DNA from: Entoloma clypeatum
Lineage: Eukaryota > Basidiomycota > Agaricomycetes > Agaricales > Entolomataceae
Assembly: GCA_963565915.1 (NCBI GenBank)
Contig: OY751491.1
Span: 310,001-374,000, forward strand
DNA: 64,000 nucleotides
Direction of reading: 5' to 3'
In this document: positions 1-64,000 of the stretch, piece after piece
Layout of the letters: each line of letters starts with the position of its first letter
How positions within the stretch are numbered: the first letter of the stretch is position 1
Translations under genes and position numbers: made by a program
The notes under the pieces: generated by a model
What the model saw: only the letters and a program-made list of their open reading frames with translations
What the model was told of the DNA's origin: nothing
The model's database searches: none

Positions 1-2766
1 ACGCATAACAGTTTCCAGTGCTTTTTGCTTGGCCAAACGATGACTTGGAGCTAAACAAAAATCACCTCGATGATAGCATGGGTGGAGGTTATAGAGGATT
101 ACCTTGTTTGTGTGGTTGCGAAGTGGACTTGTTGGTGATGGAGTCTTGTCAAATAAAGGAACAGCCGATGAAGATTGTGCCTCAGAGCCAGAGACCTATA
201 TGCCCCTTCGTATCTGAGGAGGCCATGATGAGAAGCTGCTTGCCAAGAAGCCTTTCATCATCAAGTTTCCAAACAAAAATGCGGGTTGGGCCTATCGCCG
301 TGATGCCTCCAGCACAAATGACTTGTACACCAAAGATCTGGGATCTGATGAACCGGAATAACATGTATGCACCGTTTTCTTCGAAACTAGATTGGGAGGT
401 TGGAAAATGGGCCAAGCTTCATGGGCCCAGCTCAACAGCATTTACAGAACTGATGAAGATTGATGGGGTGAGTAGATCTTCTGATAATGCAGGAAAGTAG
501 GCTTATAGTTATGAACAGGTCGTCGAATGTCTTGGATTGTCCTTCAAGAATTCAGTTCAACTAAATCAGCTCATCAACCACACTCTCCCTGGCTGCCCAC
601 ACTTTGAACAACATGAAATCATGATTGATAATGAAGTCTTCAATGTTTACCTGTGCGACACATTGGCCTGCATAGGCGCCCTGTTTGGTGATCCGGATTT
701 TGCGCTATACCTTGTTTTCACCCCAGAGCGACACTACACAAGTGAGGAGAAGATAACTCGCATGTATCATGACATGCACACTGGGTGATGGTGGTGGGCA
801 ACGCAGGTGATGAGTTTGTTTGCGCTTGTGGGCATGCTGTTGATTGTACTCATGCAGGAAGAAGTTGACCGTGCAAAGCCTGGTGCAACTATTGTTCCTC
901 TCATCATCTCAACGGACAAGACCCAGCTTACGCTTTTCCGCAACAAGAGCACATATCCTGTGTACCTAACAATTGGAAACATCCCAAAAGAAATTCGCCC
1001 GAAACCCTCATCCCGCGCATATGTTTTGATCGGTTATCTGCCCACTACTTGCCTTGAGCGCGTTACCAACACCGCCTCACGACGCCGACTTCTATCCAAC
1101 CTTTATTATGTGTGTATGGGCCACATCTTTTCTTCCCTCCAGTCTGCTGTTGAAGATGGTGTTTTTATGATGACAGGCGACGGCAAAACTCACCGAAATC
1201 ACCCAATCTTGGCCTGCATCGTGAGTGATTACCCAGAACACATTCTAACAACTTGTATCTTCTCTGGCGAGTGCCCAACATGCCCAGTCCATCGCGACGA
1301 GCTTGGAGATTTTGATCGTGATAACCCCCCTGCACTCCGTAAACTTGACCATGTATTAGAGGCCCTCGACTCCTTTGATACTGATCCTGCTGGCTTTCTC
1401 CAAACCTGCAAGGCTGCTGGCGTTAAGCCTGTTGTCGACCCCTTCTGGAAGGATCTACCTTATGTCCACATCTACCGCTCCATTACCCCCGATGTCTTGC
1501 ATCAACTATATCAGGGCGTTATGAAACACCTCATTGGCTGGGTTATCGATGCTTGTGGGGCTGCTGAGATTGATGCTCGATGCCGCCATATGCCGCCCAT
1601 GGAGCTGGGCATTCACGAGTCATTCAACCTTCCAAAACTCCACTGGGCTGCTCATTACGTCTCTGCCATCAAGCTTTATGGGACAACAGATAACATGAAC
1701 ACTCAGTATACCGAACGACTCCATATCGATTTTGCCAAGGACGCCTATGCCGCCTCTAACCGCAAAGATGAGTTTTCCCAGATGACGTTATGGCTCGAAC
1801 GAAAGGAGAAGATTCTTCAACATTCCCAGTACATCAAATGGCAGGAAAGTGGATCCCCGGGCTTCAAGAAAGCAGAATGGCTCCCGCCTGGCCTTGAGCT
1901 CGATCGTTCCCTCCGTATGGCCAAGCACCCTTCCATACGGGTGGTTAGATTTGATGAACTTGGCCAGATTTATGGGGCCCCATTCTTTCAGACAGCATTG
2001 GCTCGCTACGTTATATGCATCAACAAACCCACGCTCAAGCCACAGCAAATCAAAGCGCGTCTCTGGATGGTTCATATTCCATTTCAAAAGGTTCCTGTCT
2101 GGCATCGGTTAAAGTGGTTACAAACCGACCCCTTCACTCACCTTACGTCGACTGCGGATGCTGTACTTGCTCGACTGGAATCAAAGGATCAACGTGGGTG
2201 TGTGGTGCTGGGACGATTTGATACTGCATTGGTAAACGATGGTACAGGGGAAACAACAGGTATAACAGGTGAGTTCTGACCGTAAGATCTTCTTGACAGA
2301 TTGTTTGTTTGTTTTATTCGTAGGCTATCATATTGCCTGTGTGCGCGTTATATTTTCATTACCGCAGACTCACGCGCACCACATGTTCAGAAATCTTTAC
2401 TTCACAATCCCTGCCCACCTAGCATATGTTGAGTGGTACTCAACGTTTGATGACCCGTCGCCCCATCACCATTTGTATAAGATTCGAGTGCTGAAAGATC
2501 AAGATGGCGGCCGCATATGTAGCATCATCCCGATTGCCAACATACGGAGGAGTATACACCTTTTCCCTCACTTCGGATCCCGTGCCCCCGATGAATGGAC
2601 AGGCAGTAATGTCCTTGACCTATGTGACACATTCTACGCAAACACGTTCACTGATCGTCACTTGTACACATCAGCAAATCAGACATGTGCTATGGCTGCT
2701 GTGGGCACTATAGGGCACTACGTTCTCAGGGATGTATGCTACAGAGTGCTATGTAGCGCTCTGTAG
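1..2766 (+). pseudogene. Plavaka (CACTA-like) transposase, decayed, cut by window edge
   Basis: This is a transposase of the fungal Plavaka family, a cut-and-paste DNA transposon related to CACTA. Recognisable blocks run in order along the strand: YAPF...LDWEVGKWAKL near 365-420, MYHDMHTG at 764-787, the core from about 868 (KPGATIVPLIISTDKTQ, TYPVYLTIGNIPKE), GECPTCPVHRDELG near 1270, and a last exon after an intron at about 2270-2322 (LAYVEWYS, SNVLDLCDTF). An in-frame TGA at 786-788 sits directly after MYHDMHTG, where the family normally has Arg or Lys before the WWW motif, so the copy looks dead. The last exon runs into the hairpin at 2669-2787 before reaching a stop at 2764. The 5' end lies outside the window. 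The family is recognised from memory of its conserved blocks. Confidence 0.8.
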
Positions 2767-2787
2767 CACATGTCTGATTTGCTGATG
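2669..2787. repeat. Hairpin with perfect 24-bp inverted repeats
   Basis: Positions 2669-2692 and 2764-2787 are exact reverse complements (outer end CATCAGCAAATC, inner end GACATGTGCTA). The 71-bp loop holds a second palindromic block rich in GTGCTA/TAGCGC near 2733-2765. It lies at the 3' end of the Plavaka transposase and could be a MITE inserted there or part of the transposon's own terminus. I see no convincing target duplication. Confidence 0.75.
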
Positions 2788-3470
2788 CAGAATCATCCAT
2801 TCTTAGCCTTTCTTAGCGCACAATTTTAGTTCAAATATATCCCCTTGACTACGACCTATCATAAGACTATGTTCAATAAGATTGAATTTCTTAACAATGT
2901 ATCACTATGTTATCCACGAGGTGCTTTGCGGTTCTATTTGTGATCCATTTGGTACATTTGATACTCATTGATGTCGATTTCACCATTCAAGGTTTTCCCG
3001 ATGTTCTCTGATGTTTCCATTGATAGGTTTCATGATAGGAACACTTGCTCTCAGCATGGCCCTGGACATAGTTTCGAATCAACAGAGTTGAAGGACAGTG
3101 TGCAAACTTGAACTCTGGATTACTCCAAACTGCCGACCAGCATCCACAACACTCCGATAGGTGGGCCTGTGTCATTGGTGATCGTGATGCGGTTGTACTG
3201 GGGTCGATGAAATCCTTCATGTAGGGCTCGAAGAGGAGGAGGAGCCTGAGTGGTTTGGCAACTGGGAACTTGAAAAGCCCCAGATAGTAATACTGTCCCT
3301 CCCATTGTGTCATCATCATGATCATCCTCGCACCGTCGTCGTCATCATTAAAAAAAATTCAATGGTCTGCTAGAATGCTACACAAAATTACATGGCAAAA
3401 ATCATCACTTTTGTATCGACATCGTGCCAGTGTTTGAAGAAATCAATCTCTGCCAGGCTGGGCTTAACAC
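2788..3470. other. Intergenic, no gene recognised
   Basis: No supported gene. A minus-strand reading near 3160-3200 contains the eight residues NRITITND, typical of Hsp70 substrate-binding domains, but nothing around it extends the match. It may be a fragment of a second Hsp70 copy or coincidence. Confidence 0.4.
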
Positions 3471-6011
3471 TCAGTCTGTTTCCTCGCCCCCCAACAGCAG
3501 GAAAACCCCACCGGAAGCACCTCAGGGAGCACCAGGGAACCCACCACTGGCAGCAGCGCCAAAGAGTCTCTGTGTGATAGAGCTAAAAGAAAAAATTCAT
3601 CAGATCAGATCAGACTGTTGGCACATGGATTATGCACATACTTGATAACACCCTCGAGCTCCTTCTTCTCCTCCTCATACTCCTCCTTCGAGGCTTCTTT
3701 GGGAGCCATCCAGCCACGCAATGGATTTATCGATGGCAGTCTCCAGTTCGGTGATCGAGTTGCAAAGGCTGTACGCGTACGACTCGAGGCTGTTGGAGAG
3801 GTGGGAGCGGTCGGCGAGGGACAGGGAACGCCCGCGACGAGGGACAGGGAACGCCCGCGACGAGGGATGATCATGGACGTGGCCTGTCTACATCACATAT
3901 TACAGTAGCCTATATATGGTATGTCACGTGATCCGGCGGAGTCAGGGCACAGGCCCTACTCCACCGTTCTTCGCGGCGATGCGAGCGGCGGCCTCATCCT
4001 CGGCTGAATCGAAAAGGGGCAGTGATGACTGACCGTCAGCACCATTACAGAAAGAAAAAAAAAATGCTACATGATGGCTATGTATGCATACAGGCTTGCC
4101 TCTGTACTTCTGGGCATCGTTGACCATGCACTCGAGGTCCTCCTTGGATAGGCAGCCCCTGTCGTCTTTTGTGATGGTGATGCAGTTGTACGTGCCACTA
4201 GTCTTGTCAGCGGCGGAGACGTCCAAGAAACTGCAGATATCAATGTCAAATGTGACCTCGATCTGGCGAAACCTCACAAGGAGCGGGAGGAAAGCCAGAG
4301 AGCTTGGAGTTTCCGAGGAGATGGTTGTCCTTGGTGCGAACACGTTCGCCTTCGTAGACCTGGATAAGGATAGTGGGCTACTCGGCGGGGAAGGTAAACA
4401 GTTCAGACTTCTTGGTCGGTAGTCGTGTGACGCTTGAGCATGACAGCCATGACACCATCAGGGGTCTCGATACTGCATGGGGTAGAGAGGCGGGGGGGGG
4501 ATTGAGTAAAATCACGGGAATACCAAGCGAAGGTCGGCCTTACCCAAGTGACAAGGGGAGAACATCGAGGAGGAGGAGATCCTGGGTCTTCTCAGAAGTG
4601 TCACCGGACAATATGGCAGCCCTGACGGCAGCACCGTAGGCAACAGCCTCATCGGGGTTGACACTCCTGTTGGGCTCCTTGCCGTTGAAGAATTCGGACA
4701 CGAGCTTGACGATACGAGGAATACGGGTCGACCCACCGACGAGAACAATCTCATGTACAGCCGACTTATCGATCTTCGAATCGCGCAAGACCTTCTCAAC
4801 GGGTTCCAAAATGTTGCGGAAGAGATCATCGCACAGCTTCTCGAAACGCGCACTAGAAATTGATGCCCTCATGGAGAGAGTCGATTTTGATGGAGGTCTG
4901 GGTGGTTAAGGAGAGGGTGCGCTTGGCACGCTCGCAAACGGTGCGGAGACGACGAACGGCACAAGGGTTGGAAAATATATCTGGGGGGGGAAAAAGGTTG
5001 TCAGGACCGCGCTCCGTTTCGCTTAGACAAAAAAGAAAGTGATGTGTGAGCCCTCACCTTTCTTGTTCATTCCTGTGCGAGGTGGTCGACGAGGCGGTTG
5101 TCGAAATCTTCGCCACCCAGGTGGGTGTCACCGGCAGTGGCCTTGACTTCAAAGATCCCGTCGTCAATGGTTAGGAGGGAAACATCGAAGGTTCCTCCAC
5201 CAAGGTCGAAGATAAGGACGTTGCGTTCACCAGTCACCTTCTTGTCGAGCCCGTAAGCGATGGCGGCGGCACTCGGCTCGTTTATGAGACAGAGGACGTG
5301 CATGCCAGAAATCGTTCCGGCGTCCTTGGTGGCCTGCCGTCGCGACTCGTTGAAGTGGGCTGGGACACTGATGACGGCATCGTTGATGGTCGTTCCAAGG
5401 TAGTAAGACTCTGCAGTTTGTTTCATCTTGAGGAGGACCATAGAAGAAATTTCTTCGGGAGACTGTAGTAGAATGTCAAAATGAGTGCACAGAGACAGAA
5501 AAACAAAAATTGTCATTGTAGCGACTCGGGCTTACGAATTCCTTCTGCTCGCCGAGGTATTCAACGCGAATGTACGGCTTGCCTTCCTTGTTGAAGACAG
5601 TGAAGTGGAAGTGCTTCATGTCGGATTGCACCTCTGTATCATCGAATTTGCGACCGATGAGGCGCTTGGCGTCAAAAACACTGAAATCAGGTTACTTACA
5701 TCTGATTGCATGTTGGATCAAAAGAGACGACACATACGTGATGGCGTTCACGCCGATCTGATTCTTCGCTAGATCGCCGATGAGACGCTCGCTGTCGGAG
5801 AAGGAGACATAGGAAGGGGATGTCCTGTTACCCTGCCAGTGGTCGTTGGCGATAATCTCGACACGGTTGTTTTGCTATATTTCAACACAACTGCAAGAAG
5901 ATGTGTGATTAGACACGGAAAAAGTTAGCAGCAAAAGGTTGAATCAAAAAAAATTCACGAGTAGTTGGTGCCGAGATCGACACCGATAGCTTTAGAACTT
6001 GAAAAGGACAT
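3471..6011 (-). pseudogene. Cytosolic Hsp70 (SSA/Ssa-like) pseudogene
   Basis: The full Hsp70 plan can be followed: start at 6011 with KAIGVDLGTNYS, then SYVSFSD and [26 protein letters not shown] and [41 protein letters not shown] and [17 protein letters not shown] (ATPase domain), a damaged substrate-binding domain with [26 protein letters not shown], and a C-terminal EETD just before the stop at 3471, matching the EEVD tail of cytosolic Hsp70. Introns are still visible. Disabling changes: TAG at 5875-5877 where Trp is expected, TGA at 5067-5069 after LVDHLAQE, a deletion/frameshift near 4860, frame change near 4265, inserted DNA at about 3890-3965, a 24-bp tandem duplication near 3814-3862, one extra A near 3695, and TGA at 3522-3524. 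It retains introns, so it is a decayed gene copy, not a retrocopy. Confidence 0.88.
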
Positions 6012-6429
6012 GGCAGAATTATTGGAAGGTGAAAAAAAACTGTTGAATGTAGTCTCATAGGCTCAGTCCAGTTTCCTCCCCTCCCTTCGAGAGTCTGGCG
6101 TCATCCAAACATGTACTTACAGCGCTTGGCATTCTGCAGTTTGATGCTCACGAAGCGCTGAGTCTGCCATTGTGATTCTGTGAAAAGAAAGTTGCTTGGT
6201 AATCATATGATGCTGGCGCCCGAACCGCACGACACCTGGGAAATATTGATGTACATAATGGATGCCTAAATTGGCAATTCTACAGCTGGGAAACGTGAAT
6301 ATCATTGTGGAGGGTTCCTTAGAACGGTTTGGGCGACTTGTTTGACACTTTTACGAAGTAGTACAATGAAACATACACATGAGCCCATCTGCACTGAAGA
6401 ATTGGATAAGGCCGTGAGCAGTAAACACT

Positions 6430-6600
6430 GTTGTAATTATTTTTTTTGTTTTGATGTCATACATATTATTCACAGAAAAATAAAATTTTGTGAGCATGAC
6501 ATACCATAATAGGAAGGAGGGGGGACCTTGAAAAACAAGTTCCGACGTGTGGTCTCTCAGCTCAATCCTGCCACCTTGGTCGCATTGAAAGAGAAAAATT
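6430..6600. repeat. Relic related to the hAT-type element at 11506-12205
   Basis: The stretch TAATAGGAAGGAGGGGGG near 6505-6525, the following GAAAAACAAGTTCCGACGTGTGG, and the A/T-rich run before it resemble the right end of the element at 12050-12175 in the same order. The terminal inverted repeat is missing, so this would be a truncated older copy. Identification is by eye over about 130 bp. Confidence 0.4.
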
Positions 6601-6795
6601 CAAAAGAAACACATTTTGCAATGGTCTAAACATTTTCACGAAGACAATATACATAAGTTGTACAGGGATTTATGAGGGAAAAAAAGAGAAAAGTCGGTTC
6701 CGACGGCCGTGACGTGGGTTGGGGACGATGGGGCAGTAGTGGACGACGAGCGACATCGTTTGGTCAGCGATCGTGAATCGGTTGTCTCGGCCGCT

Positions 6796-7057
6796 TCAGC
6801 ATTTGCATTCGCCGGCTTTGCAGCCGCAGCTGGAAACAAAAAAGAACACGAACAACAATCTCAGTCACGACGCGACGGACTTCAAAGAGGAAGATGATGG
6901 TGAACGAACCTCGCGCCGCAGGTGCAGGCATCCGAGCCGCAGCCGGCAGATTCAGTGGGGATCTGGGTGGTCTATGATATGAAAGAGTACCGGATTAGCG
7001 TCGTTCCGAACGATGAAGGGGTGGGGGAGGAAGAGTGGGACGGCGTACAGATTGCAT
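6796..7057 (-). CDS. Copper/cadmium-type metallothionein, 34 aa, three exons
   Basis: Exons 7057-7049, 6971-6910 and 6829-6796 join to a 34-residue protein (105 nt including stop). The introns are GTACGC...TAG, with a CTAATC branch-point-like site, and GTTCGT...CAG. Seven cysteines at 14, 19, 21, 25, 27, 32 and 34 give C-X4-C-X-C-X3-C-X-C-X4-C-X-C, with the end reading CGCKAGECKC. Seven-cysteine peptides of this spacing are the classic fungal metallothioneins that bind Cu(I), Cd or Zn in the cytosol. A TATAAAAA box lies 76 bp upstream of the start. The cysteine-bearing exons are secure; the 9-nt first exon is inferred from frame and splice signals. Confidence 0.82.
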
Positions 7058-7132
7058 GGTTGGAGATTGGAGCTGGGTGGGTATCGATTGGATGTGGTGG
7101 AAGACTGAGGATGATCGAGCGATGGGGTTCTG

Positions 7133-7140
7133 TTTTTATA
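7133..7140 (-). promoter_or_regulatory. TATA box of the metallothionein gene
   Basis: TATAAAAA read on the minus strand, 76 bp upstream of the proposed ATG at 7057. That predicts transcription start near 7108 and a leader of about 50 nt. It supports a real short gene here. Confidence 0.6.
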
Positions 7141-7742
7141 GGCAGGGGGGTTATATTACATATCGTTTGTTTATGATTGGCTGTGTTCACCATCATCCTT
7201 GTTATCCGCCGGTACTTACTGAGCATGCTGTCCTGGTTTGGGCTGCTTCCTTCATGTGACGGGTTCTTGATGGGAAGAAAGTGTCATGCGGTTTCTATTC
7301 GAGGCAATTCCGCGGATTATGGTACCTCAAAGAGGTCACGTTGAGTCTGTACCCTACGTCATGACAATCCACTGAGCGCAGTCCCAAGTTGGTCTTGATT
7401 AATGATTCCTTGGCTAGAACGTTCCAGGGTTTGTCGCCGAATCTCGCAACGCATGTGAGTCGTACGGCTTCAACCTGATCCAGGCCTGGGTTAAACGGTA
7501 GCGCCTTCATTCATCCACTTCTGCCGTTACAAATGGAGTCCGATTAAATCTGAAGGTGATTATCTCGGCATCATTAGGCCGGGCTAAGGCCCGAGATACC
7601 GAGGTATGGTGTCGAATGGGGTTAAAAGATCAGCGTCAAGATGAGGTTCTCGTCTACCCGTGACGGAGGGCTACTTTGGCGCACCAGGTGTATCCGATAT
7701 CGGACAGGATTTTTGAGTCAATTATGCCTCGGCTGAAGACCA
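7141..7742. other. Intergenic, nothing recognised
   Basis: Beyond the metallothionein TATA box I see only short open frames without recognisable motifs. The stretch probably holds the metallothionein upstream region and the 3' flank of the nucleotidyltransferase-like gene. Confidence 0.4.
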
Positions 7743-8686
7743 TCAGTCATCATAATCATCCTCATCACAATACCCAGCTCCATCATCATCATCCTCATCC
7801 CACGCATCCTCAACGGGAACACCCATCTCCCTCCACAACACGAACGAATCCAGGAACGCCCTCGCATACTTCTCCGCACGCTCGCGCCCTTCCTCGACGA
7901 ACCAGTCCGGCATCCACCCCTTCTCTTCTTCCGCCTCTAAACTCGCACCGTACACCTCCACGGCCAGGCACAGCATCTCGTCGATGTCCTCCTCGTCGAC
8001 CCACGTCTTCTCTTGCATGTGCGGGAGGTGGGAGGCGAGGTGGTCGGTCCACCCGCGGAGTTTCAGGAAGATGAGCGGGAGGAGGGGGACGACGGGGATG
8101 TCGAAGGGGGGTGGGAGGCGGACGAGGTGCTGCGAAGGGATCTGTGGGATCCCGAGGAGGCCTGGTGTTAGGATGTCGACTTTACAGCTGGGTGGTTCGT
8201 CGTCGTTGGTGGTTGTGGTGGTGGTAGGAACAAGGGAAAACCAAAGGACGCGATAGGTGTTGTTCGGGTTCCTGGAAGGCACGAGATGAAATCTCGGTTC
8301 GGAGGATACGAGGAGTTGTTTGAGGTCTTCAGCGTGCCACTCGTCGGTCAAGACGACCACGTCCACGTCCTGCCCTACCAAGTCATTGTCAACGTTGCTC
8401 GACGTTACAAATTCATGCAGAAATGTGATCTGGAACAGTGCCTTCAATAAGTGTATAAAAAGAGTAAACGCACATTCGGTTCTCTATGCTGCATCCCGTA
8501 CATCGCACATGCCGCACTGCCAAACAAGCACGCATGTAGTTTGTGTGAGGATAGGACGGAGAGGGTTGCACGAGCCGCGGTTTGGATGATATCGATGTCA
8601 TTGGGTGCACCTGCGGCTACCGTCGGTGTAGAGTTATCTGGCATCGCGTTGGAAGTGCAGGACGAGAGAGCTGGGGCAATTGCCAT
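7743..8686 (-). CDS. Nucleotidyltransferase-fold protein, 279 aa
   Basis: Two exons, 8686-8474 and 8369-7743, joined by a GTGCGT...CAG intron in phase 0. The junction creates REPN|DVDVVVL. With FGSAACAMYG just upstream this gives the G-S...D-V-D signature of the nucleotidyltransferase superfamily (MNT/Pol beta fold), where two acidic residues bind metal. The C-terminal half has WTDHLASHL, an acidic EEDIDEM stretch and a very acidic tail. Proteins of this build are common and uncharacterised in basidiomycetes; substrate unknown. ATG at 8686 is the first in frame. Confidence 0.72.
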
Positions 8687-8917
8687 CAATACGATGATGT
8701 GAACCGAGGCGGCGATTGCCGCGTCGGCTCAGACTTGTGTACTTATCCTGGATGGCTTACGACGTTTTGGCTGGGTGGGAAAGTCTCTTATCCGAGTTCG
8801 CGGCGGCCAAACAGCACACATGTAGTAAGACACTTCAACCATCTCTTGTAAGAAATATTTGAATTGCATCATGATGAACGAGGATGTTGTGTGAGTTATC
8901 AAGTGTGCCCTGTTGCG

Positions 8918-9508
8918 TTATTGGAGAGGACTAACGATAAGGTAGCCAACCGTCCCGTTATACTCATAGCCGGTTGGTGGTTTATGGGTATCAGCGGTTA
9001 ACAAATGGGCGGTGTCTGCGCTGCTGTAGAAACGAGAGAGCGGGTGCACAGTATACCCATGAAATGGACACAATTTACTCTGCAGGATGTAGCCGGCTGT
9101 ACCCTTGTCCTGGTACCCTAGGCTGATGAGGGTGTTTTTTTCTTGCACGCTGGATGTATAAACGTGGTCCACCAGGGCCATGTTATAAAGGCGGTAAAGA
9201 GGAATGGTGCCGCGTTCTTGCGAATGAAAGATACTGCCCACTACACCCTTCGCTTTGTATCCGGAGCGCGTGACGAGTTCGTTGATCTCGTCGGGGTTTG
9301 TGGAGTAGAAATGGTCGGCCTTGTCTTTGTCCGCTCGGAGGAAACGAGATGCAAAAATTGCATCAAAAGGGCAATCACTGAAATCCTGGGGACAAAGCCA
9401 AGGTCAGCTGAGAAGTTATGAAACGCGGTGATGTCATACCCTAGGAGTGGCCATGGCTAGGTTGGCGATGAGGGTCAAGACGGCGGTGAGAGACAAAATG
9501 AGCTTCAT
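8918..9508 (-). CDS. Secreted DUF5648-type repeat protein, 178 aa
   Basis: Exons 9508-9440 and 9385-8918 join in phase 0. The first exon is a signal peptide (MKLILSLTAVLTL, cleavage probably after NLAMA). The mature part holds successive copies of a pattern ADHFYSTN...GYKAKGVVGSIF, VDHVYTSS...GYQDKGTAGYI and AHLLTADT...GYEYNGTVGYL, with PLYRLY linkers. This is the repeat of the DUF5648 domain found in secreted and cell-surface proteins of fungi and bacteria, of unknown ligand. A TATAAA box lies 70 bp upstream. Confidence 0.8.
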
Positions 9509-9577
9509 GTTAGCTTTGATGTGTGCGAGGGTAGTTGTAACTTGCACCTTGTGTTCGCAGATGGAAAACAGCGAGCC

Positions 9578-9583
9578 TTTATA
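9578..9583 (-). promoter_or_regulatory. TATA box of the DUF5648 gene
   Basis: TATAAA on the minus strand followed by GGCTCGC, 70 bp upstream of the ATG at 9508. Confidence 0.5.
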
Positions 9584-10589
9584 CCCTGTGGGTCTCGGTT
9601 TATCCAAAGGTTTTCACTCGAGGTGGCAGGCCTATCCTTGCACCGGCGAAATATCGGGACGAAAGGTTGTCCCAAACACGTTTCGGATATTGTGAGAGGG
9701 AGTTACTTACCTGTGGGGATGAAACTGCTTACCGGATGGGGAGAAAAATGGCAAAGGAAGCTCTGTTCTGTCACCTGTGTGTCCAAGTACATACCGGACG
9801 AACTTGGACATTGTTGGGGGACGCACATCCCTTTGCGGGCAGGTTCTTCGCAGACCGTCCGTCCGCGCAAACTTGAACCCATCAAAAGAGCAGGCGTGTC
9901 GCGACCTTCAAGTTGAACAAAACTAGACAATTTTCTGTCGAATTTGACTGAACGGGTTCGCTTGCAACGGGACCGATCTGGGAGCGAGCTTCTTCTATTC
10001 CGACACTCCGGCACCGTCAGGTCGCCTGGGCATCGCTAGTATCGTGGGGCTTTGTTTCGAACCCACGGGGACTTGCAGGTAACGTGATGGCGAACACCGA
10101 CATCGTGGCCAGAACCGGGGGGGACCGGAACGACGACGCTTCCTGTGTGTATTTTTTAAGGCCGAATGAGACCGCTGAGCTTGACCCTACATCAAGATAC
10201 TACCATACCTCAGCAACGCGCAAGTAGTGCCAGCAGAGCTCCAAGGAGTCCTTCGATGTTGGGGCGACTCGGAGGAGAAGATTTCATATGAATTCCCGCA
10301 TAAAGGAAAGAGGCGACATGCCTTGAAATTGGGGACAGTCTCGAAACAACGTTCGAAGTTCGTCAGCGAAGTTCGAACCCTGTCAGGCTAATTCATCGGC
10401 ATTAGTCGGCACTGGATAGGGGGGCCACTCCAATGATTCAGACTCCGCCGGCGATCACCGCTGAGCATGATATGCCGAAAAAGTTGACGCGTTGACGGGT
10501 AGGGGCGGCTGGCGCCGCAGGGCCTGCTACGAGGGAGGAATGTACTTGTATATGTAATTTATTTGACGCGAGGAATGAGTAATTTGAGA
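9584..10589. other. Intergenic, nothing recognised
   Basis: About 1 kb without a supported gene. Short open frames overlap on both strands but show no motif. GTTCGAAC near 10370 looks like a tRNA T-loop, but no cloverleaf can be formed around it. Confidence 0.4.
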
Positions 10590-10698
10590 CGCGCTATGAC
10601 GGTCAAATTGTACAAAAAATAAATGGTCACCCAGAAATGTCATGTCACGCGGTTTGACCAACGGGCGCGCGGTTTTCGAGTGCCCACGCGGTTTTCAC

Positions 10699-11373
10699 CA
10701 GTGTTGGTCTTAAGGCTTAGGGCTTAAGTTAAGTTAAGGCTTAATAACACCCTTAACTTAACCCTTAACAAGCATTGAAGAGATTGTAAAGGCTTAATAT
10801 AGACTTAATAGCACGACACGTAATAATATCCCGGTAGGAAAAAAGTTGACAACCTTCGAAAAAAAGGTGTACATCGTTATATCCCATTCTACCATGCCAC
10901 CTTCGAAGGGACCACTCTGGAAATTCTTTTATCAAGGTGAAAAACAAAATTCGAGTCAGTTCAAAGCTTACTGCAAGGGCTGCGTTCAACACCACCGCAT
11001 TGCGAGCGAGCCAATCGATGTTGACGAGCCTGAACCGCCTTTGGATGCCGACGTTGACATGATTCAGGGTTGGTATAAAACAGGTTAGTCGTCTCCCCTG
11101 CTCGCTCACTACACTTTTTACGGGTGAGAGCAAGCGACCTGCAACCCATCGCCGTCGGCCTTTTGACCGTGAGGCTTTGTTGATGGAGCTCCTGGCAGCA
11201 GAACATGAAGACGAAGAGCCTGACGCTGGTGCTCTCGAGGGTTCGGGTGACGACTACGGACCATAGTCTGGGATTTTAACCCCTTAACATACCCTTAATA
11301 TTAAGACCCTTATTAACCTTTAAGCCTTAAGAACAAATCGTGACCCTTATTAACCCCTTAATAGCCAACACTG
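10699..11373 (+). mobile_element. Non-autonomous hAT element 1, 675 bp
   Basis: Ends are CAGTGTTGG and CCAACACTG, followed inward by imperfect subterminal TTAAGG/CCTTAA repeats. The 8-bp duplication GTTTTCAC flanks it exactly (10691-10698 and 11374-11381), the hAT signature. Copy B of the host repeat (24731-24967) has a single GTTTTCAC at this place, confirming the insertion. Inside is a remnant of the hAT transposase N-terminus. Confidence 0.9.
10894..11266 (+). pseudogene. hAT transposase N-terminal remnant (BED-type finger)
   Basis: ATG at 10894 begins MPPSKGPLWKFF followed by QNSSQFKAYCKGC, the start of fungal hAT transposases with a BED zinc finger. After a probable intron from 11084, a downstream reading gives RRRPFDREALLMELLAAE, another N-terminal block of these transposases, ending near 11266. 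The catalytic RNase-H-like domain and the dimerisation region are absent, so it cannot mobilise itself. Confidence 0.65.
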
Positions 11374-11505
11374 GTTTTCACTGACTTGTGTCGCCCTTAT
11401 TGTGCCGCACGTTGAATGTTGCTGCCACCCCCGTAGTATTTTGACCCTCTCCCCAGTTGAACACAGTACTTACTACTTAGCTCCCAGAAATTGTCGCAAT
11501 GGGCA

Positions 11506-12205
11506 CAAGGGGGTGTCGGAACGCGATCCCGGCAACACACGTGGGTGGGGGGGGGGGGGTCCTCGGGGGTGAAAAAAAAAAGTCCGACACCCTGATTAAT
11601 TGACCGAAAATGGCAGGCAGGAACCCAGTCAGGACCGCTGAATGAGTCCGAAGCAAAGACGCACTAGTTGCGAACCTTACAATGGAAGCGGCGCATTGAC
11701 GAGGGAAGACGAGGGATGGGTACGTGCTAATTTCACAACGTGAGACTTCCCCACGTCCACTGCCGGCTTCGATTGCAGCCATTGCAGCCCATCAGTCACC
11801 AACACAGAAGGGCCTGACAACAACGAAATTGACTCGGGACACACGACGTTGACCAGGCGAATGGATGCAGACGTTGTGCCCTCTGTTTACCCTTGCGACA
11901 CTGTGGCTGCAAACCACACCAGGCAGCCTGCAGCCTTCCAAACGCAGTGGTCACAGGAAACACTGGGAGGCGGGTGATGGCGATCACATCAAAAGGCACC
12001 TGCAACCTGGCATCTTTGGTCGCTTGCAATTTTGCGAGAGATTTAAGTATTTCTTTTGTTTTAATCTTATGTTTTTCGTAGAAATATCTATGTTTGTGGG
12101 CATAACATACTATATTAGGAAGGAGGGGGTGGGGGGGGGGTCTACCGAGGCTGAAAAAAAAAAGTCCGACGTGTGTTGCTGCAGTCGCGTTCCGACACCC
12201 CCTTG
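11506..12205 (+). mobile_element. Non-autonomous hAT-like element 2, 700 bp
   Basis: The first 21 bp and last 21 bp are perfect inverted repeats (outer end CAAGGGGGTGTCGG). The 8-bp duplication AATGGGCA flanks it at 11498-11505 and 12206-12213. In copy B of the host repeat the site is single (AATGGCCA, one difference). Both ends also carry a same-direction subterminal block, a G-run followed by TGAAAAAAAAAAGTCCGAC (about 11531-11586 and 12129-12170). No coding region is seen. The 8-bp duplication and CA start fit hAT. Confidence 0.85.
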
Positions 12206-12221
12206 AATGGGCATTCAATGT

Positions 12222-12491
12222 TTACAATTTCATCAGCTAAGGAAGCAGTCGGAGTCCACTCCAGCCAGCGGAGACTCGGATATTACACGAAAAAGATTAT
12301 CTATTGATTAAAAGCAGGTTCTACTCTATGTGAGTGACATCAAGTTGAGACTTCAAATTCTAATGATGAAAAGAAAACTGAGTGGAGGTCATATAGGTCG
12401 AGGCAGGATTTATGATTATAAAGGTTGATTGAAAAGGCTCTAGGGAATGTTGAACTCGGAGGAAAGGATGGGATAAATAAAGCAATGAAAA
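12222..12491. other. Short intergenic, nothing recognised
   Basis: A/T-rich flank between the repeat and the 3' end of the next gene. No feature recognised. Confidence 0.4.
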
Positions 12492-14298
12492 CTAAAAGAA
12501 GAACTTGCGGTTTACAGCCCATGGATCATCAAGGTCGGAAAGCGAGGTGAACGACATGTCAAGGGGAACTGTGGGCTGAAGGGGAGTTGTCGGAGCAGTA
12601 ACAGGACTAAGCACATCTGGTGGTAATGTGGGAATAATGCTCGTGGACGGGGCCGACGGGGCGCTCTCGACCGAGCTACTGTGCCCCGTCAAATCAATCA
12701 TATCATAGTCTTCCGTTAGCGTTAGCGGCTGTTCCGAGTCCAAGCCATGTGTACTGTTTTAACAGTGTCGAGTCATACCAAACATGGTAGGAGAAGGGAG
12801 GTCGAAGTCGGAATCTTGAACAAGTTGACCTTCAGAATCCACGGGAAGATCTTAAGATACTCACCAAACTCTTCGGCAGCCTCAACGACTGTGGAGGCTG
12901 CCAGTGGCTTGCTGATAACTATATAGATTGATGTCAGTAGAATATAAGGACAATAGAAAGGGGGCTGGCATGGCTTTGATTGTTTGCGTGGTGGGCGGCT
13001 CCTCCGTTTTCGTGAGGGACCATCTTGAACAGTGCTTAGATCCTCTACAGTGTCCTTGTCAGAGTCCGATGGTGTTGGGGAACGATTGCGCTTTCGGCTA
13101 GTCTTTTCCAAAGCTGACCTCTCTTGCGTTGGTTCAAACAAAGGGCTGGGAGTTGAGCCGTGGCCTATAGTGCGATGGAGAGTTGTCATGCATGTTTGAT
13201 ATGAGTGTTGTCACATACTTGTCACAGCCTTCCCTTTTCCTTTCCGATCTCCCCTCAGGCTTGCTGCCGGGTATTCACTCTCAGAGAACAATGCACAAAC
13301 TTCATCAGGAACTGGATCACGAGTAACTGGAGCACATTGAGGTTGTCTGGTAAGTTTTGTAGCTCGAGAAAACCCACCGATATAGACATGTGAATCTCGA
13401 TACCCAGCTCGCGATGTACCCTTGTTGAAATGCACGTCGCACCATCCGGATGTAGGTTCGGAACAATGGCCAGCTGTCTTTTCCGTGGTACACAGAGGAC
13501 CCATGGTGGGTATGCAGCCAATGGATCATCTGCTTCAGGCTCCTCCATGTTATTGATGTATTCCAACAGGCCGGGAAATAGTTCCCGGAGAGCAGAGTGC
13601 ACTTCTTCGTAGTTCCATGACTTCCGAAACTCAATTCCACTGTCAACCATCTTGGCTAAACCTTTTTTAATCAGGATTTGGATGTTGAACCGGTCTGGAA
13701 CCCCAGCCTCCATTGGTTCAAAGCTGTCGGCTTCCTGTATCGGCAATGCAATGTTGGTAATACATTGATCAGATAGCTGCATCATACCTCATCCACTAAT
13801 CCTATCCCATGTGGGTTAATGACAACGGACAGAACTTTGAAGACATCATCATCGCGATGGTCTTTGCCTTTTCCGTTTGACTGAAAATTCGGTAAGTGGC
13901 TTCATAATGATCATGACACAACAGGATCAACCACGTACTTTAGAGACACTCCTTGAGCCTGAGCCTGTGCTGCTGACTAGCCGTGTCTTGGGACGTCGCT
14001 GCATGCCATCATTGGCTTCCCGATTCGCGTCATCAATAGAAGGTATGTGGCTGGATCGGGGGACGTGTAAAAGATGGTGCAGTATGTCCTTGACACTTGG
14101 CTCATCTGCTTTCTCCTTCTGAGCTATGCCTGAAGCTGTCGAGGGGTCGCCGCAATGCTGGCTTGGTCCGTGGAGACATTCGAGACACCGTAAAGGTCTG
14201 TCTGGGTCGGGGTTCTCGGGAAGAGTGCACCGTCGACAGACACATTGTTTTCCTGATGTGTGGTCAATTGCGATGCACCATGTTGAGCTAGAAGACAT
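12492..14298 (-). CDS. Uncharacterised multi-exon basidiomycete protein, possibly frame-disrupted
   Basis: ATG at 14298. The N-terminus has a cysteine cluster (C-V-C-R-R-C, then LRCLECLHG and C), possibly metal binding. Exons then run 14298 to about 13930, about 13880-13795 (DDDVFKVLSVVINPHG), about 13740-13440 (RFNIQILIKKG, FRKSWNYEEVHSALRELFPG, YPPWVLCVPRKRQLAI), 13440-13220 (HFNKGTSRAGYRDSHVYIGG), a basic Ser/Pro segment with KRKRS-like runs near 13150-12960, and a last exon to the stop at 12492 (DLDDPWAVNRKFFF). It belongs to an orphan multigene family seen in Agaricomycetes. Between PNLHPDG and CDVHFNKG near 13440 the frame changes with no intron visible, so this copy may be broken. Function unknown. 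Confidence 0.5.
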
Positions 14299-15559
14299 AG
14301 TAAGGACAGAGTATGTTCAGAGGAACAAAACACGAAGAGGTAATGTTCCACTTTGTTGGCTTAAATACAAGAGAGCTCCGACTGACAATTTGGCATCAAA
14401 TTTAAACGAGACATCACTCTATTATTCAGACCCATCTTGAAGAAATACAAGTCTGTCAACGATATCTAGTGCCTGTCCCCATAATTCTGCCCGTGCCCTC
14501 CAAATGAAATCTGGTAAAGCTACCCACAGTTCTTTGCCACGCCGCATTCTAATAACCTCATAACTAGGATATACTGCATCCTCCCACTCTTCAGAAAGCA
14601 GTCCATAGCCTGATGGAATCAGTTGTAAATTATGAACATGATCAAGGGCCGTTGAAAAAATAATTTCAACATGATTATTTTCAAATGGACTCTGGTGCTT
14701 CGGACAAGATACATCCTCAACCTTGAATTTTGATTTGTATGCTTCTTCAATAAATTCTTCAAGATCATTGAAGTCATGCTCTTGCATCTCGCCATCCGTT
14801 TCGAAAAAGTGCGGGATTTCCTCATCTGGCAGTTGTCCTGCGCCACTTTCTCCCTCTGTGCGTTCGTAGACTTCGCCATCTGTGCCATAGAATTCACTGA
14901 TGATATCTGGATGGATACTGGAACAATCATCGACGTAAATACCATGATTGAGCTGCCCTAGAAGCCGTATATCCTAATCTTGAATTCTCAAAGAAACTCT
15001 CATGATAATTTTATAAACGTTGACGTACATTTGGGCTCTGATCATGACCATCACCTGATAAAGGATGTGAGTTCCATTCATCCTGAAAAGCCATACAGTC
15101 GCCGTTTATCATGTCAAGAAAAAGATAATGAAGAAGCCAAAGATGGCAGGAGTTCTTCCTATTGAGACAGTGCAGGCGTTCAAGACGATAAAAGAAAGCA
15201 CGCCAACACCGGACAAACTGTGTGCCAACCTCTACCCATAACCGTTCAATCCGTGTATTATGAGTAGATCTGTGGTAAATACCTCAGTTGAGAAACCAAC
15301 TTTATTTGGAACAGAAATAATGTACGATCCCCAAATGAAAGAAGCCCGATTAAGGCCTTTCGCAACAATCATGTATAGTGCGACACCCTTATTTTCACGA
15401 CCATGGTCGCTACGTACACGCGACGGTGATCCATATTTTTCTATGGCCTCAGAAAATAAATGAAGCACAGTTGATGCTCGATTGTTGGTGCTTGCATGAA
15501 GACCAGTGACCTGAAGAAAGATAAGCACAAGTATTGAAGAATCAACTCAAATCTACATA

Positions 15560-15564
15560 CCACA
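15560..15564. repeat. Gypsy target-site duplication, left (CCACA)
   Basis: CCACA directly abuts the 3' LTR (minus-strand sense) and is repeated at 22677-22681. On the host gene strand it reads TGTGG and spans the last codon of an exon (GTG) and the first G of its intron. Confidence 0.9.
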
Positions 15565-16039
15565 TGTTAAGAACTGATCGACAAAACGTCGGAGCTACGT
15601 CGGACGCGTCGGAAGGTCGGAAGGTCGGAGCGCGTGCAACGTAGGGGCAAGGACTTGGCTTCAACTTGTGTGTTGCGCCCTCGCTAATACGTTGGTGTCC
15701 TTATTTCGGAGGATCGGAGGATCGGAGGTCGGAGGTCGGACTCAAGTTAAGAGTCGGAAAGAGGACGGGAGGTATGATGTCGAATCTAAGTTGATATTCA
15801 AACTGAAGCTAATACACGATTCTACATAAGTTTAAATACTATGTCGGAGGACGTGTGGCTTCGTCGGAGTCGGATAACGAGTGGCTGTCGGAGATTCTTA
15901 ACATAAGTAAAATGATCGGATGTAAGTAATGTACGTAGTAACGAGATTCATAACAGTAAGTATGCATAATAAGTATTAGTCAAAATGTCGGAGGTGTCGG
16001 GATTGGTCGGAAATCGTCGGAATGGATCGGAATGTAACA
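15565..16039 (-). repeat. Gypsy 3' LTR
   Basis: 475 bp, matching 22202-22676 without visible differences. It contains 20 TCGGA pentamers on the plus strand and no TCCGA. In element orientation it begins TGTTACATTCC and ends TTCTTAACA. Confidence 0.95.
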
Positions 16040-16040
16040 G

Positions 16041-16053
16041 TATTTCCCCCTTA
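16041..16053 (-). other. 3' polypurine tract
   Basis: In element orientation TAAGGGGGAAATA lies one base before the 3' LTR (which starts TGTTAC), the expected place for the plus-strand primer of reverse transcription. A near copy occurs inside pol at 18784-18796. Confidence 0.75.
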
Positions 16054-16205
16054 GGGCCGAACCTATGAGGCCTAAGGACCTAGGTGGTCGGTGCGCGTGA
16101 ACTGCGTCATGTGATGTGTTGGTTGAAAATACCGTCTGAGTGGTTTTTTCTTCTTGTTCCCCCATTCTCTTTTTGTTTTAAACTCTTCCGAAAATAAACC
16201 TCAAT

Positions 16206-17170
16206 ATGTCGGCATCCGATTTTCAAAAGGAGATGGAGGCGCTGCAGGCTAAGCTCGCGGAGGTGGAGGCGAGAAAGCGAGCAGCGGAGGAGGAGGCTGC
16301 GAGGAAGGCTGAGGAGGAGCAGAGAGCGGAGGAAGAGAGGGCTGCGGAGGCGGCGCGGTTAGCGGAGGAGATGCGTCGGGCGTCGGAGCTGGCGGCTCAG
16401 AAAAGGGCCGATGAAGTGGCCGCTGCGCAAGGCGCATCGAGCAAGGGGTCGGGGGAGCCGCAGGCGGAGAAGAAGAAGAAGACGACGAAGAAGAGGAAGG
16501 TGGAGGAAGTGTCGGCGATGGTTGGAGAGGGGTCGGGAGTCGGGGTCGGGGTCGGCACCTGTGATAGGTGCATTGTGAAGGGCGTCGAATGCGAACGCGA
16601 TGAGTAAGTCCCTCTTTGGTTCGTCTCTTCTGTTTTAACCTTGTTTTTTTTTTTAGGAATAAGTCGTCCTGCAAAGGATGTATCAAAGACAAGAAGAAGT
16701 GCGAGGTCGGAGCGTCGGAGGGGAAGTCGGAGGTGAAGGAGGTGAAGAGAACGGTGAAGGTGGTTAAGGGGAAGAAAAAGGCGTCGGAGATGCCGTCGGA
16801 GAGTGGGTCGGAGGACACCGTCTTGGGTGTCCTCAAGATGATACTGGCGGAGACGAGGCAGGTGAGGCGACTGCTAACAGCAGTCGAAGGCTCGGTGAAC
16901 ACCGAGTACCAACCCAAGTCGCCGGAGGTGTCGGAGGAAGGGTCGGAGTCGGAGATGGATACGGCGGAGGAGACGCACGAGTTGAGACTGGAGAAGAGGA
17001 TTGCGAGAAGGATTAGGAAGGACCTGGTGAATAGGAAAAGGTTGGAGTTGCCGGAGCTGTCGGACGATTCCGACATGTCGATTTCGGAGCCGTCGGAGAA
17101 GGCGGAGTCGGGTAAGGAGGAGTCGGACAAGGAGGAGGGTCCGTCGAACAAGAAACAATGTACTAAGTAG
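16206..17170 (+). CDS. Antisense gene of the Gypsy element: coiled-coil protein with Zn2Cys6-type cluster, 303 aa
   Basis: Exons 16206-16603 and 16657-17170 are joined by a 53-bp intron (GTAAGT...TTTTAG). The first 80 residues are a charged Ala/Glu/Lys/Arg coiled coil, followed by a Lys-rich nuclear-signal-like stretch (KKKKTTKKRK). Cysteines at 119, 122, 129, 138, 141 and 148 give C-X2-C-X6-C-X8-C-X2-C-X6-C, the spacing of fungal Zn(II)2Cys6 DNA-binding domains. The intron falls inside the cluster and restores its frame. The C-terminal half is acidic and Ser-rich. The gene lies wholly between pol (stop at 17198) and the 3' LTR, tail to tail with pol with 27 bp between. Its promoter must lie in 16040-16205 or in the LTR read backwards. 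Function is not known; DNA binding is inferred from the pattern. Confidence 0.8.
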
Positions 17171-17197
17171 ATAGAATAGTACTTGTTTTTTCTTGTT

Positions 17198-20100
17198 TCA
17201 GAGCGATGTGAGCGGACCCGGTTTGTCGGGATAAGCGGAGTGAAAGTCGGAGACAAGCTCGGGGGCGTTTTCCAATTCATTGGCTGGTAGCCAAGAGAAT
17301 TCTTCATCAGTGTTTTCATATCCTAACCAACGGACGAAATATAGTAGCTTGCAGCTACGTCGTCGGTCGATCTTTGAGTCGACTATTTCAGCGATCTCGT
17401 ACTCAAGTTCTCCGTCAATGTCAATCGGAGGAGGCGGAGGTTGGGTCCGATTCGGAATGGTGTTCGGAGTTGCGGGTTCAAGCATGGAGACGTGGTAGAC
17501 GGGGTGAACACCGCGGAATGTGTCGGGGAGTCGGAGGGTAAAGGAGTGTGTGCCGGGTTGTGCAATGATCTCGTATGGTCCCAAGTACTTTTCTGAGAGT
17601 TTCTTGGATGGGCGTGTTGTGCGGAAGAACTGTGCTTTGACGAAAACCTGTTGTCCGACAGAAAATGTCGGAGGTGCGATCCGATTATTGTCGGAGGACT
17701 TCTGGTAACGTCGTTGAGTGTCGGAGATGGTGGCTTTCAGTTCTTGGTGAAGTTCGTCTAAGTCGGTCACGAAGGATCGGGCTCGGGAAGAGGCGAGGTC
17801 TCGTTCCGGGTGAACAGTAATGTTCGGATGGTAACCCTTGTTAGCAAAGAAGGGAGATATGCCAGTGGTAGCACTAGGTGCGTTGTTGTACGCGAACTCC
17901 GCAATCGGAAGGAGAGCGGACCAGTTGTCCTGTTGGTAGTTGCAGAATATCCGCAAGTACTGTTCGAGGGTCTGGTTAGTGCGTTCGGTTTGGCCATCGC
18001 CTTCGGGGTGGTAACCGGAGGTGAAGTGGAGGGTCATGTTTAGAGCCTTTCCGAGAGATCGGAAGAATCGGGAGACGAATTCGGGGCCGCGGTCGGAGGT
18101 GATATGTTCGGGGACGCCGTGTTTAGAGAAGACATGCAATACGAAGAGTACGGCAAGGTCTTCGGAGGTGCAGTGAATTGTTGTCGGAATGAAAATACTT
18201 TGTTTCGTTAATCGGTCAACGATAACGAGGATTGAATCAAAGTTGTCGGAGGTCGGAAGGGTCTCGATGAAATCCATTGAGATAGAATTCCAAGGACGTT
18301 CGGGGATCGGAAGCTGTTTGAGTAGGCCGTAAGGCTTGTGTCTTTGTGGCTTCGATCGCATGCAAGTGGTACATGACTTGCAATAGTGTTTAACGAAATC
18401 TCGTATTCCGGGCCAGGTATAATCACGCTGAATGAGACTGAGTGTCTTGTTCTGACCTGGGTGTCCAGCAAGCATATGATCGTGCTTGTGCTGTAGGACT
18501 CGGAGTCGGAGGTCGTCGGAGTCGGGAACGTATATCCGATCGTCATGTCGGAGGAAACCATCGGGGTCGAGAGACCAGCGGGGTTTAGGATCTTTAGAAA
18601 GAGTGTCGTAAAGAGTGTCGGAAGGGAGTGCTGTGAGTATGTCGTGGTGAAGCTTTTCTGTGTCCATGATAATGGTTGCACGGAGGACGGGCTCAAGGAG
18701 TTGAGTCGCGCGAACTGAAGCGGAGAGCTGTTCTTGCGAAAAGACTGGTCGGAGGTTGGTCGGATTGATGTCGACGTAGTCGCTATTTCCCCCTTTAGGA
18801 TAGACATCCCAACGTCTAGTTAGAGAGTCAGGTTTAGTTCCCAATCGGCCGGGGCGGAATCGGATGACGAGGTTGAACTGAGAAAGGTATTCCGACCATC
18901 GGACTTGTCGGCGTGAAAGAACTTTGGTGGTGGCAAAATACTCGAGATTTTTGTGGTCGGTAACGACGTCAATCGGAGTACCGGAGCCTTCGAGGTAATG
19001 GCGCCAAATTTTAAACGCTTCGTAGATGGCAAGAAGTTCCTTATCGTGGGTGTCATAGTTTACTTCAGGGGCCGTGAAGGTGCGGGAATGGAATGCGACG
19101 GGGTGGACTTCATTGTCGGAGGTGACTATCGACAGAATAGCCGCTAGGGCATAGTCGGATGCGTCGGTTTCGACAATTATCGGAGAGTCGGGAATCCAGT
19201 GTGTCAGGATCGGAGCGGTGGTAAATGCCTTTTTCAGGTCATTAAAAGCGGTTCGAGCGTCGTCGGAGAACAGCCAAGTGGCATGTTTCCTGGTTAAACG
19301 AGTGAGTGGAATAGTGATGTTGGAATAGAATGGAATGAAACGTCGGTAAAAGTTTGCAAAACCTAAAAAGGACTGGACGTCCTTCACTCTGCGCGGTTCA
19401 GGCCAATCCTGAATAATCTTGACTTTCGCTTCCGACATTTTGAGTCCGTCGGGAGAAAGGATAAATCCAAGATATTCTACAGTTTCGGCAGAGAAATCGC
19501 ACTTGTCGGCGCGGGCGTAAAGACCATGTTGTCGGAGTCGTCGGAGGACTTCTCGGACATGTTTTTTGTGTTCCTCGGGGTTGTCGGAGTAGATCAGGAT
19601 GTCGTCGAGGTAAACGGTAACGCAGTTGTCCAGAAGGTCGGAGAAGATGTCGTTCATAAAACGTTGAAAGGCTGCAGGTGCGTTAGACAATCCGAATGGC
19701 ATGACTAACCATTCAAATGATCCATAGCGAGTGCGGAATGCAGTTTTCCATTCGTCACCTTCAGCGATGCGGACTAGGTGGTATGCGTGTCGGAGGTCTA
19801 TGGTGGTATAAACGCGTGCTTTTCCGGCAGTGGCTAAGAGGTCGGAGATGAGCGGAAGTGGGTATCGGTCCTTCTTCGTGATTTTGTTCAGGCCTCGGTA
19901 GTCGACGCATAGTCGGAGTGATCCATCTTTCTTTCGGACGAAGAGGATCGGAGCGCCGTGAGGTGAACTAGAAGGTTTGATGAAACCGATATTGAGGTGC
20001 TCATCGATGAAGTCTCGGAGGGATCCAAGTTCGGATTGCGAGAGTGAGTACATCGGACCAATCGGAGGGGAAGTACCTTCCTCCAAATTGATTTTGAGGT

Positions 20101-20931
20101 CATACGGTCAGTGGGGTGCAAGGGTGTTGGCTTTTTTCTTACTGAATACATCAGCAAAATCGTGGTATTCCTCGGGTATGCCAGAGAGGTCGGGAGCGTC
20201 GTCGGAGACAGACGCGGAATTGGCGGAGATGTCGGAGACAGACGCGGAATTGGCGGAGATGTCGGAGAGGTGAACGCGGAAAGCGTATGCCCCAGGAGCT
20301 TTACATGCATGGAGATATGCGGCTGCATTGACCATGGTAATCTGTGGCGGGTCGGAGGTGTTCGGAGTGAGCGGATCGGAGGTGCCCATCGGAGAGGGCG
20401 GACACTGCAGAGGTGGCGGAGCTGCCTCAGCAGTCGACGTCGGAGTCGGAGTCGGAGTGTCGGGTAACGTAGAACGGAATAAGATACTGCCCAATACCCA
20501 GTCAATCAACGGATTGTAGCGGGTGAGCCAGTTGTGTCCTAGAACCAAATTACAAGACGAATCGAGGGTTGTCACGTAAAATGCGACGGTCAGAAGTTCA
20601 CCGGAAGGAAATCGGAGAGGAAGATCGATAGATTGTGTGATATACGTATTTGAAGAACCGTCAAAAAGTTTCAAAACCATAGGTGAAGGAATCGGAGTCG
20701 GAGATAAGTTTAAAGAAGAAATAAATCTGGTATCTGCGAAGCAATGTGTAGAACCAGAATCAATAAGAGTCTTTATCGGAAGAGAATCGGAAAAGGTCGG
20801 AGATATCAAATCAATACATAGAGAGTTCGGATTTGAGAGAGCGGACGCATTGAGTCGGAGGGTTTCCAAAGGTGCACGAAAGGAGTCAACGCAATCCCCA
20901 GTACGTGCTGGAATCTGAGGACTGCTTACTA
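17198..20931 (-). pseudogene. pol: Gypsy pol: protease, RT, RNase H, integrase, chromodomain; one internal stop
   Basis: Open in the -1 frame relative to gag from the slippery site. Protease: LIDSGSTHCF. After a TGA at 20108-20110 (between TLAPH and PYDLKI, where relatives have Arg) the frame continues for about 962 codons. Reverse transcriptase has YLDD about 160 codons in. RNase H follows (VETDASDYA, TDHKNLEYF). The integrase zinc finger has H-H-C-C (LAGHPGQ...CKSCTTC). The catalytic core has MDFIETL, TSDRGPEF and HPEGDGQTERTNQ (D, D, E), then a GPY-type module (KYLGPYEII). The chromodomain has IVDSKIDRR, YFVRWLGY and WLPANEL, typical of chromoviruses that target heterochromatin marks. Apart from the TGA no damage is seen. 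Confidence 0.93.
18784..18796 (-). other. Candidate central polypurine tract
   Basis: In element orientation AAAGGGGGAAATA, sharing 12 consecutive bases with the 3' polypurine tract at 16041-16053 and the preceding CCTA. It lies about 330 bp from the midpoint of the element, in the linker between RNase H and integrase, where it encodes the residues PKGGN. Confidence 0.6.
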
Positions 20932-22155
20932 TTTTTTTGACTCGGTCGTCTTCTCCGATTTGTCCTCAGCTTGGGCCGCGCGGGCTTTTGCTTTGGCGTT
21001 AGAAGACGATTTCTTCGAGCAGTCGGAAGCCCGATGACCAACGTTGCCGCAAAACATGCATAAATTATTGTCAAATCGTCGTTGGCGTTCTTGGGGAGTT
21101 AATTTCCCATCTTTGCCAAGTTTGTCGGAGAGGGCGGATTTCGGAGAGGTGGATGACGATTTTTGTTGTTGTTGCGAGTTGGGTTTAGACGATGAGGAGT
21201 TGTTGTTGGAGGATGATGAAGCGGGGGTCTGTTTTTTGTCGGATTTGTCGGATTTGTCGGATTTCGGAGTAGATTTGTCGGAGGAGCGCGATTTCTCGCG
21301 TTGACGTTCCCAGTAGCGAGCATCAATGTTATGGGCCATTACTTTCAACTCGGCGAGAGTCTTTGGTTTGGGAAAAGTCCCCAAAACGTCCTTGATGCGT
21401 TCCGCTAAACCGGTATAGTACCGATATCGGAGCGCGCCATCATCCCACTGCGTGCGAGCGGAAAGACGTTTGAAGTCCACGTTGTAACGTAGGATCTTCT
21501 GATTGTCGCACATCCGAAGGTGATCCAGGCTATCCTCTGCTTCTCCGGTCGGATCGATAGGTCCGAATTCGGATCGGAGGATGTGCACAAAGGCGGACCA
21601 GTCGTCCAACCAGACAGAGTCGTCGTCGGACTCTCCCAAGAGGGTGGGCTCAAACCATTCGAGCGCGGTTCCTCGGAGGTACGACAGAGCGAAACTGACT
21701 TTGTTATCATCATCGTCAAAGGCGGGGTTGTTTCGGAAATATAGTGTGCATTGTGCGAGGAAACTGGTGAGTTTCCGAGAGTCGGAACCGTCAAAAGTGT
21801 CGGGTTCCTTCGATTTCTTTTTCGGAGTTTTCGGAGTCTCTCTACGTCGGAGCTCCTGCGTCATAAGCATAATTGCTTCGGCGAGGTTTGGAGTTTGCTC
21901 GCGACGGAAAGGATTGTTATCGTCAAAAGGAGAGGTCGGTGATTTAAAAGGACGGAATTCTTCAGGAATCGGAGGTCCTTGTGTCTGAGGTGTTCGGAGA
22001 CGAGGTGTCGGAGATATGGGGTCAGGTTTGGGTGCAGATTCTTCTGCTGGAATATCTTGGAACGTATGTAGAAATGTCGCCCTGGTGTCCTGCAGGTTTG
22101 AAGCTTCCGCTGCGGCTGCTGCTGCGCGGGAGTTCTGTGTGTTGCGGGCTGCCAT
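20929..22155 (-). CDS. gag: Gypsy Gag, 408 aa
   Basis: ATG at 22155, 46 bp inside the 5' LTR. The N-terminus is Ala-rich. The central capsid-like region has FALSYLRGTALEWFEP and a conserved helical segment through RYRYYTGLAERIKD. The tail is Ser/Lys/Asp-rich, followed by one CCHC zinc knuckle, CMFCGNVGHRASDC, which binds RNA during packaging. It ends TESKK at TAG 20929-20931. The last codons form the slippery heptamer. Intact. Confidence 0.93.
   Translation of the reverse strand: MAARNTQNSRAAAAAAEASNLQDTRATFLHTFQDIPAEESAPKPDPISPTPRLRTPQTQGPPIPEEFRPFKSPTSPFDDNNPFRREQTPNLAEAIMLMTQELRRRETPKTPKKKSKEPDTFDGSDSRKLTSFLAQCTLYFRNNPAFDDDDNKVSFALSYLRGTALEWFEPTLLGESDDDSVWLDDWSAFVHILRSEFGPIDPTGEAEDSLDHLRMCDNQKILRYNVDFKRLSARTQWDDGALRYRYYTGLAERIKDVLGTFPKPKTLAELKVMAHNIDARYWERQREKSRSSDKSTPKSDKSDKSDKKQTPASSSSNNNSSSSKPNSQQQQKSSSTSPKSALSDKLGKDGKLTPQERQRRFDNNLCMFCGNVGHRASDCSKKSSSNAKAKARAAQAEDKSEKTTESKK
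20932..20938 (-). promoter_or_regulatory. -1 ribosomal frameshift site A_AAA_AAA
   Basis: On the minus strand the end of gag reads TCA AAA AAA TAG. The heptamer fits X_XXY_YYZ in the gag frame and directly precedes the gag stop. The -1 frame is open from here into pol (ATA GTA AGC AGT...), and no other frame leads into the protease. Confidence 0.78.
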
Positions 22156-22187
22156 AACTGGAATTTGAAATACGGATAAGCGAGTGG

Positions 22188-22199
22188 CAGTTTGAATAT
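22188..22199 (-). other. Primer-binding site, self-priming type
   Basis: Two bases inside the 5' LTR the element reads ATATTCAAACTG. These 12 bases are the exact complement of CAGTTTGAATAT inside its own LTR (22442-22431), which lies 33 bp after a TATTTAAA box and is therefore the likely RNA 5' end. This is the arrangement of Tf1/sushi elements, where the RNA 5' end folds back as primer. Confidence 0.7.
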
Positions 22200-22201
22200 A
22201 C

Positions 22202-22676
22202 TGTTAAGAACTGATCGACAAAACGTCGGAGCTACGTCGGACGCGTCGGAAGGTCGGAAGGTCGGAGCGCGTGCAACGTAGGGGCAAGGACTTGGCTTCA
22301 ACTTGTGTGTTGCGCCCTCGCTAATACGTTGGTGTCCTTATTTCGGAGGATCGGAGGATCGGAGGTCGGAGGTCGGACTCAAGTTAAGAGTCGGAAAGAG
22401 GACGGGAGGTATGATGTCGAATCTAAGTTGATATTCAAACTGAAGCTAATACACGATTCTACATAAGTTTAAATACTATGTCGGAGGACGTGTGGCTTCG
22501 TCGGAGTCGGATAACGAGTGGCTGTCGGAGATTCTTAACATAAGTAAAATGATCGGATGTAAGTAATGTACGTAGTAACGAGATTCATAACAGTAAGTAT
22601 GCATAATAAGTATTAGTCAAAATGTCGGAGGTGTCGGGATTGGTCGGAAATCGTCGGAATGGATCGGAATGTAACA
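22202..22676 (-). repeat. Gypsy 5' LTR with promoter
   Basis: 475 bp, matching the other LTR. Element-sense TATTTAAA at 22475-22468 is a TATA box. The predicted transcript start is near 22442, so U3 is about 22676-22443 and R begins at 22442. Confidence 0.93.
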
Positions 22677-22681
22677 CCACA
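22677..22681. repeat. Gypsy target-site duplication, right (CCACA)
   Basis: Second copy of the 5-bp duplication, abutting the 5' LTR. Confidence 0.9.
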
Positions 22682-23654
22682 CGAGAATACCCATCCACAA
22701 AGCCATGGATAACAATTCCCCATAGAATGAGCTTGTGATGTCCATCTACATGCCATAATGCATCAGGGCGTGAGACTTTGTACTTGCGGCGCTGAATCGT
22801 GGCACGTTTGCGAAGAATACGACCGAGGCCATCAACACGTTGGATTGAAGCTTGGACACGCCGTTTCTGAATGCGGAGACCCTGTCGCCTCAAAAAGCCA
22901 ATCAAGTATCGTATGCCAGAGTCAGGCTTTGTAGCACGGAAAGTCTTGACAAGCAAATCAAGATCATGATTGGAAAGGGCTGAGAATTTGCTTGAGATAC
23001 CATATAGGCGCATATAATAACGGAGAGTGTGGCGATGAATTCCCATCATATCAGCAAGCTTTGTCAATGAAATTCGTCGCTGGGCAGACATTGCTTCTTG
23101 TAGAAAATCTGGATCAATAACTTTTCATGGACGACCATGCTGGCTAGTGCGGACACATGTAATTGGTTCAATAACACCAATATTCAATTCCTCCCTATGG
23201 CAAGTTCTTTATAAGGAATTATGAACTAGAAGGAAATGCCACGCACCGAGATACCAGAGCCTCGCGTGCCTGATTCAAACGTGCAACAAGTGTACCGACA
23301 TGCTCGGTACAAGTATGAACCCAGTTCAGAAGTCGAGGGCTTTGTTGAGCAGCTTCTTCAAGCTCAAGAAGAATTGGAACGACATCCAAAGCAAGTCTCT
23401 CGACGTGAAGCTTTAACCTGATAGTGTCAGCTTCTTCAGAAAGAACATCAGAGGCAGAACAGAATATGTCGTGCACGATTTGATGTGCAAGATGGACATT
23501 TGGTGACCATATTTCATCAGTTGGAAGAGGTGGGATGGGCATTCTTGTACCAGTTGGCAAATAGCATGTAAAGAGTTCAATTTCGGATTGACGGAACTTG
23601 AACTGAGGTGTGGTGACTCCTATCTAACACTTTGCTGGCACCCTTTGAACTAGT

Positions 23655-24660
23655 ATGGCCTCTGACAAAAACAATTCTCCACAACCTCACCCAAAGTACT
23701 GGCACCAAGATGGTTCCGTGATTTTCCAGGTTAGCCTAGGTGTCATACAACTATGGAACAGTTTTACTTACTTTTTCTAGGTCGAGAGATATCTCTATCG
23801 TATCCACCTCAGTATCCTTGAAAGGCTGTCTCCCGTCTTCAACGACATCTTCAGCATTCCTCCTCAATCAACCCCAGCTACCTCCAAAGGAATTGCTATG
23901 GAGGGAAGCCTGGAAAATCCACTTGTCCTCGAACAGGTGAGGAGTGATGAATTTGACAATTTTCTGCTTTGGATCTATCGAATGTGAGTACTGGGGCTAA
24001 TCATGGACATGAATGATTGCTTATCATCCACACAGTGACTGGAAACCACCCCCTCAACCTGAAGTAGTCTATGTCGACCTCCTTAAACTGTGTCAGAGGT
24101 GGCAAATTGACGAAGGCGTGACATTTGCTATTCACCACATCCAGCAGTTGCCATCAATCAGAACACCGCGACGTCTTGAACTTGCAAGGATGTACTCGAT
24201 TTTCCAGTGGGTTAAACCAGCATTGAGGATATTGATTTTTGTGGACTTCATATGGGTAACCCTCAGCGACGAGGAATGCAGTCAGATAGGCTTCCCCATT
24301 TACCGAATCATCGCGAACGCAAGGCGTGTTATAGAACGTGAACGTCGGTCACTGGCCTTCATCCGACCACGGCCGAAATTCGCTGTTGATTGGGTTTGCC
24401 ATAATCACAAGGCATGTGGGACTACATGGAAGGCATTTTGGGAGGCAAAGATGATTATCAGACTCTTGCATCCCACAGATCCGTTGCCGCTTCATGAGAT
24501 TGCTGATTGTGTCACGAAGTATCTGGACTGTCCTGAACTGATGCACATGACATCTCTTTGTAAGATGGCAATGGCAGAGCAGCTTCGAGAGAACACGATT
24601 GCTGAATCCATTCTTGATGCAGCAGTTGAGGCCGTCATTACATACTTCACTTCGTTATGA
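23655..24660 (+). CDS. BTB/POZ domain protein, 300 aa
   Basis: Exons 23655-23729, 23781-23983 and 24036-24660 keep one frame. The first two exons encode the BTB fold: HQDGSVIFQVERYLYRIHLSILERLSPVFNDIF, then ENPLVLEQVRSDEFDNFLLWIYR, the usual strand-helix order with the buried Leu/Phe residues. The third exon is helical (DLLKLCQRWQIDEG, EYA-like MYSIFQWVKPAL) as in the large Agaricomycete family of BTB proteins. BTB domains mediate dimerisation and often cullin-3 binding; the partner here is unknown. It lies head to head with the dead integrase-core gene and is followed by repeat copy B. Confidence 0.85.
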
Positions 24661-24730
24661 TCATAGCTATATAGCATTGCTTACCTCAATCTATACCATT
24701 TCAGGCAGATTTGTATACATAACTTACCGT

Positions 24731-24967
24731 GACATTGAATGGCCATTGCGACAATTTCTGGGAGTTAATTACTGTGTTCAACTGGGGGGAGGGTCAAAAT
24801 ACTACGGGGGTGGCAGCAACATTCAACGTGCGGCACAATAAGGGCGACACAAGTCAGTGAAAACCGCGTGGGCACTCGAAAACCGCGCGCCCGTTGGTCA
24901 AACCGCGTGACATGACATTTCTGGGTGACCATTTATTTTTTGTACAATTTGACCGTCATAACGCGCG
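24731..24967 (-). repeat. Dispersed repeat, copy B (no insertions)
   Basis: Reverse-strand copy of the repeat at 10590-12221 without the two transposons. Only one GTTTTCAC and one AATGGCCA are present at the two insertion points, so it serves as an empty-site reference. Minor differences include TAATTAACTCCC against TACTTACTACTTAGCTCCC in copy A. Confidence 0.85.
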
Positions 24968-26296
24968 GATTTCTCAGCGAAAAGTTTCAATCTGCTGTTA
25001 TCTGATGTAGTAGTTTCTCTGCAGTGTCTTTCGTGGTTTCGTCTACTTTTCTTCGTTGAAGCTTGCGCACTTGTGAGAAACTCCTGCTCGCTAATGGTAT
25101 CTCAATCACATGATTTTTTCATGGTCCACTAACAATTCCTGCTACTACCGTAGCGGGAATCATGATGTAGTCTTGGCATGTTTGGCGTCACCACTGCCAA
25201 GAGGTCGATTTTTGCAAAATATACGCAAGGATAGACTTGCTTAGACAGAACGGTGGTGCGGTGGAAAGTACACCCGGCTCGCTTCATAGTGGCGGCACCC
25301 ACGTGCCGTGTTCCTATATATCCGAATTCCGATCCGTCACGCGTTGTCGCAGAACGGTCGACGCGCTCTTGGTGCAATGAGCACTCCACATACCCCCTTT
25401 CCAACGAGAACACCCACCACTCCTACACCACAGACACATCGACCTCCAGGTATCAATACAGGACCAGAAGTGGACTAGCGACGGGCCACCAAGTACTGCT
25501 GTAGTCCTCAGTACCCGCCTCTGGTAAGTCTTGTTGTGCCTTCACGTTGAATACTGCATTCACTAATTAACCTTCCTTGGTCTCTTCCACAGCAATAACC
25601 TATGGCAGAAAACCCCCCGCTCCCTGGCGGTCTCGACGTCGAACGGCCCTCTGTGTCCTTCAAATGCCAGAAACGCGCCTGCACATGCTCGACACCTCGC
25701 TATCGGTGCCCCCCTCGATTTAAACACACGCGGACCCGGGCGGTGTGTACTAATGCTTGCTGGTCCCAGGTGTCTGTCGCTCGCTCGGATGAAGGTCAGA
25801 TTGCGAGTGACCGGTTGTTTGAAGGGGAATGAAAAAGGAGGAGAAGACGACATCAGGGAGATAGAACGCAGAATGAGGGAACAAACGACGTATGACGGTT
25901 GACGTTTTCCCCCTTCTCGGAAACGCATCCGAGTCATCTGACGCGTGGGTCGAGGCTGGCGCCCCTCTCCACCAACCAATATAACAAGGAGGGGGAGTAA
26001 GCACCTTTGTAGCGCACTCGTTTCCGCTGAAGAGCAATCTAAAAGCCAAAAGTCCAAGGCGAAATAGTAAGTATGCCCTTGATGTGGTCTATTGCATATA
26101 TCCAAAGCTCGGTGACCGTCCTCTTTGGGGAGTTCCATCCAACAGGGGGGTCTCCATAGTTTCGAAGGAGACGGAGTGTGGAACAGGCAGGTCTCAGATA
26201 GATGCCAAGAGAATAAACTGGCTTGGCAAACAATCCCAATAAAATAGGTAATGCAGTTCCGGCCCAACCGTGGGCAATGGGCGCTTCAAAACGGGC
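24968..26296. other. Intergenic, no supported gene
   Basis: About 1.3 kb. A TATATAT at 25314 precedes a 33-codon frame starting at 25377 (MSTPHTPFPTRT) that shows no family resemblance and is not called. The rest is probably the upstream region of the rhodopsin-like gene. Confidence 0.35.
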
Positions 26297-27705
26297 ATGA
26301 GCACGCATCTCACCTTGGGGACGTTGAGAGGTTCGTCTGACGTTCTGCATTTCTTTTGTCGCCACCCAACGATTCCCTCTGTGACCCCGTTACTTCATAT
26401 CTAGGCGTGGCCACCACTTTCCACGTAATATCACTTGCCCTTACGGGCTTCCGCCTTCGCTATCGATACAAGAAACGCCGATTATGGTGGGATGATCACT
26501 GGGCCTTGATTTCTTTCGTCTTCAACGCGATCTTCATGACGGGGCCCTGGTGGTGGGCTCCCTGGCAGCCTAGCGAGTCCCCCTTTTTTTACTTTGTTTT
26601 GGTTCTTCTTGATAATCCGAACCCCTCTTCTCATGTCCGTCGTTTTGGCAAAAATACGAAAAAAGACAGCAAACCTTCGAGAGAGCAAAAGAAGATAGAT
26701 TATTGGTTGGCTGCCATGATCTTCCCTGTGACGGTTTGGTGAGTCGCGCGTACTATCCTCCCCCCTCCGTAAGAGTGGATTTCATACTTGTCTAGGACAT
26801 CTCGTATCAGCATTGGAATGTCGATCACGCGCCTCATGCTGCCGGACAGCAGATCTCGGTGGTTCGCACACGGGATGAACATATCATTCGCTATCATGTT
26901 AAGCCTTATATTGGCTCATAAGATTGTTGTGTGTCTATTGGATAGGTCGAGTCGAAACGGTTTTATGGCCTGCGCACTTGGGTATTCGGTCGGTTTAGTC
27001 AGTCTTTCAAGTGAGTTGTCCCCTTCTTTTTGCTTTCTTTTTTTGTGCAGAATCGCTAAACTTGGCAACTCCGCTGTTATCTCGCAGCGGATATTATCGG
27101 TGATGCACTCCTGGTATTGGTCCCATGGTCCATGTTGTGTCTCCCACGGAGATTGCGAACACTGATCCTGTCGATCTTCGCGGCGAGCTTCCTGAGCTCC
27201 GTAACGGGGGTTGTCTACGCGGCGTTGGTGTTCGAGTCGAAGAAGCACTCCGGCGACGGTTGGGTCTACTCCATTGCGTTGGCATCCCACCTCAAGGTGC
27301 GTTGTGTGTGTGTGTCGTCGCCGTGTGTGTCTCCGAATGCGCGCGTCCGAATATTTTTTTTTTTCCCCTTTTTAGGCAGCCGTCACCCTCATGGTCTGCA
27401 ATCTCCTCGTCGTCGTGATGTACATCTACTGCGTATTCTTCAAGGACGACCGCGAGATGCTGGGCGACTCGGACCTAATCATAACCGGGAAACCGAGGCT
27501 TCTGGCACGAGCGCCTCTGAAGCTGATGAATCTCCCGTCAGCTACGATACCAGACAGTGGGGAGGAATCCTCACCAGCTCAATCTAACAAGACCTTTCCT
27601 TCTCTTGATGTAAGGAGTGAGCCGCAGTCACTCATACGCTTCAAGGGCGTGGGCGAAGAAGTGACGGAGGAAGAGAAAAGACAGACAACTTCTACACCAT
27701 GGTGA
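26297..27705 (+). CDS. Rhodopsin-like integral membrane protein, copy 1, about 336 aa
   Basis: Exons 26297-26330, 26405-26572, about 26684-26738, 26796-27010, 27088-27296 and 27376-27705. It starts MSTHLTLGTLRG. Hydrophobic segments alternate with the marker RYKKRRLWWDDHWA after the first helix, which resembles the fungal rhodopsin-domain/PTH11-like seven-helix family. The C-terminal tail is cytosolic and Ser/Pro-rich, ending TSTPW. Intron 2 begins GCGAGT where the paralogue at 53226-54628 has GTGAGT, so it is a GC-AG intron. The start of exon 3 is chosen by alignment to the paralogue (KQKKIDYW against RQDRVHFW). Ligand and role unknown. Confidence 0.78.
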
Positions 27706-27937
27706 TCGGAGATCGAGATAACTTATACATTGTGACATTCATCGTTCGCATCCTTGCATGTAGTTCAATCTATTTCATTTGATACCGAGGCAATCGAAAT
27801 TGCACACGGAGGCAGTGTGTATTCAAACATACTGTACATATGATAAATCGTCATACAAGACGAGGAAAGAGCGGATTACAATCATGAGTATGCATGATGA
27901 TAGGCATGGTTAATAAAGATATCATTGCGTCAGATAA

Positions 27938-30900
27938 TCAAGCTCGAGTCTGCTTCAAAGCAGACCGACGGGGTGTTTTTGGAACGAGTCGATGTTCCAT
28001 ATCAATGCGCACGCCTTCCTCACTCATCCAGCCTTCACCAGGTTCCGGGTATCCATCGAGATCGGGCGGGTATTCCTCCCCTGTCGAAGAGGGTTTATAA
28101 GCACCGTTGTTCATCCACAGCTGATCCCTACCCCCCACACTCATCCGGTAAGCGTCAAATATCCAAAAGAAAAACCAAAAAGACATGAACTTACCCTCTA
28201 CGGTTGAACCACCCTTTCCTCCGTTGACTTGAGGAGACAGGGGAAGGACAGACCAGCGTCTCATTCCACCGGACCGTCCGGAAGAGGGTGAGAGCGTTCT
28301 TCTCTGGATTAACATACTGATCTCCATCCGAGGAACGCCGGTGGGGTTGCACGTGGAATGTCCCAGGCTCGTCGTTGTCCGCTTCCCCGTCAGAGTGTCT
28401 TCGTCGGGGTTCGGTATGAGGCCGGTGAGGAACAGAGGGGGGGATGCGTGCACCGTCAGCGTCGTGGAAGCCCGATGTGTTCTCCGCCGGTTCAGCGGTC
28501 GTGGTACTGCCAGCGTACTTCTTCGCATTTCCATCGCTTCCGGGAGAATCAAACGACCCTTCTCGCTGCTCGCGAGCTGGACGCGACTCAGGCGATCCGT
28601 AGGAGGAAGAGGAGGTGGTGGTGGTTACACGATGGTTACCCGCACCATCGAGAAGGCGTTGCTGATCCCCGTTCTCGTGTCTCAAGCGGTCTGGCGGGGT
28701 TCCGTTATAGTGGGAGCTCCTCCCTGGCGTATGGGTGGAATAGATATGCTGGGGATTCGCGCCATTGGCCCGGGAATGACGCGGAGCTTCGTCGGCCGAG
28801 TCGTCCGAGAGACCTTGGAATTGGCGACGTTGGGCCATGTAGCCGGCGCGTGGTGGGCTGTCTCTGATGTCCCTCGGCTGAGCACCGCTCGGTGAGGTCG
28901 AAGGGGCCGAATGGGACCGTGGATCGGGTGCGTGCGCGAGAGTGGATTGAGCCCGCGGGGGGCTGCTGCGGGGCTCCGTGTGGTGGCTACGGCTAGGGTC
29001 GGGAGCTGGGGCGGGGGTGGAGAGGGAAGATGGTGCTCGAGAATCAAACAATTTGGGTGTCGCGTGGGGGGCGGGGTCGTTCCGCCCTCGTCCGGGAGAC
29101 GTCTGGGAGGGAGCGGAGGGAGCGGTATTGTGCGCGTTTGCAATGACGTTCTCAAAGGACGGTGCGGTGGGATATTCACGATGGATCGGCGAGCGTGAGC
29201 GATCCACGTTCCTGGACGAATAGATCACCGGAGGGGCACGCTGATCCTGCTCATGGGACCGTTTACTATGAGACATTGCACGACGGGAACCGTTGGATGT
29301 GGATGTCCCAGAATCCGAATCCGAAAAAAGACCTTCCTTCTGGCGTTCGGCATCCCGAGGAACCTTGTCTGCGCTCCGTGTTGCATAGATTGCGGGGGGC
29401 ATACGTATGTATTCTGAAGCAGAAACGCCGCGAGTGGGAGTGGCATCGTGGCGCAGAACTGGTGTTGAAGAAGCGCGGCGATCCAGTCCTGTATGGCTAG
29501 CTGGCGGTGATACACGAGAAGGGTCAACGGCGAGACCTTGGGTTACGCGTGACTCTCGGTCAGATCTCTGTGAGAGATGAGCCCGAGGAGAAGGGGAAGT
29601 AGGACGAGTTGCTGAGGCCGTAGCACTCGACGCCTGGTGCGAGTGAGGTCCAAGTTGCGCCTCGGTCGACTGCTCCCGGTCAGATGGTGTTCTCTCTGTG
29701 CCCCTCGCATTCCTTGCCGCGGTTGGATTAGGAAGTTCGCGCGCAATGGGTCTCTGGGAGGAAACCGCACGACTGGAGGACGCTGGGATTGACGTAGCAG
29801 CTCTGGGTGGTGGTGCAGTAGGAGGGTTGCCATGCTGGGGGGGTGCCGTGTGATAAAGGGGTGGTGTTTCAGCCATCTGCTCGGGCAACGTCCTGGACAA
29901 ATGTACCCCACGTGTTCCAGAAGGGAGGTTGGAGGCTTTGGAAATCCGATCGGGGGACAAACGTGCAGTGGTGATGGCTCTGTCATTGGGACCGGCGTTC
30001 GATTGCCTGGGAACGTACTTCCCAGAATCGCCACCCTGACTCTCTCCAGAGGCAGTCCTTGGCTGGTCCCGTCGCTGCTCAGGGGAGCTGGGAGGGGAGT
30101 TTGAAGATGCGACGGACGCGGGTGGAGGTGCATGACGAGGGTCGCGAGGGGATAGTGCCAGAGGTGGAGCCGACCCGTCGACACGAGGTGGGGACATGAT
30201 CGGAGTGCCTCCTCGTTCCCTTTGCATGTTGCCCCCCCGCACCTGACTCGTGGCACCAGCTTGAGCAGGGTAGGACTGCACGGCCGGCCGTGGATCATTC
30301 CCCCTGTCATCGTCTTGGTCGATCCCGGTGGGTGGTCTCGAAAGTGCGGAGCCTGGGCTTTCGAGAGCTGCGGGAGCCTGGGCGGTAGGCGAGATGGTAC
30401 GAGAGGCCGCGACGTAGCGACTGCGGGGTGTGCCCTCGTTGATGAATTGTGGGACTGTTGACGGAGGACGGGTCTCGGGTGAACGATGCGAGGCTGCCTG
30501 CCTTGTGTCCTGGTCCCGGGCACCACTGTGCCGCGGGACAAACTGATCATTATCGTCCGATCCTTCTGAACGGGCATACTTATATGGCGCAGTCGGGAGA
30601 GCGCGCCTCTGATTGTTGCCATTCGTCGCCTCTGCAGGTGTAGCAGCTTGGGAAGAAGCTGTTGCGCGACTCGGCTCAGCCGTGTGCTCCGCAGAAATGA
30701 AGGCATGTTGCTGCTCTGGGCTGCTGCGAAGTGGCGTGCTGGTATACACCTGTTGAGGACCCCCATTCGCGCTACTCGTTCTGTTGGGAACAATGGGCGC
30801 AGATACGAGGACGGACTCCCGTCGCTTCGTGAGGTAGGAAGACGTGGACGATGCGGCGTTGTACTCCGCATTCGCCTTTGCTATCCGATCTCGTTCGAAC

Positions 30901-31876
30901 TGTTCGAGCTCGGAGGCGGTGCTGGGCGCGTACGTTGGACTCGTTGTGCTGGAAATGGGAGTCGTCGGGGACGAGTACGAGGGGCTCCTGTCCCCCGATC
31001 CTGAAGAAACGGAAACAGTGTCCAGCCGAATGGGTGTGGTCGACTGGTTGGATATGGGTAGATCGTCCCTGAAATGAGCCGCGTTATGTCTAGAGTTGGC
31101 GGTGGGGACAGGTATAGGTAAGGGCCGTGCGGGAGCAGCGTGTGCCGCGTGAAGGTTGCCTGCTCGGGACGACTGGAAATCCTGAGGAGTTTGCGGTCTG
31201 AATATTCCCCTAAGAGCGGATTGCGCTTGGGAGAACCCCGGGATGTGGACCGGTCCAAATGAGCTTCGCGACGTGGTTGGCGTCATTGGTTGGGGGCTGG
31301 GGTCAGGGAGGGTGCTGTCCGTTGTGGCGGGGCTCTTGAAAGTCGTTAGGCTGTCTGTGGATATTGTGGGAGAGAAAAAGGACGAAGGGGAGAGGGTGGT
31401 GGTGGACGGTTCATACTCGGAATGATCAAAAAAATCGGATTTTGAAGAGATGGAAGCCTCATAAATATATGTATCGCTAGAGCTTTGATAGATAGAATAA
31501 CTTGGTGTCGTTGATCGTGGATTAGGTTCGTATCCTCGATTCGCAGCTGTGGTATCGGCAAGCTGAGACCGGGGAGTGTTCGTAGGTGCTTTGAGAATAG
31601 AGAATGACTTAGGAACGTGCTGTGAATTCGACTCATACCAATTCTGGTTTTGACGCGACTCTGGCCGAGTTATGGTATGGTATCCGACATCGAACTTGGC
31701 GGTGGCTGAAGGGGGGAACGAAGGTGTGGGACCTCGATAAACCCGAACGTAGAACCCCTTTGGAACGGTGCTTTGAGCCTGTGATGCAGTCAATAGAGAA
31801 AATGACAACGGTCCGGGTCAGAACGCACCGCTGTATAATGTCTGCGCGTATTCGAAATATCTGCTGCAGGCGACAT
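27938..31876 (-). CDS. Large intrinsically disordered protein, 1,273 aa
   Basis: Exons 31876-31829, 31778-28195 and 28127-27938 join to 1,274 codons with consistent phases. N-terminus MSPAADISNTRRHYTA, then QSTVPKGFYVRVYRGP. The next 1,100 residues are Ser/Pro/Arg/Thr-rich low-complexity sequence without a fold. The C-terminus is conserved-looking: RRKGWFNRRG, DQLWMNNGAYKP, EYPPDLDGYPEPGEGWM and MEHRLVPKTPRRSALKQ. Proteins with these two ends are widespread and uncharacterised in Agaricomycetes. The start used is the first ATG that splices into the long frame. It is divergent from CFT1. Confidence 0.82.
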
Positions 31877-32796
31877 TGGACCAAGGAGGTGGAGGAGATT
31901 CGAAGGCCGTTGCAAGAATTTATATATGCACACTCGGTACGCTGAGGTCATGCTCTAACCACGAGCAGAACTTGTGGTGATGCACGCGGCATTTGTCAGG
32001 ACCCCAAACGATCACCCGACATGAAGCTTGGAGGGTCCTGTGGCATACCTCGAGAACCTTTTGTTTTCGAAAGGTACAGTTCTAGTGCATGTAATATAAT
32101 GGAAAACAGAAATAATGAAGTTTCCACTAGGAACCATTCAAGAATCAATGATCGAATGGTGGTGGAGAGATGTGGACCCTCGAGGGAGTCAAAGAGTACC
32201 CCACCCCTTTTCCGCAGTTGTTTCGAAAACAAGCAGGGTTCCGCTCATTTACCGAGGTGTTCCAGACAGGAGAGTGACCGCCCTAGAGTGATTGCGAGAA
32301 AACAAGAGGCCATCTTTGAGAGCATCTGCCTCGTTAATCTGCTGATAGTTGGGATGAGGTGACTCAACTGTTGCTAGTTGCATCTGTGTTCAAAATATGA
32401 TTTACAGCGGTGGCTTTCAGACGATATTAAGCATGGAGAGGTGCAGTCGGAAGAGTTGCGGTCAACATCATGGACGTTGAAGAAACGCGTGGAGGTAAAA
32501 CTGTCACGTGTGGAATCACAACGCGTCATACGTAAGCAAAACCTCTGCCTCCTCACCACCATTGCCAACGCTGATACGACCACCAGGCTGTCGCCATCGA
32601 GGACGATATCCGCAAAGACAATCAGAGACGACGAGCGCAACACGGTGCATTGGAAAAGGTTTCATTCTCATCATTGCACTCTTTACTACTTTCTGACTTT
32701 TTTCCCTGTTCCAGCAAGTCATAGTTTCGTGTCAGGACCAGAAAGAAAACCGGCGTAAAGCCCTTCCAAAACCCCCCTTTCGACGGATTCTTCAAT
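31877..32796. promoter_or_regulatory. Divergent intergenic region shared by the disordered-protein gene and CFT1
   Basis: 920 bp between two divergent start codons. TATATATGCA at 31921-31930 is the only TATA-like element near the minus-strand gene. A plus-strand frame near 32470-32760 could be spliced into a small basic peptide, but no family is recognised and it is not called. Confidence 0.4.
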
Positions 32797-35700
32797 ATGC
32801 ACTCTCTCCGCCACGAAATTCTTCCGCCAAGCGGTGTGGAATTTGCAACAAGTTTGAGGCTGATGCCGTCAAGGCTTGGAGAGCTGCGTGCACCACCAAA
32901 CGCCACCGCTCGTCAAGAGTTCGCCGCACGAACCTTGTGCAACGTTGTCGTCGCACGTTCGAGTCTTCTTCGGATCTTTGAGGTTCGGGAGGAACCAGCC
33001 CCCGTTTCGTCTCAGGTCGACGAAGAGCGAGATAGACGGTCGAATGTTCGGAGGGGAACGGAGGCCGTGGAAGGGGAAGTGGCGATGGATGAACAGGGGG
33101 AGGGTTTCGTCAACATAGCCAAGGTGATTAGGTCGGTTCATGTACTCATGCGCAACACGCTTTTTTCTTTCCTCATCGCAAGCGAATTCGGCGAACTAAG
33201 CTGACTGAACTTCCAATTTCATAGTCTGTGGGTCAAAGCTCTCATGTCAACCCTCCAACGGTAACCAAGTTCTATCTGGTACGAGAACATCGTCTGCATG
33301 GGATTGTGACGGGGATGGAGGGCGTGAAGATCATCTCGACTCTTGAAGATAAACTCGACCGGCTGCTCGTGTCTTTTAAGGATGCCAAGGTGTGCAAAGA
33401 ACGCAAACATTTTCTTCCTCCATGTCTGACCGTTGATCACGCAGATTGCGCTATTGGAGTGGTCAACGACAGTCCATGACCTGGTCACAGTTTCGATTCA
33501 TACCTATGAGAGAGCGCCGCAACTGGCACGTCATCACCTCCATAATTTCCAGATCTCCTCGCTGATTGTGTTATAGATGTCCCTCGACTCCCCGTTATTC
33601 CGAGCCGTGCTCCGTGTCGACCCGCAGTCTCGCTGTGCAGCCTTGTCTTTACCGAAAGACGCCTTTGCTATCCTTCCATTCTACCAGACGCAAGCCGATC
33701 TCGATGTGATGGATCAAGACCAAACAAGGTATGGCTGTTTTACTCAATTCTTCAGGCCATGACTGATGCTAGAGTAGGGATATCCCATACGCGCCGAGCT
33801 TTATTCTTGACCTCCCAGCAGTTGTCGACCAAAGTATCCGGAACATCATCGACTTCGCCTTCCTACCCGGCTTCAACAAACCAACCATCGCCGTTCTGTT
33901 CCACACACAACTTACATGGACAGGGTAAAATTTTACCATCGCTTTACGCCCACTATCGACTCATGTGCACCCATCCCAGGCGTCTAAAGGAGTATAAAGA
34001 CACCGCAAAACTGATCATCTTCACCCTCGACATCGTGACCCAAAACTACTCCATCATCACCTCCGTGGAAGGACTCCCCTATGACTGCCTTTCCCTCCTC
34101 GCCTGCTCAACGTCACTAGGCGGCGTCGTCGTCATCACCTGCAACTCCGTCATCTACGTCGACCAAGCCTCTCGCCGTGTCGTTCTCCCACTAAACGGAT
34201 GGCCAGCCCGCATCAGCGACATGCCCACCCCTGCCATCCCTCCGGAGCATCAATCTCGCATCGTGGAGCTGGAAGGGTCGTGCTCGTCCTTCGTGGATGA
34301 CAAGACGATCTTCCTTATCCTCAAAGATGGGACGGTGTACCCGGTAGACGTGGTCATTGACGGGAAGACCGTCTCGAAGCTGAATATGGGCACGGCGCTC
34401 GCACAGACGGCGGTGCCGACCGTGGTACGACGAATCACTGAGTCTCACCTCTTCGTTGGGAGCACGGTGGGCCCGTCTGTGCTCCTGAAGGCTGCCCATC
34501 GCGAGGAAGAGATGGACGACGAGATGGACGTCGCGACCGCTACTGTTGTGCAGACGGGCAATGACATGGAGTTCAGCGATGATGAAGGCGAGCATAGGCT
34601 CTTTTTCCTGATGGTTCTCCTGATTAACGCGCATCTAGATATCTACGGTCCTTCCGTCAAGACATCTGTGCCGTCTTCCAGTGGACCTGGCAATGGAAAG
34701 GCGGCAAAGAAGACACGCATAGTTATCCATCTCTCCCTGTGTGATTCCATCCCGGCTTATGGACCTATCACCGACATGACATTCTCCCTCGCCCGCAATG
34801 GCGTACGTCCCTCTTTCCTTCTCCATCACCACCCCGCTGACCCTCTTCACAGGATCGCCCTGCCCCGGAGCTCGTTGCCGCAACCGGAAGCGGACCCCTC
34901 GGAGGCTTCACTCTCTTCCAAGTCCGCCTCTATTCATTTCATTCCCAGAAACCCTGAGCTCATCAGCTTTTTACTCACATGCAGCGTGATCTTCCCATAC
35001 GAACGAAGCGCAAGCTCCACGCCATCGGCGGCGGACGCGGGATGTGGTCCCTGCCCATCCGACAGCCGGCCAAAACCAGCGGAGTCTCGTTCGAGCGTCC
35101 GGTGCAGGTGGAGAACGACACCCTCATCCTGAGCACGGATGCCAATCCCTCACCGGGCCTCTCCAGGGTCTGTATTTCAGGCCCAATTTGACAATTTCCG
35201 ACTGATGCTGGGGGGCAACGTAGATTGCCACGAGGACCACGAAGACGGACATTGCGATTACGACTCGTATTCCGGGCACGACCATCGGTGCAGCCCCGTT
35301 CTTCCAGAGGACCGCTATTCTCCATGTTATGACGAATGCTCTGCGTGTGCTCGAACCTGGTGCGTCCCACTGCATCCGGACTTCCCGCTGGGGTTCTGAT
35401 ATACTCGTCTCGTCTTTGAAGACGGGACGGAAAGGCAGATTATCAAAGACATGGATGGCAACATGCCACGACCGAAAATTAGAGCCTGCAGCATCTCCGA
35501 TCCGTTCGTGCTCATCTTCCGGGAAGACGATTCCATTGGGTTGTTCATTGGAGAGACGGAACGAGGAAAGATTAGACGTAAGGATATGTCTCCTATGGGT
35601 GATAAGGTGCGTTGCTATCATCTTGTCTTCCAAATCTTTGACCTGAGGACGCATATAGACATCACGATACCTTGCCGGCTGTTTCTTTGTCGACAATGCT

Positions 35701-38397
35701 GGGCTTTTCCAAACTTGCCTCAACTCCGCCGCTCCGCTGAATGGTGCCACGTCCACGCTGCAAGCCGTCAGCTCCGGGAATGCTGGACAATATTTGGTTC
35801 TCGCCCGTCCCCAAGGCATTATGGAGGTGTGTGCTGTTTCAGTCACGTGATATCAAAGTTGACTTTATTGGACGTTAGATTTGGAACCTTCCAAAGCTTA
35901 TCCTAGTGTTCTCCACATCGCTGCTGGCTACTCTGCAAAATGTTCTCACAGACACACATGAACCGGCAGCTTTGTCACTTCCTCAAGATCCCCCTCGGAA
36001 ACCGCAAGAACTGGATGTTGAACATGTGCTGCTTACCCCTGTTGGCGAATCATCTCCCCAGCCTCACCTTCTCGTACGTCGGATCTTCCGTTTTATGATT
36101 TGGTATTTCGCTCCTGTCTGACTGTGTGGGCCTGCGGGCGATCATCAGGTCTTCCTGCGATCAGGGTACCTAACGATCTACGAAGCACTCTCCGGCGGTC
36201 TACCCCCAGATCCTCCAACACCCCCACGTGCCGCGAGCCTCGACATCAAGTTCGTCAAGGTCGCCTCCAAGGCGTTTGAGATCCAGCAGCGGCCCGAGGA
36301 CAACGGCGAGAAGAGCATCATTGCAGAGCAGAAACGTGTGCTGCGCATGTTCATCCCGTTTGTCACGTCGCCTGTGGCCGGCACGACGTTTTCTGGGGTC
36401 TTTTTCACTGGGGATCGGCCGAGCTGGATATTGGCGACGGATAAGAGCGGGGTGCAGGTGTATCCGTCTGGACATAATGTGGTGCATGCGTTCACGCCGT
36501 GTTCGGTGTGGGATGAGAAGGGTGACTTTCTGCTTTACTCTGAAGAGGTGAGGGCATTTTATTTTCCCTTGGTTTGACTCACTCAAATCCGTGTTTCAAA
36601 ATGAAATCTGATGGGGTGTTGTTGTTGTTATATGAAGGGCCCGAGCTTGTTGGAGTGGGTCCCTGACTTCCACCTCGATGGACCTTTACCTTTGCGATCT
36701 GTACCCCGTGGGCGTTCCTACTCCAACCTCGTGTTCGATGCAGCAACGACATTGGTTGTTGCTGCCTCGTCTTTGCAAGCCAAGTTTGCTTCTTTCGACG
36801 AAGATGGCATGAGGATCTGGGAACCTGATGGTAGATCTGATCATTTTTTGTTCAGTTCATGACTGAGTCTTCATTTGACATCAGCACCGAACGTGACGGA
36901 CCCCGTATGTGACTGCTCCACATTGGAGCTCATTGATCCAGAATTATGGGTGACGATGGACGGGTGAGTACTGCGTCGTTATGAAACCGCTTCTAATCTT
37001 TTTTCTTGTCGATTAGCTTTGAGTTTGCCACCAACGAGTTTGTCAATGATGTGGCAATTGTCTCGCTTGAAACGTCAGGTACAGAGACAGGGAGCAAAGA
37101 CTTCATTGCCGTCGGGACTACCATCAACCGAGGTGAAGATCTAGCAGCCAAAGGCGCAGTAAGTGATCAGAAATTAAATTACAACCTGCGTTTTTATTTC
37201 ATCTCTTTCTCTTAAATAGGCATATATCTTTGAGATCGTGGAAGTCGTTCCTGACCCGGCTTTCTCCTCGAAGCGGTGGTACAAGCTCCGGCTTCGCTGC
37301 CGGGATGAAGCCAAGGGGGCGGTCGCTGCGGTTTGCGGCTTCAGCGGCTATCTCGTTTCTTCAATGGGGCAAAAGGTCAGCTAAAGCTTCTTCATCAATT
37401 AATGGAAAACATACTCATCAGAGACACGTTGCCTAGGTCTTTGTCCGTGCCTTTGATTCGGACGAGCGGCTCGTCGGAGTTGCATTCCTGGATGTTGGCG
37501 TATACGTGACTTCTCTGCAGACGCTGAAGAACCTGTTGCTTGTGGGTGATGCCGTGAAGAGTGTCTGGTTCGTCGCGTTCCAGGTGGAGAATCCATTTTC
37601 CATTTATTGCTGGTCTGTTACTCACTTGGCCCATAGGAGGATCCATACAAGCTTACCGTCCTGTCCAAGGATGTTCAATGCGTCTGTGTCACCAAGGCCG
37701 ACTTTTTCTTCGCTGATGGTCAGCTCTCGATCGTCACCGGAGACGAAGAAGGGATCATTCGAGTTTACGAATACAACCCCACTGGTAAGGTGTTGCTTCC
37801 AGATATACCCGGTCATCTCTTCCCTTCATCTCTCGCTCTATGTTTTTTTTTTCAGATCCCGAGTCCAGGGACGGGCGTTATCTCCTTTTGCGTACCGAGT
37901 TTCATGGTCAATGCGAATATCGGGCATCAACGACGATCGCTCGGCGGACGAACGATGATCCCACGATTCCACAAGCAAAACTCATTCTAGGTTGGTCGCT
38001 TATATCGTTTTCTAGGTTTCTGTTTTGCTGAGTCCCCGACGACAGGTTCGACTGATGGTTCCTTGTCTTCGTTGACGCCTGTCGACGAACATGCGTTCAA
38101 GCGAATGCAGCTGCTTCAAGGCCAACTGACGCGTAATGTCCAGCACGTGGCTGGGTTGAATCCAAAGGCGTTCCGGTGCGTGCTCGTGGTGAAATGATGT
38201 ACATTTATTCATGGTCGCATAGCATGGTTCGGAATGATTACGTTTCCAAGCCATTCTCAAAAGGCATTTTAGATGGTAATCTGCTGGCTCATTTTGAAGG
38301 TCTGCCTATCACCCGGCAGGATGAGGTTACACGTCAGATTGGGACAGACAGGACGACGGTTTTGAGGGATTGGATAGGCCTCGCTGGGCCGTGGTAA
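32797..38397 (+). CDS. cft1: CFT1/CPSF160, cleavage and polyadenylation specificity factor subunit, 1,427 aa
   Basis: Nuclear scaffold of the pre-mRNA 3' end processing complex, recognised from its start (LRHEILPPSGVE), VREHRLHGIVTGMEGV, SFILDLP, FNKPTIAVLFHTQ, DMDGNMPRPKI and the C-terminal FSKGILDGNLLAHF. Twenty-three exons keep one frame: 32797-33123, 33225-33389, 33445-33525, 33577-33728, 33778-33924, 33980-34587, 34639-34802, 34853-34921, 34985-35167, 35224-35359, 35422-35606, 35659-35826, 35879-36073, 36149-36547, 36638-36830, 36885-36963, 37017-37158, 37220-37375, 37437-37583, 37637-37784, 37856-37990, 38046-38175, 38223-38397. Length fits the family. The introns starting at 33526 (GCACGT) and 34588 (GCGAGC) are GC-AG. 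The family folds as three beta-propellers (MMS1/CPSF-A type). Confidence 0.93.
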
Positions 38398-38600
38398 GGG
38401 TATAAGAAATCGTTCTGTAGAATAATTTATTCATCTTGGTATGCGAATATGGCCTGTGTGACCAAGTGGATTTGTTGGTTGCCATAGTTAGGCCCTGTTG
38501 AGTCATGGTAGTATCCGGTGTAAAATGGTTCAAGTTCTCTGGCGAAATTACCCAAACAGCCCTCTTAAGTATTCGAAATCATCTGCGACGAGCTTTCAGA

Positions 38601-39062
38601 TCAAGGAAAAAGTCTTTCGAGTAATGTATCCTCCGCGACCTCCCACCTCTCGTTCTCCTCTTCCAATTCCTCTCTGATCTTCCTCTCACTGACACCAGGG
38701 TGCAGGATCCCTTCGTCCTCATCCTTCAACAGCCGTATCGCCTCCATAACCCAAGTCTGGCAGTCGAAATCGGGGTTATGCCTGACCACCTTCACCTCCT
38801 TGAGCTTCTCGTGCAACCACTCCACCGCAGACGTCGGGATCTTCCCGATCTCACACCCGCCACGCATGGAGTCATCCGATTGTGGTGAGAAGGGCTGGAC
38901 AAACGCAAAGTCGTAGGCGAAGGTGTCGTAGTTGCCCGCGAGCTGGTACACGTAGGCCGAGTCCTTGGATTTGAGGACAACGAGGGACCAGTGCTCGCTT
39001 CGACGGGGGTGACCCGTGATTCTCCACTGCACGACAAGGAGGGAGTACGTTTCGGAGGTCAT
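38601..39062 (-). CDS. DUF6914-like protein, 153 aa
   Basis: Single exon from ATG 39062. The motifs SEHWSLVVLKSKDS, VYQLAGNYDTFAYD, RGGCEIGKI, VEWLHEKLKEVKVVRHNPDFDCQTWVMEAIRLL match the small basidiomycete family I know as DUF6914. Conserved His, Asn and the Asp-Cys-Gln-x-Trp motif suggest a cysteine-peptidase-like (NlpC/PPPDE-like) fold, an inference only. It converges with CFT1, whose stop is 203 bp away. Confidence 0.72.
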   Translation of the reverse strand: MTSETYSLLVVQWRITGHPRRSEHWSLVVLKSKDSAYVYQLAGNYDTFAYDFAFVQPFSPQSDDSMRGGCEIGKIPTSAVEWLHEKLKEVKVVRHNPDFDCQTWVMEAIRLLKDEDEGILHPGVSERKIREELEEENERWEVAEDTLLERLFP

Positions 39063-40804
39063 CGTGGATGGTGCTCTGGTACCTCTCTATGAAGAGAAAA
39101 CATGCGATTGTTGCGAAAGGTTATTTTGGAAGACTTACATGAAAGCTTCAAGTTAAAGATTCGTTGACTATTGTTATCCTAGGACCCTGCAAGGTTTGAT
39201 CATGATCACTTTCGTGGATCACGGACCGCGGTTGTGGAAAAAAAAAAAACAACAAGCCCAGATCTGACAGGCCTGAGTGCCGAAGAACGCACCGTGATCC
39301 TAGTTGTGCCCCCGTCGTCGCGGTCAAGATCTATCGAGCGGTTGGAATGAGAGAGAGAAAAAAAACGATCAGAGTAAACCAGTGTTTCTTAAGGATGTCC
39401 GTGTGCTGGCGAGTTGCTGCAGTGACGGGAAAGGCCTTCCACGGTGTACTTGATTCAAAAATGCCAATTGAGGGACATTTGATGATCATTCAACACGTCC
39501 AACGACCCTGAAAATACTAATCATCAATACATTCAGAGAAGCTCAAGCGCTCAGGCCTAGGCTGCCCTAGGCCGCAAGGCCTTAAGACCTCACGCGCACA
39601 CTCTGTTGAAGGCACTTGGTGGAAAGACAATGTTTTTCATGGACATGCGAAATCCCTTTTTCATTATTTTTTGGTCGACGTTGAAACGTTTACTAAAGTA
39701 CAGTGGGAATGAGCAGAGATAGTCGGAGCCCGTGGACTGACAGGACCGGAAATTATCGGTCAAATCGCGAAAAGAAACAACAGCACAGTACATACATACC
39801 TCCATGCTACTCCTACGACACCTTAGCGGATACGTCAGTCACGGTGTAGTTCGCGCTCGCCTGGAGATTACGGTCCATGCACCACATGCAGATCTCCGGC
39901 CTTGAAGGTAACTTTGGCCACCGACCTGTTGTCGATCGCGAGGTTGTAGGACTCCGCAACGAGCCGAGTCTCCTTGATACAAAACTTGATTGTAGCCACT
40001 ACCACTGGCATTGAGCGGAGGGCCGAGGGCGTAGTTGGTGACCTCAAGTTGATGACGGGGGGGTCGCCGATATGGATGTCTGGAAAACGAGCGGGGAGGA
40101 TGGATGGCTCAGTAAGGCCATTGGTGATATGGTTGAGCATCGCCTAGCTCGGGTGCTATATACCCATGAGCGTGGTGAGGAGGGGAGTAGTAGATTTGAC
40201 ACCAAGAAGTCTTGTCATCCGAATGAGTGGTGAAGACGACGGTAGGACGACGAAGAGTGCTGAAGTGCTAAAGAGCGGGTGTGTGCTTTATAACTGCTGT
40301 ATCCCACCCTGAGTGAGATGCTCCATCTAAAAGACTATTTGGATACTTACTCACATCAGTGACAGGAAGCTTGACTTGATTCCGTTTACCACTGCATCAT
40401 GGTGGTGATGCTGGATGGAATCTTCTACTTTAAATTTCTGTATTGCCCACAGTAAGGCGCCGTTAGTGTCCTCAAAAAAAAAAACGAGAGCACTCTGCGA
40501 GCGCAGGACGAACGACCCACCATCCTCAGTCCAGTGCGCAGTCACAATGCAGCCTAAAACTCCACATTCGGTTTGACGGTTGACTTCAATGGAAAGGTCG
40601 AAATTTCACTTGCCACTTGGATTTTTAGAAGGGAATTTCTGAATTTTTTTTAGATATTGATGTGCCGAATGCGGCAGACCACGTGCACCAGCGAGGCTTT
40701 AGGGTAGGTCATTTCGCGTTAGCCTCAAACAGGTTTCCATCTGAATAATCTAAACCAACTTTAACCCCAACCCGTCTGTTACTACCCCCATACCCCTTGG
40801 CGTA
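39063..40804. other. Intergenic with weak minus-strand frames
   Basis: 1.7 kb. A minus-strand frame at 39868-40140 (90 codons, LNHITNGLTEPS, NLAIDNRSVAKVTFKAGD) has ordinary protein-like composition but no homology I recognise and no clear splice partners. Frames at 39590-39805 and 40351-40545 are no better. No gene is called. Confidence 0.35.
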
Positions 40805-42045
40805 TCAATCAAAGCGAATCCCTCCGTCCACCGAGATCGTCTGGCCTATGAACAATCATCGATCAAAAAAAAAAAAATCATGATCATTGAAAGAACGAAG
40901 AGAAAGGTCACCCAACGGGGAGGGAGGGAGAAAACGAACGTACCGGTGATAAAATGCGCCTCCGGTGACGTCAAATACGACACGATGCCTGCCACGACCT
41001 CGGGCTTTCCCAGTTTTGCGTGGGGGACGCCCATGAGGCGGCGCGCGGCGGAGGCGGGGCCACCGAGTTGGGCATCGATGTCGCGGACGGCTGCTCAAAG
41101 TTCATTCGAGTCAGCGGAAAAGGGTATCAGGGATTGAGGGGAGGGGGCGGGACGTGCTCATTTCTGTCTCGATGAGCCCGGGGGCGTAGGCGTTCACCGT
41201 TATGTCGTGTTCTGCGAATTCCAAGGCTGGATGGGTTCAAGGTTGAGTTGAGCTTTGGTTGCTCTTTTCGGAAGGGAGGGGTGTGTGTGACTGCTCACAT
41301 GCGGTTTGTGTCAGGGAGCGAACGACGGCTTTGGAGGCGCAGTAGGCGCCGAGCTTCGCGAATCCTGGGGTATCGTTCTGAGGTGGTGATGGGTGTGTTT
41401 GCGATGAAAACGTGACAGACCTTGTTTTCCGCAGATTGAGGAAGCACCTGAGAAGCGTCAGAATGGGGGGGATGGGAATGCGAGAAGTGGATCTTACCGA
41501 TGATCCGTCCTCCGGAGCCTTGCTTTATCATCTGTTGAGCACCGTATTTGTAACAGAGCAAAGTTCCGATGTTGTTGACGCTCCAGACAGATTGCCAGTT
41601 CGTGATATCGGCTGCAACAAAACCGAGGTCAACCATAGCCGTGAACAAACTTCTCGATCCAACCTTCCAGGATAGAGCTGACGCCCCCGATAATCCCCGC
41701 ATTCGCGACCATCTAAAACTCCATATCAGTTCACAAAATAAATAATCCCTGCCCGATCGACAAGGTGCAACTCACGACATCCAACCTCCCCAGGACCTCG
41801 ACGGTCTTCTCCACCAGCGCCTTCACCTCCTCCTCCTTCGAGACATCACACTCCAGCGCAACCGCTTTCCTTCCGAGCTTCTCAATCTCCGTCGCTACCT
41901 CCTGGAGCCGCGCCGATTTGGAGGGGAGGTCGCCGATGGCGATATCGAGTCCGTCGGCGGCGAGACGGAGGGCAATGGCACGGCCGATGCCTTGGGCGCC
42001 ACCTGTGATGATTGCTACGCGGGTGGGGTGAGAGGATGAGGACAT
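40805..42045 (-). CDS. Short-chain dehydrogenase/reductase (diacetyl/acetoin reductase-like), 260 aa
   Basis: Exons 42045-41776, 41712-41664, 41611-41498, 41447-41421, 41364-41299, 41226-41158, 41090-40944 and 40845-40805 give 261 codons. Classical SDR features: TGGAQGIG (NAD(P) binding), NAG (VANAGI), the Ser before GYC-type site SSI, YCASK with the catalytic Tyr and Lys, NAYAPGLIETEM after the active site and the C-terminal VDGG. The order and length fit acetoin/diacetyl reductases and related sugar-alcohol dehydrogenases; the substrate is uncertain. The intron starting at 41157 begins GCACGT, since no GT donor keeps the frame. Confidence 0.87.
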
Positions 42046-43213
42046 TGTTAAGGTTCAGGAACAGGTAGTTGGGAGCGACCTTTATCTATGCAACAACTTG
42101 ATCTTTGGTTGCGTCCCTCGGCGGCCTCAGGTTAGTTGCTACGGTGGTGTGTCATGTGAGGAGGTTTGCAGGAGTTTATTTTCATGTTTATGTAATTACT
42201 ATGCCGCTCTTGCCATGCAGTGCGTCCTTCACGAAAGGTGCAGAGGCAAAAGAAACACACTGTTGGCACGTATAGCCCTTTGTTGCCTTGCCCCTTTGCC
42301 CGTTCAGCCTCCTTCGTCTTGTTGCGCAACCGGCGGGTGAGGTCGGCTGAGCGGAGCTGCTCTTTGCGGTTGAGGTCTTGCAGGAGTTCTCGTAGCGGCT
42401 GTGGCGAAGACTCGGACATCGAGAGGGCCCGTTGACGATGGTGTTTTGTTTCCAGAGTCGGATGATCTCGTTGAAGTTGTGGAGCGCGTGGGTTTTTTGG
42501 AGTAGGGATCGTCGTTTCTAGGCATCCTGGCCAACAGGTTTCGACGTTGAGAATGAAGGGTTTGAAATCATATTTCTTGGGTCAGGGTCTTGTCACTGTG
42601 GGTCGCACTTATTTTTGAATCCTCGGCAAGTTAGCAGGACTTCTGAGGAGCCGAATTTCTAACTCATTCCCGTCATGACCCATTTTCGGACTGACAGATT
42701 GAATTCCAGTGGCGCGTCTTACTATTGCTTCATGGATCACTTGGGTGCAGCGGCCGCGAGGTGATTATACTATATCTCCAGCGCAGCCTCGCTGCCCTCA
42801 CAGCGCGCATCGCCTAGGACCTACGATGAGGACGATCCGGACAGGCGTGTGGTTGTCCTCCGGTCCCAGGGAAGCCTCTTGGACTCACTCGTTCTGCATT
42901 TATGGATCCTCGCCTCTTGCTCGGTTCCATATGTCCACATGAATGTATTTCTCTTTGTTTCGCGTGTTTTGACCCTTTTTGAAAGGGTGGGCGGCCGTTG
43001 CAAATAAGCAAACTTGACTGGAAGAGGATGTGTTTGCAGGCGCACCCACTAACTGAAAACGGTCAGATTAGTAGCCAGTATGTGATCCAGTTCTGGCCGC
43101 CGAGAGAAGTCTTTGACATCCATCGAAACAACTTGATATAAAAGCACCCGAGAACGGCGCAAAACTGCCAGCAATACATCCCACCCACATCTGGCTCATT
43201 CATCCTTCCCAGC
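42046..43213. other. Intergenic, possible small gene on the minus strand
   Basis: A minus-strand frame beginning near 42525 (MPRNDDPYSK) and another from 42419 with a basic helical run (LRELLQDLNRKEQLRSADL, NKTKEAERAKGQGNK) could be parts of one small coiled-coil protein gene ending near 42255. The frames do not join cleanly, so it is not called. The rest is the upstream region of the secreted protein gene. Confidence 0.35.
43137..43143 (+). promoter_or_regulatory. TATA box of the cysteine-rich secreted protein gene
   Basis: TATAAAA 77 bp upstream of the ATG at 43214, well placed for a strong fungal promoter. Confidence 0.6.
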
Positions 43214-44641
43214 ATGCTATCGAATTTTGCTGTCACTGCTATTCTGTCCTCCTCTATCATCATCCTCCCTATGTCTACTCTGGCGTCTTGCCCACCGGAG
43301 AACTACCCCGTCAGAAATCCGAGCAAGTGCTGGACATGCGATAAGAATCCCGACGGGGGGTTTGGCTATCCTTCTCTCCTTAACGAGGCCGACAGCTGGA
43401 CCAATTTCTATTGCAAGTGAGATTTCTTTTTTCTTCTCTACAGAATGGCCTTTCCCATTCGATGAGATTGTGTGCTGATTAGTTCTCCAGGTACTCAAAG
43501 CCAGACTTCTACAGCGACGGGAAACGCGCAAACGATATCGTCGTAGTCTGTTACTATAATGTCAGTCACGCTGCGAGACCAATCCACTTATACATCCGTT
43601 CTGATCTTCCGTCCAGGACGAAGGCAAGCTGATAGATAAGCTCCCAACCGGTGAATCATGCCCCAGCGCCGCCATCAAGACGGCAAACTGTGATCCAGTC
43701 ACGAAGCCCGCGCCATACAGCGGTCCATACGAGAAGTGCTGTCCTGGTGGGTGCAAGCTCACCACCGACAACTGTCTCTACTGTCCTAAGAAGGACGGCG
43801 TCGCATTCGTGGATGTCGACATCACCAAAGATGTCTTGACTTGCACGTGAGCTTTTGGTTCAATGACCCTCCGAAATATTACGACCACTAATCCTTTGAT
43901 TACCATCTCATCACAGTTATAACCCGCAACCCGAACTGTCGAACCAAGGCGTTTATACTTGCACCTTCAATGTACGTCCACAACTCATCTTACAGTATAC
44001 GGCGCATCCGAGGCATCCTAACCAACCTCGCAAACTTGAACTTGCAGACTGCAGATGGAAAGCTGATCGACTCGATAACCGGAATATGCGGCCCAGAAGA
44101 AATCGCGCCCCAACGTGACACCTGCCTCAAATCCAATCCCTCGGCCAAACTCCCCCCTCCCGGATCAGCCCCTCAATGCCCTGCAGGACCTCGGAAGGAT
44201 GAATGCGAGCAGTCGAAATACGTTCGATGTAGGGCGACGTGCCCGAATGGAAAGGATCACTGCAAGAACACATGTGCTAGTGACGAATGCTTGACGTGTC
44301 CATCAGACAGCGGCGCGGATTATGTAGAGATGTACGTCAACGGGCCGGAATACTTCGCGTGCAAGTGAGTCTCTTCAATCTCACCCCCTCGGTCGCGGGG
44401 TTTCTCCATTCTGATACTCATCGTGCTTTTTTTATCCCCCAGATATTACAAAAACAACAATGTTTCCAAAGTCTGCGATTACAGTGTAAGTGCTTCATTT
44501 ATATCGCTTGTTGGGTCACTTTGCTTATTCTCTATCTCGAACCAGACGTACCAAGGGACACTCAAGATCGGCTCACCGACATGCGCTGGTTCAGGCGGTC
44601 AGCACCTTGAGTGTGCAAGGTTGAGGAAGGGAGGTTCTTAG
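43214..44641 (+). CDS. Cysteine-rich secreted protein with internal repeats, 337 aa
   Basis: Exons 43214-43416, 43491-43560, 43617-43846, 43917-43971, 44048-44364, 44443-44485 and 44546-44641 hold one frame. The first 24 residues form a signal peptide (AVTAILSSSIIIL...LAS). The mature protein is about one-tenth cysteine. It repeats a module: CPPENYPVRNPSKC, CDPVTKP, EKCCPGGCKLTTDNCLYCPK, and later CRATCPNGKDHCKNTC, DECLTCPSD, each followed by a Y/F-x-C-K/T-Y-Y/N block. Small cysteine-rich secreted proteins of this kind are typical of basidiomycete secretomes. Function unknown; no enzyme motif seen. Confidence 0.8.
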
Positions 44642-46291
44642 TTGCTGATAAGGGTCTGGATGTTGCGGGCTTCGACAATACATATATATATATACCCGTC
44701 CCTCTCGTATCGCTTCACACAATCCGAATCTAGTATCGAGCATTTTATCAATCTCTGTTATATTAAGCGATAGTCAGATTGCAGATGTTTCATAAATGCC
44801 TCTGTTCATTTCAATTTTTCAAGGTGCCGCACTTCCGAATTTTTCCCAACAGGTCACACTGCTTTTTCGTCATCCGAGCGGGTGGCCATCATGATACTTT
44901 CCATTATGCGATTGCAAAAGGGACGCACCGATGTATTCGAAAAAAAAAATCCTCCCTAGCGTTCCCGTCGAAGATGTATTCGTCTTGAATAGGTTGGTCT
45001 TGGGTCACAGGCATTGATTAAGTCCGAGATCCACGGTATTCCACCCATTCTCGTATAATCCATCCCCACAGACATATATCTCTGGCTATCTTTGCGTATT
45101 ACTTCTGGACACAGTGGCGGTTCAGCAAAAATGTATTGACCCGCGCCGAACACAAAATTCGGGCCGGCGTTTGAATAGAATTTGCAACCCCCCCGCCCCC
45201 CCTTGTATCCCAACCCACGTTGTGACTGCCGAGTTCGGTGATTTCCTCTCGCGTCTATTCCTGTGGGTCAGTCCGCCGGCGAGCTCGCGAAACACGTGGT
45301 CAGTCGTCCCATACTACCAACGCTCGGAATCGCAAGTGGGGACCGTTCCTGACATTTCGGCCGAGATGTTGGGATTGGTCAATTCCCGTGCATCACGCGC
45401 TAGGTCCTTGGAGCCCCGGGAGGAGCGCCGGGCGCTGAGCGGAATTTTGCGTATGGACGTTGTTGGAACAAGTGAAAGGGGAAGGAAGTTTTCATGACTA
45501 GAAAACTTTTCATGCCTTCGTGGTTGTGAGATACTCGGCTCAACTCTCTACCGATTATCGCTATTTACGATGCTGGTCAATGAAGGATTTGAGATGATTG
45601 TATATAGCCAGACTACTTACCTGAGGGGATGAGAATGAACGTTGACGCATGTATTGGCCTTCAAGCTCCAGTACTCAGTATTCATACATACCCTGCGTCT
45701 CATCGCCAGGAACAAGGGGGATCGTCTCGTTTGACAGATTTGACATCTCTCTCGGGCCTGTGGGGATCACATATATACAGTCGGAAAGGCGGGGCGATGT
45801 CAAGGATGCTGTGCTACTTACCAACTTGAGACCATCTTCCTGTGCCTGGATTATTCAGGCTCTCGCAAGGCTGTTCTACTTGATCTTGGTCAATAGAAAT
45901 GAAGTGTAGACTCACTCACCAGGGAGCAATGTAAAACTCGGACGATCAAGAATCAAGAGACGGCTCAGCTGGAGCCGCAGCTGCATCCGAGAACTCCGTA
46001 CCGTATCTATTCGGTCCCTGGTGTACTGTAGGGACGAACAGCCAAGCGAGTGGGCGGTTTAGCCAATGATTACCACTTTCGTGAAGACTTCAGCATGTTC
46101 TGTGTTCGTTTACCCCCTGCTTCTTTGCGTGCCCTGTGCTCAGTAAGCATCGAAATCAACGCCGGGTACCGGACGATGGACATATAGATCCTTCAGCGGT
46201 CCCAAGCCATGTGATCTCAGTCACTAACCTCGGCCGATCGGGATGTGAGATTTCAGATGTGGCTCCGGAAGTGGGTCTGGCTAACGTCAGT
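44642..46291. other. Intergenic, nothing recognised
   Basis: 1.65 kb with a TATATATATATA run at 44683 in the 3' flank of the previous gene and only short open frames without motifs. Confidence 0.4.
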
Positions 46292-46315
46292 GATAAGGAA
46301 AGTGATGTAGATAAG
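46292..46315 (+). promoter_or_regulatory. Paired GATAAG boxes upstream of NADP-GDH
   Basis: GATAAG at 46292-46297 and again at 46310-46315, 18 bp apart in the same direction, about 110-130 bp before the GDH start codon. This is the binding site of fungal GATA factors (AreA/Nit2 family) that control nitrogen genes such as NADP-GDH. Confidence 0.5.
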
Positions 46316-46424
46316 GAAAACCTTGAAAAGGCGGAGGTGGGCTGCAAAAAAAAGTCCGCATTCTCAAGCTGGACCTCGAACTCCACCTTTTTGCATACGC
46401 TGCCTCCTACGAAATCTATCACCC

Positions 46425-48146
<1,722 letters not shown>

Positions 48147-49239
48147 ATCATTTTCCTGTTCGCAAAATCGTGGATCCCAAGGACGCGTTGTGGTAGCCCG
48201 CTGGATCCTCGTTCTGAAAAACCCTCTCCTCTCCCGTCGTTAGGTTACCCCCGAGGCTGGAAGCGCTTTGGTTCGTTTCAACTTAAAATATGGACATCTT
48301 CCATTTTTGTACCTATCCCGCTGGTGATACCACTCGATCGAGCTCCTCACATATCCTTGTACAGTATTTGTTCTCCCTTGGGGGCATTGTAGTTGTACAT
48401 AATAGGACGAACATGAGAAAATAAAGTATTTTTTGCTCGCCCCGTGCACGCAAAGGTCTCTGGAGGTTTTGCTAAAGCATCCTGATTCGATCGAAGTACT
48501 TGCCAGTACCGTTTATGAATATATCAAGCGTGCAGCAGGGACGATGATAGAAGGAGGGGATGGTGGAGTGTGCGGTTTTGAGGTAACCAATGGTGGTGTT
48601 CGAGCTGGGGCAGGGGTACCATTGTACTTGGAGAGGAGAAAAGCCGGTGTTCACCTTCAACCGCAAGAGATCCAAAAAGGATAGAAGCAATCTGACTATC
48701 GCCGCCATGATCGCAAAAGGAGTCATGCGGGAACGCGGCAGTGGCTTTTGTTTGAGGGCCTGATGTCACTGAGCACCCAGGCATTTTAGTCAGACTTCGG
48801 ATTAGCGAAGGCACTTGAAGGAGGACCTCTCTTATACTATTTGGTACCTGCCTGGTGAAAGGTAAGGTATCTTAGATACACATGTTTCATCCCCGGGGTC
48901 GTCAGTCACTGGTCACCAGATGATATCGAGCTGGACGGCGAATCCACAACTTACACAGCTGGGGAGCATAGGTTCGGTTCCCGAAGGTCTGACCTTTATT
49001 GTTTGTTAGCGCGGGTTTCTGTCTTCAGATTGGGAAGACTTACATGGTCGACCGGGGTGAGCGACGTCTGCTCCGGTCCAGATCTTCTCCGGTCCAGATC
49101 TTGAATGTATGACGTCGCATGATCACCATCTCATTACTTATGAGGCCACTGTTGTAGCGGGATCAAAGATGGTCATAACTCTTTCTGTAAGTACATGTGT
49201 AGCGTCAAATAGACCCAAGTCCTGGAATCGTCAAGCGGA
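48147..49239. other. Intergenic, nothing recognised
   Basis: 1.1 kb between the ends of the GDH and transporter genes. It includes a 17-bp tandem duplication (CTCCGGTCCAGATCTT) at about 49073-49101. No gene is supported. Confidence 0.4.
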
Positions 49240-51027
49240 TCATGAATTACCTTGAATGAATAGGAGTCCCAGGACGATGTAAAATACTGTAACGGGAGGG
49301 GTCGCCACGCAGTACGACCAGAACATCGTCCGGCTGATCAGGCGCTCGAATGTATTACCCGACGCTGTTTGAGTGATCTATAACAGGGAAAAAGAATAAG
49401 CATGCGCATTGATCTGAGGGCAGAAACCTACGTGCCTGTACTAGAGTCAATGCAACAGGGGATGCGATAAGCAATATCATGGAGATCACAAAGACCGGGC
49501 TGTTAAGTGAATTCACCATGTGTCTCGAATGTGAGTTTGGGAGATGGGATTAACACAGACGCACTCTTCCAATACCCTCTGCGAACTGAACTTGATCGAC
49601 AAGGCGAGAAGCGGCACCAGCAATATCGGGGTGATGATCATCCTTGACAACACCGCAACCACGACCGTCTTCGTCTCCCCCGGCAGCATCGTTTCCTTCT
49701 TCCTTGTCGCTTCCTCAGAAACGATCTCATTCCCTGGATGGAAGTACGCCCCAAGGACGACGAGGGTTAACGGGATCGAGCATTTCCCTGCCGACGCAAG
49801 CGCTGTTGTCAGGGGCGGCATGTACCGCTCGATCCCTTGTTGGATGGGTGGGACGCATGCGATGAAAAGAGAAAGCAGCGAGGCCCAGAGTGGAGGTGTC
49901 ATGATGTTGCCGATTGTCGCCCATGTGTGAGACACTTTGAATGAATGGGCAATCTCTGCATTGACGCGGATGGGAGGGTCGGAAAGGCCTCGTCGTCGTC
50001 GATAATATAGTCCTGCTTCAGCTTCAGCATCGGTATTGCTTCCCTCCTCAGAGCGATCTTGGTCCGAAGACGAAAGCAGCGGCGTTCCCGTTTCGTCAAG
50101 GTCCTCGATGTTGTCGAGTTCATGTTTGTCTACCTGGAACAATGTGACACCATAGCTCCATCGCAGCTGTAGAGAAAACATGGTATTGAAAATAACGTGG
50201 TCTTATAGTGTGACTCGGTACTTACGATCATGCTAAGGACGGTATAGAAAATGAGGTAAGTCAATGCGCGGCCCAACATAGCGTTTTTGTTGTCGTGAGG
50301 ACCCCAGTGGAGGTTTGTCCCAGAGATGAGAATACTTTGTATGAATGCGACAGGAAGAGAATTTGAGCTCATAAACATGGTCGCAGCCATCGCGAAACGC
50401 CTGATGAACCGACGCGATGAGCACGATACATCACTTATAGTTATCACCTACCTTTGTGACGGTCGCAAACCAAACATCCGACCAAGGATAAAAGCCACTG
50501 CCATCGATGTGCCTGTAATGACGACGAAGAATATTGGGAGGATCCATAACTCTTGGATTTTCTCTGTGAATGGAAACAAGATTCACTTCTATTTGGACGA
50601 GCGGAAAAAATCTGATCAGCCTGCGCACCGGGTGACAGGGAAAAGGCGATCTTCGAGACAAGTAGGGCCGGAGTAAACAGGACGATGTTTAGATGATTGA
50701 GTTGCTGGAAAGAGTATGGCATTCCTGATCGACGAATCGGATGAAGTGATCGAAAATCCCCGGACCTTCTGCAGCTTCCGATCAAGCATTCCGTGCTTGG
50801 CGAGGATATAGCCCGCAAAACACAACAAACTGACTTCAAGGATGGACTGACGGATGCGGATTGCGATGGGTTAGTAGGGCTGGTGCCATTCTACTCGCTC
50901 CCTTTCAAAAATCACTCACTGTGAAGGCAGTCACGAGCAGGGGTAAGAAGGGCGGGCTCTCGATCTGAGAGGACCTCGCTGACACCCGAAAGGAAGGGTA
51001 TGAGGGTGTCTTGGTATCAATTACCAT
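49240..51027 (-). CDS. Auxin-efflux-carrier/PIN-like membrane transporter, about 451 aa
   Basis: Exons 51027-50920, 50846-50766, 50704-50629, 50563-50452, 50400-50226, 50166-49565, 49499-49436 and 49377-49240. The N-terminal half has hydrophobic helices with LLCFAGYILAKHGMLD, LNIVLFTPALLVSKIAF, SSNSLPVAFIQS; then a long acidic cytosolic loop (DLDETGTPLLSSSDQD); then C-terminal helices (PPLWASLLSLFIA, SIPLTLVVLGAYF, RMIITPILLVPLLAL, ERLISRTMFW). This is the PF03547 (membrane transport/auxin efflux) layout; fungal members probably sit in the ER or vacuole. The last intron starts at 49435 with GCACGT if LTLVQ-ITQ is right; a GT donor 6 bases earlier is possible. The stop at 49240 could be followed by a further exon. 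Confidence 0.82.
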
Positions 51028-51171
51028 GGTTTATTGCTGGATACCTAATGCAATAGCTCTATGAACCGGATCGATCAAGCTCGGACTCGGGTGAGGAGGC
51101 AAGAAGAATTATGCTTAGTCAGCTCTGTTCAGACTTTCCCAACTTTCGCCTTGAAAGCAGCGATACCTGCA

Positions 51172-52857
51172 ATGATACAGACAGGCCTTATACAAAATGC
51201 CCACAAAGATCTCGTTACGGACGCATCCTATGATTTCTACGGGCTTCGTTTGGCCACCTGCGCACTTGATCAAAGGTAATGAGGTTTTCGCCGTTTCGTC
51301 AGTTGCTGATCAGGTTTGATTTATAGAATCAAGGTATGGGGTTTGGACGAAAGGAATGGCAAGTGGCAAGTGGAGGACGATTGGAAAGTAAGTGGTCACA
51401 GTAACGATGTACACGGGAACCAGCATTAACAAACCACAAGGCTCACGACGCGCCGGTATCACGTTTGAGCTGGGCGCATCCAGAATTTGGCAGCGTCATC
51501 GCGTCGTCCTCGTACGATCGCACTGCGAAGATTTGGGAACAGGTGGCACCTTTTGGGCAACCTGAACCCACGACCAACGGAACCGGAGCTTCGTCGCAGT
51601 CATCATCTGGTCCTTCCAATTCACGTTGGGTGGAGAGAGCAGTACTAACTGATGCAAGGGGCACGGTAAGAGCGGTAGAATTCGCGCCTCATCATTTTGG
51701 CCTCAAACTCGTGCGTCCCAATCCAATCGTCACTGCGGGTCCCTATTCAAATCCTTCCAGGCCACAATCTCATCAGACAATTACCTGAGAATATATGAAT
51801 GCCTCGAACAACCCTCTCTCACCACCTGGCAGATATCCGAGGAATTTGACGTGCAAAACCTCCCATCGCCCTCCTATTCCCCATCCCCGCACTCCCGCGT
51901 ACAAACTGTCACGCTCGCCACTCCCACCCAAACGACGTCCACCTTCGAAGGCGCCTCCGCCTCGCTCGTGTCCCAAGCTCTCCAGCAAAACGCCGCTGTC
52001 ACTGCACCCATGTCTGGGTCTCCCGCGCCGCCCGCAGCACAGTTCAAGACCGGCAACCGCGAGGCAGACGGCGGGTGGTGCATCTCCTGGTGCAAAGACC
52101 GGTATTGGGGCGAGACGATTGCTGCAGGATGCGGAACAAGTGGAATCATCAAAGTACGGGTTTTCCCACCCACAAAACACACTCGCGAGCAACCTTCTAA
52201 CACCTCCTCCCCCCTAGATCATACAACTCGCCCCCTCCCACCGGCCCACCTGCGTCCTCACCCTCAACCCTGCTTCGCCCCCCACAGAACCACCGGCTGC
52301 TGAACACAGCGGCGAACCCACAACAACAGCGAACGTAGGAGACTCCGCCCCGCCCCCCTTCGCCGTTACGTCCGTCGCCTGGGCGCCGTCGTGCGGGCGC
52401 TCGTATCATCTTGTCGCCACGGGCGGGCGAGACGGGCACGTTCGCATCTGGCGCATCAAACCCGGAGAAGACGCCGAGCACGCCGACGAGGAAGAGGAGG
52501 AGAACGGCAAGTGGACGGCGAGCGTCGTTGCTGACTTTGGTGAACACAAGTGCGGTTTCACGACGGCGTTCGTTGTCGCCTTGATATTTTGCTGATTGGT
52601 CAGTTTAGGTCGGCTGTGGGACGGGTGGAGTGGAATGTTACAGGGTGAGTGTCCATTTGATCGTCGATCGTCGAGAGTACATACAGCTGAGGGTGCTTTT
52701 TGAATGCAGGACCGTACTTTCGTCTGCGGGTAATGACGGGCGTGTCCGTTTGTGGAAGGCGACGTCGGGGAATGTGTGGCGGCCTGCGGGAAGCGTTGGA
52801 GTGGAGCAGGCTCAGGAGCACGAGAATGGCGAGGGCAAAGATGTTGATATGGAGTGA
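51172..52857 (+). CDS. seh1: SEH1-type WD40 nucleoporin, 447 aa
   Basis: Exons 51172-51275, 51327-51387, 51441-51710, 51761-52153, 52218-52549, 52609-52644 and 52710-52857. WD repeats: [65 protein letters not shown], an insertion-rich middle, HLVATGGRDGHVRIW and LSSAGNDGRVRLWK. This matches SEH1, the beta-propeller shared by the nuclear pore Y complex and the SEA/GATOR2 complex at the vacuole. Asp/Ser-rich insertions make it longer than yeast Seh1. It is divergent from the transporter with 144 bp between start codons. Confidence 0.9.
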
Positions 52858-53225
52858 GATCTGCGTCGATAACTTGGAAGCTCATGGCGAGAGCTTGTTA
52901 TATGTCATCTCGACTCGTTCAATCAATCACAGATAACAAGCTCATTGCAAGTCGATACGACCACAGATTATTTACATACGGCATATATGACTGCCTTTTC
53001 AAGTTCTCCTCCCATGCTTTACGACAGAGTCACCCGCCTCCCGTACACCCCGATCGAAGTCCAGCCTCTGTCAACGGACGAAACCGTCGTGTCGGACCGA
53101 TACAACATCACAACCAATTGCACAGCCGGCGGTGTCAGGCTGTCCTCTCGGTCACAGCAGTGCGCGGGCCTGGGCGGAAGATCACAGTCGTACCGTCAAT
53201 GCACATCCTGATACTGATCGTGGAA

Positions 53226-54628
53226 TCACCACGGCACACTGATCGACTGCTTTCCCTCCCCCCGCACACCCCAAGCGAAATCCAACGTCCCAACCACCGA
53301 CTGGGGCTCAGTCCTCACATCAATAGACGAAACCGTCGAGTCGGACCGATACAAAGATTCGCCCGATATTTTTGTCAACGTGAAATCAATGGGCGTCACA
53401 GGCACCGTGCCCAGGTCGGTGCGCCGCCGCCGCGGGTCGTGCCAAGGGCTGCTGCTCATGGACAGCTGGGTGACCACGGCTTCGCAGTCGTCCTTGAAGA
53501 ACACACGGTAGACGTACATGACGATGACGAGGAGGTTGCATACGATGAGGGTCAGGGATGCCTGAAGAGGGGTGTGAGTGTTGAGTGGGGGGGGGGGGAA
53601 CGGATGCGCACCTTGAGGTGAGATACCAACGCGATGGAGTAACCCCAGCCGAGGAAACTCGAAGGGTTTTTCCTCGACTCGAAGAGGAGCGCTACCCAGA
53701 CTATCCCCGTGATTGAGCTCAGCACACTCGCAGCGAAGATCGACAGGATCAGCTTTCGCAGTCGTCTCGGGAGCCACAGCATGCATGAGGGCACCGCTAT
53801 CAACAGCGTATCGCCTAGAATGTCAGCTGTGTGAAGTTGAAACGAATGAGCGGCACGGCTCCGAGTCGGGAATGAAATCTGGGACGGTGGCTCACTGGTA
53901 AGACTGATAAAACCGACAGAGTACCCGAGGTTACACGAAAAAATCCCGTCGGATCCACGATGCACACGATGGTCTTGTGAAGTAGGATGAGGGCCAGCAT
54001 CACAACGAAGGATATGTTCATCGCGTGTGCAGACCATCGAGTGTTGTGGATGGGTGGCATCAAACGTGTGATGGACAATCCGATGCTGATGCGCGATGTC
54101 CTGGTTGTTTCAAAGGGTATCGATTCGATCGACGTGGCGGTGGGATCGTTGGAGAGGGACTCACCAAACGGCGATGGGAAACGTCAAAGCCGTGATCCAA
54201 AAGTGTACCCTGTCTTGCCTGCTGCCTTCCGCGGCCGAACGGTGCAAGGTCCCCGACACTTTAGTCGTGGATAAGCAACCGGAGGTCATGCCAGTGGCAA
54301 ACAGCTCCAAGTCGAACTCTGATAAAAGTGGCGCACTCACTGGGTTGCGGATCGTGCCACCACCAAGGCACCGTCATGAACAACACATTGAACGCAAGGG
54401 AGACCGCTGCCCAGTGATCATCCCACCACGGCTGGCGTTTGCTGTACCGGAAGTGGAGGCGGAATCCTGTAACACCAAACGATATAAGGTGGAAAGCGGT
54501 GCCCACGCCTGCGACAAGGAAAATCAGGGAGTTTCCGAATCCAAATATGAGGGAAGTGATCAGCCTAGCGACGGACGTCGGAACGCGACGTACTACACAC
54601 CTCTCAGCGTCTTTAGAGTCAAGTACAT
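53226..54628 (-). pseudogene. Rhodopsin-like integral membrane protein, copy 2, frameshifted
   Basis: Paralogue of 26297-27705 with the same six-exon plan: 54628-54601, 54508-54341, about 54225-54165, 54100-53896, 53826-53612, 53561-53226. The start is ATG 54628, giving MYLTLKTLRG like LTLGTLRG in copy 1; an ATG 10 bp upstream is out of frame. RYSKRQPWWDDHWA follows helix 1. Exon 4 is one base short for its phase. The break is in the A6 run at 53938-53943 (T6 on the gene strand); with one more base the frame continues into NLGYSVGF. This is either a recent inactivation or a homopolymer sequencing error. Intron 2 has a normal GTGAGT donor. Confidence 0.75.
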
Positions 54629-55884
54629 GCTCGCTCATGCGTGTTGACTATTGATCAAGTCCATGCCTGTCGCATATGTTTGCTTTTCCGCCTCTTATAT
54701 TGCCTCTTCTAGTATTGTAGCCCACCGCATCAAGACAACGCACCCAGAACGCGCCCATCAGCCCTGCATAGAGCCCCTGCCAAGTAGGCCAAATGTTATG
54801 CAGCGGTATAGTCTAAAGCCTTAATAAAAAGGATATCATCACCCCACTACCCGAGTCACCGTCAATGTGAAATTAGGAGACGGATGGGAAATTCGATGGA
54901 TCGGCATTGCATGGGCGGTGGGTGGCCGCCTCGACGTATTTCGCGAGATCAAATACTCAGCTAGGCTGAGATACATACTCAGGTGCAGGCGATGCCAGAA
55001 CCGGTTATGAACGGCAGGTATGTAGGTGTGAGTTGTTGTAACGACGGCAAAACGCCGGACAATTCAAATTCAAACATAAAAGTGTCAAAAGGCGCAATAT
55101 TTGATCATTCATATTTGATTCAAATACTCATGCATACTCATGCACATGGGAGGTTAGCTCCATTCCGAAAAGTGGCTTTTTTGACCGACCGAAATTGGAC
55201 CGAAAAATTTGTGAAAGTCTCAGCCTGGAAATACTTGAGCGAGCGAAGGTGTCCCATGATACTAGTACCGAGTGAGAGGCTGCTGGTCCCTCGTTTTGAT
55301 AACTCGGGAGCTCATGGGGTACATGTACACTGGGTCTCTTGATGCTGACCAGGTTCGTGCCCGTGGTCTTCATCGATCATCCTCCAGTCACGATAAGATG
55401 CTACTCCCCGCTCGGACACTCGGGGACGATACCCATGCCAGTGACTCTGTACGCGAGACGCATCCGAGTCAGTCATCGTACAAGTCAAGTTGACACGGCT
55501 CTCAATTCTGGGTCGTCTAGTAACACGAGTGAGAGTGAGATCTGTCAGGGATTCTAACGCCGTGAATTGCCCAAAGATTGCCAGTCATGAAAGAAACAGC
55601 CTTGCCATCGGAGGCTGTCCAGGTAAGAGCTGTCTTATCATCGCCCCAAGTCGTGTCTAGTTTACTCATTATCTCGTGAATGTGCTTGTCATTACAGAAG
55701 TAAGTTACACAACCTTTGTCCCGCGAAACTCTTCCCCTACCCCGCCTGTGGGCTAGAAAGTCAACGTGCTTCAAGCTCAACAGCGTGAACTGGCCGACTC
55801 GCCGCGAACATGGAAAAGGAGCTGGAGAATTGGCACGGAAAAAGCATACAGCGAGGAGTAAGGCCAAATCAGAGAGTCACCTTT
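54629..55884. other. Intergenic, nothing recognised
   Basis: 1.26 kb, low coding potential on both strands. Confidence 0.4.
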
Positions 55885-57414
55885 TCAATGCGGGTTGGCG
55901 AGCAGCACCAGAACCTCTTGCGCACTCAATCCACGAGCCTCCTTGCAAATACGCTCTCCGAGCGTCATCATACCAACCGAGAGCCCTGCAACTGTGGACG
56001 TTCGAATCAGATACCCAATAGCCCAGATATCAACCTCTGGGCCATGCCCATCATGAAAAATATCCGGCGAGTGCGTTTCCTTCACAAAGGATGGCTGAGC
56101 CAATGTTGGCGGCGTAGCAGCGTCTTCCCAGTCAATCAAAAACCACTTCGACTTATCTTCCATTCTGCGAACAATGTTCTCCCACCGAATATCGCGATGA
56201 TATAATGGGACTTGATGGGCAACCTGAACCATATGAGCACTTGGCTCTAAGGATAAAGAAATATCAATTCGTACAACAAGCGCCTCCAGAACACATATCA
56301 GACATTCCCGCAGTTCTTCCTCGATGTGTGGACAGGAAGTGATTCCACGTGGTGACAAGTATACAGTGGGGTCCTTCGCCAAGATGAGCGTGTCCGTATT
56401 CGGGATTGAATGAATTTTGAGGAGTTTGTATATCCCTTCGAGATGTCTGACTTTCAGACTAGCATTCTGGCCGCTGAAGGTCTTGACGATAGCGTTGGTT
56501 GTAATTTCAACCTTGGAATTTGTCCTATGCTCGTCTCAGTCCACCTCGTCATGGTTGAAACGTAGCGCTTACCTATTAAACACTTGAAAATCATTAGCGG
56601 GGAACGGCACAAGGCCAGCCAGTGCGGGGAAAAGAGCGGAAAGATTGATGAGGTGACAAATGTTGGCAATGCGATCCTTTCTGAGTCCCAAATCAACCGT
56701 GATGATGTCGAAGATCCTTGCCTTGCCTCCTGGGGTATCAGGTGGACTAATGGCGGTAAGGGTCATCCGAGATGCGCAGCAATAGTAGCCTATGAAAATA
56801 GTTGAGATGAGGGTATAACAAACACTCACCAAAAACGTAAGGGGCAGGGCTATAAACCCAGACAAACTTGTCTACCAGTTCCGCCCTGGGGTCAGTCTTG
56901 TTTTCTGATCCCCTCTCCTCACCCCTAAACAAGCAAGCTGTGTCCAAAAGGAAGCCAAAGTCGGGGCGCAGGTTTCGCGTCGCTGTATGGTGGTTACTAT
57001 TACGGATACTGTTCCCACTTGGTAACAGAAGTTGGACGATCCTACGGATATTGTCATCCCAAAACGAATGAAAGGAGTCCTCTGTACCACATGAAGGCGG
57101 AGGATAAGCAACAGCTGAAGTGACGGGCATGAGCCTTGTGTCAAATTCCCCAATCGTAAACAAAGTGCCGAGGTCATTCTCGCTGCACATATCGGGGTAA
57201 AACGCGGCAAGGATATCCTGAAACATCAGTTCTGTGATGGGGACTTTCTCAGAGTTGGCTAAGGGCTTTTCGAGAAGGGCGCGGAGCTCTGCAACCGAAG
57301 GGAGGTTCACCGTCCGTCGGTTGTTCCTCCACATGTTGAGAATGTTAACGCGACCATCTATGTGGGACACCGAAACTCAGCAACTCAGAGGATAATGGTG
57401 AAAATTAGCTTACC
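55885..57414 (-). CDS. Fungal kinase-like protein (RIO/FunK1-like catalytic lobe), 5' end unresolved
   Basis: Exons about 57460-57414 (RLLNEPPRTPQRPP), 57357-56830, 56789-56573 and 56524-55885. The N-terminal region (LRPDFGFLLDTACLFRGEERG, VDLGLRKDRIANICHLINLSALF) precedes a C-lobe with YHRDIRWENIV (catalytic loop, Asp and Asn present) and FLIDWEDAA in place of DFG, then EVDIWAIGYLI. This layout belongs to a large Agaricomycete family of atypical kinase-like proteins. The glycine-rich loop is not evident, so activity is uncertain. The first ATG is not found; its 5' exon is antisense to the next gene. Confidence 0.68.
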
Positions 57415-58840
57415 TGGGGGTCGCTGCGGAGTGCGTGGAGGTTCGTTAAGTAGCCGTTGTCGTTTATCGCAGTGGTGGTCTGTGCCTGCCCCCAGTAATC
57501 CGAAGAAGAATAAGAAGAAACCTAATGCCACGACCCCACCTGTTACGACCCCATCCACAACCACATCCGTGACGACGTGTACGCCCACACCTGCTGCACC
57601 ATCCCCGACCATGGCTGTACCACCAGCTGCAGTGACACCCCTGCCACATCTTACGGCGACCTTCACGTCCCTCATGGCGCAGTTCCCGAGCGATGAGCCA
57701 CCCGACCGCATCGTCTATCTGAACAAGCCTCAGCTCAAGGCGATGTTGGGTGAGATCCTTGGTCGAGGGGTGGACGATGGGAGGAAGGAGGGGTATACAA
57801 AGGGAGAGGTGGATGGTTACGAGAGAGGAAGGAAGGAAGGATTGGAGGAAGGAAGGAAGGAGAGTTACAAGAAGGGGAGGAAGGAAGGTTATGAAGAGGG
57901 GAGGAAACAAGGGATGAAGGAGGGTTTTGAGAAGGGAAAGAAAGAGGGTTACGAGAAAGGGAGAGAGGATTTTGTGCGTACCCCGAGCGCGCTGCTACCG
58001 CCACCACCGTCGTCGTTGTCGGACCCAATCAAGGACTACAACGTGTACATCCGCGAGCTCGCGTCCAGAATATTCTATCTGCAGCCCTTCATTGTCGCCA
58101 TACGTGAAGCTGCTTTTGCCGCAGGAGAATGAGTTGGGTATAATTCAGGCTTTGACAATGGACTATTGGAACCTCGAAATGACGACATGTTCAAGATCTC
58201 AACAGCTGTACAGACCGACTGTGAAGACGCTACAAGTCCAGCTCCCAACCCTGTCCAACATCAAGATGCTTCGAGCCAAACCACTTCAACGACTGACCCT
58301 ACCCAGTACCATGATACCACCATCCAGACTTCATTGCCAGCACCTGTCGACTGGGCTGAAGATGCCAAATCTCTCCCGGATACGTCTATTCAGCCACTGA
58401 TTTCACCTGTTCTGCCACCGATTTTGCCTGTCCCACCACCTACGATACCTAATTTACCGATAATTCTGCAGGCCCGCGATTTCTCAAGTTTGCGTTCACC
58501 ATCAACAGACCCATTTTCCTCGTTACGCCGCCGATCCCAACGCAAGGTACCTACACATCCACTGCCTCGCCATGCCCGAGATGACCACATTCGTGTTCCG
58601 CCACATCATTTCCCTCATCGACCAGCTTGCTACACCCCCAGGCAGCCACCACCTGATTTTCGAGACAACATTCAATGTCATGAAGATTCTGGCCTTGGGG
58701 ATGCTCTTGCAGTTCTGAAGGAAGGTCTCAAGGTTTTGGTTTTGGTTCTCGAGGCGACGAGGACGCCGCCATATAAAAGGGGGGAACCTGGAGTAGGGCG
58801 TAGCCCGACTCCACCATGGTCATGTGACCTAGCCAGGTAG
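57362..58840 (+). pseudogene. Protein with KEGY/GR repeats, internal stop
   Basis: A Thr/Pro-rich N-terminal part is followed by about ten tandem seven- to eight-residue repeats of the type KEGYEEGR (57770-57970), which should form a long charged helix, then RELASRIFYLQPFIVAIREAAF. The frame hits TGA at 58131-58133 and stays open on both sides to 58840 (VQTDCEDATSPAP, PPILPVPPPTIP, DALAVLKEGLKVLVLVLEATR). Either the protein ends at 58130 or a single nonsense change split it. The start is uncertain; ATG 57611 (MAVPPAAV) is a candidate. Family common in Agaricomycetes, function unknown. The 5' end overlaps the kinase-like gene in antisense. Confidence 0.5.
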
Positions 58841-58954
58841 ACACGAGCCCGCCTGTTCTAGAGTAGATCTGCTACCATCTGCTTGCCTTTGCCGTGCCTC
58901 AGGTGTCGCCTCCAGACCGCCTCCACCTCTCCAGTGGCTTTGACGGGCGCAGCA

Positions 58955-60088
58955 ATGGCTCTTTCCCAGTACAAAGAGCAATATTTCAATAAACGAAGCA
59001 TTTATACATCTCTACTCACTGGTCAGATGTGGCTTGATGAATTATTGGAAGGTATGTCACCTTGATATGCTGTTGGATTCCTCAACTAAATTCCGGAGCC
59101 ATCAGGTCATCCGCTCCGCTTTCAAAGACAATTTGGTATGGAGCGCTTCGTTTTCCATCGCTTGCTGCACGAACTACAAGCGCGATGTGGATTACAACCA
59201 ACAAGATATGTCAGCGCCGAAGAACAGCTAGCAATATTTCTTCAGATGGCACGTACAGGGCAAGGAAGTGCTGAGATGCAGGAGAGATTCCAATGAAGTG
59301 CTGGTACAATATCAAAGTACAATGATCTGGCCCCCTTTCTCGTACCTTCATTTGATCCTTTTCATCAGAACTTTCCACAAGATCCTCAATATGCTCACCT
59401 CAAAGGAATTTTACTATGCCTATGTAACGTTCCCTCTGGAGGGTGAAGTACCACCTGAGATTTTGGGGAACCCGCGATTCTATCCATTCTTTGCGCAATG
59501 TCGTGGCGCGGTTGATGGTTCTCTTCTTGATGCATTCATTTCAATAGCAGATATGGCACGGTATCGTAGCAGAAAAGGCCATCTTTCCACCAATCTTCTC
59601 GCTGCCTGCCGTTTTTGCCTGCTATTCTGTTATATTCTCAGTGGGTGGGAAGGAAGTGCTGCTGATAGTCGAATATATGATATTGCACGACGAGAGGATT
59701 TTCCTATTGCACCAGGAACATATTATCTTGGCATTGTGGGATTTCCTCTTTGTGATGCTCTCCTTGTTCCATACAGAGGAACAAGATATCATCTCAATGA
59801 ATGGGCTCAAAGTGGACAACGGTAGACATTTTTATTTATCACCGTTAAATCTCTCTCATTTTATTCAGACCGGAAAACAAAAAGGAGCTCTTTAATCTCC
59901 ATCACTCATCACTTCGAAATGTGATTGAGCGGATTTTTGGAGTATGCAAACGGCGATTCAAATTAATGGTAGTGGCTCCTGAATATAGCCTCCGAATGCA
60001 GGCAAAAATTCCGCTCACATTGGCAGCACTTCATAATTTTATTCGATGTTATGATGCTAATGACGATGCCGACATCAGCAAAGTCTGA
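58955..60088 (+). pseudogene. PIF/Harbinger (DDE_Tnp_4) transposase, dead
   Basis: ATG at 58955 (MALSQYKEQYFNKRS), an intron near 59053-59104, then GMERFVFHRLLHELQ, TGQGSAEMQERFQ, GAVDGSLLDAF (first Asp), RKGHLSTNLLAAC, LSGWEGSAADSRIYD, DFPIAPGTYYLG, VPYRGTRYHLNEWA and, after an intron at about 59822-59870, ELFNLHHSSLRNVIERIFGVCKRRFK with the final Glu. A TGA at 59294-59296 replaces the Arg expected after ERFQ, the frame is lost until about 59390, and the second catalytic Asp (normally L-A-D-A-G) is absent in LGIVGF. No terminal repeats assigned. Confidence 0.82.
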
Positions 60089-60233
60089 TTTGGGGTTGTA
60101 GCAAATTGTACCAAACATCCTCAGGATTATAGTGACCTGTAACACACCCTTCCAGCCATAGCAGCTGTAACATTCTGTAGCATCAAACTGTGGGAGTGCT
60201 GTAGTGGGGTAGCAGCCATAGCATCACAGGTAG

Positions 60234-63200
60234 TCAACCTACACTGTGTTGTAATTTACAGTCCAGCAAAGGCATACAGTGTATGGTAAATTACAGAAGC
60301 AGCGAATTCGCTACAACACCAGCGAATTTACCCAGCGAACGGCGAAATAATAATGTCACCGGCGAAGAAAAAATGTCGCCAGCGACAACATCCAACAGAT
60401 TGGCAAATAATTCACTGGCAAAAGACACCACGGCGAAAAACCAGCGAAGGACCGGCGACAAACCAGCGACATGGCAACAGGCCATCGGCAAATTGATGAC
60501 CCATCGGCGAAAGCGAGCCTTGAGTGCCAACAGCACTGCAAATGAAAAGAATGATGCTACCGACAGAGCAGCGAATAATTCACCGGCGAGAGACACCACA
60601 GCAAAAAACCATCAAAAGACCGGCGACAGACCGGCGACAGGCCATCAGTGAAAGCAAGCCTTTAATCCATGCTGATGTAATGGTTTTTTACCATTTTTGA
60701 TGCTTATGACCAGTTTGTGCTGCTCATGACTGATTGAATAAAAATCCATGTATATATTCTGAGCTTTTCAGCATGTGTCCTCCTCATTGCACAGTCAGTA
60801 ATGGGTGGATGTGTGGGTTCAATGTTGCATGATGCGCGACACACACACATCACACATGTCAAATACATATAAACAAATCTCCAAAAATATCGCACATCCT
60901 CCTCATTATCTCTACACAGGAACAAGTAAACTTTTCTACTATATCAGTTAGGTAGGGGAGCATGTTGTATCATCAAGTATGTATTTATTTTATCAAATTC
61001 CGCCACAGATTCCAAGTTATAGAGGTCCCATGGTCTGAACCAAATAATAGTAAACAATACACCAAAGACATCGCGCAGGCATGCACGGTGCCTTCCTCAT
61101 GATTTAATAATAGTTTGAAGTAATAGGACTCATGACTGCATATGTATTCACCTTGTGACACACTTTGTATAATTTTTAGAAGTCCAGATATGATAGAAAT
61201 AATCAAATGTGCAGATTTGAGGAAAAGTGTCATATCTCCCTAAGGAATGAACCGAATTTGAAAAATGAAGGTGTTCTGAGATCCCCTGAATGTGGAGAAT
61301 CCAAAGGTGAAATAAAAGATTTTGGTCAAATTTTCGACCTATTTTCCTCATATTCACCTTATCAAGTCCTTGAACTTTAGTTGAATGGTCTGAGGAGGTT
61401 TACATACAATGTTTCAATGGTATACAAACAGTACACGTAGACTAAAGTGGTTGTGGAAAGGGGAAAGGAGGAAAACATTGGTTTTGGTGTTTGGAGTAAC
61501 CCATGATGCACTGTTGCATCACGATTTTGCCTGTGTTTTGATCTCTCATTTCAGAATACAGATTCTCTATCATACATAGCTTGAGTATCTAACTGTATAT
61601 ATACTTTTCATGAGTTCATAGGCATCTATCCATTAGTTAACAAGCATATTTGTGGCCCATCAAGTGGAAAATGTAGAAAACATGATTTCGTTCCCAACAC
61701 TGTCATTGTTATGCACGTGGGATTCTGAGACATATTTTGGACAAAGTCTTATCTCCAGTCTTCCACATGGCATGGATTCTCTTGGAACTTTTTGTATCAA
61801 GTAGATGTACATCTGATACACCCTATACAACCATCTATAGATTTATTGACCATACAATAATAATGCCAGATGATGAATACATAGACATTTTTGATGTGCA
61901 AGTTGTCTGATACTTTTTAACACCTATCTATACATCACACCATTTACTATTGATGCGTTGAGACCTACTCACACTAGAGAATAGCCATACACAGGTGCCC
62001 AGATTGCACCGCAGGCATAAAATGATGATCTGTGCCAAAGATGAGGACATACATTTCAGCTTTTTTCACCATGTTCTATCTCTACATGGTATCCGCATAT
62101 CTTTATTCATATCCTCACATAATCAGGAATGAACCTCCAGATGGTTCTGTGGTGGGGAGAGACTTTCTACGGTGTATTAGAACAAATATACTGGTAAGCT
62201 TCACTTTCAACTGTGCTACAGCTTTGCTGGCACTGCACACATGCCCTAGATAACCGTTGAGATGGTGACTCATTGACCAGCAAAAGAACATTGTCGCCAC
62301 AGCCAGTTTTTTGCTGTGGTGTCTTTTGCCAGTGAATTATTTGCTGATTTGTTATTAGCATTGTTTTCTATTATTTGGTTCAGACCATAGGACCTCTATA
62401 ACTTTAAATCTGTGGCTAATTTTCTTAAAATAAATACATACTTGATGATACAACATGCTCCCCTACTCATCTGATATAGTAGCAAACATTGCTTGTTCCT
62501 GTGTAGATATAATGAGGAGATGTGCAATATCTTTCGACATTTGTTTACATGTATTTGACATGTTTGAGGGGTGTGTGTTGCACATCATCCAACATTCGCC
62601 GGTTTTTTGCCGGTTTTGTGCCATGGTGTCTGTCACCAGTGAATTATTCGCTGATCTGTCATTAGCATTGTTCTTTGTATATGGAGTGTGGCCGACACTC
62701 AAGGCTTGCTTTCGCTGATGGGTCATCAATTCGCCGATGGCCTGGTGCCGTGTTGCCGGTCTTTTGCCAGTTTTTCACCAGTTTTTGGCTGTGGTGTCTT
62801 TCGCCAGTGAATTATTCGCTGATCTGTCGTTAAGATTGTTCTTTGTATATGGAGTGTTGCCGACACTCAAGGCTTGCTGCTGCCGATGGGTCATCAATTC
62901 GCCGATGGTCTGTCGCCGTCTCGCCGGTTTGTCGCCGGTCTTTGGCCAGTTTTTCGCCGTAGGATCTTTCGCCAGTCAATGATATGCCGATCTGTTGTTA
63001 GCATCATTATTTTAATTTGCAGTGTTGCCGGCCCTCAAGACTTGGTTTCGCCGGTGGCCCATTTATTTGCCGATGGCCTGTCTCCGGTTTGTCGCCGGTT
63101 TGTCGCCGGTCTTTCACTCGTTTTTCACTGTAGCATCTTTCGCCGGTGAATGATATGCTGATCTGTCATTAGCATCGTTCTTTTAATTTGCAGTGTCGCC

Positions 63201-63656
63201 GGCCCTCAAGACTTGGTTTCGCCGGTGGCCCATTTATTCGCCGATGGCCTGTTGCCAGTTTGTGGCCGGTCTTTTGCCGGTTTTTTGCTGTGGTGTCTCT
63301 CGCCAGTGAATTATTCGCTGCTCTGTCGTTAGCATCGTTCTTTTCATTTGCAGTGTTGCCGGCACTCAAGGCTTGCTTTCGCCGATGGGTCATCAATTTG
63401 CCGATGGCCTGTTGCCGTGTTGCCGGTTTGTTGCCGGTCCTTCGCTGGTTTTTCGCCGTGGTGTCTTTTACCGGTGAATTATTTGCCGATCTGTTGAATG
63501 TTGTCGCTGGCGACATTTTTTCTTCGCCGGTGACATTATTATTTCGCCGTTCGCCGTGGTAAATTTGCTGGTGCTGTAGCGAATTCACTGCTTCCATAAT
63601 TTACCATACACTGTATGTCTTCGCTGGACCGTAAATTACAATACAATGTAGGTTGA
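60234..63656. mobile_element. Foldback-type element, 3.4 kb, with long inverted arms
   Basis: The left arm (60234-61065) and right arm (62340-63656) are inverted copies, starting TCAACCTACA at each end. Matching landmarks: TACAGTGTATGGTAAATTA, GAATTCGCTAC, AATAATAATGTCACCGGCGAAG, GCATGTTGTATCATCAAG and GACCTCTATAACTT. The right arm is longer because it carries five ~160-171-bp tandem units (about 62600-63500) against about two on the left (60340-60650). The 1.3-kb centre has no coding region I recognise. Long inverted arms with internal tandem repeats are the hallmark of foldback transposons. No clean target duplication; GTAG/GTAT at the edges is ambiguous. Confidence 0.78.
62600..63500 (+). 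repeat. Tandem ~165-bp repeats in the right foldback arm
   Basis: Units start at about 62691, 62859, 63027, 63198 and 63358 with GCCGRCMCTCAAG; spacings are 168, 168, 171 and 160. Each contains TTCGCCGATGG, GCCGGT-rich stretches, TTCGCC, GTGAATTATTCGC and CTGTCGTTAGCAT. A further partial unit lies near 62295-62370. Confidence 0.75.
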
Positions 63657-64000
63657 GTATGTGAGCATCATATAGCATTATACCCTGATAGTGCTGTACT
63701 GGAGCAGCACCATAGTGTACCATAACATTGGAGTATAAGAGTACCATAGTCTTATATTGGTATAGCTCCATAATTCTGCCTGTGTGAACAACACAATAGA
63801 AGACAACCCACCACAGGACACAGTGAAACATATGGTTGATGTTACTCATGATAACTCCAAAGAATAACAAGTCAAATGTAATATTATATTAGAGTTTGGA
63901 ATATGATTTGAGAGCATAGAATGTTTCTTTATTGAAGTACTTGTTGAGCCAGAATTCAGTACCATATACAAGGCTGTTGGTCTTGGCAAGTCGACGATCA
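63657..64000. other. Right edge, no gene recognised
   Basis: Low-complexity A/T-rich sequence. The block TAGCATTATACC...AGTGCTGTACTGGAGCAGC (63676-63715) resembles TAGCATCAAACT...AGTGCTGTAGTGGGGTAGC left of the foldback element (60179-60215) in direct orientation. Confidence 0.35.

Follow-up and report, generated by a model that had tools for sequence, protein, structure and literature searches.

Antisense genes lying between pol and the 3′ LTR have been described in the plant retrotransposons Retand, Grande and RIRE2, where most copies of a lineage carry one, and DNA binding is predicted for the Retand TRP28 proteins; retroviruses also have regulatory antisense genes (PMC11963269, accessible part). 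In Arabidopsis, VANC21 binds a 9-base motif that is repeated in its own transposon and causes a loss of DNA methylation there (PMC5735166, accessible part). A Zn2Cys6 protein of fission yeast, Pho7, binds a site that begins with TCGGA and has only one CGG; binding is lost when CG is changed to GC (PMC5559640, accessible part).

We analysed a window of 64,000 nucleotides from Entoloma clypeatum (the whole stretch of DNA under study), in which a Ty3/Gypsy element has a conserved antisense gene for a Zn2Cys6-like protein and in which the motif TCGGA recurs along the element, predominantly facing one way. The gene resembles the plant antisense genes in its position before the 3′ LTR, its retention in the family and its predicted DNA-binding product; unlike here, the plant elements are non-chromoviruses with a TRP28 domain, which Pfam does not find in this protein, and no element-wide motif is described for Retand, Grande or RIRE2 in the text covered (PMC11963269). 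The initial annotation of this locus had stated that LTR elements rarely carry such an accessory gene, which is too strong in view of Retand, Grande and RIRE2, and had named the antisense bZIP gene of some retroviruses as the nearest analogy, whereas the plant antisense genes are closer (PMC11963269, accessible part). Beyond that annotation are the existence of two C-terminal protein types and, as the larger point, the element-wide TCGGA motif. As in the VANC/VANDAL system, a short motif is repeated within its own family and its arrays change by tandem units (PMC5735166; PMC10398659, accessible parts). VANDAL elements, however, are DNA transposons with another protein and have their motif in non-coding regions, whereas here it also fills coding sequence; moreover, VANC function has been shown in Arabidopsis, while the function proposed here is read from sequence.

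The element and its parts occupy the following positions of the window:

15565..22676, − strand: Ty3/Gypsy chromovirus, whole element, with identical LTRs, a target duplication and Pfam domains
15565..16039, − strand: 3′ LTR, with 20 TCGGA and 0 TCCGA on the + strand and motif arrays near 15706-15741 and 15986-16035
16040..16205, + strand: leader of the antisense gene, with a purine tract on the element strand (plus-strand priming), then a CT-rich stretch 5′ of the ATG
16206..16603, + strand: exon 1 of the antisense gene, with an Ala/Glu-rich likely coiled coil, a basic stretch and the first half of the putative zinc cluster
16604..16656, + strand: predicted intron of the antisense gene, 53 nt, GTAAGT...TTTAG, interrupting the putative zinc cluster
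16657..17170, + strand: exon 2 of the antisense gene, with the second half of the putative zinc cluster, a putative amphipathic helix, a putative basic helix and a Ser/Glu-rich tail
17198..20086, − strand: pol (RT-RNase H-integrase-chromodomain), with 46 TCGGA and 8 TCCGA on the + strand
20108..20869, − strand: protease frame, with 18 TCGGA versus 0 TCCGA; an in-frame TGA before RT ends the frame in the window copy
20929..22155, − strand: gag with a zinc knuckle, with 22 TCGGA versus 4 TCCGA
22202..22676, − strand: 5′ LTR, same sequence as the 3′ LTR

The element is 7,112 bp long. Pfam matches to gag, protease, RT, RNase H, integrase and chromodomain all lie on the − strand, and the succession of RT, RNase H and integrase with a C-terminal chromodomain between LTRs, together with the target duplication, places it among the Ty3/Gypsy chromoviruses. 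The two LTRs (475 bp each) have 0 differences between them and are bordered by the 5-bp target duplication CCACA (15560-15564 and 22677-22681), indicating a recent insertion. In the same genome, 22 of the 47 scored pol matches have a 1245-aa open frame, with no stop within the matched part. The CT-rich stretch 5′ of the antisense ATG is a possible promoter. By eye, frames at 15232-15528 and 22585-23091 flank the insertion and may be one gene split by the element; the right-hand frame (22585-23091) is HTH-like and its start resembles an integrase-type protein.

The two exons of the antisense gene (16206-16603 and 16657-17170) join to encode 303 aa and a stop, and the gene fills the space between the pol end (17198) and the 3′ LTR (15565-16039) on the strand opposite to gag, PR and RT-IN-chromodomain. 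A search of the genome for further copies (60.1 Mb, 20 contigs) yielded 50 loci, 45 of them distinct; 41 of these, including the window copy, span the whole region, and 4 partial ones were dropped. The predicted spliced frame (ATG, GT-AG and a single terminal stop) is intact in 36 of the 41 fully covered copies; in the remaining five the start is altered, a stop comes early or the frame is shifted. Splice ends are conserved among the copies. The CDS is divisible by three in 40/41 copies, with 362-452 nt in exon 1 and 499-538 nt in exon 2. Indels in the exons are multiples of three, while intron length is free, varying between 47 and 57 nt mostly in a T run and not kept in threes. The initially annotated coordinates of an intact two-exon gene between pol and the 3′ LTR were thus upheld, and its homologues occupy the equivalent position in many family members within this genome, as in the Retand-type arrangement.

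The antisense protein is under purifying selection. Among the 704 pairs of copies with pS of at least 0.01 (from 780 pairs among 40 copies), dN/dS was 0.18-0.29 by bin. In a frame control on 11 divergent, hand-picked pairs, the true frame gave 0.25, compared with 1.44 and 0.88 for the other forward frames and 1.52, 0.33 and 1.16 for the reverse frames; the reverse frame with the ratio of 0.33 is the one whose wobble positions coincide with those of the true frame. Leaving out sites that touch a CpG, the ratio was 0.20. Since the 3′ part of pol gave 0.29 (8 of the 11 divergent pairs available), selection on the antisense protein is about as strong as on that part of pol. The window copy differs little from its nearest copies, and for these pairs the ratio scatters from 0.29 to 1.16 or is undefined, as expected of young insertions. 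Selection on the protein had been suggested from the intron, which splits the cluster and whose removal restores the frame; the ratios between copies (about 0.25, not near 1), the frame controls and the exon indels in threes agree with it. These comparisons confirm the antisense two-exon frame as a real conserved gene of this Gypsy family, with splicing predicted.

Seven further copies (L061-L067) have a second C-terminal type of the protein; both types share exon 1, the cluster and the residues that immediately follow it. Beyond the cluster, type 2 shares 63% protein identity and 72% DNA identity with type 1 (dS 0.72, dN 0.28), and its frame is intact in 7/7 copies. When the type 2 version was used as the query, 35 of the 150 scored matches were at least 91% identical and the other 115, mostly type 1, were 41-73% identical. 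Because the pol beside four of the seven type 2 copies (matched by position) is 98-99% identical to the window pol, the type 2 C-terminal part looks to have been swapped in by recombination with another lineage; same-genome searches did not find the donor. In two other copies (L068 and L069), the antisense gene has lost the zinc cluster through internal deletions. These copies are young and the adjoining pol is about 100% identical to the window pol, suggesting that the protein is not needed in cis.

Zn2Cys6 proteins have the cysteine spacing C-X2-C-X6-C-X5-12-C-X2-C-X6-8-C, and the family consensus of the first half is C-R-x-x-K-x-K-C. In the antisense protein, cysteines at residues 119, 122, 129, 138, 141 and 148 form C-X2-C-X6-C-X8-C-X2-C-X6-C, exactly as initially annotated, and this spacing fits the Zn2Cys6 pattern. 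The corresponding codons lie between 16560 and 16592 in exon 1 and between 16670 and 16702 in exon 2. All six cysteines are kept in 40/41 copies, one of the 40 having X5 as the last spacer. The second half is lysine-rich (C-I-K-D-K-K-K-C), whereas the first half reads C-I-V-K-G-V-E-C, in which the usual base-contacting basic residues are absent. An Ala/Glu-rich stretch lies N-terminal to the cluster, and amphipathic and strongly basic stretches, which we read as putative helices, lie C-terminal to it; the basic stretch KKKKTTKKRK may be a nuclear signal.

Profile searches gave weak matches to the zinc-cluster family. A 45-aa piece scored 13.1 bits against PF00172 (E 0.11, below the cut-off), and neither the antisense protein nor pieces of it reached the gathering score of 21 bits. 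The same profile weakly matched 6/6 aligned members, with a best E of 0.061 and 9.6 bits for the first member. Against Pfam, the whole antisense protein matched no family at E 1, including PF00172 and the TRP28 domain PF04195. A six-copy profile searched against the PDB returned six sequences up to E 10, of which five were GAL4 or PPR1 (best E 1.1, none significant). The spacing that had suggested a zinc-cluster transcription factor is therefore present, while the PF00172 cut-off, a significant E-value and the basic residues of the first half are missing. Because the spacing fits but the Pfam cut-off is missed and the first-half basic residues are missing, 'Zn2Cys6-like' is a fair name for the protein, which is likely a zinc-cluster DNA-binding protein. 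It shares with Gal4, Ppr1 and Pho7 the six-Cys spacing and, if the proposed binding is right, a CGG-type site; it differs from them in having no significant sequence score and in carrying the usual basic residues in the second half but not in the first, and from fungal Zn2Cys6 regulators in that its gene belongs to a retrotransposon.

Relatives of the protein were also sought more widely. In a very large protein database, residues 84-303 drew 961 candidates, none at E 0.01, and an exon-2 alignment drew none at E 1 among 7991 candidates scored. The window pol had 1273 matches in the same database, the best about 81-82% identical, so related elements are present where the antisense protein finds no relative. 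A search for relatives in viral contigs gave 2 and 28 stretches that fitted a pattern, none of them confirmed; an NCBIfam search led nowhere.

On the + strand, the element contains TCGGA 140 times and TCCGA 15 times, compared with 58 and 65 times in the rest of the window (56,883 bases). The preferred form, GTCGGAG, occurs 59 times versus 0 reversed. LTR, gag, PR, RT-IN and exon 2 all carry the motif; the leader, exon 1, the intron and a 46-nt 5′ untranslated part hold 1 TCGGA in total. In gag-PR-pol, where the motif reads TCCGA on the coding strand, 86 of the 123 places permitted by the encoded protein are filled (70%), and in the opposite orientation 12 of 86. For comparison, the mean filling of the 872 5-mers with at least 30 permitted places is 0.096 (sd 0.078), and only the overlapping word CCGAC ranks as high as TCCGA. 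None of 500 synonymous-codon shuffles reached the TCGGA count in pol, PR or gag. The motif is spread over reading frames 0, 1 and 2 of gag-PR-pol (30, 23 and 33), and conservation at motif residues in pol is 0.749 versus 0.759 elsewhere (60 of the 120 listed relatives). This saturation, combined with equal residue conservation, indicates that codon choice has been bent to the motif and the protein sequence has not. Insertion of motif units into the pol protein was rejected on the same grounds, since motif residues are as conserved as others in these 60 of 120 relatives. In the coding part, 18 neighbouring pairs of motifs are 6-12 bases apart; 2000 random placements gave on average 9.0 such pairs and at most 19.

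Inside the antisense gene, 14 of the 28 places permitted for TCGGA are filled, compared with 2 of 19 for TCCGA. The orientation is the same as in the rest of the element, and the direction of the motif is therefore set by the element, not by the gene that is read. The TCGGA count of the antisense CDS is not above that of synonymous shuffles (14 versus a mean of 12.9; 162/500 reach the count), and its CGGAG count was reached by 0/500. The Ser-Glu and Ala-Glu runs of the protein are encoded by TCGGAG and GCGGAG.

The motif sites turn over among copies. Length differences among 40 LTRs are largely units of TCGGAGGA and TGTCGGAGG (8 and 9 bases), and each LTR of the 21 copies L001-L021 contains 18-23 TCGGA. 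As with the VANC-type motifs, the short motif has accumulated in the element partly as tandem arrays, here with coding sequence included. The C part of the antisense gene has 10 sites in type 1 and 12 in type 2, of which 6 are common to both, so the number of sites is kept while their places change. In the L040 LTR, 7 TCGGA, 8 TTGGA and 6 TCAGA make up, once CpG decay is allowed for, a nearly unchanged number of sites.

C-to-T changes in old copies affect 21-28% of CpG sites and 1-5% of sites in other contexts, and from this CpG decay we infer CpG methylation of the element. Decay was similar at ACG (0.276), CCG (0.259), GCG (0.210) and TCG (0.261), and RIP-like mutation confined to TCG was rejected. 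Loss of motif CpGs was about equal to that of other CpGs in young copies (18/1136 versus 62/3172), somewhat less in middle-age copies (272/1483 versus 976/4129) and equal in old copies (247/467 versus 780/1484), where the motif is not spared.

Other LTR elements of the same genome were compared, namely Gypsy family A (L051-L053), Gypsy family B (L058-L060, with the 3′ end seen in L059 only) and a Copia element (L058). A tblastn search with the antisense protein gave no match in the family A copies L051-L053, and ORF lists of families A and B and the Copia element, read by eye, showed no such antisense gene where the region was seen. With motifs counted in one copy of each, permitted TCCGA places were filled at 23/78 in family A, 12/71 in family B and 5/45 in Copia, none near the saturation described above. 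Other words were enriched. In the Copia copy (L058:2665-7344, + strand), AGTACC occurs 14 times versus 2.3 in synonymous shuffles and 0 reversed, in all three frames, and is possibly another family-specific motif, in an element that lacks the antisense gene. In family A (L051:399-4466), CGGAG, TCCGC and GCGGA exceed synonymous shuffles in both directions; in family B, GACCCT occurs 8 times versus 1.3 expected, which is weak given 4096 words. These weaker motifs in families that lack the gene mean that a motif need not imply this protein, and they weaken the case for linking the motif to the zinc cluster.

CGG is the triplet that zinc clusters recognise, in most cases as a pair, and because it is their classic half-site we propose recognition of TCGGA by the antisense protein. 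We tentatively favour an explanation, close to an even call in our view, in which the likely zinc-cluster product of the conserved antisense gene would bind the TCGGA of its element and keep the family active against host silencing. The antisense transcript would be spliced as predicted and the protein made from it; its six-Cys cluster would bind zinc and recognise TCGGA in its own element. Through its helical parts, the protein would be bound head to tail along same-facing sites, and the one-way orientation of the motif could reflect this assembly. Acting in trans, it would open or activate the LTR, or counter silencing. The combination of CpG decay, a zinc-cluster-like gene and 140 CGG sites can be read, by analogy, as a VANC-like idea with other parts. 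A bolder form, which we consider possible and hold with less assurance, is that the element has been rewritten synonymously into a one-way track of sites for its own antisense zinc-cluster protein, serving self-recognition or anti-silencing along its full length.

Sites in duplex DNA need not face one way, yet 140 against 15 do, and this would suit RNA as well. The motif might act as UCCGA in the genomic RNA, for instance as numerous weak signals for packaging or export, read by Gag or a host factor, with the antisense protein unrelated to it. We regard this as rather unlikely and keep it mainly because other families have motifs without the gene; the Copia copy has its own oriented motif (AGTACC, 14 versus 0 reversed), and the strict orientation of TCGGA holds even within the antisense gene (14/28 versus 2/19). 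However, a CGG word such as this motif is what a zinc cluster would be expected to use; the CGG words of family A stand in both orientations, which RNA leaves unexplained, and among the sampled families by far the strongest motif belongs to the only one encoding a zinc-cluster-like protein. The protein or its transcript could instead be a brake on sense expression or transposition that limits copy number by LTR binding or RNA overlap. The stop codons of pol and the antisense gene are 27 nt apart, so that antisense and sense transcripts would overlap; each LTR has 20 motif sites, and retroviruses offer an analogy in their regulatory antisense genes (PMC11963269, accessible part). A brake would need sites in the LTRs but not in 86 of 123 permitted places within genes, and purifying selection across many copies would be harder to sustain on a brake than on a helper, making this distinctly unlikely.

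Two further explanations would deny a function to the motif or to the gene. Slippage or template switching in tandem units could have produced the motif as a functionless by-product of mutation, in keeping with the 8- and 9-base units gained and lost by the LTR arrays. We think this very doubtful, since in genes the motif is scattered over all three frames, 70% of permitted places are filled one way and 12/86 the other, and motif residues are as conserved as the rest (0.749 versus 0.759 in 60 of the 120 listed pol relatives). It is scarcely credible that the antisense frame arose from motif-rich composition and does not represent a gene. The codons of its Ser-Glu and Ala-Glu runs do consist of TCGGAG and GCGGAG, and the other strand also has an open frame, of 356 aa, but that frame crosses the intron, whose length of 47-57 nt ignores threes. 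The dN/dS values with their frame controls, exon indels in threes beside a free intron length (40/41 copies), conserved splice ends and a second type that is intact although only 63% identical in protein all argue for a gene, and a composition artefact was rejected as the source of frame and motif by the frame controls and synonymous shuffles.

If the favoured explanation of a self-binding, anti-silencing protein is true, the system would be a fungal LTR counterpart of the plant anti-silencing systems, built on another protein class. The element shows a nucleotide motif shaping codon choice over the full length of a mobile element. The proposed pair of protein and site is directly testable, consisting of one small protein and one 5-base site present 140 times. 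Other LTR elements of this genome have weaker family-specific motifs, a hint that self-marks of this kind may be more widespread. HTLV-1 HBZ is an antisense bZIP gene with a nuclear regulatory product; it shares the antisense arrangement with the gene described here and belongs to another protein class, and we know of no element-wide binding motif for it. Among the best-ranked matches of a literature search, which took in few subscription journals, none described a gene of this kind in a fungal element, or a retrotransposon with every gene saturated by a motif.

Elsewhere in the window, two pairs of inverted repeats (10590-10698/24857-24965, 99% complementary, and 11373-11472/24766-24865, 98%) have arms about 14 kb apart, one on each side of the element, and are perhaps two copies of another mobile element. 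A minisatellite within 60231-63659 has units of about 168 bp (62302-63507) and inverted arms (60231-61058) that are up to 93% complementary.
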